64,000 bases of DNA, from contig CM055912.1 in the NCBI GenBank assembly GCA_029582155.1, forward strand, positions 1,178,001-1,242,000, in the 5' to 3' direction. Below are positions 1-64,000 of this stretch, piece after piece; position 1 is the first letter of the stretch, and the number at the start of each line of letters is the position of its first letter. The position numbers and the translations under genes were made by a program. The stretch is from Panopea generosa (taxonomy: Eukaryota; Mollusca; Bivalvia; Adapedonta; Hiatellidae). The notes beneath the pieces are model-generated. The model was not told the DNA's origin. It made no database searches and worked only from the letters and a program-made list of their open reading frames with translations.

Positions 1-1821
1 ACTGTTTAGATAAACTATCAGAGCTTAAATCTCACTGTTTAGATAAACTATCTGAACTTCAAGCTCAATGTTTAGATAAACTATCAGAGCTTAAAGCTCA
101 CTGTTTAGATAAACTATCTAAACTTCAAGCTCAATGTTTAGATAAACTATCAGAGCTTCAATCTCACTGTTTAGATAAACTATCTGAACTTCAATCTCAA
201 TGTTTAGATAAACTATCAGAGCTTAAATCTCACTGTTTAGATAAACTATCAGAGCTTAAATCTCACTGTTTAGATAAACTATTTGAGCTTAAATCTCACT
301 GTTTATATAAACTATCAGAGCTTAAATCTCACTGTTTAGATAAGCTATCTGAGCTTCAAGCTCACTGTTTAGATAAACTATCTGAGCTTAAAACTCACTA
401 TTTAGATAAACTGTTGGAGATTAAAGCTCACTGTTTAGATAAGCTATCAGAGTCTAAATCTCACTGTTTAGAAAAGCTATTAGAATCTAAATCTCAGTTA
501 AGATAAGCTATCAGAGTCTAAATCTCACTGTTAATATAAACTATCAGGGATTAAATATTACTGTTTAGATAAACTATAAGAGATTAAATATCACTGTTTA
601 GATAAACTATCAGAGTCTTAATCTCACTGTTTAGAAAAGCTATCAAAGATTAAATATCACTGTTTAGATAAACTATCAGAGTCTAAATCTCACTGTTAAG
701 ATAAACTATCAGGGATTAAATATCACTGTTTATATAAACTATCAGAGTCTAAATCTCACTGTTTAGATAAGCTATCAGAATCTAAATCGTACTGTTAAGA
801 TATCTAAATCTCACTGTTAAGATAAACTATCAGGGATTAAATATAACTGTTTAAATAAACTATCAGAGATTAAATATCACTGTTTAGATAAGCTATCAGA
901 GTCTAAATCTCACTGTTTAGATAAGCTGTCAGAGTCTAAATCTCACTGTTTAGATAAGCTATTAGAGTCTAAATCTCACTGTTAAGATAAACTATCAGGG
1001 ATTAAATATCACTGTTTAAATAAACTATTAGAGATTAAATATCACTGTTTAGATAAACTATCAGAGTCTTAATCTCAATGTTAAGATAAACTATTAGAGA
1101 TTAAATATCACTGTTTAGATAAACTATCAGAGTCTTAATCTCAATGTTAAGATAAACTATTAGAGATTAAATATCACTGTTTGGATAAACTATCAGAGTC
1201 TTAATCTCACTGTTTAGATAAGCTATCAGAGATTAAATATCACTGTTAAGATAAACTATCAGAGATTAAATACCACTGTTTAGATAAACTATCAGAGTCT
1301 AAATCTCACTGTTTAGATAACCTATCAGAGATTAAATCTCACTGTTTAGATAAACTATTAGAAATTAGATATCACTGTTTAGATAAACTATCAGAGTCCT
1401 TATCTCACTGTTAAGATAAACTATTAGAGATTAAATATCACTGTTTAGATAAACTATCAGAGTCTTAATCTCAATGTTAAGATAAACTATTAGAGATTAA
1501 ATATCACTGTTTGGATAAACTATCAGAGTCTTAATCTCACTGTTTAGATAAGCTATCAGAGATTAAATATCACTGTTAAGATAAACTATCAGAGATTAAA
1601 TACCACTGTTTAGATAAACTATCAGAGTCTAAATCTCACTGTTTAGATAACCTATCAGAGATTAAATCTCACTGTTTAGATAAACTATTAGAAATTAGAT
1701 ATCACTGTTTAGATAAACTATCAGAGTCCTTATCTCACTGTTAAGATAAACTATTAGAGATTAAATACCACTGTTTAGATAAACTTTCAGAGTCTTAATC
1801 TCACTGTTTAGATAAGTTATC
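1..1821. repeat. 33-bp tandem array (minisatellite/satellite), about 55 units
   Basis: A 33-bp unit beginning actgtttagataaactatca repeats from the window's left edge to about 1821. Units near the left edge end in cttaaatctc or cttcaagctc. Later units change to gattaaatatc or tctaaatctc and often read gttaag in place of gtttag. A higher-order period of about 330 bp (ten units) is clear: roughly 1135-1460 is repeated nearly exactly at 1465-1790, which points to recent unequal exchange or segmental copying. The array runs off the left edge, so its full size is unknown. Confidence 0.95.
3..506 (+). CDS. Open 11-residue repeat frame (partial, no start in window), possible coiled coil
   Basis: Reading from base 3, the first 15 units of the 33-bp array are open for 167 codons, ending at TAA 504-506. 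Each unit encodes 11 residues of the form CLDKLSELKSH, with variants such as CLDKLSELQAQ and CLEKLLESKSQ. Leucines recur at positions 2, 5 and 8, and charged or polar residues lie between them, as in hendecad coiled coils. Most changes among these units are conservative (S/A, K/Q, H/Q, E/K), while units after 506 carry stops in this frame. It may be the last exon of a gene lying to the left, or a non-coding satellite that is open because 33 is a multiple of three. No start codon or splice site settles which. I do not recognise a protein family. Confidence 0.35.
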   Translation, partial: CLDKLSELKSHCLDKLSELQAQCLDKLSELKAHCLDKLSKLQAQCLDKLSELQSHCLDKLSELQSQCLDKLSELKSHCLDKLSELKSHCLDKLFELKSHCLYKLSELKSHCLDKLSELQAHCLDKLSELKTHYLDKLLEIKAHCLDKLSESKSHCLEKLLESKSQLR

Positions 1822-2097
1822 ATTGTTATATAAAGGAAAACTTTTTTTAAGTATATTTATAACCATTTACAAGCAGTTGAAAAAGGAATTGTCAATACTG
1901 TTCCAAATCATATCGCTTTATTATCTTAAAAGTCATTTTAATGCTAAATGTATGCTATTCTTAGAAATTTAACCAATATAAGCATGCATGTATATCATTT
2001 TGATTAAATTATTGATACAAAAAAAAAACACATGTATATATATATATAATATATATTTGTCTTTTTTTTTTGATGATTAAGTTCATTCCTGAGGCAG
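1822..2097. other. Non-coding AT-rich stretch with (TA)n
   Basis: No gene seen. It contains a TA run at about 2035-2055 and a T-rich tract at 2060-2071 just before a possible splice acceptor at 2095-2097. Confidence 0.6.
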
Positions 2098-2239
2098 AGA
2101 TTGTTTGGTGATGTTGATTCTGTTTATCTTGTGTCTGGTAATGTTGATTCTGTGGCAGTAGATGTATGGAAACTTCAACATAGGAACCATGCCAGCAGGC
2201 AGATGGACTATTTTTCTTGTGGAATACATGCATTAAATG
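2098..2239 (+). CDS. Possible isolated exon of unknown protein
   Basis: A pyrimidine tract followed by an acceptor-like CAG at 2095-2097 opens a frame that stays open to a donor-like G|GTATTA at 2239/2240. The roughly 47-residue product reads like protein (start RLFGDVDSVYLVSGN, later VWKLQHRN and QMDYFSCGIHALN), with a short internal echo of DVDSV and NVDSV. No other exon with matching phase was found nearby and I do not recognise the family. It could equally be a chance open frame. Confidence 0.25.
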
Positions 2240-2328
2240 GTATTATAATTTTTCTCAATTACATGTTTAGTTATTCCAATACAACACGCAGTTTGATATA
2301 TAAAATTGTTTGAAATAGTTTGCTATAA

Positions 2329-2641
2329 TGTTGTATGGTGTTTAGCGTCGCTTTCAACAATATTTCAGTCATGTCGCGACGGTGTCTACTTGAGACAGTA
2401 TTCTAAGCACTGTCACACTGGAATATCATGCCGCAGACACATGGTATTATACCCCACCCAGTCACATTATGCTGACACCGGGCCGACCAGATCTAGAACT
2501 CTCCTCTAAATGTTGAGCGTCAAGCGAGGAAGATTCTAGTACCATTTTTAAAGTCTTTGGTATGACCTGGCCGGGGATTGAACCCACGACCTTCCGCATG
2601 CGAGGCGGACACTCTACCACTAGACCACACCGTGGTAGGTT
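2329..2641 (-). repeat. tRNA-headed SINE, - strand (MetaSINE-like)
   Basis: On the reverse strand the element starts with a tRNA-like head at about 2575-2641. This has an A-box-like TGGTAGAGTG and a B-box-like GGTTCAATCC (written on the + strand as ggattgaaccc). The body contains ctttggtatgacc and the tail ends at ttgtatggtgtttagcg. A forward copy with the same organisation lies at 15421-15722, and a 3' fragment lies near 62.5 kb. The head-body layout resembles bivalve SINEs with a shared central domain. The family name is an inference. Confidence 0.8.
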
Positions 2642-4255
2642 TGCTATAAATAAATTAGATGTACCTTATATTATAAAATGAATTAGATGACTTACATTTC
2701 AAATGTGTATTAATTAATATTACATGTTAAATGTTGTCAGATTAAGCTCTACTTTAAGGCCAGGATGTTACATTTACTGACACCATGATTGTGTTCAGTA
2801 CTGCAGTACTGTTGGGGCAACCATACTGGCTGGCATGATGACAACAGACACCAGTAACAAATCAGGATTGCAGGACAGCCCATTGTAAACTGAGAGATGC
2901 CATTAAATGTAATAAGGTAATAGCTATTGCCTGTAATATGACAATTATTCTGTATTTTCTGAAGTTTTAATTAAGATCTGAAGTTAAAAGCTGCCTACAT
3001 ATTGCTCCTCAATATAGCTTGTTACATTAAAGGGAATTTATCAGGATTTTTTAAAATTGGCTATAAACATTTTTTTCCAATACAACATGCCTATATATAC
3101 TCACTGACCCTGTATTGCCATAAAAAATATCTATTAAATCATTAAAAAATAGTATATTGAAAAAGGATTTCCTAACTTTGGCTACACGCCTAGGTTCAAT
3201 TAAAATAGATTTCCCACTTAAAATTGCAATATATTTTGTGATGTTTGAGAGAGGTCACGTGATTTCATTTGATTTTGATTTTATCTGTTTTACAGGTTTA
3301 CACATAATAAACAATGTTTCATCTTAGAAAATGTCCGAATGACGACACAAAGATCGTAGAACAGTATTTAAGTGCTTTCTGTTTATAGATTGGAGATTTC
3401 ATTTCAAATTTACTTTATTTTGTCACATTTTGGTGTGTCTGACATACCACACCATTGTAATTGTCTTTATTAATGATAATCAGATGTGTTTTATCCATTT
3501 TATTTTTTATATTCAGAAAAAGACACTTTCATTCATTTACCCTTTGACTTTAAATGCTGGAAAGAGAACTAACTGTATCTGTAGAAAAACTTTGTATGTT
3601 TATTCTTATTTAGGATGGACACATTCATATTAACTTTTTAAAAATGAAAACATAGAAGTTTCACAATATTAAATTTGATTCAATTGGAGATGAAAAATTA
3701 TTATCTAGTATAATCCACTGCAATGCAGAGAATTTGTACCTGGGATATTAACTTGGGCACTGTGTCCGTCTATGTGTTCGGTAGCAATTCCATAACTCCA
3801 TTTCATGAAATTTTGTACACATATAAACCTAATGATCAAGTAGTGACTTCTGATCTGAGGGTGTTTTCATTTTGAATATTTTTGTTTCCATGGAAACATA
3901 GCCCAAATAACAAATTTCTTTGTTGTTAAGGAGGCCATTGTTGCCATCTTCCAGAGTTTGACCCACATCTGATATGAAAACTGAGTGCAGATTGGTAGAA
4001 GAGAAGTCAGGAATCAGAGCTCTGAAGGCATCCGTAGAAATATGTAATTGTCTTATTTGAAATACAATTATCATTTACTTTACCTCTTTTAATCATAGTG
4101 ACATTTGCAAGCAACATAACAGATGTTTTCTGATAACTGTTTCAAGATATTGGCACCATTTCTTTAACCTTTTCAAAACCATAAAAATAATCAACTTTCA
4201 AACTGGGCCCTTATGAGGTTTTGCATCAATATGTTACTATATATGACAAAATTGA
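2642..4255. other. Non-coding AT-rich stretch with a degenerate repeat fragment
   Basis: No convincing exon. About 3730-4075 has the look of a dispersed mollusc repeat (tgtccgtctatgtgttcggta, then a 'gaaattttgtacacat' block) and lies antisense to an open frame of 81 codons that I do not consider a gene. Confidence 0.5.
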
Positions 4256-4279
4256 TACTAACTATATGTCTCTATTTAA

Positions 4280-5892
4280 AGACGTTTACGTGATCAGTTT
4301 ATCCAAGAATGGAATAAATCTATAAATAATGTGTCGAAACTGGACTATTATGTTAAATTTAAACGTCAGTTTGGTTATGAAGAGAACCTTAACAAATTGA
4401 ATAATGATTCACTAAGAAAGCATTTTACATGCCTGAGATTAAGTTCGCATTCCCTGGAAATTGAGACTGGGCGATACAATGTATATGACTGTGCTAACAG
4501 ATTATGTAAACTTTGTAACCAGAATGTCATTGAGTCAGAATACCATTTCTTGCTATGTTGAACTAGATACAAAGATATTCAAACCAAAAATTTAGGCCGC
4601 ATATCTTGGCCAACACTCCATAAATTTACACATACCATGTCGTCTGTAAATGGAAAGATGTTGTTAAAAATTTCAAAATTTATACAAGAAGCTCTTGTAA
4701 TAAGAAAGAGTACCCTTGAAAATATGATTGTTTCGTAAGACTAATAATCCTGTAATGTGTTGTTAAATGTGTTATGTATGCTATGTAATGTTTATTATAT
4801 GTACGAGGTATGTCTCAAAAGTAATAGGACACATTTAGAAATATGCCTTTCAGTGTTTCAATCCAAACAAAACTTGGCATGAATATTTTTCAGTATTTAA
4901 ACTATAAGCTTGCAAACTTTCAATATCATACACCACCATTTAACATTAATTTTGACAAGTCAAAATGTATATGTAACAAAGTACGGTGGAGTTTGACGTT
5001 ATTTGTGCGACGTCAAGTTGACATTCAAATGAGTCATTCTTTTTTCGAACTATGAACCTCTGTGGTACAGCACCAACTACTGGTACATGATAAGATACTA
5101 TGATGACTCATAGATCCTAACCACAGAATGTACACTCAGGCACATGGTCCGGAGGTACTGAAAGTGGTTTTCATCAAGATCCGACTTGAATCCCAGGAAA
5201 ACCACACAATATTTCGGTCGTTCAGATTGCACATGGTCAGTTACTTTTGTCTCACCATTGGAAACCTGTTTGTACCACCAATAGATAAGACTCCAGGATA
5301 TGCTTTTTGTTAAAGAATTGTGTGAAATAAACTTCAGAGTATCCTGTCTGGTCATATTACACCCACCACTAAATTTTACCACACTCCAAATTTCCACTCT
5401 TGGCGTGACGTTGTCCAATGTTTTAACTATTCAAATTCGCACTTGTTCTTTCGAAAGTGCGCAAAATATTCAAATGTTTATCGATAATGTCGAATTTTTT
5501 AACGACATTCGCACATGATCTAAAATTAGGTCCACCCTTATTTTATATCATTTGGCGCAATATTGAGGAAGTTGTCTGCTTTTCAAGGCAATGTTGCTTT
5601 TTTAAATGGCGTCTAATTTCAAAGTCCTCCATACTTCTAAACTCGCGTAACTATGGTGACTTTTGCATGAACCTAATGATGACTGAAAGTTGATTTGATG
5701 TTTTATGACAATAGAAGATGTGTCGATCTATCCATTGATACCACTGGTTTGCATGTAACGCCCTAAATACAAAAATGACAGTCGTCTTATTACTTTTGGG
5801 GCATACCTCGTATAATTGTCTTTGCCATATTTCTTTAAATGTAAATGGCCAAAGGCAAAATTTGCTGATTGCTGAATAAACTTGAATTGATA
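4280..5892 (+). mobile_element. LINE 3' end (C-terminal tail), interrupted by a mariner copy
   Basis: From 4280 to 4735 one frame encodes the C-terminal tail of a non-LTR retrotransposon polyprotein: RDQFIQEWNKSINN, then a conserved ETGRYN block, then LCKLCNQNVIESEYHFLLC, a zinc-finger-like CxxC...H...C segment typical of LINE tails. One in-frame TGA at 4559-4561 separates this from the remaining tail, which ends at TAA after TLENMIVS. The 3' untranslated part resumes after the mariner insertion and ends near 5892 with AATAAACTTGAATTG and an A-rich stretch. Only the 3' end is present, as expected for a 5'-truncated LINE. Confidence 0.8.
4804..5810 (-). mobile_element. Mariner-type DNA transposon nested in LINE 3' end
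   Basis: Terminal inverted repeats are cgaggtatgtctcaaaagta at the left and its near-complement tacttttggggcatacctcg at the right. A TA dinucleotide lies on both sides (4802-4803 and 5811-5812), as for mariner insertions. On the - strand a broken frame at 5098-5418 includes WWYKQVSNGETKVTDH followed by SERPK, matching the helix-turn-helix and GRPK-like linker region of mariner transposases. The rest of the transposase is not open, so the copy is dead. Confidence 0.85.
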
Positions 5893-6330
5893 AAAAATAT
5901 TTTTATTTCAATAGGGGAAAGTCTTTCTTTAAACATTTATAAAAATCAGTAGTAATAATATGTTATTAATTAAGTTATTTTATATTGGTTCTGTTATTGG
6001 TCCAAAGTTATAGGCTGCAGGCCAAAATGTTTGTATGAAACCAATTAATTCAAATAACTGGGTCAATTTTCAATTATTTTATTATGTAAATTAATGTAAT
6101 AAAAGAGACTTATAATATTTTTTAGTGCACTTAACATGAAAATATGTGTTGATACTGTCAATATTGTCAAGTTCAACATTACAATGTCTTCTTTTTATCA
6201 ACTGTTTTAGTTGATTAAGTAAACAACTTAAGCTTCATACAATCATAGTCGTATTGATTCAGTTATGGTTCAAATTGGCTGAGTCCGCGATATATGATGA
6301 CATAACTTTTGCTGATAGTAAGTCAAATAC
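5893..6330. other. AT-rich non-coding stretch
   Basis: Nothing recognisable; no repeat unit or exon seen. Confidence 0.5.
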
Positions 6331-6337
6331 AAACCAT

Positions 6338-6838
6338 TTAAGCTGCTATTCATTATCTGTGTACTTTGTATCATCTCTTCCATTATCTGTGTACTTTATA
6401 TCATCTCTTCCATTATCTGTGTACTTTATATCATCTCTTCTATTATCTGTGTACTTTATATCATCTCTTTCATTATCTGTGTACTTTATATCATCTCTTC
6501 TATTATCTGTGTACTTTATATCATCTCTTTCATTATCTGTGTACTTTATATCATCTCTTCCATTATCTGTGTACTTTATATCATCTCTTCTATTATCTGT
6601 GTACTTTATATCATCTCTTCCATTATCTGTGTAGTTTATATCGTCTCTTCCATTATCTGTGTACTTTATATCATCTCTTCTATTATCTGTGTACTTTATA
6701 TCATCTCTTCCATTACATGTGTACTTTATATCATCTCTTCCATTATCTGTGTACTTTATATTCTCTCTTCCATTATCTGTGTACTTTATATAATCTCTTC
6801 TATTATCTGTGTACTTTATATTCTCTCTCCATTTTTGT
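6338..6838. repeat. 30-bp tandem array, about 16 units
   Basis: The unit cattatctgtgtactttata followed by tcatctcttc is repeated with very little change. C/T variants at one site (cattatc versus tattatc) tend to alternate, giving a weak 60-bp higher order. Because 30 is a multiple of three, two frames stay open (ten-residue repeats PLSVYFISSL and HYLCTLYHLF). I treat these as by-products of the repeat, not as genes. Confidence 0.9.
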
Positions 6839-7082
6839 GTACTTCCAGGTCCGAGTAAAAAGGAAGAGTTCAGAAGCGATATACTGCCATCTACTAATAT
6901 GATTATATGAATATGTTCATCGTTTCCACTAGGAAGTCAACACAGTCATCGACTTTTACTTTTCATAATAGTTTGTAAAGTTATACTTGTTTGAAATAAT
7001 GACAATATCAGGTACAAATCGTAATTTAGAGTGTACATTACAAGTTTTGTATTGCAATACTGCAAGTAAACAGTTTACTGAT

Positions 7083-7356
7083 TGTTGTGTTTGTGTGTTG
7101 TGTTTGTGGTATACACAGGAACACATAATAATACTATTGAAGTAATGGAACTAAAATGAACGACACAAGGCGTGTGCTCTAACTAAGGTGTTTAATGCTC
7201 AGTATCAAAGTAGCAAGTGATTCATGGTATGGAAACGCATGTAATTATAGAGGCAAATTATAAGAGTAGTTCTTATTCTAAGTAAAGGGAAGTAACTACA
7301 ACATAGAATATGCTAAAGAGTAATCATGAGTTATGAACACATGAATAGATAATACA
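7083..7356 (-). repeat. LTR (downstream copy in element orientation)
   Basis: This copy matches 11747-12010. The first 13 bases are present twice in direct repeat (7083-7095 and 7096-7108), which makes this copy slightly longer at that end. Confidence 0.9.
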
Positions 7357-7627
7357 TCTCCTTTCTTATGAAAATGAATGAACAATTCTTATGAATGAAA
7401 TTCTTTGTATGTTACATTACAAATTACTATCAAAATAATTAATCCAACGCGTGTGGCAACATGTGGAGTTTAATTATGTCCGTAATGTCTCATTAGTTCC
7501 ACTTAATTACTATGTCCAGATAACACTTAAACAACGTGGTGGGAATCTGTCAGTTCTTGTAAATTAATAGCTACTGACTGTTGATTTAGCATTGCACTGA
7601 ACTCTAAATGTGAGAGATTATCTAGTT

Positions 7628-10600
7628 TCACAAAGATTCTATTATTTTTGGCTTAACTGATCTGCCATATCTTGTCACATAAACATTTGGTTGTAAACAT
7701 GAATTTGATGCATTTGCTGATAGTTCAGGTGGCGTAATGCAATTTTCACTGGGCTGGGAATTTACATTCTGGTAATCAGTGATCAGATTTTCTTCATTTT
7801 CTGTATCTGGTGAATGAGATTCACAGGGGTTTGAGCTAGAATTTAATGGTGGTACATGTATGTCTGATTTCTGGTTTGTTTCTGCTGGGGGTGAATGGGG
7901 GTATTGTGATGAGGTATTTGTTTTCAGTAAATGACGCCTGTTCCTACAGTATTCTCCACCTTCAGGTGTACGTATGGTATACGAACGATTGTTGTGTTTT
8001 TCTATCACAACTGCGGGTTTCCAAGTTCCGTGTTTAATCCTAACTGGTTCTCCAATCTTAAGGGATTGTAAAGATTTCGCATTTTTGTCGTAATACTGTT
8101 TCTGTTTAGTTTTTTCTTTGTACAGTTTTTCTCTTACTGTCTTGGGATTTGGGGTACTTGGAATCAGCTGTTTAGGATCAGTAGGTAAGAGTGACCTTAT
8201 TTTCCTTCCCATTAACAATTCAGCTGGGGAAAAACCAGAGTTTAGTGGGGTTGCCCAGTATTCTAGCAATACTACTGAAAGTTCTGTACCGGACTGTTTG
8301 GACTTTTTGATCATTTGTTTAGCTATCTTGACGCAAGATTCAGCTAAACCATTGGACTGTGCATAGTGTGGAGAGGATCGAACATGGTTAATGTCCCAAT
8401 CTCTTACAAAGTCCTGAAAATGTTGCGATGTGTAGTAACTAGCTCCGTCACTAGTTTAGTTGGAATCCCGTGATGGGCATACCAAGTTTTCATGTGCTTA
8501 ATTACACAAGAGCTGTTTGTGTTGTGTAATTTCCCTAATTCAAAATAGTTGGAGTAGTAGTCACATACCAGAAGATAATCTTGACCATCTAATGTGAATA
8601 CATCAGAGCCTACAGTTTGCCAGGGGTACTCTGGGATTTCATGAGATACCAGAGGTTCCTTGGGGTTTGAACATCTGTGTTCAATGCATATTTCGCAATT
8701 ACCAACATGGTTGGTAATATTGGCAGTAATGTTTGGCCAAAACATTGTATTTCTAGCGCGTCTCAGACATTTCTCAATTCCAAAGTGACCAGTATGTAGA
8801 ATGTTAAGCATACTTGTTCTTAATTTCGAAGGAATGATTAACCTTTGACCCTTGAAGATAATGTCGTCCATGACACTGAGCTCATCTCTATAAGTCCAGT
8901 AATCATGTAGCTGAGTAGGGCAATCTGAGCGCTTTTCCGACCAACCTGACAAAATAACCTGTTTTAGATGTACTAACTCAGGGTCTTGACCTGTGTGTAA
9001 TCTTATCTCGTGTAACTTTCTGTCACTATACGGCAAGTTTGTTGTGACAAAATGTACATGAAGGTTTGTTGCTTCGGACAGTTCTGGATATGTGTTGGGT
9101 AGAAATTTTCTTGAGAGGGTATCAGCCAGGGGTATCTGAGTTCCTGGTCGGTGCTCTAAAGCGAAGTCGTAACCTTGTAGTTGTAACATCATACGCTGTA
9201 ACCTAGCTGGTGCTACATAGATTGCTTTTTTCATGACTGCTAGAAGCGGTAAATGGTCAGTATGAACTGTTATATGGCGACCATATACATATTGTCTAAA
9301 CCTAGTCATGCCAAATAGAATAGCGTATAGCTCCTTTTCTATTTGTGCCCAATTTATCTCAGATTGTGTAAGTGACTTGCTTGCGTAAGCTATTGGCTTA
9401 CCGTCTTGTAACAATGTTGCGCCTAGACCAAATTTTGAACTATCACATTGCAAAACAATGTGTTTTGTGGGGTAAAAATATGACAGTATACGACCTGGTG
9501 TTTGGGTTAATATGTCTGTCACTTTCTGAAAAGCCTTAACCTGAGGTTCTTGCCAGTGAAAAACAACATCTTTCTTTAGTACTTGTCGGAGGGGTTGTGT
9601 GACCTCTGACAGGTTTGGGGCAAATCTTGATAGGTATACAACCATGCCTAAGATTTTTTCGAGTTCTGGCTTGTCTTTGGGAGGTTCCATATCTCTGATT
9701 GCAGATATTTTCTCAGGGTCGGGTTTGAGCCCTTGGGAGGACAGAACATGACCAAAATATCGGACTTCCGATATTCCTACTGCTAATTTGTCAGCATTCA
9801 AACGAATATGTTTTTCACGACATCTTTCAAGGACATTCCTTAAGTTTTCATCATGTTCCTTTACCGTGTCTCCCCAGACTAGGATGTCGTCAACAATGAC
9901 GCTACAACCTTTAAGACCTTCCAGGCATTCATCCATTTCGCGCTGGAATTCATCTTGTGATGACCTTAGACCCATGGGAGTACGAAGGTATCTGTAACGG
10001 CCCAAAAATGTATTGAACGTTGTAAGGTACGATGATTTGTTGTCAAGTAATAAACTCCAGTAGCCTGATGTACAGTCAAGCTTTGTGAAAACCTTAGCAG
10101 TTGAGAGCTGGGGTAGGATATCATCCAGGGTTTTCATTGGGTAATGTGGTCTTGAGATAGCTTTGTTAAGGTCTTTAGGATCTATGCAGATTCGAACCTT
10201 GTCTGAACCTGGCTTGTTAACTACTACCATTGAATTGACCCATTGTGTTGGAGTGTTAACCTTGGCTATGATGCCAGCCTTTTCCATGTTTTCTAGTTCC
10301 TTGCGAACTTTGTCCTGAATGGCTACAGGGACACGTCTGGGAGGATGTACTACAGGCGTACAATGTTTATCTACTTTGATAGAACATTTCCCAGGAAGAT
10401 GACCAATACCACAAAAAAGTGCATTGTATTGTGTCAAAACAGTATCATTAGTGAGTGGTGTACTGGGGGTATCTACAGACATCACAATCTTAATCAAATT
10501 AAATTCAATGCAGGTTTGGAGACCTAGGATTGGTGACCTATCTGTACGAACGACATAGAAATCAACTTCTTCAGAGTGTGACTTGTATCTACATGTTAAT

Positions 10601-11652
10601 GTGATACTACCAAGTACATTCAAGTTTGCACCATTGTATGCGGTTAGCTTGCAATTAGCTTTCTTTAGGGAGGCTTTTATGTTGGGTGTTTGCCAATTTT
10701 TTTCTGTCAAAATGTTGCAACTGGCACCAGTGTCTAATTTAAAAGGAATTGGTGTATATTTGGGACCAACCTGAATTTCAGCAAATACCTGATTGTCCTT
10801 TGAATTAATAACATCCACGTAAAAACCATCACTGTCACTTTCATTATACTCCCCGTTGTTCCTAATGTCATGAACATGACGTTTTGTTTTGGCACGGCAC
10901 ACAGTTTGAAAGTGATTCCATTTTTTACAAAATAAGCACTGTTTGCCTTTAGCTGGGCATACTGGGTGTGTCCGTTTCTGTCCACAATTTCCACATTTGG
11001 TGTTGTTTATGTCCCTTTTGCTGTGGTGTTCTGGATTGCGGGTGGTATTCCTTTGTTTGGTGTGGCTCTTGTTCCCCTTCCAGTGTGGCTGCTTGACGTC
11101 GCTGACATCATGTTGTCTTTCCATCGATTTCAGCTGTGTCTGAGAATATTCATAGGTTTGTGCTATTTGAATAGCTTTGTCCATGGATAATCTATCACCT
11201 TCCGTAATAAGTTTTTCGCGGATTTTGTTGGAACTTACTCCGAAAACTATTCTGTCTCGGATCATCTCATCCCGTTTATCATACTGGCAGTCAATGGCTG
11301 CAATTTTCAGTTTTGTGATGAAATCTTCAATAGACAATTCACCTTGGCATATATTGTTAAACTGAAAACGTTTAAATACAGAGTTAAGTTTGGGTTGAAC
11401 GTATTCCCCAAATTTCTTGAACAATGTGTCCAGCTTCTTATTATCCTCTGCGGTTAAATTCCACGATTTATGGATATCTCGTCCCTTCTGACCAATCCAT
11501 AAAAGTAAGTATGTACATTTCGTTTCTTCATCTTTATCCTTTAAAGGACCGTTGAAGATAAGATCTACATGATCTTTATATTGTTGCCATGCTTCAGGCA
11601 AGTTTGTGGAAGTCCAGTCCACTTTTGGTGTTGGTACACCGTTGAGTTCCAT
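7628..11652 (-). CDS. Gag-Pol of Gypsy-type LTR element (fossil)
   Basis: Starting from ATG at 11652 on the - strand, the product runs in this order. A Gag region of about 215 residues is followed by a double zinc-knuckle-like region (CGNCGQ and CLFCKKWNHFQTVC, about residues 220-253). Next come an aspartic protease (LDTGAS, about 306), a reverse transcriptase with VDD in the active site, RNase H (LQCDSSKFGLGATLL and later VHTDHLPLL), and the integrase zinc domain (HTGHFGIEKC ... CEIC). The integrase core and C-terminal domain follow and extend to 7628. Gag and Pol share one frame. The order protease-RT-RNase H-integrase identifies Ty3/Gypsy; the Mag/K02A2.6-like placement is an inference. 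There is about one break overall. Confidence 0.9.
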
Positions 11653-11746
11653 TGTAATTTCAATTTATGAATGTTGATAAATCTGTGATTAATCCAAAAT
11701 AATAATGCACAAATGTCACAAATTCAAACTGTAACTTCTGACACCA

Positions 11747-12010
11747 TGTTGTGTTTGTGGTATACACAGGAACACATAATAATACTATTGAAGTAATGGA
11801 ACTAAAATGAACGACACAAGGCGTGTGCTCTAACTAAGGTGTTTAATGCTCAGTATCAAAGTAGCAAGTGATTCATGGTATGGAAACGCATGTAATTATA
11901 GAGGCAAATTTTAAGAGTAGTTCTTATTCTAAGTAAAGGGAAGTAACTACAACATAGAATATGCTAAAGAGTAATCATGAGTTATGAACACATGAATAGA
12001 TAATACAACA
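11747..12010 (-). repeat. LTR (upstream copy in element orientation)
   Basis: Near-identical partner of the LTR at 7083-7356. It is followed on the internal side by the primer-binding-site-like sequence at about 11734-11746. Confidence 0.9.
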
Positions 12011-12015
12011 CTGAT

Positions 12016-12111
12016 GATGCTGTCTGATGAGGCACAAAGAACTTAAAAATCTAAGTGTGTATGTGTGTTTATGTGTATATATATATATATATGTGTGTGT
12101 GTTTATGCATA

Positions 12112-12146
<35 letters not shown>

Positions 12147-12870
12147 AATATTTACTTGTGTATCTTTAAAGACATATTATATTTTCGAATAAAATAGGTT
12201 GTTTAAATATGATAATTGTTTGCAGGACAGCATTGCTTAGATAAGAACAACTCACAAAAGATATTTTTTTAATTTGTTAATATACTTCACATGTGCTAGT
12301 CACATGATAAATTCTTTAAAATGCATTAAACACTTCTGGAATTATGTAACATGCATCATGTAGTTCTTGAGGAACACAGTGGTTTCTGCCACTCCTGTTG
12401 ACTCTACTTAGAAATTTTAACTTACTTCTTATTTCTTAAAATTCAAAAAGGAACAAATAAAACTGTAAACAACTGTATTAATTTGCAATATAATCATATT
12501 ATACATTTCTACGTAAAATTACTATAGTGTATATCTGCGGACATTCAGTGTATTTTCTTTTAATTACAAATGTTTCTTCAACTACATGTGTTTCTCCTGT
12601 TACACTTATTTATATGAATGTGTGTATACTGTTACTTACTAAATGTATGTTTATGTTGTATAATTATGTTTAATGAATATACAAATACAATAGCTGAACT
12701 TTACATCACATGTGTTTATCCTGACTACAACACCCATCTGCAACCGTTACTGGTGGCCCTCGCAATTCATAGATGTTACAATATTCTAATTGGAGTAAAT
12801 ATGTGTGATGATAAAAGCACAAAGAAAAGTACCGGTGTTATGGACCAGTAAAACGTGTATATTTTTTACA
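12016..12870. other. Non-coding stretch with (TA)n/(TG)n microsatellite
   Basis: A compound TG/TA microsatellite occupies about 12055-12145. The remainder is AT-rich with no exon or repeat that I can name. Confidence 0.6.
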
Positions 12871-12879
12871 ATTCAACAG

Positions 12880-12945
12880 GCAGGGCACGGTTAGTGCAGT
12901 TGGTAACACATCTGACTATCACTCGATGGCATAAGAATAACTTTA
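12880..12945 (+). repeat. tRNA-like SINE head fragment
   Basis: The sequence cacggttagtgcagttggta followed by acacatctgac resembles a tRNA D-arm and A box (TTAGTGCAGTTGG). The B-box half is not clear, so this is a partial tRNA-derived head. Confidence 0.4.
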
Positions 12946-12989
12946 AATATTCAAACAAAACAATAAGTTTAAACATATTTATTTTACTT

Positions 12990-13180
12990 CAATTGTGAAA
13001 AAGTTCTTACAACTTAAACAAATCACGCTTAAAGACTTCCTGGAAAGAACCGTACTATCCATATGCGGATAAAGTGTCTTGCTCAATGACACCGTACATA
13101 ACCATGGTAGAGGCTCGAACTCATGATTCTCCAATCCTGGGTCTGATGCTCTACCACAGACTCCACACAAAACAATAAGT
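12990..13180 (-). repeat. tRNA-headed SINE, - strand
   Basis: The reverse-complement order is a tRNA-like head (ctctaccacagactcc at the far end and ggctcgaactcatga as a B-box complement), then a body with cttgctcaatgacac and a tail ending caattgtgaaaaagttctta. The same family recurs at 29045-29200 and 63840-64000, which supports a dispersed SINE family. Confidence 0.75.
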
Positions 13181-13639
13181 ACACTTTGTACCATGCACCG
13201 GTCGTATTTACATATCTGGATATGTATCACTATATTCGTTTCGTAAACACTGAGCTTGGTGTTAGAACTAGGAAGAAACTGCTACATTTCCATTATGAAG
13301 CCACATTCTGGCTGTTAGAGTAGCACTATTATGAACATTTACTTGTAAAACTAGTATTTAAGAACTGCACTGTAATATTTGTCCTTAAAAGAAACTTTGA
13401 AAATAATTTATGGAGGGAAGTCCAAATATTACCAAAGACAGACTTGTATAGAAGGACAGGAACTTCCATCTTTCTACTAAATGTTGATAAGTAACATGCG
13501 AAGAATTAGTATTTTGACAAATTAATCATTCAAGTTTCATAGGCAACTGATTTCTTTAACATAAAATGTAAGGTATATGTAACCTTATATGTTTTATAAT
13601 GTTTAAACATGCAAAATGATCTTGAATTTAAAATATTGC

Positions 13640-13915
13640 GGTTTGAATTAAAATTTCCAGTACTTTCCTTGATTCATTAATTGCAGTATACAAATTTTGT
13701 AATCATAAATACAATTTTAAGTGTAATTTGCTGGGAATGGTCTCATTTTGTAGAGAATTCCATTGCACAGAGAAAGAATTTTGATTTGTATTTCTGAGAT
13801 GAATGAAAGTTAATAGGATATTTGAAAATGAGATTTTGCATGAAACCGCGAGTGTTCATAACATCTCAACCAGTTGTTTTTCCTTTTCTATATAAGTCCT
13901 TGCTGAAGACATCTA
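13640..13915 (+). repeat. Dispersed repeat, copy A (related to 18940-19165)
   Basis: Shares long blocks with 18940-19165: acaaattttgtaatca, tctgggaatg or gctgggaatgg, agaattttgatttgt, cgagtgttcataa versus cgagcgttcacaa, and ttctatataa. No coding capacity is seen. It may be a promoter-containing fragment of an unidentified element. Confidence 0.6.
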
Positions 13916-13971
13916 TTTGCTTATTTGAAAAAGTTAATTACCATCAATCTGATATAGTTAAAGTACAGTCA

Positions 13972-14374
13972 AACCTGTCTTAAACAGCCAGTCAAGGGAC
14001 AGAGCAAAGGTGACCTTCTAAGGCAGGTTGCTGGTTAATACATCTTAAGGCAACAGACAATGCGTTGATGTACAGATCAGAAACTTTCGGCTTTCAAGAC
14101 TGTACGTTTCAACTCTGTAATTATGGAATACCAACAAAAAATGTTGACTAACAGCAATAAATGAATGTGCCAAATGAAAAAAAACAACTGTTTTTATATA
14201 CAGTCAAATCGGTCTTAAGAAGCCAGTCAAGGGAAGGAGAAATGGTGGCCTTTAAGACTGTTGTTGCTTAATACAGGTTAATTTACTCTGAAAGCATAGC
14301 AATTGGAAATAGAAAACATGGTTGCTTAAGACTTGTGGCTGCTTAATAGAGGTGACCACTTACACAGGTTTTAC
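13972..14374. repeat. MITE with TACAGT-type inverted ends (compound)
   Basis: The left end reads tacagtcaaacctgtcttaa and the right end reads acacaggttttactgt, forming imperfect inverted repeats. A second internal left-type end (tacagtcaaatcggtcttaa) at about 14200 suggests a nested or tandem copy. Phrases such as 'agccagtcaaggga' and 'gtggctgcttaatagaggtgacc' recur, and the same family is present at 49033-49215. There is no transposase inside. Confidence 0.7.
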
Positions 14375-14489
14375 TGTTTCTTTTGTAAGCATAATGAAAA
14401 TATGTGTAAATGTTAAAGTAACAATACTTCCATTCATGACTCCTCCAATAAGTCTATATATCCTATACTTTTGAATTTCATTGTCCATT

Positions 14490-15170
14490 TAATAATAATA
14501 AAATAATAATAAAAATAAATAAAAACGATAATGATGATATGTAATACCGGTAATGATCATATAAATGATAATAATGATGCTATAAATGATAATGATGATA
14601 TGTAATAATGATCATATAAATGATAATAATGATGCTATAAACGATAATGATGGCATGTAATAATGATCATATAAATGATAATAATGATGCTATAAACGAT
14701 AATGATGACATGTAGTAATGATCATATAAATGATAATAATGATGCTTTAAATGATAATGATGATATGTAATAATGATCATATAAATGATAATAATGATGC
14801 TATAAACGATAATGATGGCATGTAATAATGATCATATAAATGATAATAATGATGCTATAAACGATAATGATGACATGTAGTAATGATCATATAAATGATA
14901 ATAATGATGCTATAAACGATAATGATGACATGTAGTAATGATGCTATAAACGATAATGATGACATGTAATAATGATCATATAAATGATAATAATGATGCT
15001 TTAAATGATAATAATAATAATAATGATTTAAAAACTGATGATAATAATAATGATGTAAATAATGATATTAATAAAGATGATATAAATGATAATAATAATA
15101 ATGATGTTAATAATGATAAAACTAATATAAATAATAATGATATAATTAATTATATAATAAAGATAATAAT
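14490..15170. repeat. AT-rich 55-bp tandem array grading into AAT/GAT repeats
   Basis: Units containing taatgatcatataaatgata and taatgatgctataaacgata repeat about every 55 bp from about 14550 to 15000, then degrade to simple AAT/GAT motifs. One frame (14956-15270) reads as an Asn/Asp-rich low-complexity peptide, which I regard as a by-product. Confidence 0.85.
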
Positions 15171-15420
15171 AAAGTATTTATTTAATGAGATGGCTCATTT
15201 GAACAAGTCAATCTTCCATAAGGCCCTCAATAGTACGTTAAGCACGCCTGTCCACCGCAGGTTGGGTTAACGTTAGTCATCGCGACGTCATAATATTCCA
15301 CAAGTAATTTCGCTACACTTACTTGTCGCTCCACTCATTCTCGTTTAGCAATCGGGGAACCTTGCAAGCACTCTAATGGCATTCATGTTATTCATTTTTA
15401 CTTATCATGTGTGTATTGTA

Positions 15421-15725
15421 CCGACCGTGGCGTGGTAGAGTGTCCGCCTCGCATGCGGAAGGTCGTGGGTTCAATCCCAGGCCGAGTCATACCAAAGACT
15501 TAAAAAAAAGGTACTAGAAGCTTCCTTGCTTGGCGCTCAGCATTTAGAGGAGAGTTCTAGGTCTGGTCGGCCCGGTGTCGGTATAATGTGACTGGGTGGG
15601 GAACCATGTGTCTGCGGCATGATACTCCAGTGTGACAGCGCTCAGAATACTGTCTCAAGTAGACACCATCGCGATATGACTGAAAAATTGTGGAAAGCGA
15701 CGCTAAACACCATACAACAACAACT
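15421..15725 (+). repeat. tRNA-headed SINE, + strand (same family as 2329-2641)
   Basis: A-box-like tggcgtggtagagtgtccgc and B-box-like gtgggttcaatcc lie within the first 60 bases. The body contains gagtcataccaaagactt and agagttctaggtc, and the tail ends cgctaaacaccatacaacaa. The ends are well preserved, so this is close to a full-length copy. Confidence 0.85.
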
Positions 15726-16624
15726 ACTGTATTATAACCAATACATAGTTCGCAGCATAGTTCATGAATTGTATTTCAGCAATCATTATTGAGGCACTTT
15801 TTACCACGTTGACGTGACTGCGTGATTTTGACACGGGACGTCACATCTGTTACCATCCATTATTGTTTCTAGTTCCTCACTGTACCGTCTGTGTCGTTTG
15901 TACAGTACAGAATACACTACAAGTAACTTTCTCGGAGCTTTACTAAGCATATAATATATCGTCTTGATCGATATTTTGCTAATATTTACACAAAACTTTA
16001 TTGCCACTCGTGTCACCATTTCCTCAGATGCAATTTTTGCTTATGAACGACTACCTTTTCTATGTCAATTTGTTTAAACTCCTAACACTCGCTCACAATA
16101 CACTTACTGGAATGACCCATGCAGACATTGATGACGTGTCCTCAGCAATATATGGTTTACTGCGAGTTTTACAGGAAATGATTGTTATTTTTCACATATA
16201 TACCTGTGAAACTGTTCAACATTTTGAGCTGCGGCACTAACCATGTATGTATGTTGCTATGGATACCATAACATTATTATTAACATAAGAAATGCACTAA
16301 AATACTGCACATCGATGACAAATACATCAATACTTAATGAATACTGAAGTGCAAAATATAGCGATGTACTTGCATAAATATATATTTTATTAGATTTGCC
16401 CACCAACCTCTGGATAACCCCTCGTATTATTTCGTAACGTCAAAAAAACGTTACAACTGCCGTCATAAAGCAACGGTTTGTAAACTAAAGGTACAACTGT
16501 TGTCGTAACGTTCATCAGCTTTAATATAAGGATACAACACCAACTCTATATGTATATCAGTGCTAGATAAATGTGAAACAACGTACTGGTGTTGACCGAG
16601 TGCAAACATAACAGAAATACAATG
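15726..16624. other. Non-coding stretch, relatively rich in CpG
   Basis: No exon recognised. CpG dinucleotides look more frequent here, and across 15.2-20.3 kb generally, than in most of the window. That may mark a poorly methylated region; no promoter can be assigned. Confidence 0.4.
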
Positions 16625-17060
16625 AATGAATAGGGTTTTACGGCGTACCAACACATTATAGGTTATTCAACGCCAACAGGAAGGAAGAATCCAGGTTCAC
16701 TCTACATGTACAAAAACAACAAATTAACATACAGATTTAAAAAAAAAAATCAACAAATGAATATGCAGAATGAACCTAGAACCTTGATACCTGCAGAACT
16801 GCAGAGTTTTAGCAAATTATATCGTATGACTCAATTTGTCGCTTCTTATGACATGCATTAGCCACAGTGATCCTATTCTTGCCATCACTTATGGCTCCCT
16901 GGAACCACACAGGGGTTGATAATTTAACCACAATAGTGAACATGACAAAAAAATGATAAAATGAACATGACACCCATTCGGAGGATTCCTACCCCTCTGC
17001 AGAGATCGACAGTGATTCTATTCTTAGCCGGAACCACACGGGCTACATAAATACAAGAAA
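16625..17060. repeat. Dispersed repeat with gttttacggcgtaccaacac motif
   Basis: The block starts aatagggttttacggcgtac and contains two versions of a 'gtgatyctattctt ... ggaaccacac.gg' module (about 16870-16915 and 17010-17045). This resembles dispersed repeats common in marine invertebrates. The classification is unresolved. Confidence 0.5.
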
Positions 17061-18935
17061 CATAAATGATTGAGTCATGTCTATAATTGATATACACGGC
17101 GGACGTCGGCGCCTAATTGCACAATATGAAAGTAACAAAGTTTCGGTGAACTGATTCTGCTATACATGTGGCGGATGGTGTGTATGGTTGTACTTTATAG
17201 AGTACAGTCATATGACAGATAACTTATGGTTGCGGGATTCGGACTGAGATCGACAAAGCAGTTATAGCCACTATGTTGTGAACCTAGATATGTTAGCTGT
17301 CGACTCTACATTTCAAACTTCTCGGAACGCTGAAACGATGTTGATGTTTGTTGAATAAGAATTTTAAAAAATGAATGGTTCAGAATAACATCGGATGTAA
17401 CGCATGTATGCTTATTAGCGATACGCAAATTTCTCTTTTTTAATTATTTTAATTAAATATACTGTCGCTATTGTGATACGGAGAACCGCTCCAAAAAATG
17501 TTTGATATCTTGAACACCAAATGCTGAATCCTGCTCATTTGTTAGAAAATATGGTTGTCATTTACGCCAATGTTTTTTTTTTACTTTCATTCGTTATTAT
17601 TTAAAAACACCCACGCACAACACATATATGTATTTAAAAGCGAATATCAAACCCTGCACACCAGCGGCACTGTGAGTCAAGACGTAGGGAATCAAATTAT
17701 CTTGATGCATATTCATGTTTTCATAAAATAAACGGTTGTATAACTATTGCCAAGCCAAATCAATTGGCCTCTGACGCAATCTAAAATCACACTTTTCAGT
17801 AAAATCAAAATACAAGACGAATGTTAAACGTATAGTGTCTCATATATCAAAATAAATTGCGTATTCTGTGGTAGGTAACGATACTAATTACTACTCGCCA
17901 CAAATCCTACACTTATTGAGTCTGCAGCTCAATGTCAAATCAACGGCTCCTGTTCTCAAACAAAGCTACCTTTGCTATTGTGGCATCGGATACTGTTAAC
18001 TCGTTTTACTTATTACTTTTTTTTAGATTTAAAGGGAAGATTAAAAATAAAGTTTACAGATCATCACAACTTGAGAATCTGTAACGAGCCGGACATTACT
18101 TATCTTGTCAAGCGAGCGGCTTGCAGTTATAGGCTTAAATTATCGGTGAATTTGTTATAGTTATTTATTTTATATCGATAACAAACAGTGTAGAACCAAT
18201 AATAGTCTAGAGGTTGTTGTATTTTGGACTCTACAAAGTTACGCCGGCACGGAAAGTGGACAACCGATCACGGCCAAAACTAGGGTTCTTAAAATATGGT
18301 TTTCAGAATTAAAGCAGACGACGATATCGATATATTGCATAATGTTCAAATATTAGCTGCTTACTAATTTCAGTTGCATTTTCTCACTCAAATGTGCGTA
18401 GTGCAATCTATGGTTTTAAGGCAGATGGTATTCAACATTATTAGAACTTTACTTAACTAAAGTAATATATCCCAAATGTGTACATAACAGTGCCAATATA
18501 GAAGCACAGATACAACAATTCACATCAAGAATCAATATAGACATTTTAATGACATTTTAATGCACTTTCTTCATACATGTCCCGCAAGACCAACTACAGT
18601 CTGTTGTGAACTAACCCTAAACCCAACTTTAATTACCACCAATATTGAAGAGTTTAAACATATTTCATTGCTTTATATATCACAAAGTAACAAATGGGTC
18701 GGGCTGCAAGTTCTAACAACATTAACTAAGGTCCTTCCCGATAAAATATTTGTATGCAAATATTATTCAAGATCAATTACCGTCGGGTACGGTAATGGTA
18801 ACTCCACGCATAACGCGACGTTAACGTTAAAAATGTCTAAAACGTTTGACAAATATCGGAATATCGGTTACTTCAATCAATGCTCTTGAATCAAAGAAAT
18901 TGGGGTTTGAAGGAAAATTTATCGTAATTTGTCGT
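17061..18935. other. Non-coding stretch
   Basis: No exon, RNA gene or repeat family recognised. Short open frames at 17972-18160 and 18560-18889 have no recognisable motif and no splice context. Confidence 0.4.
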
Positions 18936-18939
18936 TATA

Positions 18940-19165
18940 TTATTATTTTAGCTGCAGTAAACAAATTTTGTAATCACAAGTACTTCAACAATTTTAAACA
19001 CACATTTCTGGGAATGACAATTTTATTCTGCAGTGTAAGAATTTTGATTTGTGTTCCTGAGATAAGGGAAGTGAAGATATTTAAAAACGAGATCTTGCGT
19101 GAATACGCGAGCGTTCACAAGATCTCAATCAGTTGCCTTTCTTTCTCTATATAATTCCTTGTTTC
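18940..19165 (+). repeat. Dispersed repeat, copy B (related to 13640-13915)
   Basis: Direct-orientation homologue of the 13.6-13.9 kb repeat, more CpG-rich and probably less decayed: gcgtgaatacgcgagcgttc here against gcatgaaaccgcgagtgttc there. Confidence 0.6.
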
Positions 19166-19949
19166 AATGGAATCATGATACTTTGTCGATACTAGATGTA
19201 TCAAATCAATGATATTCATCTGTCTACACGAAATATTAGAATACATAATACAATGTGCATAAATAGCGGCGTCCATTAGTTCTTGCCGTATTAAAACAAC
19301 GTCAAACTGGCTTTGTTAATATTTGATAGAAGACATCGGAGATGTTTGTTACGAGGTTCTCAATTTTATCAACATTTTGGAACACCAACAGAAACTTAAT
19401 TTACTCATAAATATCAATTTTAAGAGACAAAGTTCTGTGATAAAAACATCTGTAACCGGAAATCATGTCACCAGTGAATAGAACTGTCGTCTACTCTTTC
19501 GCACTGTTTTTAAACATAGCTAGATTAGACAAGTTAGATCGATATTCGTTTTTCGTCTTTTGATATTTAAATTTAAATTGGAGGTTAGGGTAAGGGTTAG
19601 CGTTAGATTCATCGATGAATATCAAAAATCTGCCGGGAAAATGACCGTTAAATGTGACTTATTGTCAAATTAAAATATACGCTCGTATAGTAATAATAAT
19701 ATGATTTGATATATAATAAGTATAATTCAAGTATTTCAGTATTCGAAGACAGCTTTATATTTTTCGGGTATTAGTTTTATTTAAGGATTTCAACTTGATT
19801 AAAACGTAAAGAGGTAATCGTACGCTGAATTGGGGGCGTAAACAAAACCGTACACACTTTTTTAGCTCCGCCTAGCTGCAAATGTTTTTCTTTACCGTGT
19901 GCGACGTCAATACATTTAACATATTTGAAGTAAAACAATATATATGAAT

Positions 19950-20220
19950 TACTTGATGAAAGAGATCAAGGAACTAAAATTCCTTAAAGAGATTAAGGAG
20001 AGAGGTACGATCAACGGAAGGGTCTAAAGTCTGACAAGCGTCTATGCGTAACAAGCTACGCATTCAGTGAATCATCAAATCGTTTGATGTCCTTAATGAA
20101 ATTCTGAACATGATTGAATAAAGTGATATTATCCTGTTTATTTTGATAATGGGGATATTGCTTAAAACAATGTTCGGCATCTCCCCTTTTATACCCATAC
20201 AACTCACTTTAAGTCGTTTG
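19950..20220 (-). mobile_element. LINE C-terminal tail remnant
   Basis: On the - strand, an open stretch near 20215-20075 reads ELYGYKRGDAEHCFKQYPHY followed by a helical segment. It resembles the C-terminal 'ED-A-EHYLLHCPxY' zinc-finger-like tail of Jockey/I-type LINEs, with one of the usual cysteines lost. Stops follow. No RT domain lies next to it. Confidence 0.45.
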
Positions 20221-21309
20221 TGTAAAGGTCATAGTTAGTTACTACACCTATTTGGTAATAAACCCGTTTCCGGTTAAATAGCTGTGTACTTTGAACGGTT
20301 TAAAATATGACTTTTGATATTTGAAAGATGTAAGTTTCTGAATAACGTATATATTCTGGTATACTGTTTCACAAAGATATACATGATGGAATGAAAGAAT
20401 GTTTTAATGCTGTAAAAAACATCGGTGTTTCATAAATTATAATGGTTTGTTATGCTTACAGTTTCAGGAAAAATATCAGATATATATTCGGGTGTAAGAC
20501 CAATCTTAGCTTTAAAACCAATTACTAGTTTTTGATATTTTCTTCTGTCTTCTAACAATATCCAACTTATTTCTTTATATATATTTCCATAGAAGATGAG
20601 CGGTTTAACCCTGTAACAACGCGAGATTTCGTCAAGACTATCTTTCCGAAAATAAATATACTAAAATACAAAACCACCAGATTCCCTTTTTTATTAGAAA
20701 TATTACAATCTTGGTCAAGTATAAACATTGAAAATAAACCAGATTTCCTGTATTTATAAATGCAACGTATGTAATATATATTCTTAATTTCCTCCATCAG
20801 CGGAGAGCGACATATATGTTATAACATAAAGAACATATTAAACATGAACATGAGTAGAAAAATAACATACAAAAGTATATCAGTATTAAACAGAGTAAAG
20901 CATACAGGACACTTCAATTGCAAAGCGCTACACCACTGCACTAACACTCGCAGATACACGCAGTTACAGACATACATGAACAAAAGCTTGATGAGGTACA
21001 AGCAGACACGCATACAGACTTAAAAGGAAACATGCACATATACTCACGCTTTCACTGACACATGAATATGAATACAAACAAACATGAATACATACATCCA
21101 CAGTTTTAGCGTCAACTCAATGCTATGTTTAATCACTATACAAAATAAAGTAAAATAAACACAGGCATATTACAATGGTTATTTCTGTACATTTTTTCAC
21201 CGAGTAAACAGGGAAAAACTGAAAAGAGTTTTAACCATGTTTGTAAATATTAAATAAAAGTTACATCAGTATGAATATATAACACTTAATATGCATTCAC
21301 TGATGATAT
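20221..21309. other. AT-rich non-coding stretch
   Basis: Contains strings of short dispersed acat/aca motifs around 20960-21110. No gene or repeat unit is recognised. Confidence 0.4.
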
Positions 21310-21319
21310 CTCGCTCGTT

Positions 21320-22920
21320 AGAAGATTAATTCATTAGCATATTGTGAAATGAATTTACGACTATTTTCAGACATAAGTCTTGCTCAGTTTTCAGCTGAAT
21401 TATTTTGTTTATCACAAAGTAAAGATGAGTTATTTGGGATTGCATATCGATAGATATGAATCGTAGAAGACAATGGAATCCAAATACTGAATGAATATTA
21501 TTCCAAAGCATTTGTCTGACAGTTTCATTAACTGCACAGTCAAACACTAAATGGAGAGATAGATCATTTGTACTATGTCCACCGCACTTATGGCACGTTT
21601 GCCGGTAAGCATGAGAGTAGGTAAAACTTAATATTTTTATAGTGCTCCTACATGTTTCGAGTAAAAGAGGACATTCCTTGCTAAGGGACCAAATCGGCGC
21701 GATAATGCCAAGCGATGAGTGATAAAAACTAAATGATGGAGATTCTCATCATCGCTCAATCTTAAGCTCAATGATAATTGTTCGGATGTATCTACATATT
21801 GTCTTATGATATATTGCCAAACATGTTTAGAAGGAAAGACACCCGAGTCGATAAAACGTTCATATATATGAATTAAGTTGTAATGGCTTGTGTTTGAGGG
21901 AATGCCATGTAAATACTTTATACAAAATCTATGAGAACGTTCCAGTCTTATAATTTGTGCATTAGAAAGACCGGACCAAAATTCACAAACATACAACGCT
22001 TTAGGAAGTACAACTGATTTATATATTTTAATTGAAGTAATCGGGTTTAACCGGTTTTCATGTTTACCACTACACATTAAGCTAAAGAACGCTCCACGCA
22101 GTTTAGAACTAGCTTCATTGATATTGGGCAGCCTGGCTACTCATATTTTTTTCACAAACAATACCCAAATGAACATACATATATGTTTCTTTAATATGCT
22201 CAGATCCTAATTTCCAAACACGGTAACATACTTTAAAGTCACGATCAGATTCATTGAAGACAATAACGGCACATTTATTAGCATTGTATTCAAACCTCTA
22301 TCGGCATGAGTACCTATAACAAATATCCATCATTTTATCTATTTTTGATAATGATATCAAACACATATCATTTGCGACAGTGGGACTTGATGATTTCCAA
22401 TCATTAATATCCCTAGACGAGAGTCACGAAGTTCTTTTATTAAACCATTGATAAAAATTAAGCTGACCCCACCTTGACAGGTACCCTGTTTAACAGAGAA
22501 CCGGTCAGAAAAGTGATCACGAAATTTAACGCGACATCATTGTAAAGACTAAAGAAAGCCTTGTATTTACTTTTATCTATTTTCATTTCATTTCATTTAA
22601 AAAATAACCCATCTTGCTATATTCTATCTAAGAAGCAAATATATACTTTAGAATCACAATATTTACTAAAGAGAATACACTCTCTAAGTGAAAATGATGT
22701 CAGTCATTCCAAATGACAACTTTCCTTGGAAACCACCCTGCTGTCTATCTATTTCTATATTGGCATTACCCTTTACCCTATCTAATAACATAAGTTCATA
22801 TAATCTAACAAAAACAGATGATAATGTGTTAGCCCTATAACTGTTTGGGTCATCACGTGACTTCTTGCCACCTTTATAAAGAGTAATTATAATACCTCTC
22901 TTCATTATCCCTAATTATAA
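21320..22920 (-). mobile_element. LINE remnant (RT to C-terminus), - strand
   Basis: Broken open frames appear in polyprotein order along the - strand. The first (22905-22684) is an RT palm piece with KRGIIITLYKGGKK and PNSYRANTLSSVFVRLYE. The second (22077-21637) is the RT thumb/connection, with SIKIYKSVVLPKALY and GLSNAQIIRLERSHRFC. The last is a C-terminal zinc-knuckle-like TCHKCGGHSTNDLSLHLVFDC followed by the tail to 21326. It belongs to the same broad family as the LINE at 38.3-40.5 kb. Several frameshifts and stops are present, so it is an old copy. Confidence 0.85.
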
Positions 22921-23480
22921 TTACGCATAATTTATTCTTATATGTTTCACTGAACATTAATTTGGCTGACCTAAGGGACCTGACCCAGTACCTACAACAC
23001 GGGTCTTGATGAAATAAAATTTTAGTGCTCAGAAACAAAGGATATGATTAGCAATATTATTTAGGCGTAAGCGGTCAAATGCTCTCTTTTTGGTGCAATG
23101 ATACACAATATTTTTTTGTAAATATATTGTACATACTGTACAATTTCCTTTTTATATCACTCTATGTTCTTTTAACACCCCTAAACTGGGCTGTTTGGTG
23201 TATATAGGAAACAGGATTTAAAATAAATTATTTTTTAATAACATGTCTTAAGTATATACATATTCTTAATCTTATATCATTGCACCAAGGAAACTGATAT
23301 TGGCCCTACACCGCATAAACAATAACTAGCCTATGTAATTCCTATTAAACTGTACTGATTTTAAAAGTACATTTCTTTGTTTACATTTTCCCAGCTCAAC
23401 ATTCCATTAAAGTTCATACGTGGTCACTCTCCTCTGGTTGGCTGGATTTCAGTCTGCATGTCTCCACTGTGGTCCGCGCT

Positions 23481-23513
<33 letters not shown>

Positions 23514-24150
23514 CAATTCTCGAGCTTGAATCGAAAAATGGATTGACGGAAGAAATTGCACCTTAAAATTTATATAGGGCCAATAGGAAACTGGCTTACT
23601 TCCTGATCCTGGATCATTGTATGATGAGCAGGGAAAAGGAGGAATACAAACACTTGCAAACGGCTGTCGACGTGGAAGGACGTGTTTACAGGAGCTCCAG
23701 CCTTCAAAGTGGGTCAACACGTATACGATGATTTTTAAAACCATATGGAGTAGATGAGGATGAATGATCATTATACAACAACGGATGTCTCTGTGTTAGG
23801 TGATTGGTGGAGACATCTATTTAATATCATCGATTTTATGCTTTTAACGTGATCCTAGACAGGATTGTTTTGATGTCAACATGAGACCAATAACCAGCGG
23901 TACAACATACAGCATGATGGCAACACTATCATAGGGACTTCAGCTCCACAAGGGAGTTCAACCGACTTGGAACCATAATCAACAGCCTTCAAGACTAAAA
24001 CTAGACAACTTCAACAACTAGACAACGACTATTCCAAACCTTCATCTTCATCAATCTGCGACCAGAAGCAACCTACTTATCCAGCCAGTGATGCAGCACC
24101 GGGAGAAGTAGTGACTCTGCCGATGCTGTCCACTGGTTACTTAATCAGCT
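22921..24150. other. Non-coding stretch with (GA)n microsatellite
   Basis: A pure GA run lies at about 23482-23512. Downstream, 23800-24150 is less AT-rich and purine/CAA-rich (for example gactaaaactagacaacttc), resembling transcribed repeat sequence. I could not assign it to a family. Confidence 0.4.
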
Positions 24151-24157
24151 TATCCTG

Positions 24158-24205
24158 CTCGCCAAAATGACAGATCAAAGTGCGAGGGTAAAGAAAAACT
24201 TACGA
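24158..24205 (+). repeat. Short direct repeat, copy 1
   Basis: The core tgctcgccaaaatgac followed by caaagtgcgagggtaaa recurs at 25267-25310, about 1.1 kb downstream in the same orientation with a few changes. Confidence 0.6.
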
Positions 24206-25266
24206 CGACAAAAAGGATGAATAGTACATAATGAATTAAAAACATTCATGTAATAGTTAAACATTGTTCTTTCTACTGGATTTTTTTTTGTGTTTGTGTT
24301 TAAAGCACAAGTTTCAAGTCATATAATTAATATAATATGGAACTCCACATGTTATTATTATACCGTAGTTTAAGTCGAACATTAGATAAATCCGTATACA
24401 ATGTTAAACACTGTATATGGCTCTAGTGAATATTGTGTTTATAAAATATAGAATATTCAATATAGAATTACAGAAGATTATTTTAATATTATTAGTGGCC
24501 AACCTTTGTTAATCAGTTCTCAACAGATCTGATCTTAGGAGATAACGGATCTTTTAAAACATGTTTTAATGATGGCGTTTTTGAGGTATGAGCAATCTGC
24601 CGGGTGCTTATTTACAAACATCACAGTTTAATTATATAATATTTTAATTTAATTTTTAACCATTGTGTACCACTACGTGACACACCCTGGGAGATTAACA
24701 GGGGTTGGTCAAATCTTAACCATGCGATGTACTAAATATGATATTGCAAGGGTGAAACAGGATATGGTAAATTACACACTATTGTCACTTATACTGGCGT
24801 AACTCAATTTACATATCGGATTGTAAATACTACTGCATAATGGTGATAAGGAATGTCATATGACGTTATTAGTGTCATCAGCATTCAATATAGAGTTGCG
24901 CAAGACTAACAATATATTAAACTAATAAAAAAATTAAATTAAATTAATAAAATATTAATACAGTATATAACAGCAGGATATACTTTACTGTCGTAAATTT
25001 ATCTTGCACAAAGAATATCAAAGTAAAATTGTTTATAAAATTTATAGAGAATCTACAGTTACTTAATAAGTATGTCAATAAATCTAGTACAAAGATTAGA
25101 TAATCAAAAGTCATCCATATAAATAAACATGATAAAAAGAAAGGTTGATAACCGTATGTAATTACTAAATGTGCAAAATAGCAAATATGTATATAAGCGT
25201 CATATATCATTACTCATCCTTCATATGTCATTCATATTTATCAATTTATTTTTAATCATCTGTTCA
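24206..25266. other. AT-rich non-coding stretch between short direct repeats
   Basis: No coding sequence. The block is more AT-rich than its left flank and lies between the two copies of a 45-bp direct repeat. Confidence 0.4.
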
Positions 25267-25310
25267 TGCTCGCCAAAATGACCAGTTCAAAGTGCGAGGG
25301 TAAATAAAAA
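25267..25310 (+). repeat. Short direct repeat, copy 2
   Basis: Partner of 24158-24205; see that entry. Confidence 0.6.
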
Positions 25311-26315
25311 CTACACAGTCAGACTCTCTTCATATGTTTTGGTGAATATCAATGTTTTGGGAATGTCAATTTAATTTTCTGAAGCTTTCTGGGCATATCT
25401 AGAGGTTTATCTTAACGGAAAGCAGTTAACAATAAAGTTAAATTATATAATAATATCTCTTGATTTTACTAAATTGGGTATTAATACTATATTAATTTAT
25501 GCTAAATATTTAATTTACAATAACAAGTATGCAAAAACGATTCCCATGTTTATTGATTTTGTAAAATATTTAAAACACATAGAAATTACAGAAAGCATAA
25601 AAGCAACGGAAAAAGAAAACTTTGACAACAACGGCACATAACAAATAACAACCATCTAGTTTAGATATTCATTACTGTCATTATCGCCTCATAATTGAAC
25701 AGAAGAAAAACTACTTTCGAAAAAAACGTATTCGAGGCATCATCCAAAATTTGAGGTATCAAAATCGGATCGAATTCTAAATTTAGAGTAAAAAATAATG
25801 CTGACAATGAAGAATTGCTATTTTCTTACCCGACGTGTCATTTCTAAATCAACGAATTCTGTACCGGAAGTACCACGGATGGTACAGACGTTTTACAATA
25901 AGCACTATTAACATATGTGTAGAAAAGTCGAGTTTAAACAATAACAAAAACACACAAATGAATATTATATTTTATTTGACAGTTGGTGTTGTTTTCTTTG
26001 ATAGTTAATAAGTAAAGCACATTTGTTTGACCAATTATAGATTTTATCTTATAGGATATAACCAGCACCACCAAATACCAAACTCAAATATCTCGTACTT
26101 AATTTTAAAATATCGTCATGCATCAAAGAAATATAAAAAGAGATTTAAAACATATATCATTATATTCAGATATTTTTACTCTTTTCAAATACAAAGTTAA
26201 TAATAAAAATATTTAAAGAATTTGCTTTTATAACATACAAAATAATATCCTGAAACGTCAAAGAAATGTCACTGTAAGATGTAACAAAACAGTAGAACCG
26301 ATGATGAAAAACGCA
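25311..26315. other. AT-rich non-coding stretch
   Basis: No feature recognised. Confidence 0.4.
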
Positions 26316-26319
26316 TAAA

Positions 26320-26960
26320 TAATGATTCCGTGCCCCCGGGTCCCCTTCCCCTTCAACTGTTCCTACACATGGTTTACAGCCAAGCTACATCTCTGAACAG
26401 GAGCCAGTGTCTTAAGTCAACAGGTATCTCCACTGCACACGGCGTCACAACGAGCACCAGAGATAATGATTCCGTGCCCCCGGGTCCCCTTCCCCTTCAA
26501 CTGTTCCTACAGATGGTTCATAGCCAAGCTACACCTCTGAACAGGAGCCAGTGTCTTAAGTCAACAGGTATCTCCACTGCACACGGTGGCACAACGAGCA
26601 CCAGAGATAATGATTCCGTGCCCCCGGGTCCCCTTCCCCTTCAACTGTTCCTACACATGGTTCATAGCCAAGCTACACCTCTGAACAGGAACCAGGTCTT
26701 AAGTCAACAGGTATCTCCACTGCACACGGTGGCACAACGAGCACCAGAGATTGCTTAACGGTTTACAGTCAAGTTACACCTCTGAACAGCAGCCAGTGTC
26801 AGGTATCTCCACTGCACACGGTGGCACAACGAGCACCAGAGATTGCTTAACGGTTTACAGCCAAGCTACACCTCCGAACAGGAGCCAGTGTCTTAAGTCA
26901 ACAGGTATCGCCACTGCACACGGTGGCACAACGAGCACCAGAGATTGCTTAACGGTTTAA
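26320..26960. repeat. GC-rich tandem array, 144-bp units then shortened units
   Basis: Three long units start with taatgattccgtgcccccgg and end with acaacgagcaccagaga. Three shorter units of about 90 bp follow; they keep the second half (agccaagctacacctctgaa ... cactgcacacggtggcac) but begin ttgcttaacggttta. GC content is well above that of the flanks. The frame is open across the long units (26330-26758) because the length is a multiple of three; I see no domain in the product. Confidence 0.9.
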
Positions 26961-28277
26961 ATACAACAAGGCGTTTTCATATATATATAGTGCCTCAAAT
27001 ATGTTTAGTACCTAGCCCGCAAAACAGGGATGCATCGGCTTCCTGGGCCTCAAAGTAGCCACGGGCCTGCTTTTTAAAAGGCCCCTATATAATTTTAAAA
27101 CTAAATAAATTGTAACAGTCTTTATTGGTATGACGACGCATGCCTTGAACCCCAGGAGGGGTTTGCCCCGATATTGCATTATAAAGAATGCTAGCAACAC
27201 GTGTAAGTCATGTGACACAATATGAAAAAAAACCAAGCAAGCGTCGCAGGTGATCAAGACCCATAAGCACATGACAAATGAAACCATTTAATTATTGAAT
27301 CTTCGATTTATTCATAAACGAGAGCCTGACAGTAAGTATAAAAACATAACACGAACTTGATATTACAGATTGTTTAACACATTTTATTTTAGACAGAAAA
27401 TAGCTCTGTAAACATACGAGTCACGATAAAATGTAATTTGAGAACTTTTGTCATGTGTATTCGCGATAAAATTCCAGCATCATCAATTCAACATTTCGCG
27501 CCTATCTGTTTGTTACAACGATAAGAATACAAAAGCAGAGTTGAAATTTTAAAACAATTTAAGTTTACAGTTATTTATCAATATTCTCTGTTATATTCTA
27601 TTCTATGTAATACAACATGGGCTAGTTTTTAGTGTAAACCACAATTAATTTTCCTTCTTATTTTTTACAACGAATGTACCGTTTTTAAAGCACTCAAATG
27701 TTACAGGTACATCAATAATGCAATTGAGATAAAAAAAGTGAGCATTAAATACAGGGAAATGTATTTGTAAATAAAAAACACAAGGATGTTTTATCACCAC
27801 CATTTTCTGTTACCAATGGATGTGTAAGGATGGTGGTTGTTTTGTCTACTTTCTTCTGATACTGTCACTAAAAATTCTGACCATCAAAACAGGATCCTAC
27901 ATACTGGTTTGTCTGCCCTGATTTTGGTTTTAAGACATGTGGTTTCATCAAGCATAATTTCGTGTATTGTTATGTTGCATGCTGGTTAACCAGTTGTGAT
28001 AATCCAATACACAGAGCTGGCAAGAAGAATGATGATTATTCACAGGTGAGAATCTGTATTGGTCTGGTGAACAGACTGATGCTTTAATTATAAATATTCC
28101 AGTTTGTCATTGAAAAAGAAAAACTAGTAACATAGATATTAATGAAATTTAGTCTGTGACCTGTTGAAAATAAAATCTGAAACAAATTTCTGATTTTCAG
28201 GTTCATTTTGACCTCTGACCTTGGGTTGAGAACAGAATGCTGCTTCCTATCTGGATATCTCTTTAAGGTTAATAGTA
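26961..28277. other. Non-coding stretch
   Basis: No exon recognised. Around 27010-27180 the composition is less AT-rich, with an antisense open frame of 91 codons and no known motif. Confidence 0.4.
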
Positions 28278-28841
28278 TGGAACACCCACATAGACAGAGT
28301 TGCAGCCAAGGCCAACAGCACCCTAGACTTTGTCAAGAGGAACACCAACGTAAAGTACCCCAAGATCAGAGAGTGTGCCTACAAAACCTTGGTCCGCCCC
28401 CAGTTAGAGTATGCAAGTACGATTTTTTACCCCCACGCCAGGTCCAATATCGACAAACTTGAAAGAGTTTAGAGACGTGCAGCGAGCTGGACAATGAATG
28501 ATTATTCTCATTACTCCAGTGTTACTAACATGTTAGAAAGACTGGGTTGGAGAACCTTAGAGCAGCACAGGGCAGATGCACGTTTATGCCTCCTTTACAA
28601 AATTGTTCACGAGTTGGTCGCCATCTCTATACCTCATTACTTTGAAGCTAACCACCGGGTATCAAGGTATTGTCACTCTATGTCTATTAAACAGAATCAC
28701 ACTCGGGTTGATTACTACAAGTATTCATTCTTTCCCCTTACTATAGTACAGTGGAACGCGTTACCTGCAGATGTTGTACTCCTGCAAGACTTTGATTCAT
28801 TCAAGCTTGCAGTTAGCCAGCTACAGCACACTCATCCATGA
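28278..28841 (+). mobile_element. LINE 3' end (RT C-terminal region), Jockey/CR1-like
   Basis: One frame runs from a residual RT thumb (HIDRVAAKANSTLDFVKRN and KTLVRPQLEYAS) through LERLGWRTLEQHRADARLC to VQWNALPADVVLLQDFDSFK, then a natural stop after QLQHTHP at 28841. Only one in-frame stop (TAG 28470-28472) interrupts it. The copy is 5' truncated and relatively young. The sequence style matches jockey-like mobile-element polymerases annotated in many invertebrates. Confidence 0.9.
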
Positions 28842-29044
28842 GCATTTTGAGTTTGTTTTTAATCTTCTTTTATCTTGTCGCACTGTTTTAACACCTTTAA
28901 CACTATATTTACCCTTTTCCCTATTATGCTTTACTTTTTCTTTTTCTATTAATATAAGACACGACGTGCAGCTGCCCGATTATGCCTGTGAAGGCATGTG
29001 GCAAAAAGATAAAGATGGATACCGATAGATGAACTTGATTTGTT

Positions 29045-29200
29045 TACTTCGATTGTGAAACAATTTATTACAACTTATACAAATCATGTTTGAAGTCTTC
29101 CTGGGTAGAACCAGTATTAAGCGTATGTGGAAAAAGTATCTTGCTCAAGGACACTACACATAGCCGTGGGGGAGGATCGAACTCACGACCATCTGATTTT
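29045..29200 (-). repeat. tRNA-headed SINE, - strand
   Basis: Same family as 12990-13180: tail cgattgtgaaacaattta, body cttcctgggtagaaccagta and cttgctcaaggacac, and B-box complement ggatcgaactcacgac. Confidence 0.75.
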
Positions 29201-29669
29201 ATGTAAATGTTTTCTATTAAATCTGCTTTATTAGAGTTGTGCCAAATTTATATATACATGTACAAAAAACATTAAGACAATAAACAAAACAAATATTTAA
29301 TAATTCATGGACTTATATTGTAATAATTCTATGAATTTAAAGTATAAATAGTTTCTTTTAATTTCTATCTAAGCAGTATAAACATAGCTATGTACTTTTT
29401 TTTCTGGCGACTTGAAAATATTATGATACACATTTTATTGATAAACTCATTCATTTAAGTTCATCCTCATTATTTTGATACATTTGATAACATTACAAAA
29501 CAAATTAAATCATAAATAATGTATTGTATGATATATATGTTCTGATAACTGACGTGTGAACATAAGTTGTATATACAATGTAGAAATCCATGTTGTGTAC
29601 TGAGAAACTGTAACAGTTTAAGTTAAATATTCTTCTTCATTTTATATCATTTCTTTTTTTTTACACCAG
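29201..29669. other. AT-rich intron-like stretch
   Basis: AT-rich sequence ending in a T-rich tract and acceptor TTTACACCAG immediately before the exon at 29670. Confidence 0.5.
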
Positions 29670-29870
29670 GCATTGTTCCATGCATCTGAACCCCACCCCC
29701 TGGCATATAGAGATTACACCATGTATGAATTTGGGGTAGGATGTGAAGTGACAAACGTAAAACCTGGTGTCGATAGATTGTCAAAAAAATACTGGGCGGA
29801 TGGTAGGCAACTTGTGGCAGCTCTATGCCGGGTGATTGAGGAACTGGCCACTGGGCAACACAATTTGTTT
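29670..29870 (+). CDS. Host gene exon A, conserved protein (CFAP54-like?)
   Basis: An acceptor preceded by a polypyrimidine tract (ttttttttacaccag) opens an exon of exactly 67 codons, ending at donor TTT|GTAAGG. The product begins ALFHASEPHPLAYRDYTMYE and contains SKKYWADGRQLVAALCRVIE. Both ends are phase 0, and it joins in frame to the exon at 30642. Composition and helical character fit a TPR-like or axonemal protein. My recollection is of CFAP54-type sequences (central apparatus of cilia), but I cannot align it here, so the family call is tentative. The exon is clean, with no stops. Confidence 0.6.
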
Positions 29871-30094
29871 GTAAGGTTCAGTTTTGTGTTTTTTATCCAA
29901 TTTGTGATTTATTTTAAATGTTCATTTAAGAATAGTGACTATTTAACCAGTGTAAGAGTAACGCATGTGTGTTTTAACTCATTTCTTGGTATTTAAAACA
30001 TATAATAAACATAGAGTAATAATGCTGCTGTTGACAGATCACTTTCCCCATATTCCCCCATCTTAAGTACCCAACTTGGAAGGAGGGGTTGGAG

Positions 30095-30225
30095 TGGTTG
30101 TAGAGGATATAGGATCTTGACACTCGCACCAGAGGTTGCAGGTTTGATCCCCCAGTCTCAGCCTAATGATCTGTCATCAACAAAACCTAGTACTGGTTTT
30201 ATCCAGGAAACAAATTAAAAAACCT
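30095..30225 (+). repeat. tRNA-headed SINE fragment, + strand, in intron
   Basis: Contains agaggttgcaggtttgatcc (B-box-like) and aacctagtactggttttatc with caggaaac. An inverted relative lies at 30405-30560 and a forward relative at 49435-49570. Confidence 0.65.
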
Positions 30226-30404
30226 TTTGGACTTCATTCTGAATTGAACGGATTGATTGAAATGCATCTCTGTAAACTGTTCAAGCTATTTTCTCTAGAT
30301 TATAATACATAGCTGACCTTGTCACACCCATGCAACAACACAATACAGTTTTGCTCAGATCTGTTTTAGTGATACATAAATGATACAGCCTTTAGTTTAT
30401 ACTA

Positions 30405-30560
30405 ATTTATTTTGACTCCCAATGCAAATAAAGCACAAAGTTTATGTGAAATGCTTTTGGGTCCGCTTCCTGGCTAGAACCAGAACTGAGTGTTGTTTTT
30501 GAGAGGTTGTGGTTGGTATTGAACCTGCAACCTCTGGCGAGAACAACCAACACACTACCC
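30405..30560 (-). repeat. tRNA-headed SINE fragment, - strand, in intron
   Basis: Reverse-orientation relative of 30095-30225, with ggtattgaacctgcaacctc (B-box complement) and cttcctggctagaaccagaa. The pair lies in opposite orientation inside one intron, so the pre-mRNA could fold between them. Confidence 0.65.
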
Positions 30561-30641
30561 TTTACATTACTGTCACAACTTTTACACACAGTCTTTAATG
30601 GTAGAATGCTAATCCATCATGTGTCTCTAACTCGTGTATAG

Positions 30642-30890
30642 GTCCTGCCGCTGAATCAGTTCTTCCCCACGTTCATATGCCGTGACCTACAGAGAACTGT
30701 TGATGGATTCATCTTGAAGAGTTCTTGTGGACCTTGGATTGTTCACTGAGGCCCTCCAGGTGTTACAGAGACTGTTACACGGTGAGTGTACATCACACAC
30801 GGGAGACAGTAGATTCAGACCGGTGGAGTCCACCATTATACCCACCAAGTTGATACAAGCAAGCCAATCACAGAACCCACTAATCTCCAG
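30642..30890 (+). CDS. Host gene exon B, continues exon A, with frameshift
   Basis: After acceptor TATAG at 30641 the frame continues from exon A as VLPLNQFFPTFICRDLQRTV then DGFILK. At about 30720 the coherent sequence moves to the +1 frame: VLVDLGLFTEALQVLQRLLHG, then SHTGDSRFRPVE, up to donor CCAG|GTCAGT at 30890. Removing one base near aagagttctt would make the exon continuous, so either the allele or gene copy is damaged or the base is an assembly error. The helical 'LGLFTEALQVLQRLL' segment is TPR-like. As for exon A, a CFAP54-type identity is a guess. No next exon with matching phase 2 was identified before 44 kb. Confidence 0.5.
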
Positions 30891-30935
30891 GTCAGTAAAC
30901 TAAATATTAGTGTGTTATGAATTTTCTTTTTTATG

Positions 30936-31320
30936 CTCCCCCAAAGGGTGGAAGCATATAGTCGCCGCTTCGTCTGTGCGTGTGTCCGTCCGTGCGTCCC
31001 CTAGTTTTTGCCCGGGCTATTTCTCTACAACCTCTGGTTGGAATTTTATGAAACATGCTAGGATGCATCATTACCAAGTGCAGATGGGCATATTGTCTAT
31101 ATGTTCCAGTTTAATGTTTTTTCACGGAGTTATGGCCCTTTGATTGAGTCTGTGACCAAATTATTGCCCACGCTATTTCTCTACAAACCCATGTTGGAAT
31201 TTTGTGAAACTTGCTAGGATGCATCATTACCTGCTACGCAGTTTGGTACTTTTCAACCAAATAGCTGGTACAGTGTCACTGGGGGAGCATCCATAGGTTC
31301 CACCGATATGTTTTTGTTTA
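30936..31320. repeat. Dispersed repeat (tttttatgctccccc family)
   Basis: Begins tttttatgctcccccaaagg and gaagcatatagtcgccgctt, followed by gtccgtccgtgcgtcccc. It ends near actgggggagcatccatagg, so the ends carry short inverted ctcccc/ggggag motifs. The internal phrase 'gctatttctctacaa' occurs twice. A relative starting tttttatgcccccgaccccc is at 44565. This type is common in molluscan introns. Confidence 0.65.
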
Positions 31321-32045
31321 AAATGAAGATATCATTATTTGAAAAAAAAACTCAATAAAATTTATCTTAACATTCAATGTAACTTCCTCAAAATATTTTT
31401 AAAAATTCACATGCAATAAAGAAAGTTGGTTGTTAAAATGTGTTATACCTATTGACCTCAATGTTACAGTTGGAATCTCAAATCTTAAATAAATTTTTGA
31501 AATGGTAATATCCTCCACTGACTTATTAGAAGATTTTCCACCACACATGTGAGACATGGTTTGTTTTATTCATTTTCACTCCATGGGTGAGAGATTTCTG
31601 TTTATTTGCTGTCGTCTTTAGAAGAGAATTTTCTTAGGACTATGAAATTCTGTCTGCTGTCTAAATTACAATGTGACATCGAAGTGTTGTGCCATATGTC
31701 TACTAGATAAAACTTTGTTGAGGCAATTCTGTGAAGATGAGTATGAAGCTGAAAAATTGTTGTATAAAGTACTGAAGGGAACTGATGATACTTGCAACAT
31801 GGATAAAGTGTAATGTGTGGAAGTGCATAGTGAAAGATTCCTTAATTCTATCTTGTTTAATGACATAGTTATCTCCCTTTTTCTGCTTTATTTTTTCCCC
31901 ATTATTTTTGCTTGTCAGGAGCATATCTTCAAAGATATGGAAGGGATTATTGTACAAAGCGACTTGGATAGAGGACAGTGTGTAGAAGTTAGTGTAGAGA
32001 GAATTGATTGAATATTTAGCATCATTTAATGCCATCAACGGCTAA
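31321..32045. other. AT-rich stretch without recognised exon
   Basis: Short open frames on both strands (31703-32038 on -, 31817-32011 on +) have no recognisable motif; nothing else seen. Confidence 0.4.
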
Positions 32046-32049
32046 CAGA

Positions 32050-32290
32050 TGATCAGTTAACCTAACCACTGTTTCCTGGGATCCTAAAAGTTTAACCAGT
32101 ACTCGAACACACCACATCTCTGCAAGTAGATGATAACTTTCCCACTTGAATCAGAGGTGGGAGACGAATAATAATGAGACATAATGTTGTATATCAGTCA
32201 TTATGGAGACTGTTGTCGGGTGAGGGTTTGAACTCGCGATCCCTGGATTGATAATCAGATGTGTTACCGTCTGAGCTAATCAGATCCGAG
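32050..32290 (-). repeat. tRNA-headed SINE, - strand (second family)
   Basis: On the - strand a tRNA-like head (complement of gtgttaccgtctgagctaat for the A box and gggtttgaactcgcgatccc for the B box) is followed by a body with gactttcccactt-type sequence and an accagtact tail. A forward relative is at 48265-48480. Confidence 0.7.
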
Positions 32291-32576
32291 AATAATCTTG
32301 AATCCTTTTTATTAATAAACTCAATAATTAATGAGCACAGAAATAAGATTCTTTTTACCACATAACTCAGGAAAACGATTTACCAAGTCATCTCTATAAG
32401 GAGAGAAAAATCGTATTTTTGCCAAATCATTTAATAAATTCAATAATAAAAGTGCACTCAGAGAAGATTCTCTATTTATTTATGATATTTGTACAAACTC
32501 TTTGTAATTGGTTCATGATGTTATTATGAAAATACAAGAACATCTTCACTGAATTCCATACTGTAAAACTACTTGA

Positions 32577-33560
32577 GAAGGGGACCCAAAAGGGTAAAAT
32601 TGGGAATTACAAAAATCGTTTTCTTAAGAACCTGCGTGTCAGATTTGTTCATATTTGGCATAAATTATCCCTATGTGTAGGGGTTTGATTGCAGATAAGA
32701 ATTTAGTGGCTAAAATTTATAGGGGCCCTGTAAGGGGACTTAGAATTTGACGTAGGGATACTATGGGAAAACAGAAAAATTCTCTTTTTTTCATCTATTT
32801 AGGCAAAATTATTATTCAGTTTGAGTTCCGAAGTATCATCTAGTCATAGGTAATAAGATTTGGTTCAATAAGGAGAATAGACTTTCCATAAGGGGCCAAG
32901 GTGTGTCAAAAAAGGGTTAAAGTAGAAAGTTTTCAAAAATCTTCTTCTCAACAACTGGTCAGTCAAATATCTTCATATTTGATATGGATTATCCCAATGA
33001 GTATGGGTTTAAAGTTTGTACAAATCAAGGGACGATGGGATGTATAGAGGCCCTGAAAGGGGTCTTTTATATAGGAATACTATGGGAAAATGGAAAATTC
33101 TCATTTTTTTTGTCTATTTGGGTAAATATGTTGTTCAATTTGAGATCTAAAGCATTATCTAGTGACAATAAATTTGATTTTGTTCAATAAAGACTCAGGA
33201 TTGAATTTCCATAAGGGGCCAGGGGGTGGATGGGGCAATAAGGTTAAAATTGGGAATTTTCACAAATTTCCTCTCAATATCCTTTCAGTCAAACTAGTTC
33301 ACATTTGATATAAATTATCTTTACATCAGCAAGGATTGAAGATTCTGTATATCAAGAAACTGGGATATATTTGGGCCCTGTAATGTGACTTTTACATAGG
33401 AATTTTATAGGGAAAACTGAACTTTTTCATTTTGCATCCATGTGTACAAAATAAAATTCTTTTTAAAATCTGAATCATTTCTGCTCATAACAAATCGCTG
33501 AGAGTTGGTGATTTAAGTTTTGACAAATTAAGGGGCTGTGTTGTATAAGTGTTCTGTACA
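32577..33560. repeat. Tandem triplication, about 320-bp units, diverged
   Basis: Three head-to-tail units begin near 32577, 32890 and 33217. Each has an 'aaggggnc...aaaggg', then 'ttcatatttg(g/a)(c/t)ataaattatc' or its equivalent, then 'ggccctg...gg' and 'ata(g)ggaatactatgggaaaa' order. The units differ by 20-30 percent by eye, so the triplication is old. No coding capacity. Confidence 0.75.
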
Positions 33561-33594
33561 GGGGAGTATGGAGTATATTTTTATAGAAATAGAA

Positions 33595-33815
33595 ATACCC
33601 AGACCATTACATCAGATGTCAAAGTCAAGAATACACAAAGGTCAAGGTCATGCTTTGATGTAAAAAAAAACCATGAAATTGCATGTCTAGTCTGAAACAT
33701 CATTCTATTACTCTGATATTCATGGATTACTACCTATTGTAATAATATATACTATTTTCATAGACCATTTTGGGGCATGCAACACTTTCTAGTGACATTT
33801 TTATTTTTACATATG
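33595..33815 (+). repeat. Dispersed repeat, copy 1 (shared with 44900-45115)
   Basis: The blocks ttacatcagatgtcaa, acacaaaggtcaaggtcatg, atgaaattgcatgt and acctattgtaataata match 44900-45115 in order and spacing. Confidence 0.7.
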
Positions 33816-33995
33816 AATGTTATGGGAATTTAAAGTAGTTCCTTTTCAAAGCAATCAAGTTTTTGTTCAGTATGGGTTTGGTGGAAGTACATGTATTTAT
33901 CTATAAGTTTTTAAGACGACCCCCCAAAGAGGGTAAATATTGTGGAATTTCAAAAAGTGCTATGGCCACTATGAGTCTGTAGAGCATCCTCAGGA

Positions 33996-34841
33996 TCTCA
34001 CTGAAGAATTACCTCCCTTACATGACAGTAGCAAGATTATTACGCCAAAGAAATTAGAGCTGCTTAAAACAGTTGGGCAATTTTTTTGTTAAAAATGCAT
34101 AAAATGTCATATTTCTTTGTGCATATGGGAACATTGGAACCATTTCATGATTTCTGCAAAGTTTGGGTGACATTGGGAACTTGTTGATAATGCTATAACA
34201 GTTTAAAGGTGCGTAGTGATACACTGCATCAAATGGGCAGAATTGTCAAAAATGAAGGGGTGCCATCAAACCATCGAAATTGTGAAAAAGCAACCTGGTC
34301 AACCTCATGTTTTTTTCTGCATATTTGGACCAACAGAGGACTATCTATGGGAATAAGGCACTTTTAGAACCATTGGTAATTTATCCAGTGTTCCAGAAGT
34401 GCATGTCTCTATATGTAGGTCTCACTGAAGAATTACCTCCCCTACACGACAGTAGCAAGATTATCACGCCCGAGAAATTAGTGCTGTGTAATTTGTTTTG
34501 GCATAGTATTTTTGAAAATGCTTTAAATGCTCATGTTTTTTTTCTACAGATGAGAAGAACATTGTCATGAGTTGTGCCAAGTTTGGCTGACACTGGTTGC
34601 TGTTTGATGAAGATATAACAGTTTGAAGATGCGTAGTGATACACTGCAAAAATTGAACAGAATTGTCAAAAATGAAGGGGTGTCATCAAACCATGGATAT
34701 TGTGAAAAAGCAACCTGGTCAACCCCATGTTTTTTCCGCATATTTGGAGCAACAGATGACAATCTATGGAAAAAAATGCTTTTAGAACCATCAGTAATGC
34801 GTTCAGTGTTCCAGAAGTGCATGTCTCTATATGAAGTACAG
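33996..34841. repeat. 424-bp tandem duplication
   Basis: Copy 1 (33996-34419) and copy 2 (34420-34841) share tctcactgaagaattacctc, gatacactgca, aattgtcaaaaatgaagggg, gtgaaaaagcaacctggtca and ttccagaagtgcatgtctct at the same offsets. Copy 2 is open for 100 codons (34623-34925) and contains EKATWSTPCFFRIFGATDD, a protein-like segment I do not recognise. Copy 1 has a related but disrupted version. It may be a duplicated exon or part of the element that carries the nuclease domain just downstream. Confidence 0.8.
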
Positions 34842-35141
34842 TGCAAAATTAATTGGTATGTGAGACAGCGTTCAAGAAACAGTCATCTGAAGCAGAAGAT
34901 GCTGTGTCATTGTGCGTTTGTTTGATGAGGATTGTTTTATTTATCAAACACGTTTGTTTTAACATATAGAAGTGGATTTTGAAGCTTACAAATGGATTTT
35001 AACAAGTATTTAATGATTTTACAGTGTAAAATTGACTACAGCAGGACAAATTATACAGCATGTATGCTTTATTATAGAGATTTGGGACTGAACAGAGATA
35101 TGTGTGGTGATAAAGTCATCGAGTATGGGTGACAATCAGTT
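34842..35141. other. Stretch between duplication and nuclease domain
   Basis: Possible upstream part of the nuclease gene: an acceptor-like TTTTACAG lies at about 35015-35022, followed by a partly open stretch, but no continuous frame reaches the domain. Confidence 0.3.
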
Positions 35142-35390
35142 TTGTTGGCAGGAACTACCAGACAAAAGAACATATTGGCTCACAGAGCACTCTATACGTG
35201 TTTAAAATGTTTTTCTGAGTTGCCACAGAGCCATGATGTTAGCCATCTGTGTCACAACAGCCTCTGTTTGCGGTTTGACCATCTGAGCCTGGAACCACAT
35301 TTTGTAAACATGGAGAGACAGAAATGCCTTCACACCATGCAAAGCATTGTCTAGGACATAAACAGTATCCAAACTGCATGCTTCAGGTGA
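35142..35390 (+). CDS. I-PpoI-like His-Me finger (HNH) endonuclease domain, apparently frameshifted
   Basis: The frame from 35142 reads ...QKNILAHRALYT...HDVSHLCHNSLCLRFDHLSL...VNMERQKC. Relative to the TTG at 35142 as residue 1, His35 and Asn56 are 21 apart, as are the catalytic His98 and Asn119 of I-PpoI. Cys37, Cys42, His47 and Cys62 fall at the same offsets as the I-PpoI zinc ligands Cys100, Cys105, His110 and Cys125. This matches the zinc-binding loop family of homing-endonuclease-like proteins (Pfam zf-His_Me_endon). After about 35340 the rest of the second zinc site appears in another frame as CLGHKQYPNC, before a donor-like CTTCAG|GTGAGT at about 35390. The copy therefore seems to have a one-base frameshift, and the N-terminal part upstream also has a stop. 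Such enzymes cut double-stranded DNA. What this one serves in the animal (mobile element, domesticated gene or relic) is unknown. Confidence 0.75.
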
Positions 35391-35606
35391 GTTCAACCAC
35401 AAATATGTGTATTGTTCTACTTCTATGATGTTTTATTCATATTTCATACCCCACCCACTCCCTAAAAACAGGTTATGCCAAACTACAAGTTTAAGCCTCA
35501 ATTACATAACAAGAAGGTCAGGTGAATATGTTTTGTGCTGTCGGTCAGCATCATATTGTTGAAATTTGACTACTTTTTGTTTGAAACATGCTTTTTTGTA
35601 AGCCAG

Positions 35607-37905
35607 CTAGCTCTGGCACATTTTGTCGTAAATATTCTTGTCCTGAATTTTTTTAAGTGAGCGCAAAACTTTGGTATTTGATGGGAACTGTGGTCCTACT
35701 GCCTTAATTTTTTCTATTGATGAATTTGCCTGGCCGTTGTTTAAACGAACTGCAGCACTTAATTTTCTGGCTTTGGCATTACAACGGTATGTTACATCTT
35801 TTGGATTTGATGCATTGATTCTACAGTGTAATACCTCAAGCTTATTGGTGTCTGCAGCTTTTCGCGTCTTAATGATGGTGTATTTTCCCAGGCGCACGTC
35901 CAAACATTGAAGAATTTTTATTCTATTCTCACCCTGAATTATGAGAGGCTTGCATTTTGGCATAAACTGTTTTTTCCACATGCAGACTGGTGGCTTGCCA
36001 TGACAACACATTGAAAATTTGGGACATGTTTCCTTACATTTACCAGTAAAACAATCTACAATGGCTGTTTTTACATTCTCACACTTTTCCTGCAGTAGAG
36101 ATAAATAAGTGTTATCAAATTTCTTTTGCAAATTTTTGAATTCACATTGAACTCGGTTACAGACATCTTTCGCAAACCTTCTTTGTATATAGGTGCAATC
36201 TCGTTTTGTGCGAACGGGAAACATTTCGGGAGAAAATACTGTTGGAGTTGTCTTGTTTCTCATTGTTTTTGTTAGGTGAACAACGTCTGCCATTCTTTGC
36301 ACCGGCTTCCCACACATGGCCATTTGTGCTTCATTTATTCCCTTGAACATGTTGCTGTCCCCATCGGTAACCATATTGTTTATTGTTACTGGCAAATCAC
36401 TGTTTAAAATTGCCTCCATGGCTAGTTTCACCTCTCTGCGTTCGTCACCTGAAAAAGATACAATGCGAGTGTTTCATTTAATCTTGTAAAAAGAAATTTC
36501 TTTGGCTTGTGTTAACGTGCTATTCAAATTAAGTCGTTGTGTTGGCCAGAGACAAGCATTTAGTGAAGTATAGATATTTCATGATTAGGTACATTTAATT
36601 ATGTTGTTATAAATACAGTTTGAAATATATATATATATATGTGTATATAATAAGGATATATGTCAGGCATTAGTGGCTCAGCTTAAAATTATTTTTTTAA
36701 ACTTAATAATATTTATTATCAGTACTATAGAAATATTATCATGCGTTATAGTGTTTCATTTTTTTTTCTTGGTTTTTCGTTATTCGTGATTTGTTTTTCA
36801 TTTATTATTATCTCCTTTTAAGAAGAATATTATAAGCTTACAACTTAGAAATGATAATTGAAAAGAATAAAAAGTAATGCACTCTACCTATTGACTGGTT
36901 ATCCTTCAGACTTTTACTGCACCCTCCCACCTTGTTACAAGTTGCAGCATCTCTATGAGAACAAAGTTTGCTTCCAGCATTCATTGCAATCACCTTCTTA
37001 TGTTTTGTTTGCAATGCAATGATTGTTGTACTGACTTGAGTTGCTGGCTGCATTGGAGTTGTCTCCCCTGTATGTCTCAGACTTGTTGTACTCGGAATCC
37101 ACCCCAGCTATAATAGAACAATCCCTGCCAAATCCACAGGCTTCATTTTTTTTGATGACTTGGCACCTGGCTCGGTGAAAACTAGCTTCTGCCACCTCTG
37201 TCACTTTATCTGCTACAAAATTGCAATGAGTTTGCATGGATTTGTAAGATGGAGGCGGTATTTTCAAACAAACCAACAGATATCGCAAGTCATTTGGACC
37301 AATTTTAGTGTCTGGCAGTCCCGCTGCTACTGACAGGTTGATATCAGCTGGATTCGGTCCACGTCGACCAGTTTCTCTGTATAAGTTATATGTTTTGCCC
37401 GTAAAGCCACATTTAGCACATTTTAGTTTCTTGCACCATCCAAATGACATCTGCTTGTCAAATTCCATGCTCAACTCCAATTTTCCAACGCAGGTGTCAT
37501 CCCAGAATCTGTGTCCTGCATAATTCTCAAAAAACATATCCGCAGTCTTTCTCAAATGGAAAATACGGTAGGTACACAGCTCCTTTTTTTCACTTTCATT
37601 TTTACTACATGGTTTTAGTGCATCTTCTATAGCACTGACAGATGGCTTGCCTGGCCTTAAAATCTTTGTGGCTGGTATATATTCTTATCAACTGCTCCAC
37701 ACAGTAAAATGTCTGACTTTTTGTCTTGTATGACAACACTATCATAAGCATCTTTTGTCATTCTCTTCAGTGTGGTTGGTTGATTGCTGGAATCAATACC
37801 AGACCATCTTTCCATGCAAGCTAGTATTCTTCTTGGATCTTTTTGGAATTGCGAACTCTTACACTCTTTATTGAGCATTTTTGAAGGATATCGTGTATTT
37901 CGCAT
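35607..37905 (-). mobile_element. Mutator-like (animal type) DNA transposase with one intron
   Basis: The - strand coding order is as follows. First is a short N-terminal part (37905-37657, starting MRNTRYPSKMLNKECKSSQF). The central part (about 37670-36998) holds a CAKCGFTG zinc-ribbon-like motif, then NLYRETGRRGPNPADINLSV, then GFGRDCSIIAGVDSEYN. A segment with VSTTIIALQTKHKKVIAMNA and GSKLCSHRD follows. A spliced junction, ATAG|GTAGAG (about 36889) to TTTTTCAG|GTGACG (about 36449), restores SIGDERREVKLAMEA. The last exon runs to a stop at 35607 and contains VTDGDSNMFKGINEAQ, CTGKC-type cysteine pairs and CCHGKPPVC. VDSE and TDGD are candidate catalytic acidic sites. Two frameshifts (near 37685 and near 37085) keep it from being whole. 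Family naming follows proteins annotated 'Mutator-like transposase domain' in marine invertebrates; terminal repeats were not found. Confidence 0.75.
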
Positions 37906-38299
37906 TTTTCCTGATATTCTGATTTTCTTTCACCACAAAATATATTACTTCCTAGCTCTTTCACAAACTTTTGACAATTGATTAATGTTTAACTTATCTA
38001 CTTATCCCTATACAGGAAAAGGCAGTAGCTAATTGTACAGTACTTTTAAATTTGGACAGTGTCACCTAGGAAGCTGCAGTGTGTGTACATACAGATTATT
38101 AACAGATTATTCAGCCAGGTAAATATATCTACAAACAATGAAATAAAAAGTCTAAGACAAGGTTTTGTTAAGATAATAGCAGATTTATTAAAAAAAAAAC
38201 ATGTAATTCCATATATGGGCATATATTTGAACATCAACATTACATAATATTACATATGAAATGAAACTTTTGAAGTAAATCATAGAATAATCATTTTAG
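37906..38299. other. AT-rich flank of the transposase
   Basis: No coding sequence; a terminal inverted repeat partner could not be seen by eye. Confidence 0.4.
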
Positions 38300-40502
38300 A
38301 ACTGGTATACCGACACTCCATTGAAAGAAAGAAGTCGCCAACAACACATCTTTAGTGTCTGATATGACACTCTCAAAGGAAACGGTAGCAAATTTAGGAG
38401 CAGAACTGTATACAATAAAAGCTCAGACTATGGAACAAAAACTAGCCTTAAAAAATCTTTCCAAAACTATAAACTCTGAAATTGCTGATCTGAAACTAGA
38501 ACTTCAAACTTTGTGCAGAACTAATCAACAAAGTACTGCCCTCATATTACAATGAGTTAGCGCACTCAAAATTATCAAACAAAATACGCAAAGTTACAAT
38601 TGCGCTTGTGAAGTTTGATGCGCATAGAGTAAACGCTCTTAAACTCTTTGCAGAAATTAATACACGAGGGTAAAACAGCATGAAGTGTTAAATCAATGAT
38701 CTCAAAGAAAAGGTTGAGGAATACAGTGCTAATGTACCTCAGTTGGTAGTGCACAACAGTAATCAGGAAATGCATGTTAAAGCGCTAGATATAAAATTAG
38801 AACAGTCGAAAAAAATATCATGGACAGCCATGCACATGTAAACTTAGACAATGCTTTCAAAGCTTTCTCAAATGAACTGTCGGGGAAAATAGACACACTT
38901 TGTTCAACAATGGAAGCTTTATTAGCAAAGCTCACTGAAGTAAATGTAGCTGCTATTGATAAACAGACACATGGTATTATCAGGAATAGATCTAATTGAG
39001 TAACAAAATTGACAACTCGGCAAGCTACAAACATGAAGACCTCTGATTCACCAAATATGACTAAAGCATGGATAGATAGTCAACGTCGAGTAGAACCAAT
39101 AGTTGACTTGACTCATGGTGACGTATATACTGACAGATCATACAGAAAGTAATGACAATGTGTTTTACGAAAAAGGCAAAATCGTATATTATAACTGGAA
39201 TCGGTCCTGAAAGTGATGAAGATGGTTTGAAGGATATTTTATAGGAATCACATACAATTCTGCCAAATTTCTGTATACTTGAAGAATGAATACAGATAGT
39301 TATTAATGAGAATGAATCGAGAATCGTTGAAGACAAAAATACATGGCCTCCAGGCATCTCTTGTCGACCATGGTTAAACCGGTCGGATAACAAAGATACA
39401 ATCAAAGAAGCAACAGTTACCTTTATTAGTCACAGTATGCCCCTTAACATAATGACATGGAATGTTACTGGTATGATAACCGGTATACCGTACATTGTGA
39501 ATGAACTAAAAGCTAAATTTATTGACATATGTGGCATCTCCAAACATTGGCTTTTACCACAAAGCAAGCATCTAATGGATACTATTAGTGATGACTGTAA
39601 TGCACATATCGTTATCAACGATGATCTGAAAACTTTTAATGGCAGGAAAGTTGGCAAAGGTGGTGTTGGATTTCTATGGCATAAATCTCTAGATCACAAT
39701 ATACAGGTGATTAGAACACAACGGTCTTACAAACAAGGTTCACCCAATGCAACATGGGTTTCAAAAAGGCAAGTATCCTGCTGACATTGACGATGTCAAA
39801 CAATCTGTTAGAGGAACGTTTCTTTCGCTTATAAACAGTGGAGTACATTATAACGGCCTAAATCCAGTTTCAGCTGGCAGACTTTATACCACAGTTGTTC
39901 TTCCGCGGGAGTTATTTGGATGCAAACTATGGAAAAATATTTCAAAGACCGATATAAAACAACTGGAAAACTGTCCATCACTTCTGTCTTAAGATAGCAC
40001 AAGGCCAACCCCATCGTAGCTGCTCTGATATGGTTACAGGGTTATTGGGTTTCTCCTGCATAGAAGCATACATTGACTACCAAAAACTTATGCAGGGTCA
40101 ATTTAGAAGATATAGTGAAACGAGTCTTCATGAGATGTTTATTTTAGTTCATAACCGACTGTTCCACAGAAAAACTTGGGTTTGTCCCAGATATTGTAAG
40201 AATTTTAAATAAATATGGTATTTTTGCATTTTGAGTGCTTTTTTAAAAAAGGCTGTCTGAAAAGAAAGTCTTGTGGAAAATAGAATGTAAAAACGTAATA
40301 TTAGAATATGAAAAAGAAAAATGGCGAAGCAGACTGGCGATATCTGAAGATTTCATCATATTCTGTGATGAACATCCGTGCCTAATGCCATTGAACCTGT
40401 GGCGGGTTGCCCTGGGAGTACCAAACTGCTTAGAAGTATTGCCGTTCTTGGCAAAGTTGTGCTGTCGGCATTATTCAGAAATTTTCGAAAAACTTCTGTG
40501 AG
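38300..40502 (+). mobile_element. LINE with large internal deletion
   Basis: An ORF1-like coiled-coil piece (38355-38555, MSDMTLSKETVANLGAELYT) and further decayed ORF1-like stretches come first. They are followed at 39437 by an AP-endonuclease N-terminus (NIMTWNVTGMITGIPYIVNE ... GISKHWLLPQSK ... GKGGVGFLWHKSL). At about 39760 the sequence jumps directly to the RT thumb region (DIDDVKQSVRGTFLSLINSG ... LYTTVVLPRELFGCKLWKN). The catalytic RT core is therefore absent. Tail pieces follow in several frames, including WRSRLAISEDFIIFC and LWRVALGVPNCLEVLPFLAK, to 40501. It is related to the LINE at 21.3-22.9 kb. Confidence 0.8.
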
Positions 40503-40835
40503 AAACTTATTGAAATGTTGACTCTAAAACAAATATGTTATACATGCTAGGCATGGTAGAAGACGACTACAAAAGGTTTTAGCAATAGAACAATTATGAT
40601 GCTAAATGGATTATATATAAAAAAGTTATACGCCTCATAGAATACACGTATTGTTGATTTGAATAACTAAGTGAGATAATGGTGCACTAATAAATGTATT
40701 TAATATGTAAACTATGATAAAACGGACATAAAGATTAATGTCAACCAAACAGAAGCAATTCACTGGTATAACCTGAGTAACCGATATATAAAGCATAAAA
40801 ATATTTATGTGATAATGATGAAAAGATACGTATTA
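40503..40835. other. AT-rich non-coding stretch
   Basis: Nothing recognised; lies between the LINE and the next tandem array. Confidence 0.5.
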
Positions 40836-41080
40836 CTTACGTGTTAATGTATGTGTATAGTACTCGATTACTTACGTGCTAATGTATGTGTAAAGTACTC
40901 GATTACTTACGTGCTAATGTATGTGTATAGTACTTGATTACTGACGTGCTAATGTATGTGTATAGTACTCGATTACTTTCTTGCTAATGTATGTGTATAG
41001 TACTCGATTACTTACGTGCTAATGTATGTGTATAGTACTCGATTACTTACGTGCTAATGTATGTGTATAGTACTAGATTA
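40836..41080. repeat. 35-bp tandem array, about 7 units
   Basis: Unit ttacgtgctaatgtatgtgt followed by atagtactcgattac, with single-base variants. Confidence 0.9.
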
Positions 41081-43860
41081 CTGATGACTGGTATGAAGAT
41101 GATTATTGGTAGAACCTCTGACCTAGGACTGGTGTGAGAGTGTTTATTGGTAGAACCTCTGACCTAGGACTGGTGTGAGGTTGTTTATTAGTAGAACTTC
41201 TGACCTACGACTGGTATGAAGGTAATTATTGGTAGAACCTCTGACCTAGGACTGGTGTGAGGGCGTTTATTGGTAGAACCTCTGACCTATGACTGGTATG
41301 AGGTTGATTATTGGACGAACCTACGACTGATGTGAGGGTGTTTATTGGTAGAACTTCTGACCTACCACTGGTGTTAGGGTGTTTATTGGTAGAACTTCTG
41401 ACCTAGGACTGGTGTGAGGGTGTTTATTAGTAGAACCTCTGACCTACTACTGGTGTGAGGGTGATTATTGGTAGAAACTCTGACCTATGACTGATGTGAG
41501 GGTGTTTATTGGTAGAACCTCTGACCTACGGTTGGTATGAAGGTGATTATTGGTAGAACCTCTGACCTAAGACTGGTGTGAGGTTGTTTATTAGTAGAAC
41601 TTCTGATCTGCGACTGGTATGAAGCCGATTATTGGTAGAACCTCTGACCTAGGACTGGTGTGAGGGCGTTTATTGGTTGAACCTCTGACCTATGACTGGT
41701 ATGAGGTTGATTATTGGACGAACCTACGACTGATGTGAGGGTGTTTATTAGTAGAACTTATGACCTACCACTGGTGTTAGGGTGATTATTGGTAGAACCT
41801 ACGACTGGTGTAAGGGTGTTTATTGGTAGAACCTCTGACCTACGACTGATGTGAGGTTGTTTATTTGTAGAACCTAGGACTGGTGCGAAGGTGATTATTG
41901 GTAGAACCTTTGACTGGTGTGAGGGTGTTTATTGGTAGAACCTCTGACCTTTGACTGGTGTGAGGGTGTTTATTGGTAGAACCTCTGACCTACGACTGGT
42001 GTGAGGGTGTTTATTGGTAGAACCTCTGACTGGTGTGAGGGTGTTTATTGGTAGAACCTCTGACCTATGACTGGTATGAGGTTGATTATTGGACGAACCT
42101 ACGACTGATGTGAGGGTGTTTATTAGTAGAACTTATGACCTACCACTGGTATTAGGGTGATTATTGGTAGAACCTACGACTGGTGTAAGGGTGTTTATTG
42201 GTAGAACCTCTGACCTACGACTGATGTGAGGTTGTTTATTTGTAGAACCTAGGACTGGTGCGAAGGTGATTATTGGTAGAACCTTTGACTGGTGTGAGGG
42301 TGTTTATTGGTAGAACCTCTGACCTTTGACTGGTGTGAGGGTGTTTATTGGTAGAACCTCTGACCTACGACTGGTGTGAGGGTGATTATTGGATGAACCT
42401 ACGACTGGTGTGAGGGTGTTTATTGGTAGAACCTACGACTGGTGTGAGGTTGTTTATTGGTAGAACCTCTAACCTAGGACTGGTGTGAGGGTGATTATTG
42501 GATGAACCTACGACTGGTGTGAGGGTGTTTATTGGTAGAACCTACGACTGGTGTGAGGTTGTTTATTGGTAGAACCTCTAACCTAGGACTGGTGTTAGGG
42601 TGTTTATTAGTAGAACCTCTGACCTACGACTGGTGTGAGGGTATTTATTGGTAGAACCTATGACTGGTGTGAGGGTGTTTATTGGTAGAACTTCTGACCT
42701 AGGACTGGTGTTAGGATGTTTATTTGTAGAACCTCTGACCTACGACTGTTGTGAGGGTGTTTATTGGTAGAACCTACGACTGGTGTGAGGGTGTTTATTG
42801 GTCGAACCTCTGACCTATGACTGGTGTGAGGGTGATTATTGGTGGAACCTACGACTGGTGTAAGCATGTTTATTGGTAGAACCTCTGACCTAGGACTGGT
42901 ATTAGGGTGTTTACTGGTAGAACCTCTGACCTATGACTGGTGTGAGGGTATTTATTGGTAGAACCTATTACTTGTGTGAGGGTGTTTATTGGTAGAACCT
43001 CTAACCTAGGACTGGTGTTAGGGTGTTTATTGATAGAACCTCTGACCTACGACTGGTGTGAGGGTATTTATTGGTAGAACCTATTACTTGTGTGAGGGTG
43101 TTTATTGGTAGAACCTCTAACCTAGGACTGGTGTGAGGGTGTTTATTGATAGAACCTCTAACCTAGGACTGGTGTGAGGGTATTTATTGGTAGAACCTAG
43201 GACTGGTGTTAGGATGTTTATTTGTAGAACCTCTGACCTACGACTGTTGTGAGGGTGTTTATTGGTAGAACCTACGACTGGTGTGAGGGTGTTTATTGGT
43301 CGAACCTCTGACCTATGACTGGTGTGAGGGTGATTATTGGTGGAACCTACGACTGGTGTAAGCATGTTTATTGGTAGAACCTCTGACCTAGGACTGGTAT
43401 TAGGGTGTTTACTGGTAGAACCTCTGACCTATGACTGGTGTGAGGGTATTTATTGGTAGAACCTATTACTTGTGTGAGGGTGTTTATTGATAGAACCTCT
43501 GACCTACGACTGGTATGAAGCTGATTATTGGTAGAACTTCTGACCTAGGACTGGTGTGAGGGTATTTATTGGTAGAACCTCTGACCTAGGACTGGTGTGA
43601 GGGTATTTATTGGTAGAACCTCTGACCTAGGACTGGTGTGAGGGTGTTTATTAGTAGAACCTCTGACCTACGACTGATTTGAAGGTGTTTTTTGGTAGAA
43701 CCTCTGACCTAGGACTGGTGTGAGGGTGTTTATTGGTAGAACCTCTGACCTAGGACTGGTGTGATGGAATTTATTGGTAGAACCTCTGACGTAGGACTGG
43801 TGTGACGGTGTTTATTGGTAGAAAATCTGACCTAGGATTTGTGTGAGGGTGTCTAGTGAT
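41081..43860. repeat. Large 41/34-bp tandem array, about 70 units
   Basis: The long unit is gactggtgtgagggtgttta, then ttggtagaacctctgaccta plus one base. A shorter unit lacks the seven bases ctctgac and reads straight from agaacctac to the next gactgg. Long blocks are duplicated: 41690-41990 recurs at about 42055-42355, and 42700-42960 recurs at about 43200-43460, showing repeated segmental exchange. Some units keep all - strand frames open (for example 43117-43365), which I regard as incidental. Confidence 0.95.
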
Positions 43861-44154
43861 AGAGCTAGAAAAATGGCATGGATGATTTGTAGAAGTTTGT
43901 AATCATTTTAACAGTGTTTGTTCTTCTACATGTAACTATTCTATTAATGTTTCTAATGCTGAATTAATTTGCCATTGATTTGAATGCTAAAGTATTTAAC
44001 CAATGTTTGTAGTGCTACATTGTTTTGCAAATCCTTTTAAAGCTACAATATTTAACCAATTTTGTAATTCATAGATGTAGTTATTTTTCCAATGTTTGTT
44101 ATGCTATTCCATGCCAGTATATATATGTTACAATGGTATGTACAATGTGTATTG
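43861..44154. other. AT-rich intron-like stretch
   Basis: Contains repeats of the phrase 'ttaaccaatgtttgtagt' with variants; no exon. Confidence 0.4.
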
Positions 44155-44157
44155 TAG

Positions 44158-44246
44158 GATACATGTACAGTTTGGCAGACCCAGACAGAGATGGCAGTTG
44201 GAAGGGGAAGATTAGACGGGCATTTCAGGAACTATCTTACCTCCTG
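44158..44246 (+). CDS. Possible exon upstream of the WD-repeat gene exons
   Basis: After an acceptor-like ATTGTAG (44151-44157), an open frame reads YMYSLADPDRDGSWKGKIRR then AFQELSYLL up to a weak donor CTG|GTACGG. Its phase would fit the exon at 45222. The frame actually stays open to 44280, so the 3' limit is uncertain. The charged, helical sequence looks coding. I do not recognise the family, and it could be part of the WD-repeat gene or of the gene at 29.7-30.9 kb. Confidence 0.4.
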
Positions 44247-44319
44247 GTACGGATGGATAAACATCATAGACTTGATTTTTAGATGATATCAGCTCAATTG
44301 CTTTGAAAGCTCAAAGCTC

Positions 44320-44425
44320 ACTTGAACAGCTCATGAGCTGCCTTCCAGGGTAGAACCAGTACTAAGGGTTATGTTTTGAGAATCAACGGGTCAAGCATCG
44401 GATCAACTTGCAATCTCTGGCGACT
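44320..44425 (+). repeat. SINE fragment
   Basis: Contains gagctgccttccagggtaga and accagtactaagggttatg, matching the bodies of the tRNA-headed SINEs near 13.0, 29.1 and 63.9 kb. Confidence 0.5.
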
Positions 44426-44564
44426 AAATTTTTCTGCTAATCTGAACATTTCTGAGCCTCATAAAGGAAACATTTGTTCACCTTGGAAGCGTATAATTAT
44501 TTTAATTGGGGTATGGACATATGTTTGGACATCTGGTCATGTCTCATTGTTTAATATTATCTTT

Positions 44565-45118
44565 TTATGCCCCCGACCCCCACCCACAAATTTTTCGGGT
44601 GGCATATAGTAATCGAAGCATCCATCTGGTAGTTTTGTCATGCCTGTAACTTTGTCATGCATAGATTGATTTTGTTGATATTTGCTACAAATGATCAACA
44701 TAACATGACAACGTGTCACGAGTAAGACTCACACCCATACCTCAAAGGTCAAGGTCACTCTTTGAGTTTGTTTGGCAACACTTTGAGTCTGTGTATGATT
44801 TCGTGTTGGGCCTGTTATTTTGTCATGCATGAATGGATTTTATAATAGCTTGACACAAGTAATCTGCATGTCATGATGATGTGTCACCTGCATTTACCTG
44901 TATAAATACCCAAACTGTTACATCAGATGTCAAGGTCAAGGTTACACAAAGGTCAAGGTCATGCTTTATTGTAAAAAAACATGAAATTGCATGTTTAGTC
45001 TGAATCATCAGTCTGTTACTCTTGATATTTATGGATACATCGATACCTATTATAAAAATATATTGTTTTTTTCTCAGAGCATTTGGGGGACATTCGACAC
45101 TTACCAGTAACATTTTTT
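44565..45118. repeat. Dispersed repeat (tatgcccccgaccccc family), copy with 33.6-kb relative
   Basis: Starts tttttatgcccccgaccccc and ggtggcatatagtaatcg, then carries repeated ggtcaaggtcac(t/a) modules. The second half (44900-45115) matches 33595-33815. Very common style in mollusc introns. No coding capacity. Confidence 0.7.
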
Positions 45119-45221
45119 GCTTATTTTTCTTTGTTCGATTACCTAAGTAATTTTTGTGATATTGCCCTGGGTTTGTGATACTGTAAGGTATGTTTTACAT
45201 TCCTGTTTTGTGTATTTGTAG

Positions 45222-45336
45222 ATAAGAAGTGGAAGTTTCAGTGAACATGAACATGTCAGCTACAACTTGAGGTTTGTTTATAATAAGAGCATGCTGGGAT
45301 TGGCATCACAGCTGATTGATGACTACCAACCTTTAG
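45222..45336 (+). CDS. WD-repeat/NACHT-type gene, upstream exon 1
   Basis: Acceptor TATTTGTAG and donor TTTAG|GTACAC enclose 115 bases, open in frame as IRSGSFSEHEHVSYNLRFVY then NKSMLGLASQLIDDYQPL. It ends in phase 1 and fits the start phase of 47810, giving a continuous ...YQPLELNKTLE... junction. The helical sequence would suit the region between a NACHT ATPase and the WD repeats, but no NACHT motif is in the window. Confidence 0.55.
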
Positions 45337-47455
45337 GTACACAGACATATTATTTCTGTTTTTCTATTATTTGACAATTTTGGGGGGCAGTGCTTTAGGC
45401 GCCGCTCTCAGAGCTAACATGATTTTTTTTTTCAATACCGCAAATCTACAACCGTGTATTGTGTTAATTCAAACCTAACAACCACCAATCAAATAGTTCC
45501 ACCACCTGATAAGCATTCGAACTCGCTATAAACAGTAGATTAGCCTATTTCAACGAAACATTAATATTATAACAGATTTATACCTTTAAACAATTATGTA
45601 TCGTATAAATTCCAAGTATATGTTCAGTGCTATTAATCAGCACACAGGAATTAAACCGCATGAATACAGACACGTGAACTATTGTCATGTGACCAAAAGA
45701 TTGCACCATCTTGTAAAATCAAATTCCAGGTCACGAAGTATATTGCCAACATGTACATTGAAAGAGTCTTATATTTCGGCAAGAACTTCAGATAATAATA
45801 ACTTGATTCGGGAGTCTGATTTCGCTTTTTTTCTATCATTTTAAAAATGTGTACTGGAACGAAACTTTTCTAGAAAAGGAACTATCAATACTCATTCTAA
45901 AAATAGAGATATGCTAATGTTGATCACATGACTTGCGGTTTCTCCCAAATGTTTAAAAATAGACTTGTATTCCTAAAAAGAATTCGAGATTGATCGAGTT
46001 ATGCATAATGTCAGTGCTGTTTTTTTTATTATTTAGTAAATATTTCATATATTTCCAATAATTGGAACGGCAGATAATTTCCATTTAAACATATTAGAGT
46101 TAAAGAATTTGTGTTTCCGTAGCAAAAAGATGTATCTAAAAATCGGCGTCATTATTAAACATTTTGGCTAGTGCGGTTCCTTTTATGGGGTGATTTTGGG
46201 CCCTAAAAAATATTAATGTAAGAATCAATTATTAATGTCGACATACACATTTCTACTTTTCGTCTTTTAAACAAATTGTTTCACTGTTGGGCTAGAGAAA
46301 TCAATAAGGAAAATAGTAAATGAATATACTCAAAGTGGAATTCATCGTGCTAGATTCAGAGCACTTTGATATTTATACTGTATATGATAGAAAGCTTAGC
46401 ATTTCTGAAAATATCACGAGTTGAGTTGAAGATACAAATCTCATATCATTGATTTGAACTAATATTGAAGTTGGACATTTGCCAAATTTAAGAGTTAATA
46501 TTCCTACTATAGAACTCACACCACTATTATCTCCCTGAAGTACTCCAGACCTACAGATGAAAGAGGTAGAAATAAAACCTTCTCTTTTCTTCTTTTTTCA
46601 GGGTTTTGTTCTGCAATGGTTTGTTTTTTGCTAGCATGAGTTAAATGGTCAGTATTTTAGAAATCACCACTGAAAATTTGATGCTGATACCAGTTTTCTG
46701 GACAATTCTGTGTCATTTCAGATTTGTTGGTTCGAACCGACACATGCTGCAGAATTTGATTTTTCACTCTGTTTTGGACATAAATGTTACAATGGAGCCC
46801 TATGGGAAATGTAATAGTGGTGTGAGACGTATAACAGAAATACACTTTCAAGGGCAACCATTCAGTTACGTTCTCTGACTTATTCGAGAAAAGGGTCAAC
46901 GTTTAGCATAGAACATGTAGATTTTGTACCCTGTATAAGAATCAAAGGTAATCGGGATTATTCTGCTTCAACGTATGCAAACTTACCTGTTTGTCTAAAA
47001 CAATAGCGAAATTTTACATCGTATATGCTGCGCCCCTATCAGCACTGCAGTGCTTTGATTCTAACAGTGTAAATATTGATATGTTTCACAGTTAATACTG
47101 CTTTAAGCAAGTAAATATATTATCATGAAATATATTAAATCTTTGACATGTTTTATTTTAACCTATTGTAAAATTCATTGCTAGATGGTGTCAGCAGTAC
47201 AGGACTATTGTAGCAACCTACTTTCCAAATACCCAGTGACTGAAAAACCAAAATCTTAATGATGGCATTTAAACAACAGTTAATGATGTTTTAAGCTTGT
47301 CAAAAAAGATACAATGCTTGGCAGAGGCTTACATGATATATTTTAGTAAATTCAGTAGTAATGAATCCTTTATGTAAATGTTGTCATTCTTGAATTCATG
47401 AAAATATTCTTTATTTTATACATGCAGATACACTTCCTGTTCTTGAATTCAGAGA
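45337..47455. other. Intron-like AT-rich stretch
   Basis: No exon recognised with confidence. A possible acceptor TACATGCAG at about 47427 precedes a short open stretch (TLPVLEFRDDK) that runs into a tRNA-like SINE head. Confidence 0.4.
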
Positions 47456-47457
47456 TG

Positions 47458-47530
47458 ATAAAGTGATGCTAGCTCAGTTGGTAATGTGTCTGACAATGCA
47501 GCAGTCAAAAAATTGAACTCCCAAATGACC
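47458..47530 (+). repeat. tRNA-like SINE head
   Basis: gctagctcagttggtaatgt followed by gtctgacaatgcagcagtc, and aaaattgaactccc as a weak B box. Confidence 0.45.
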
Positions 47531-47809
47531 CCATGATGATTTGCCTGAACTTTGTTCTTTGGCCTTGAATCTGTTAACTCTCAATATATGGGGAAGTAGT
47601 CATTGATTTGCAGAGATGTATGCCTAATACAGATTCAAAAGCTAGTGGACCCTAGGGATGATTAGGTGTGTTGACTGCCATTATAAACTGAAATAGCACA
47701 AAACATACAAACAAACAATTAGCGATGATAAAAAATCCTCTTCCCATAGTTGATGTAATCACTTTGAAAGGTTTTATATTTTATGAGCTAATTGTATATG
47801 TGTTTTCAG

Positions 47810-47913
47810 AGTTGAACAAGACACTAGAGAGGGAGCAGGCAAAATGTATGGACAAACTCTGTGTAATGGGAGTACAGGTTATTTGTTCCAAGAAATCTGC
47901 ACATACTAGCCAG
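47810..47913 (+). CDS. WD-repeat/NACHT-type gene, upstream exon 2
   Basis: Acceptor GTTTTCAG and donor CCAG|GTATAC. With the phase carried from 45336 it reads ELNKTLEREQAKCMDKLCVM then GVQVICSKKSAHTSQ and ends in phase 0. The next exon found (48828) needs phase 2, so at least one exon between them is missing or not recognised. Confidence 0.5.
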
Positions 47914-48059
47914 GTATACATATTGTCTTAAAATTGGAAACACAGAAGGACCATCCCCCTCTCCGTTACAATAATTAAATTGCAATTATCTCAAATGGGA
48001 TCTGGAGTCATTCATATTTTAGAGTGTAAAAACAATGCATATTTATTGATTACAATGTA

Positions 48060-48100
48060 AGGGGCGGGCGAAAGTCCACACTCAGTGGACAGTTCTAGTT
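48060..48100 (+). repeat. Short hairpin-forming repeat
   Basis: gtccacactcagtggac forms a 6-bp stem (gtccac/gtggac) with a 5-base loop, within a block (gggcgaaagtccac ... acagttctag) that looks like a dispersed repeat end. Confidence 0.4.
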
Positions 48101-48264
48101 CATTTTATCTCCAGTAAATGTTGTGAAATAATACAGTTATGTGCATAAAATTTAGCTCCAGATTTTACATTTGTAAATATCATGATTCAGTGAATTACAT
48201 GTATATGCTCTTGTTTTGTCAAAAAAATGGTTGATTACTTAATCATAATCATATTGTTTTTGCT

Positions 48265-48480
48265 GGGACATGTTAGCTCAGTCAATAGCACCTTTGACTA
48301 TCAATCCAGGCATTGTGAGTTTAAATCTCTGCCAGCTGTTAGTCTCCATGATGATTGATATATGATATTGTATCTTATTATCATTCATCTCTCATCACGA
48401 ATTCCAGTGGGAAAGTCATTCCTTGAGAAGACCAGTGTGCTTGACTACTGGTTAAGCTTCCTGGTGCCAGTTTCACTAAA
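48265..48480 (+). repeat. tRNA-headed SINE, + strand (second family)
   Basis: A-box-like gttagctcagtcaatagc, B-box-like gtgagtttaaatctc, then a body with gtgggaaagtcattcc and ggttaagcttcctgg. Inverted relative at 32050-32290. Confidence 0.7.
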
Positions 48481-48827
48481 TGTCTCAAACTCAGATTTTA
48501 TTCAACTTAAAACATTCATTTTCTCTAAATAATTACTCGAACTCATTACACATTCAATGACCATATAGAAGTGGAGGAAAACCATTATTCATTGGTAAAG
48601 GATAATATATAAAATGATTGATGTATATACAGTTATCACATTGGCTGTCTGTTAGACCTTGATGGGATAAAAATGATGCTAAATATTCAATATATTCATA
48701 TTGCTCCGGTGAATGTCTTTGATACATTCAGGCCTTTTACAGTTAAATGTTGGAAGTTAAGATTGCAGGAAGGGGATGTTTGTTTCTCCAGTTATGTCTT
48801 GGATTATGATAAGTTTCTTAATTTCAG

Positions 48828-49008
48828 TCACACGGCCCTGACCTGGCAGCAGACCTTCAATGAGAAGTCCTCATCCCAGTCAGCTGTAGAAGTGAGAACC
48901 ATTCTACATACATCCTGTCTGTCAGACAGTGAAAGGAACTTGATGAAGCAGAGCTCTAAACCAGTCAGTGCGGATCCATGCTACATGACCATCTCTAATC
49001 TGCCACAG
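48828..49008 (+). CDS. WD-repeat/NACHT-type gene (TEP1/NWD-like), exon before WD repeats
   Basis: Acceptor AATTTCAG and donor CCACAG|GTATGT. The frame reads HTALTWQQTFNEKSSSQSAV, later SERNLMKQSSKPVSADPCYM and TISNLPQ. The 'H..T..QQ.FNE ... KP..ADPC..TI' pattern resembles the linker that precedes the WD propeller in TEP1/NWD-type NACHT-WD40 proteins. It ends in phase 0, matching the next exon. The frame is also open to the left (from 48673), so the acceptor choice rests on the TTTCAG and the family pattern. Confidence 0.65.
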
Positions 49009-49032
49009 GTATGTAAATGTACATTGATATAT

Positions 49033-49215
49033 ACAGTAAAACCTGTGTCAGTGGTCACCTCTATTAAGCAACCACTTGTCTTAAATAGCAACATTTTCTG
49101 TTAACATTTTTTTATATCTTTAGTTTTAATCAACCAGTATTAAGCAGCCACCTGTCTTAAGGGGTCATTTTTGGTATTTCCCTTGAGTGACTGCTTAAGA
49201 CAGGTTTAGCTGTAG
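49033..49215. repeat. MITE with TACAGT-type inverted ends
   Basis: Left end tacagtaaaacctgtgtcag with tggtcacc; right end gactgcttaagacaggttta with gctgta. Same family as 13972-14374 but shorter. It sits in the intron just after the exon donor at 49009. Confidence 0.75.
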
Positions 49216-49434
49216 TATATAATGTAAAAAAGATTATGTTAAATATACAGTATTTAATTTTTTAGATAAAGAATCAAATTACATAACTGCATGTTCATGT
49301 ACCGGTATATATTCAAAAAGTAACTTGTGTGAAACAAATCTTAAATTATTCCTTTACCTTAGCATTATAATATAAATAAAAATTTACTTTAAACATTAAG
49401 GGATCTAACATTCACTCTGTCCTCCCCTTGAGTG

Positions 49435-49570
49435 TTGGCCGCTCACACCAGAGGTTGCAGGTTTGATCCCAATGCCACTCACAAAACACTTAGTAGTGGT
49501 TCTACCCAGGAAGCGGACTCGAAAGCGGTTCCTATAAGCTCTGAGCTTTTATTGCAGTTGATCTAAAATA
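49435..49570 (+). repeat. tRNA-headed SINE fragment, + strand
   Basis: gttggccgctcacaccagag and gttgcaggtttgatccc (B-box-like), then tagtagtggttctacccagg. Relative of the pair at 30.1 and 30.5 kb. Confidence 0.65.
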
Positions 49571-49728
49571 AACTAGTATACTAATTGTTAAATAAAAATA
49601 TTAGATATGTACCTTATTGTAAGTAATAGTTGTATATGTAGTTGTAGAAGAAAAGGTCCAACAGACTTTATATTAATTTTGTAACTAATTAACCTGTTAT
49701 TGGTCAAACATCATATGACATATTTCAG

Positions 49729-49824
49729 CCAATGACAAACATATCTGTATCTCTGGACAACCTATATATTGCCTATCGAGGCTTGGATGGTGTGGTGCAT
49801 TTGTACGACTTCAAAACAGGCAAG
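49729..49824 (+). CDS. WD-repeat/NACHT-type gene, WD exon 1
   Basis: Acceptor ATTTCAG and donor GCAAG|GTATGT enclose exactly 32 codons, phase 0 at both ends: PMTNISVSLDNLYIAYRGLD then GVVHLYDFKTGK. This is the end of a first WD repeat (VHLYDFKTGK in place of the WD dipeptide). No stops. Confidence 0.75.
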
Positions 49825-49854
49825 GTATGTACATGATGTAGCTTCCACTTTTTC

Positions 49855-50140
49855 ATGAGGACTAGATATGCATATTTAGGTCACCTGAGGCTTTGTCTAA
49901 AGGGAACTTTTGCGATCACCTTTTGTCCATCGTCAGTCCGTGATTATGGACATATATGGGTCCTTTATAAAAATTGTATGTTGCAGGTCTCATGGTTTGG
50001 CCCTTGGGATGGGGCCTACTTTACTAAATCTATATAAGAGAAATTGACAAAAAACGTTATTTCTTTTGACTGAACAGACTTATGTAAATGTTTTTTTTTT
50101 TTGCAATCAGGACCGTTAAGACCCATGGGCCTCTTGTTAT
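49855..50140. repeat. Dispersed intronic repeat
   Basis: Begins tatttaggtcacctgaggct and later reads gatcaccttttgtccatcgt, ending near cccatgggcctcttgtta. Composition and phrases are typical of a dispersed bivalve repeat; no coding capacity. Confidence 0.5.
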
Positions 50141-50267
50141 ATCTTGCTTTGTCAACATTTGGTTGTTTATGAATGTCAAATTCACGTTGATGCTCCCTAT
50201 CCCTCTATCAATCCTACCATTTGTCCATCAAATTGGTTTCCGGTAAATAACTTGGATTGTTGTTTTT

Positions 50268-50880
50268 AATTAATATTTGGTGTGTGGCTGTGTAGTTATA
50301 AAGTTCAGGACAAGTTTGATGTTTGGTGTGTGGCTGTGTAACTATAAAGTGCAGGACAAGTTTGATGTTTGGCGTGTGGCTGTGTAACTATAAAGTGCAG
50401 GACAAGTTTGATATTTGGCGTGTGGCTGTATAGTTATAAAGTGCAGTACAAGTTTGATATTTGGCGTGTGACTGTGTAGTTATAAAGTGCAGGACAAGTT
50501 TGATGTTTGGTGTGTGGCTGTGTAACTATAAAGTGCAGGACAAGTTTGATGTTTGGCGTGTGGCTGTGTAACTATAAAGTGCAGGACAAGTTTGATATTT
50601 GGCGTGTGGCTGTGTAGTTATAAAGTGCAGTACAAGTTTGATATTTGGCGTGTGACTGTGTAGTTATAAAGTGCAGGACAAGTTTGATATTTGGCGTGTG
50701 GCTGTGTAGTTATAAAGTGCAGTACAAGTTTGATATTTGGCGTGTGGCTGTGTAGTTATAAAGTGCAGTACAAGTTTGATATTTGGCGTGTGGCTGTGTA
50801 GTTATAAAGTGCAGGACAAGTTTGATATTTGGCGTGTGGCTGTGTAGTTATAAAGTGCAGGACAAGTTTGATGTTTGTCA
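50268..50880. repeat. 46-bp tandem array, about 13 units, in intron
   Basis: Unit tgatatttggcgtgtggctg followed by tgtagttataaagtgcagga and caagtt. Variants ggaca/gtaca and gtagt/gtaac are arranged in blocks (the first five units are echoed in the next group), suggesting block duplication. Confidence 0.92.
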
Positions 50881-51755
50881 ACGTTGGTCTAATTTTTATG
50901 CTTTATAACTTTTTTTCAGTTTCACATTACATGTAGTTTTAGATAAAATTTGCTAACATTTAGCAGTGGCCTCTGTGTCCTTTAGACATATTGTAAGTTG
51001 GGAAATATTGATAATAGATGACTAAAAATGGTTTCCTTTATAAAATACAAACAATATTCAATGTGTCCATAAATTTTTTTTTTTGAAAATTCAAGTAGAG
51101 ACCATGAAAATGTGAGGTCATTTTGAAAGAGTATATTTTTTTTAAAAAAGTATGTTTCTTTCTCATAAGAATACATTGCTCCAGTATCGCAAGTATTATT
51201 CGTCAGCCTATAGAAATGATCAAGTAAATGAGATATTTTTTAAATGTCACAGATTTTTTTACTTGGTTTCCAATGAATAACCTACAAAAAATGAAGCAAC
51301 AACAGCCAAGGCATGTATGTGTCACAGTGTGTGTGTTTGAGTTTATATATTATTGCCTGTTGCCCATATGGGTAACACCTCTGAAAAAGTTTTCATTTTT
51401 CGTATAATGTGCATTTAAGTCTACTTTAACACTCTATAGTTCTTCAACATGATCAGTATAAAGCAATATTACCAGGAACTAAGTTTTAAAGTCTCTTGTG
51501 AAATTCTAAAAGTAAGAGGAGAAAGTTGGATCAATCTAAGAACCCAAACACACACGTGTCTTAAGCAAAGTGATGAGCGCCAGTTCTACCAACAGTTTCA
51601 TGACTGTTGTTGTTGCACCAAATCATTATCCAAGTCAAAACACTGATTGGCACAAGGGTTTAGGTAAAGTTGAATTTGCATTTTGCTTTTAGTAAAAATT
51701 GAAATTATATTCATGTTCTAAATTTATAATTATATTTGTGTCATTTTCCCTCCAG

Positions 51756-51880
51756 GAACTGAAGAGTTTTCGAGGCCATGCTGATTTAAAAACAGATGTT
51801 TGTTTTGCTGGCAAAGACAAACTATGTAGAGCCTCTCTGGACAATGTAGTCAGTATATGGGATGTCGAGAATGGACACCG
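51756..51880 (+). CDS. WD-repeat/NACHT-type gene, WD exon 2
   Basis: Acceptor CCCTCCAG and donor ACACCG|GTATGG. Reads ELKSFRGHADLKTDVCFAGK then DKLCRASLDNVVSIWDVENG and H, ending in phase 2. This is a good WD repeat: the GH dipeptide, the S/A-SLDN turn and the terminal IWD are all in place. It follows WD exon 1 in frame (KTGK|ELKSF) and is free of stops. Confidence 0.8.
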
Positions 51881-52745
51881 GTATGGTTTCATATAATATT
51901 TTTAGTCCCATTATGGGGTCCGTTTATTCCATTGCCATAGTTATGGAGAGTTTGGGTAGATTATCTGTTCATGATTATAAGTGCATGGTTTATTGCACAT
52001 CAAGGGGTCCTCTATGGCCTGGTGGTATAGGGCACTGTTTTAGAATCACTTACCTCTTGCTGTTTTATTTAAAATTTGTACAAAATCTTTACTGTATGTG
52101 ACAAAGTTCACCAGTTACTTGCAGAAGGAAGATGGGTCTACTTAGTGTCATTATGAGGTCTTCATGCCTCATATAACTAGATGCCACATACAACATGTAA
52201 TACTTGAAATGGTGGTAAAATCCTTTGAAACAGTTTTGTATACAGTAATCTTTGAATATCTTCAGACTTAGCTTTGATGGCTTCAGTTGTTGGTATCACA
52301 TTTAAATTAAATAATTGCTATATGTTACCTCTACTGCATGTTTGCAATATGCAACCTCTAAATTTTCTGTAAAACAAGCTGTGCTCATTCAGTAACCTAA
52401 CATGTTTTTTAACTGCTTCCATAGACATAAAAAATTATTAATATCTTGGCTGGGATTATGTTTTATGAATCTTGTGTCCGAACAAATAGCATGAAAATTT
52501 ATAATACCTTTCATCTGTGACATCGTTGATTTGAAGCAAGCTTGGTCAAAAAACTTAATGTGAGAAAATTTACAAGTTTCCTGCAAAATGACGGTGGTTC
52601 TACCCAGATTCATTCTGATGTCTTGCACCACCAATACAATCGGACATCATATATAGCCTGTAACATGTTTAAAACGGCATTAAATCTTATTAATAAAAAC
52701 AACAATAACAACATGTAATAACTGGCATACTCGTGTCTGTTGTAG
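51881..52745. other. Intron of the WD-repeat gene
   Basis: No repeat family recognised with confidence; AT-rich with donor and acceptor at its ends. Confidence 0.5.
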
Positions 52746-52895
52746 ATTGTTTGCACTGAAGTGTCACCAACAATGGGTCAACTAGTGCGCCTCCGATCTG
52801 TCTTGAAAATGACTGGCAACTGCATCATGGGATTGCATGATAAAGATGTGGAGAGTTAAGAAGGGAGAGGAGGTCTGTGAATTCAAGGTTGGCAG
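52746..52895 (+). pseudogene. WD-repeat/NACHT-type gene, WD exon 3 with three stops
   Basis: Acceptor TTGTAG and donor GGCAG|GTAAGT. The start phase completes codon CG|A from the previous exon, giving R then LFALKCHQQWVN. The frame later reads LATASWDCMIKMWRVKKGEE and VCEFKVG, which is an unmistakable WD repeat. Between them, TAG 52783-52785, TGA 52804-52806 and TGA 52810-52812 interrupt the frame without any length change, so the WD repeat spacing is intact. Either this gene copy is dying, or the exon is skipped, or the local sequence is wrong. Confidence 0.7.
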
Positions 52896-53102
52896 GTAAG
52901 TTGGGTATAATTTATATTTTCATTTCTCTGTTCCAACTGACTTTTGAAGCATCTTTCATTCATTGACAATACGATTAAACATATATCATAATATTTTCAC
53001 ATTCCCTTAGGTATATATGTACAATGAATCCTCATATTGCCTCCATAATATCAGCTGAACATATCAGCTGAACATCAATCATTTAAAGCATTTATCATAT
53101 GT

Positions 53103-54465
53103 ACGAGGGGGTTTCAAAAAGTTAGCGGAAACAATTTTTAACTTTTTTATTATTTCAGTTTTAATCATAATATTTCATATTGATATAAATACATATATCG
53201 ACAAAGGGTATTATAAATTTCACCACTGTATCTTTAAAACTGAAAATGTTACCATAGTTTTAGTAACGTCTACCAAGTATGACTGGATCAATGTCAAAAT
53301 TAATGTCATGTCATTCTCAAATTACGTTACTTCAAAGTTACATTAGAACAACCGGCAACTTATTGGTTAAACAAACAATCAGAAAACAGAACTTATATAA
53401 ATGATAAAGATTGTGCCGAGCAAGTATACGAATAGTAATTGGAGTTGGTTGTAGTTCCTATATTGGTACAGCATGATTCAACAATACACTTCACACATCG
53501 TAGAAAAAACAACAAAATCTGCTTCTTTGCTGAGCTTCTTTAGTGATGGTGATGCTGGTGTTTTCCAAACTGATGACATTTGTTTGGTTTTAAGATATAA
53601 CGTTGATACCCATTTCTAATCAACTGTCACTATTTTATTTAAATATCTCATACCACATTTAACATATTTCTTTAGAAATCGTTTAATCGTTGCCATTCTC
53701 TTCTCTTGTATTCGGTTGAAGGTAACCACGGCACCCACCTACATGTAGCTGCAACAGGACACATATTCAAATAATCCGATATTCTAGAATTTCCTGTTGA
53801 AATTTAGTTGCTAAATCTCTAACACTTATGCGTCTATCCCCATCTAGAATCGTTTTTGCCCTAGAAATGGAGTCTAGCGTTTTTTTATGTTGCGGGATGT
53901 CCGCCTTTTCCATGTCTGCTGGTTAATTGACATCTGCGCCAAATCGGTTGAACCATTTATAAATTGCATTTTTATTGCAAAACTTTTTTCACAATATGTT
54001 TTCATAATGTTAGTCCCAGTTTTTATTTTGCAGAACACAAAATGTAATTCTGTACGGCTGTTCTGAAGTAAAAACAGCTTATTAATAAACAGTGCGTACC
54101 AAGAAGACATATTGACGTCACAAATGATGTCATAATGTTTTACTGACATCACAGTATGAAAGAACTGGAGCTGTGATTGGATGGGATGCAATTTTACAAA
54201 AATCCATTAGCACATTGAAAAGTAAAGAACATGTAAAGTAGTAGCAATTTTCGAAAATACCTGCCAAATAACATAAAGTGATCCGGTCACGGCCGATGTA
54301 CGTTACTGTAGTAATGATAAAAACGTTACTACTATGACTACTGTGCTGATTTTTAATGAATTAATTCAGAATATACTGACCTTTTTCAATTTCAAATCCT
54401 ACAATTGACAGATAAAGATTTTATAAGCATTTTACCCGAACGTTTTGAACACCCCTCATATATGA
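53103..54465 (-). mobile_element. Decayed mariner-type DNA transposon
   Basis: The left end, cgagggggtttcaaaaagtt, and the right end, acgttttgaacacccctcat, are imperfect inverted repeats. - strand pieces match a mariner transposase in order. First is an N-terminal helix-turn-helix piece (near 53990-53900, KMQFINGSTDLAQMSINQQT in one frame with frame changes around it). Then comes a catalytic-region-like piece (about 53660-53550) with TVD, KWVSTLYLKTKQ and SVWKTPASPSLKK. Stops and frameshifts are numerous. It lies immediately 3' of the last WD exon. Confidence 0.7.
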
Positions 54466-55660
54466 AAATAACACCATTATGCTTAACGGGTGGATATGCT
54501 TTTGTATAACAACAGATATACACAACAGATATATATTACAGATGTTGGTCATGTAAAGGAAGTAAATCTATTATTAGAAAGATACATTGTAATACATGTA
54601 CGTTACTTCATTCAAAGAAATAAGGGAGATAATCTTAGATGACACATTTTAAAAATGGGGAGATAGGAAAGTGTAATAACCTATTTAAGGATGTAAATAA
54701 TTGCAACATAGAGCCTACATTATTAGCAATGTTTGGTGAAATTTCTGTAAGGATTATATGACCATTTATTAATTGTACCTTATATAATGATCTATCTTGC
54801 TGATATTATTAAGGGCTTTTCCAGAATTAAATGTATGGGGGGGGCGGGGGGGGGGGGGGGGGGACGGCACTTATTTTTTTTACCCACAGAGCATAAAATT
54901 TAATTGTGATATATACCACCATGCATAAAATTTTAATTAGATAAAATACCACCATGCACAAAATAAAAATAAAAAAAGAGGCTAAAATCCCCTTTCTAAT
55001 GTTTTCTTATTATAACACTTCCAAAATTAGTAGTCTGGACGGTTGCCTACTTTCTTTGAAGTACGCCGACGTTACACTTTTGATCTAATGCCGATATTAC
55101 GTCACAAATTATCTCAGGTCGAGAATTAAATAAAGGGGCACTACAGATAACAAACGAGAAAAAAACACAACATATTAATAATTAAAGGTTAGTGTTTGTT
55201 TGTAACTAGTTGTCTTCTAAAATGTTTATTTTCAGTATACTAATTTCTTAAAAAAGAATTACTATTAAATTGATACGATCCGTAAAGAGAGTTATGCTAC
55301 ACATGCCTAAATTTATGCACAGAATAAACACGCTGTCCCTTTCATTAACGCCTTGTGCCAATGTCCGATGACGTCACTCTGACAGTGAAACAAACATTAT
55401 TATGACACATGTTATTTACTCCCTACTATCGATAAAGGTTTAATCTAATTTGACCTCATTTCGCACACCCGATGGCAAACAATCCGCTTATGGATGCTCA
55501 AAGACAATTTCACAGTCCAATTTATGTTTTTGTGCGACCGTTAAGAAATATCTGCTGTTCGCCGTGATTTTTTCAGACACTGGGGTAAGAATGAGGCGTA
55601 TAGGGTGTGGGGTGACATATCTGAGAATGTGGTTTTTATTTTCACTGCTAAGGCAATGTC
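54466..55660. other. Non-coding stretch with poly-G tract and a CRE-like site
   Basis: A G-rich run lies at about 54838-54863. A palindromic TGACGTCA lies at 55369-55376. A 97-codon open frame at 55450-55743 runs into the following 15-bp repeat and has no known motif. Confidence 0.5.
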
Positions 55661-55664
55661 CTAA

Positions 55665-55890
55665 TTTAAATGACTTAAAACATAATGACTTGAAACATAA
55701 TGACTTGAAACAAAATGACTTAAAACATAATGACATGACTTGAAACATAATGACTTAAAACATAATGACGTGAAACATAATGACTTGAAACATAATGACA
55801 TGACTTGAAACAAATGACTTAAAACATAATGACATGACTTGAAACATAATGACTTAAAACATAATGACTTGAAACATAATGACTTGAATT
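55665..55890. repeat. 15-bp tandem array, about 15 units
   Basis: Unit gacttgaaacataat with acttaaaac variants and short gacatgactt interruptions. Confidence 0.92.
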
Positions 55891-56582
55891 AAATCTCGAA
55901 ATTGTGTTTTACTTTTTTTCAATATTTGAAATAAGACACAAACATTGATCATGAGGAAAATGATAGAACAGTCAATACTTTAAAAAACAATATATATATA
56001 ATTATGTTGCATTTATTATATGAAAACTGTATTGAAATTATAATGTTTGTATTATGAATGTTCATTTGTTAGATTACGTTTACCATGTGTTTAAAAATGT
56101 ATTATGGGCTGGAGGTCTACATTACTGAAATAAAATATTGTAATTGTAATAAAATATATAAATGATGAGATGAGCAGGTTTCACTCTGAGGGAACAAGCT
56201 TCTACTCAGTTCCACTTGTATGCTTGAAAATACAACAAACAGCCAAGGAAGAGTAACATTTGAAATACACTTGTCCAGTGGGATAAATGACCTCAGACAA
56301 TCAAAATATATTCTTACATGTATATTTTAAAACAAACTCAGTGTTTCTTTTGACCATTTTTATAGCCATCATTGGGTCATATTTCCAATGGCAAATAGTA
56401 TCTTTTTTTCCCAAATGAGTGGTAAAAATCCCCAATTGAAAGCTTCAATAATTGTAAATTAAAACTTGCCATAATTCCTTGATAAAATAATTAAAGTTTT
56501 CCCCATTCTGAATTAAGTTTGACATTGAAGCTTGTGTACACATTTTTATGAAGTTGAACAAATATATTTAATGCAAAAGTTT
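55891..56582. other. AT-rich stretch between two arrays
   Basis: No gene or repeat family recognised. Confidence 0.5.
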
Positions 56583-59500
56583 TCAGTCAGTAGAGCTGAC
56601 CAGTCTAGGTGCTCATATCCCGTTGCTATGTAACGGACCCAGTCAGTAGAGCCGACCAGTCTACGTGCTCATATCCCGTTGCTATGTAACGGACCCAGTC
56701 AGTAGAGCTGACCAGTCTACGTGCTCATACCCCGTTGTTATGTAACGGACCCAGTCAGTAGAGCTGACCAATCTACATGCACATATCCCATTGTTATGTA
56801 ACGGACCCAGTCAGTAGAGCTGACCAATCTACGTGCTCATATCCCATTGTTATGTAACGGACCCAGTCATTAGAGCTGACCAATCTACGTGCTCATATCC
56901 AGTTGCTATGTAACGGACCCAGTCAGTAGAGCCGACCAGTCTACGTGCTCATATCCCGTTGCTATGTAACGGACCCAGTCAGTAGAGCTGACCAGTCTAC
57001 GTGCTCATACCCCGTTGTTATGTAACGGACCCTGTCAGTAGAGCTGACCAATCTACATGCACATATCCCATTGTTATGTAACAGACCCAGTCAGTAGAGC
57101 TGACCAATCTACATGCTCATATCCCATTGTTATGTAACGGACCGAGTCAGTAGGGCTGACCAGTCTATGTGCACATATCCCATTGCTATGTAACGGACCC
57201 AGTCAGTAGAGCTGACCAATCTACGTGCTCATATCCCATTGCTATGTAACGGACCCAGTCAGTAGAGCTGACCAATCTACGTGCTCATATCCCATTGCTA
57301 TGTAACGGACCCAGTCAGTAGAGCTGACCAATCTACGTGCTCATATCCCATTGCTATGTAACGGACCCAGTCAGTAGAGCTGACCAGTCTACGTGCTCAT
57401 ATCCCATTGCTATGTAACGGACCCTGTCAGTAGAGCTGACCAGTCTACGTGCTCATATCCCATTGCTATGTAACGGACCCTGTCAGTAGAGCTGACCAAT
57501 CTACGTGCTCATATCCCATTGCTATGTAACGGACCCAGTCAGTAGAGCTGACCAATCTACGTGCTCATATCCCATTGCTATGTAACGGACCCAGTCAGTA
57601 GAGCTGACCAATCTACGTGCTCATATCCCATTGCTATGTAACGGACCCAGTCAGTAGAGCTGACCAATCTACGTTCTCATATCCCATTGCTATGTAACGG
57701 ACCCAGTCAGTAGGGCTGACCAGTCTGTGCTCATATCCCGTTGCTATGTAACGGACCCAGTCAGTAGAGCTGACCAGTCTACGTGCTCATATCCCATTGC
57801 TATGTAACGGACCCTGTCAGTAGAGCTGACCAGTCTACGTGCTCATATCCCATTGCTATGTAACGGACCCAGTCAGTAGAGCTGACCAGTCTACGTGCTC
57901 ATATCCCATTGCTATGTAACGGACCCTGTCAGTAGAGCTGACCAGTCTACGTGCTCATATCCCATTGCTATGTAACGGACCCAGTCAGTAGAGCTGACCA
58001 GTCTACGTGCTCATATCCCATTGCTATGTAACGGACCCTGTCAGTAGAGCTGACCAATCTACGTGCTCATATCCCATTGCTATGTAACGGACCCAGCCAG
58101 TAGGGCTGACCAGTCTGTGCTCATATCCCGTTGCTATGTAACGGACCCAGTCAGTAGAGCTGACCAGTCTACGTGCTCATATCCCATTGCTATGTAACGG
58201 ACCCTGTCAGTAGAGCTGACCAGTCTACGTGCTCATATCCCATTGCTATGTAACGGACCCAGTCAGTAGAGTTGACCAGTCTACGTGCTCATATCCCATT
58301 GCTATGTAACGGACCCTGTCAGTAGAGCTGACCAGTCTACATGCTCATATCCCATTGCTATGTAACGGACCCAGTCAGTAGAGCTGACCAGTCTACGTGC
58401 TCATATCCCATTGCTATGTAACGGACCCTGTCAGTAGAGCTGACCAGTCTACGTGCTCATATCCCATTGCTATGTAACGGACCCAGTCAGTAGAGTTGAC
58501 CAGTCTACGTGCTCATATCCCATTGCTATGTAACGGACCCTGTCAGTAGAGCTGACCAATCTACGTGCTCATATCCCATTGCTATGTAACGGACCCAGTC
58601 AGTAGAGCTGACCAACCTACGTGCTCATATCCCATTGCTATGTAACGGACCCAGCCAGTAGGGCTGACCAGTCTGTGCTCATATCCCATTGCTATGTAAC
58701 AGACCCAGTCAGTAGAGCTGACCAGTCTACGTGCTCATATCCCATTGCTATGTAACGGACCCTGTCAGTAGAGCTGACCAGTCTACGTGCTCATATCCCA
58801 TTGCTATGTAACGGACCCAGTCAGTAGAGTTGACCAGTCTACGTGCTCATATCCCATTGCTATGTAACGGACCCTGTCAGTAGAGCTGACCAATCTACGT
58901 GCTCATATCCCATTGCTATGTAACGGACCCAGTCAGTAGAGCTGACCAATCTACGTGCTCATATCCCATTGCTATGTAACGGACCCAGCCAGTAGGGCTG
59001 ACCAGTCTGTGCTCATATCCCATTGCTATGTAACGGACCCAGTCAGTAGAGCTGACCAGTCTACGTGCTCATATCCCATTGCTATGTAACGGACCCAGTC
59101 AGTAGAGTTGACCAGTCTACGTGCTCATATCCCATTGCTATGTAACGGACCCTGTCAGTAGAGCTGACCAATCTACGTGCTCATATCCCATTGCTATGTA
59201 ACGGACCCAGTCAGTAGAGCTGACCAATCTACGTGCTCATATCCCATTGCTATGTAACGGACCCAGCCAGTAGGGCTGACCAGTCTGTGCTCATATCCCA
59301 TTGCTATGTAACGGACCCAGTCAGTAGAGCTGACCAGTCTACGTGCTCATATCCCATTGCTATGTAACGGACCCTGTCAGTAGAGCTGACCAGTCTACGT
59401 GCTCATATCCCATTGCTATGTAACGGACCCAGCCAGTAGGGCTGACCAGTCTGTGCTCATATCCCATTGCTATGTAACGGACCCAGTCAGTAGAGCTGAC

Positions 59501-59945
59501 CAGTCTACGTGCTCATATCCCATTGCTATGTAACGGACCCTGTCAGTAGAGCTGACCAATCTACGTGCTCATATCCCATTGCTATGTAACGGACCCAGCC
59601 AGTAGGGCTGACCAGTCTGTGCTCATATCCCATTGCTATGTAACGGACCCAGTCAGTAGAGCTGACCAGTCTACGTGCTCATATCCCATTGCTATGTAAC
59701 GGACCCTGTCAGTAGAGCTGACCAGTCTACGTGCTCATATCCCATTGCTATGTAACGGACCAAGTCAGTAGAGTTGACCAGTCTACGTGCACATATCCCA
59801 TTGCTATGTAACGGACCCAGTCAGTAGAGCTGACCAGTCTACGTACTGATATCCCATTGTTATGTAACAGACGCAGTCAGAAGAGCTGTCCAGTCTACAT
59901 GCACATATCCCATTGTTATGTCATGGACCCAGTCAGTAGAGCTAG
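56583..59945. repeat. 57-bp satellite-like array, about 58 units
   Basis: Unit cagtcagtagagctgaccag, then tctacgtgctcatatcccat, then tgctatgtaacggaccc. Units are nearly identical in the middle and more varied at both ends (56583-57180 and 59760-59945), the pattern expected of unequal crossing-over. A marked 54-bp variant (ccagccagtagggctgacca and gtctgtgctc) recurs at intervals of several units (for example 57700, 58088, 58650, 58985, 59270, 59430, 59590), giving a higher-order structure. Each unit contains gtcag-tagag-ctgac, a 5-bp hairpin stem. Confidence 0.97.
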
Positions 59946-60109
59946 GTCTGTTCTACAGGCTAACACAAACATTTTACATTAGCAAAATGATAAAACAGTA
60001 AATATGTGAAAACTGATTCTAATTTTTTATATTTAAGCTGTATTGAAAATATAATATTTGTTTCATGTATGTTTATTAAATTTAAATTTATATAAAATAT
60101 GTGCAAAAT

Positions 60110-60700
60110 CATGCAGTGAGGTATTTCTTAGGAATGCATAGATTTGGTCCTAGTGTACCCCAGCAGTTATTGGTTAAGCGGCGTGGTTGTCATGTAGTTA
60201 CAGATATTGGATTTCAATGTTGTATCACTGGATTAGACTGATTAGTTATGAAGAAACACAACTAACAAAATGTGCCTATAATGATGAATATCAGATATGT
60301 GAAAATAACTGGTCAAGTAGTATTAAGTATATTATGCAAGAACTGAATATACTTGATCATTGTAACAATAAAACACCTGTAAACATGGCTTCTTTACATA
60401 CTACTGTTAGAAACTTTTTTTTTTTTTCATATAATTATATGGCCTTGTATCATTTTGGATATGATGAAATTAAGAACATGTGTTTTATTAAAAGACAGTT
60501 TCAGGCGAGAACCATATGTGAACATGCCGCTTATTAAAAGTGAACATTGTAACCGACCGCTACGTAGGCTGAAGTCCTAATCAGAGACTTTGCCGGTTCT
60601 GTGACACAGGGACAGTGGAAGATGAATGTAATTCTACAGGATGTCATTGAAACCAGAGAATATACCACATTAGTCTCTGTACTCGAATAAAATGTTTTGT
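60110..60700 (+). mobile_element. LINE 3'-end remnant
   Basis: Pieces in different frames follow the order of a LINE C-terminus: FLGMHRFGPSVPQQLLVKRRG (frame 1), AYNDEYQICENNWSSSIKYI with a downstream helical stretch (open at 60187-60537), then LCRFCDTGTVEDEC at about 60585-60630. The last is the zinc-finger-like tail also seen at 4.5 kb. Frameshifted and 5' truncated. Confidence 0.7.
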
Positions 60701-60816
60701 CAGTCTAATAGTGAGAAATAGTGATTTGTATAAACAAACACTTCACATTGAATGTAATACATTGTATGTTTAATCATTGAATGGATGGAAAACTATTTTC
60801 TCATGTACTATTTTAA

Positions 60817-61290
60817 AGCAACACATCCACGTTTGAACTTTTTAAAAACAAATTTAATTGAGTTATGAGCACATTTCCCATACAAACATATGATCAATTA
60901 GCTGTATATGAGCATATAAACACAATCCGGAACAAAATGATGCCCAAATTATAATGCGTGACTAACACTTTATAAAACAAGCGTGTAACTCACCTGAGTC
61001 AAAAAAAATTGTTAAAATGACTTTCAAGGCAGGTGTACACTACGCTCTAAAATGTGAAGTTTTTTAATACGACTCGCATAATTCAATTTGAAGCCAAGTT
61101 GGAATCCTCGGCAATTTAAAAATAATTTATAAAGCGTTTGTCACGCTTTATAAATTGGACATCTTTTTTTATACTGGATAGTGTTTGTTAGCACATATAC
61201 AGCTCACTGACCATATATTTATGTATGGGAAATGTGCTCACAACTCAATTTAAAAACTTTTTAAAAAAGTTTAAACGTGAATGTGTTGCT
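60817..61290. repeat. 474-bp MITE with long inverted ends and TTAA flanks
   Basis: The left end agcaacacatccacgtttga and the right end, whose complement is agcaacacattcacgtttaa, pair over about 75 bases, including gagcacatttcccataca. TTAA is present at 60813-60816 and 61291-61294. Inner inverted phrases (gtgactaacactttataaa versus tttgtcacgctttataaat) extend the symmetry. No transposase. TTAA targets are used by piggyBac and some Kolobok elements. Confidence 0.85.
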
Positions 61291-61294
61291 TTAA

Positions 61295-61450
61295 GAATGC
61301 ATTACTCAGATAAGCAACCTCAGTTTAAGTTTTTCCCCAAATCCCTCAGATCTACTTATTCAAGTTGTTTATCTAAGTCCATTGCTTATGGAAGGCGTTG
61401 GTAATCAGCCAAACATAAATTAAGGGTTGTGTTTTTCAGATCATAAGAAG
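61295..61450. other. Short spacer
   Basis: Nothing recognised. Confidence 0.5.
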
Positions 61451-61451
61451 T

Positions 61452-62108
61452 TTCTCCAGTGGTAAAAGAGACAGTGGAGACTGTGCCACAATATCGCCCC
61501 TTGGGTAGTGGATCTACTGTGTGGGAGAGGACACTGTTGTATTGTTTCAGTATTGACCTGTTGGTAGTGGATCTACTGTGTGGGAGAGGACACTGTGTTG
61601 TATTGTTTCAGCATCACCCTGTGGGTAGTGGATCTACTGTGTGGGAGAGGACACTGTGTTGTATTGTTTCAGTATCACCCCGTGGGTAGTGGATCTACTG
61701 TGTGGGAGAGGACACTGTGTTGTATTGTTTCAGTATCACCCCATGGGTAGTGGATCTACTGTGTGGGAGAGGACACTGTGTTGTATTGTTTCAGTATCAC
61801 CCCGTGGGTAGTGGATCTACTGTGTGGGAGAGGACACTGTGTTGTATTGTTTCAGTATCACCCCATGGGTAGTGGATCTACTGTGTGGGAGAGGACACTG
61901 TGTTGTATTGTTTCAGTATCACCCCGTGGGTAGTGGATCTACTGTGTGGGAGAGGACACTGTGTTGTATTGTTTCAGTATCACCCCATGGGTAGTGGATC
62001 TACTGTGTGGGAGAGGACACTGTGTTGTATTGTTACAGTATCAGCCTGTGGGTAGTGGATCTACTGTGTGGGAGAGGACACTGTGTTGTATTGTTTTTCA
62101 GTATCAGC
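61452..62108. repeat. 60-bp tandem array, about 11 units, with acceptor-like motif
   Basis: Unit gtgggtagtggatctactgt, then gtgggagaggacactgtgtt, then gtattgtttcagtatcaccc. Caccccgtggg and caccccatggg alternate, giving a 120-bp higher-order period. Every unit has TTGTTTCAG|TATC, which reads like a splice acceptor. Open frames of 76 and 143 codons through the array arise because 60 is a multiple of three. Confidence 0.93.
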
Positions 62109-62311
62109 ATTGGCAAAATAAAGAGAATATTGACAGTAAGTATAAAACATACACAGTCAGTCTTTACAAACAATAAAATTGAATGGGGTCCAACATCATT
62201 TTCAACAAATTTCAGGTTATATGAGACAAGTCCAGTTTTATTGATGGAGAAAGAGAACCAATGTTCTTTTGCAAGTGACTGCCAAACTTTCTCACGTAAA
62301 GTTTTTTTACC

Positions 62312-62393
62312 AAGCGAGACTCGAACCCATGCCCTTACTACTGATAGGTTAGTGGCCTTAACACAGTGCCTTAGACCACTCGGCCATGGAGGA
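62312..62393 (-). tRNA. tRNA-Leu(AAG)-like sequence, probably pseudogene or SINE head
   Basis: The - strand reads tcctccatggccgagtggtc then taaggcactgtgttaaggcc, with a variable region and gggttcgagtctcgct. The D-loop block GGCCGAGTGGTCTAAGGC and the GGTTCGAGTC T-loop are those of eukaryotic tRNA-Leu. The anticodon loop TTAAGGC would give AAG. The acceptor stem does not pair (tcctcca against cgcttgg), and mismatches fall in the anticodon and T stems, so a functional tRNA is unlikely. Confidence 0.55.
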
Positions 62394-62479
62394 CTGCTAT
62401 ACATGGTCAAAATTATAGATGAAATAATTGTATTGTAAGGTGATAACCATCAATTCATGATGATGAATTCTTGTGGTAA

Positions 62480-62610
62480 TATTCTAATCACTGCCAAACT
62501 GGAGTATCATGCTGCAGATACATGATATGATACCCCACCCAGTCACATTATACTACCAGGCCAATCAGTGCTAGAATTATCTTCTAAATAATCTAAATAT
62601 CTGAAACTAA
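62480..62610 (-). repeat. SINE 3' fragment (family of 2329-2641)
   Basis: aactggagtatcatgctgca, ataccccacccagtcacatt and a ctagaattatctt phrase align with 2416-2515. The tRNA head is missing. Confidence 0.7.
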
Positions 62611-63545
62611 TAACCGTGATTTTAACCAGTGTTAACATGTTAACCGTATTGTGGCTAGTTGATATACTACTATAATATTTTAGGCATATTTTTTAAGCAA
62701 ATGGATAAATGTGGTATTTGTGGGATAAGCATTAATGGTTGTATTAAATGAAATTATTCAAATATGATTTGACCGATCAGAAAATTATTGGTTGACATAC
62801 GATTTTGATAAAAAAAATTCCCTATTTACTTGGCTAAGTGTTTTCTTGTCTGCTGTCTAGTTGGTTATTAGTTAATCATTGCCATGTATTTGTACCGAGA
62901 CTAACCTCATTTAAAGTATATACTTAATTATATTAATAAACTTTATTGTACTGGTCTTGTTAAAGAGGAAAAATAGGACGCGAACTATGTCAAAACAAAT
63001 CAAACTTGGTCATTACAAATCCTACTCGTCAGATACAAAATAACGATATCAATATGGACCAGAACTGGACAAGGATAATTACTTCTGGTTATTTGAATCT
63101 GCAGTCATACATTAATTCAGCTTGTGATAATAAGAAGGCATTGTAATTGGGAGGTTGATACTGTTGACAATATTATTATATATTTTAAATATAAAAATGT
63201 ATAGAAAGATGTTATATAGTATTCTGCCTTACACATAAAAACAGTTCTATACATCTCATATCTATCAAAACTAAGATGCTTTTCTAGCCTACTTTATTTC
63301 ATTAACTTAATCAAATTGTCACTAATTAAGTGATTTTATATCAACTGAGCTATCGGGCCTCGGACAGTTATATTGGCCTATGGTGTTGGGCCGATATGAC
63401 AATCCTTTGACCAATAATTGGCCAATACAAATTCCTTTAATTAATCAAAATATAATATTGAGCAAAATAAAACCTGTTTATAAAGTTAAATGTCAATGTG
63501 TTTCACTATTTATAGAAATCAGTATTATGTTTAAAAAAAATGGAG
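62611..63545. other. AT-rich non-coding stretch
   Basis: No gene or repeat family recognised. Confidence 0.4.
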
Positions 63546-63700
63546 CTTGTGATCTAGTGGTATGGCATCAGACTCTTGAATGGAGGATCGAAGTTCAAGA
63601 CCCTGCCACGCTCGATGTTGTGTTTGTGAGCAAGACACAAATATTCACATGTGTGCTAAGTACTGGTTCTTCTCAGGAAGAAATTTCAAGCTTCAAACAT
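63545..63700 (+). repeat. tRNA-headed SINE, + strand
   Basis: A-box-like gtgatctagtggtatggc and B-box-like atcgaagttcaagacc, then a body with gtgagcaagacac and tactggttcttctcagga, matching the inverse of the 13.0 and 29.1 kb SINEs. Confidence 0.75.
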
Positions 63701-63834
63701 GATTTGATAAGTTTTAACCTGTTACTTATTTGATATTAAATGAAGAAAGCAAAGTTTCTAGCTTTTATTTTTTCTTCTTTATAGTTAATTCATAACATAT
63801 ATATAATAATAGGCTTTTTTGAACTTATTTATTT

Positions 63835-64000
63835 TATACGGATTGTGAAACAATTCTTGTAACTTATAATAAATCATGCATGAATCTTTCTGGGTAGAAC
63901 CAGTACTAAGCATGTGTGGACACTACTCATGGCTGTGGTGGAGGATCAAACCCATGATCCTCTGATCCTGGATACAACACTCTACCACAGGGCCATGTGT
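63835..64000 (-). repeat. tRNA-headed SINE, - strand, reaching window edge
   Basis: Tail ggattgtgaaacaattcttg, body ctgggtagaaccagtacta, B-box complement ggatcaaacccatgatcc and A-box complement cactctaccacagggcc. Inverted partner of 63545-63700. Confidence 0.8.

Follow-up and report, generated by a model that had tools for sequence, protein, structure and literature searches.

The nuclease and transposase relics

The window, meaning the whole 64,000-nucleotide stretch of DNA that was analysed, carries the relic of a His-Me finger nuclease gene on the plus strand. A DDE transposase relic (35505–37944) lies beside it on the minus strand in convergent orientation and is part of the same repeated unit, which bears out the earlier note on this DNA in placing the domain next to a transposase (Table 1). 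The nuclease frame read from 35142 translates to HDVSHLCHNSLCLRFDHLSLEPHFVNMERQKC. The ORF at 35133–35351 matches the Pfam family zf-His_Me_endon with a score of 42.2 bits (cut-off 27). Its match to HNH_3 in the Pfam scan stays under the cut-off of that family.

Table 1. Features of the truncated element and the adjoining repeat fragment within the window
Feature	Position	Strand	Evidence or remarks
LTDR-like fragment, related subfamily	33993..34417	+	81% identical to the LTDR at 34418..34866; last ~30 bp missing
Left LTDR (long terminal direct repeat) of ~450 bp; carries short terminal inverted repeats GGTCTCAC...GTGAGAC	34418..34866	+	Alignment edge common to 25/29 family loci; paired LTDRs in siblings
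His-Me finger nuclease gene relic	34992..35354	+	In-frame TGA 35130-35132, open 35133-35351, TAG 35352-35354
Open stretch with His-Me finger core (zf-His_Me_endon)	35133..35351	+	Pfam PF05551, E 1.2e-10
C-terminal zinc-site remnant CLGHKQYPNC, shifted to another frame	35348..35377	+	Sequence; siblings have it in frame
DDE transposase relic, C-terminal exon; early stop 35607-35609	35505..36473	-	PF20700, E 1.8e-12 (35610-36473); 90% identity to sibling ORF
Transposase relic, N-terminal part, several shifted frames	36820..37944	-	PF20700, E 9.4e-23 (37001-37684); tblastn with sibling ORF
Remaining internal region as far as the truncation; right LTDR missing	37945..38301	.	Sibling homology stops at 38301

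The likeness to I-PpoI, a group I intron homing endonuclease of Physarum polycephalum, had been proposed from residue spacing, and this spacing holds. His35, Cys37, Cys42, His47, Asn56 and Cys62 correspond to I-PpoI His98, Cys100, Cys105, His110, Asn119 and Cys125 at a constant offset of 63. The catalytic His and Asn and the core zinc-ligand Cys and His residues of the I-PpoI group are found both in the window and in sibling copies of the same genome. The remnant of a second zinc site (CxGHxxxxxC) was also found in another frame as claimed; a frameshift after the in-frame TGA throws it out of the nuclease frame. This C-terminal site is in frame in the siblings, where it reads CLGHKQYPDC, and is missing from the frames of two further loci (L043 and L044). 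The nuclease here differs from I-PpoI in being encoded by a transposon in a probable animal nuclear genome and in its length (134 residues in an intact-looking sibling, against 163). When searched alone against PDB sequences using phmmer, the 73-residue window ORF gave no match. With a profile built from eight nucleases of its own genome, including siblings and divergent relatives, the three top matches among PDB sequences were all I-PpoI, in the same register and weakly (E 0.088–0.11; next match 0.66). PF05551 was above its cut-off in the window and in 6/6 related proteins scanned. A search of the window's own genome with this family scored 150 places out of 502 candidates, all 150 above the cut-off, and 14 control genomes gave 0 places, so the match goes beyond chance. 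The observation of a predicted His-Me finger core is confirmed as real, resting above all on the Pfam match. A literature search under the name zf-His_Me_endon returned nothing. In IMG/VR, the window ORF had 18 candidate stretches, one of which was confirmed, a 22-residue match (55%) on a single contig (L031, 2472–2537).

The transposase is broken as well, with shifted frames in its N-terminal part and an early stop in its C-terminal exon. An intron probably lies between approximately 36453 and 36888, with edges read by eye. A right LTDR was sought in the window and none was found. With two broken genes and a lost end, the window copy should be inert, incapable of transposition or nuclease cutting. 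The element starting at 34418 appears to have inserted after TGTA into the LTDR fragment at 33993–34417, the other side of which has been lost; a search of the window for the 31-bp tail that this fragment lacks, asking for at least 20 of 31 matching bases, found no further copy. The head-to-tail LTDR pair (33993–34866, the first repeat shortened) recurs on contigs C1 and C24 within longer duplicated stretches, and a similar pair is apparently present on C18 too. The stretch from C1:101075549 onward, 98.3% identical, duplicates window positions 32142–40470; it exceeds 8 kb and includes the broken element and its flanks. Positions 32587–37982 recur on C24 with 93.4% identity. The broken copy was thus apparently duplicated along with its flanks. 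Further downstream, the window contains a tandem repeat with a 35-bp unit (40832–41082) and a second one with a 41-bp unit in about 72 copies (41086–43863). Both lie where the GC skew of the window is strongest.

Sibling copies and element architecture

A search of the same genome (1.47 Gb, 39 contigs) with the window ORF gave 150 scored matches (E no higher than 1e-3) from 519 candidates. The search for paralogues suggested in the earlier note thus found many related copies, some of them intact-looking, flanked by the transposase and LTDRs. Of the 30 loci retrieved, one is the window itself (L001). The remaining 29 (L002–L030) all align to the window across the nuclease region and into the transposase on the opposite strand. 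Their main stretches are approximately 89–98% identical to the window, and the alignment starts at the edge 34413–34420 in 25 of them. Both large transposase ORFs, which match Pfam PF20700, were matched in convergent orientation to the nuclease in all 11 family loci of ten kb. In the siblings the unit is flanked by two direct repeats of approximately 455 bp each, which carry the same short inverted repeats as the left LTDR of the window. The element ends were sought by pattern in the 11 family loci and both were located in six. All six exhibit target-site duplications of 4–5 bp, read by eye (ATGA, TTGA, TTAA, TTATA, ATTA and TCAA).

An intact-looking sibling on contig C14 (L037) measures 4,634 bp between its TTAA duplications and has two LTDRs around both genes. 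It encodes a nuclease of 134 residues and has two transposase ORFs (379 and 323 residues); the motif DVVH (for C/DxxH) and a pair of Cys/His clusters can be made out by eye in the transposase. Tandem arrangements are present in two other loci. The first, from another family (L050, C1:74783712-74793711), is a multimer with one LTDR per 5,076-bp unit; its units are 99.98% identical over the 4,925 bases compared, and six nuclease places occur at 5,076-bp spacing. The second (L049) has a period of approximately 3.84 kb and a putative LTDR.

These copies bear directly on the origin of the gene, for which the earlier note had offered "an element or domesticated gene family". The element is upheld by the paired LTDRs and target-site duplications, and domestication is set aside, the window copy being a pseudogene whose near relatives are transposon copies. 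A host gene domesticated from a homing endonuclease, with a spliced downstream exon, was considered as an alternative, and a consensus-like splice donor can be read by eye after the zinc site near 35390. Splicing at this point is not needed, because the ORFs of intact siblings run through the zinc site and end in frame there. The window copy also contains an in-frame stop and a frameshift, and its nuclease dN/dS values against three siblings (1.1, 1.4 and 1.7 over 73 codons) are as expected of a decaying copy. With the near relatives sitting in multi-copy transposons that have target-site duplications, a domesticated host gene is highly improbable.

Comparison with KolobokP transposons

The window feature is almost certainly the nuclease gene of a decayed and truncated KolobokP DNA transposon, judging from its sequence, with the transposase placed by PF20700 and by motifs read by eye in a sibling. 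This identity is supported by the PF05551 and PF20700 matches, the one shared unit, the paired LTDRs, the target-site duplications, the convergent pairing, the multimer, the substitution pattern between nuclease families and the likeness to the published description. KolobokP was described by Kojima & Bao 2022 (Mob DNA 13:24, PMC9587614) from seven animal phyla, including molluscs, and is richest in bivalves. The mollusc origin guessed in the earlier note is plausible from this richness and from the contig sizes, which are at least 42 Mb down to C19 and 8.6 Mb for C20. The hallmarks given there are LTDRs of approximately 450 or 660 bp with their own short terminal inverted repeats, a target-site duplication of 3–5 bp and multimers of the form (LTDR-INT)n. 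The KolobokP nuclease belongs to the I-PpoI group, and its gene follows that of the transposase downstream, on the opposite strand (PMC9587614), an arrangement also exhibited by the window, 11/11 family loci and 8/9 divergent loci. In oyster, the autonomous families are 4,022–4,748 bp and the nonautonomous families 1.7–3.3 kb (PMC9587614).

The likeness to the published elements therefore covers the DDE transposase with a convergent downstream I-PpoI-like nuclease, the LTDRs of approximately 450 bp with their own short terminal inverted repeats, the short target-site duplications, the multimers and the length of L037, which is near that of the autonomous oyster elements. The window copy differs from published KolobokP in being truncated and mutated, in keeping only the left LTDR and in adjoining a fragment of another LTDR. 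KolobokD, KolobokE, KolobokH and Kol0 share the Kolobok-type DDE transposase, but other accessory proteins replace the His-Me nuclease in them and they are without the LTDR architecture (PMC9587614). The finding is real, is explained by a published transposon lineage and is already known. The presence of a slime-mould-like enzyme in a probable animal genome is explained as part of this composite-like lineage.

Within the part that matches, the nucleases of nine divergent loci in the same genome are 46–60% identical to the window ORF; aligned with those of the window family, they are 35–59% identical. Eight of the nine have a convergent transposase beside the nuclease; the exception is L044, in which no transposase was detected within its 10 kb. 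LTDRs around the divergent nucleases are seen in L047 and L050, and partly in L045. Of the enzymes studied biochemically, I-PpoI is the closest and is encoded in an intron (PMC9587614 and PDB names), which would favour a relic of a homing element or group I intron that came to lie beside an unrelated transposase by chance. In the window family, however, the nuclease and transposase share one repeated unit between paired LTDRs, and the repetition of the convergent pairing across such divergent nucleases, some of them with LTDRs of their own, largely refutes chance. We consider a homing relic very unlikely and retain the identification as KolobokP. For 19/116 of the places listed for PF20700, a PF05551 place that is also listed lies no more than 6 kb away, with 17 of these 19 pairs convergent, and 97/116 are without a listed one at that distance. 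PF20700 need not be confined to KolobokP.

Possible roles of the nuclease

The earlier note had called the role of the domain unclear. This stands in so far as a function of the nuclease here is still a proposal only, but roles have already been proposed in print, where they are called speculative: the nuclease would cut inside or at the ends of the LTDRs and so induce unequal crossover (PMC9587614). An intact KolobokP has two LTDRs of approximately 450 bp, each with its own short inverted repeats, flanking both genes, with the DDE transposase read inward from one end and the small I-PpoI-like His-Me nuclease from the other end. The transposase would move the whole element or a single LTDR by means of the LTDR ends. 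The nuclease would cut DNA at a site inside the LTDRs or at an LTDR junction, and repair from the other LTDR or from the sister chromatid would then add units and keep the composite structure, as in the published proposal. From the sequences compared, LTDR cutting that leads to a gain of units is the likeliest mechanism, held with roughly even confidence.

A short block, AAC(C/G)TG(G/A)TCAA(C/T), is shared by the LTDRs of three families, F1 (L034), F2 (L050) and F3 (L044). It is the best interior block shared by these families and lies at nearly equal positions in the LTDR (294, 304 and 295). In a post hoc test, the block score was reached by 0/60 shuffles with 16-base windows, 0/60 with 20-base windows and 3/60 with 14-base windows. 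The exact word CCTGGTCAA was not found in L046 or L048, and F3 carries a variant of it. Three other families (L049, L053/L054 and L055) were searched for the block, in the LTDR or in the DNA upstream, and it was not found; the best match in L053/L054 is 9/16 on the nuclease strand and 12/16 on the other strand. A pattern search gave 44 places against 0 in the reversed-pattern control; the pattern itself held a word typical of F2, so these places add no independent family. Present in three of six families, the block would be a candidate cut site in some of them, and it was not found in the family of the array described below. It could equally be a site for the transposase or a promoter site.

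This tandem array of nuclease genes is located at C13:7706595-7737151, where 16/16 scored nuclease frames are without a stop. Twelve of the 15 spacings measure 1.70–1.72 kb and the other three 3.24–3.26 kb. The one unit that was read (L052) has an open nuclease frame of 153 residues (PF05551, E 1.4e-12). Its transposase consists of an N-terminal piece only, which covers PF20700 positions 5–63 of 357, scores 25 bits, under the cut-off of 26.5, and matches part of the sibling N-terminal transposase ORF (E 1.8e-7). The sibling C-terminal transposase ORF was also sought in L052 and gave no match (best E 0.54). A second array on C13, with a period of 4.17 kb (L055), contains a 641-base piece that is 98% identical to the L052 unit over 377 bases. 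A 467-bp segment of L055, bounded by perfect inverted repeats of 21 bp, resembles an LTDR. The L052 unit retains the right end only of an LTDR of this type, the left part being missing. At least one unit of the C13 array has kept the nuclease without the transposase core or a full LTDR.

The array also bears on the alternative that the nuclease is retained for the chemistry of excision or integration together with the transposase, and not for unequal exchange. PMC9587614 leaves room for a circular intermediate that is cleaved where its inverted repeats abut, and the nuclease and transposase do remain paired. Against this stand the 16 scored open nuclease frames of one array, most of which lie too close together to leave room for a full transposase. 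The single array unit read, without the transposase core, fits a transposase-independent role, or merely recent duplication. A role in excision or integration is a possible reading that we hold tentatively, as somewhat unlikely. The C13 array may have been made by nuclease cutting or by plain recent duplication, and a KolobokP nuclease that sustains tandem arrays on its own is an unlikely reading. Arrays of this kind would amount to nuclease-driven satellite DNA if unequal exchange does result from nuclease cutting. No description of a nuclease-bearing array of approximately 1.7 kb without the transposase core was found in the main text of the KolobokP paper as consulted (PMC9587614), and the C13 array and the shared LTDR block may go beyond what is given there.

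A nuclease that really drove growth in copy number by cutting the repeats of its own element would be a eukaryotic selfish nuclease with DNA arrays as its target. Families in this genome, including the array unit with a nuclease but without a transposase core, are natural cases for that proposal. The pattern of substitution was compared for nucleases other than those of L048, L050 and L051, in which the frames are broken or partial. Within families, dN/dS is scattered from 0.16 to 1.26 on few changes. Between families, pS is near saturation (0.675–0.87) while pN is 0.27–0.50, and on this basis the nuclease looks to be under purifying selection between families, in the lineages that spread.
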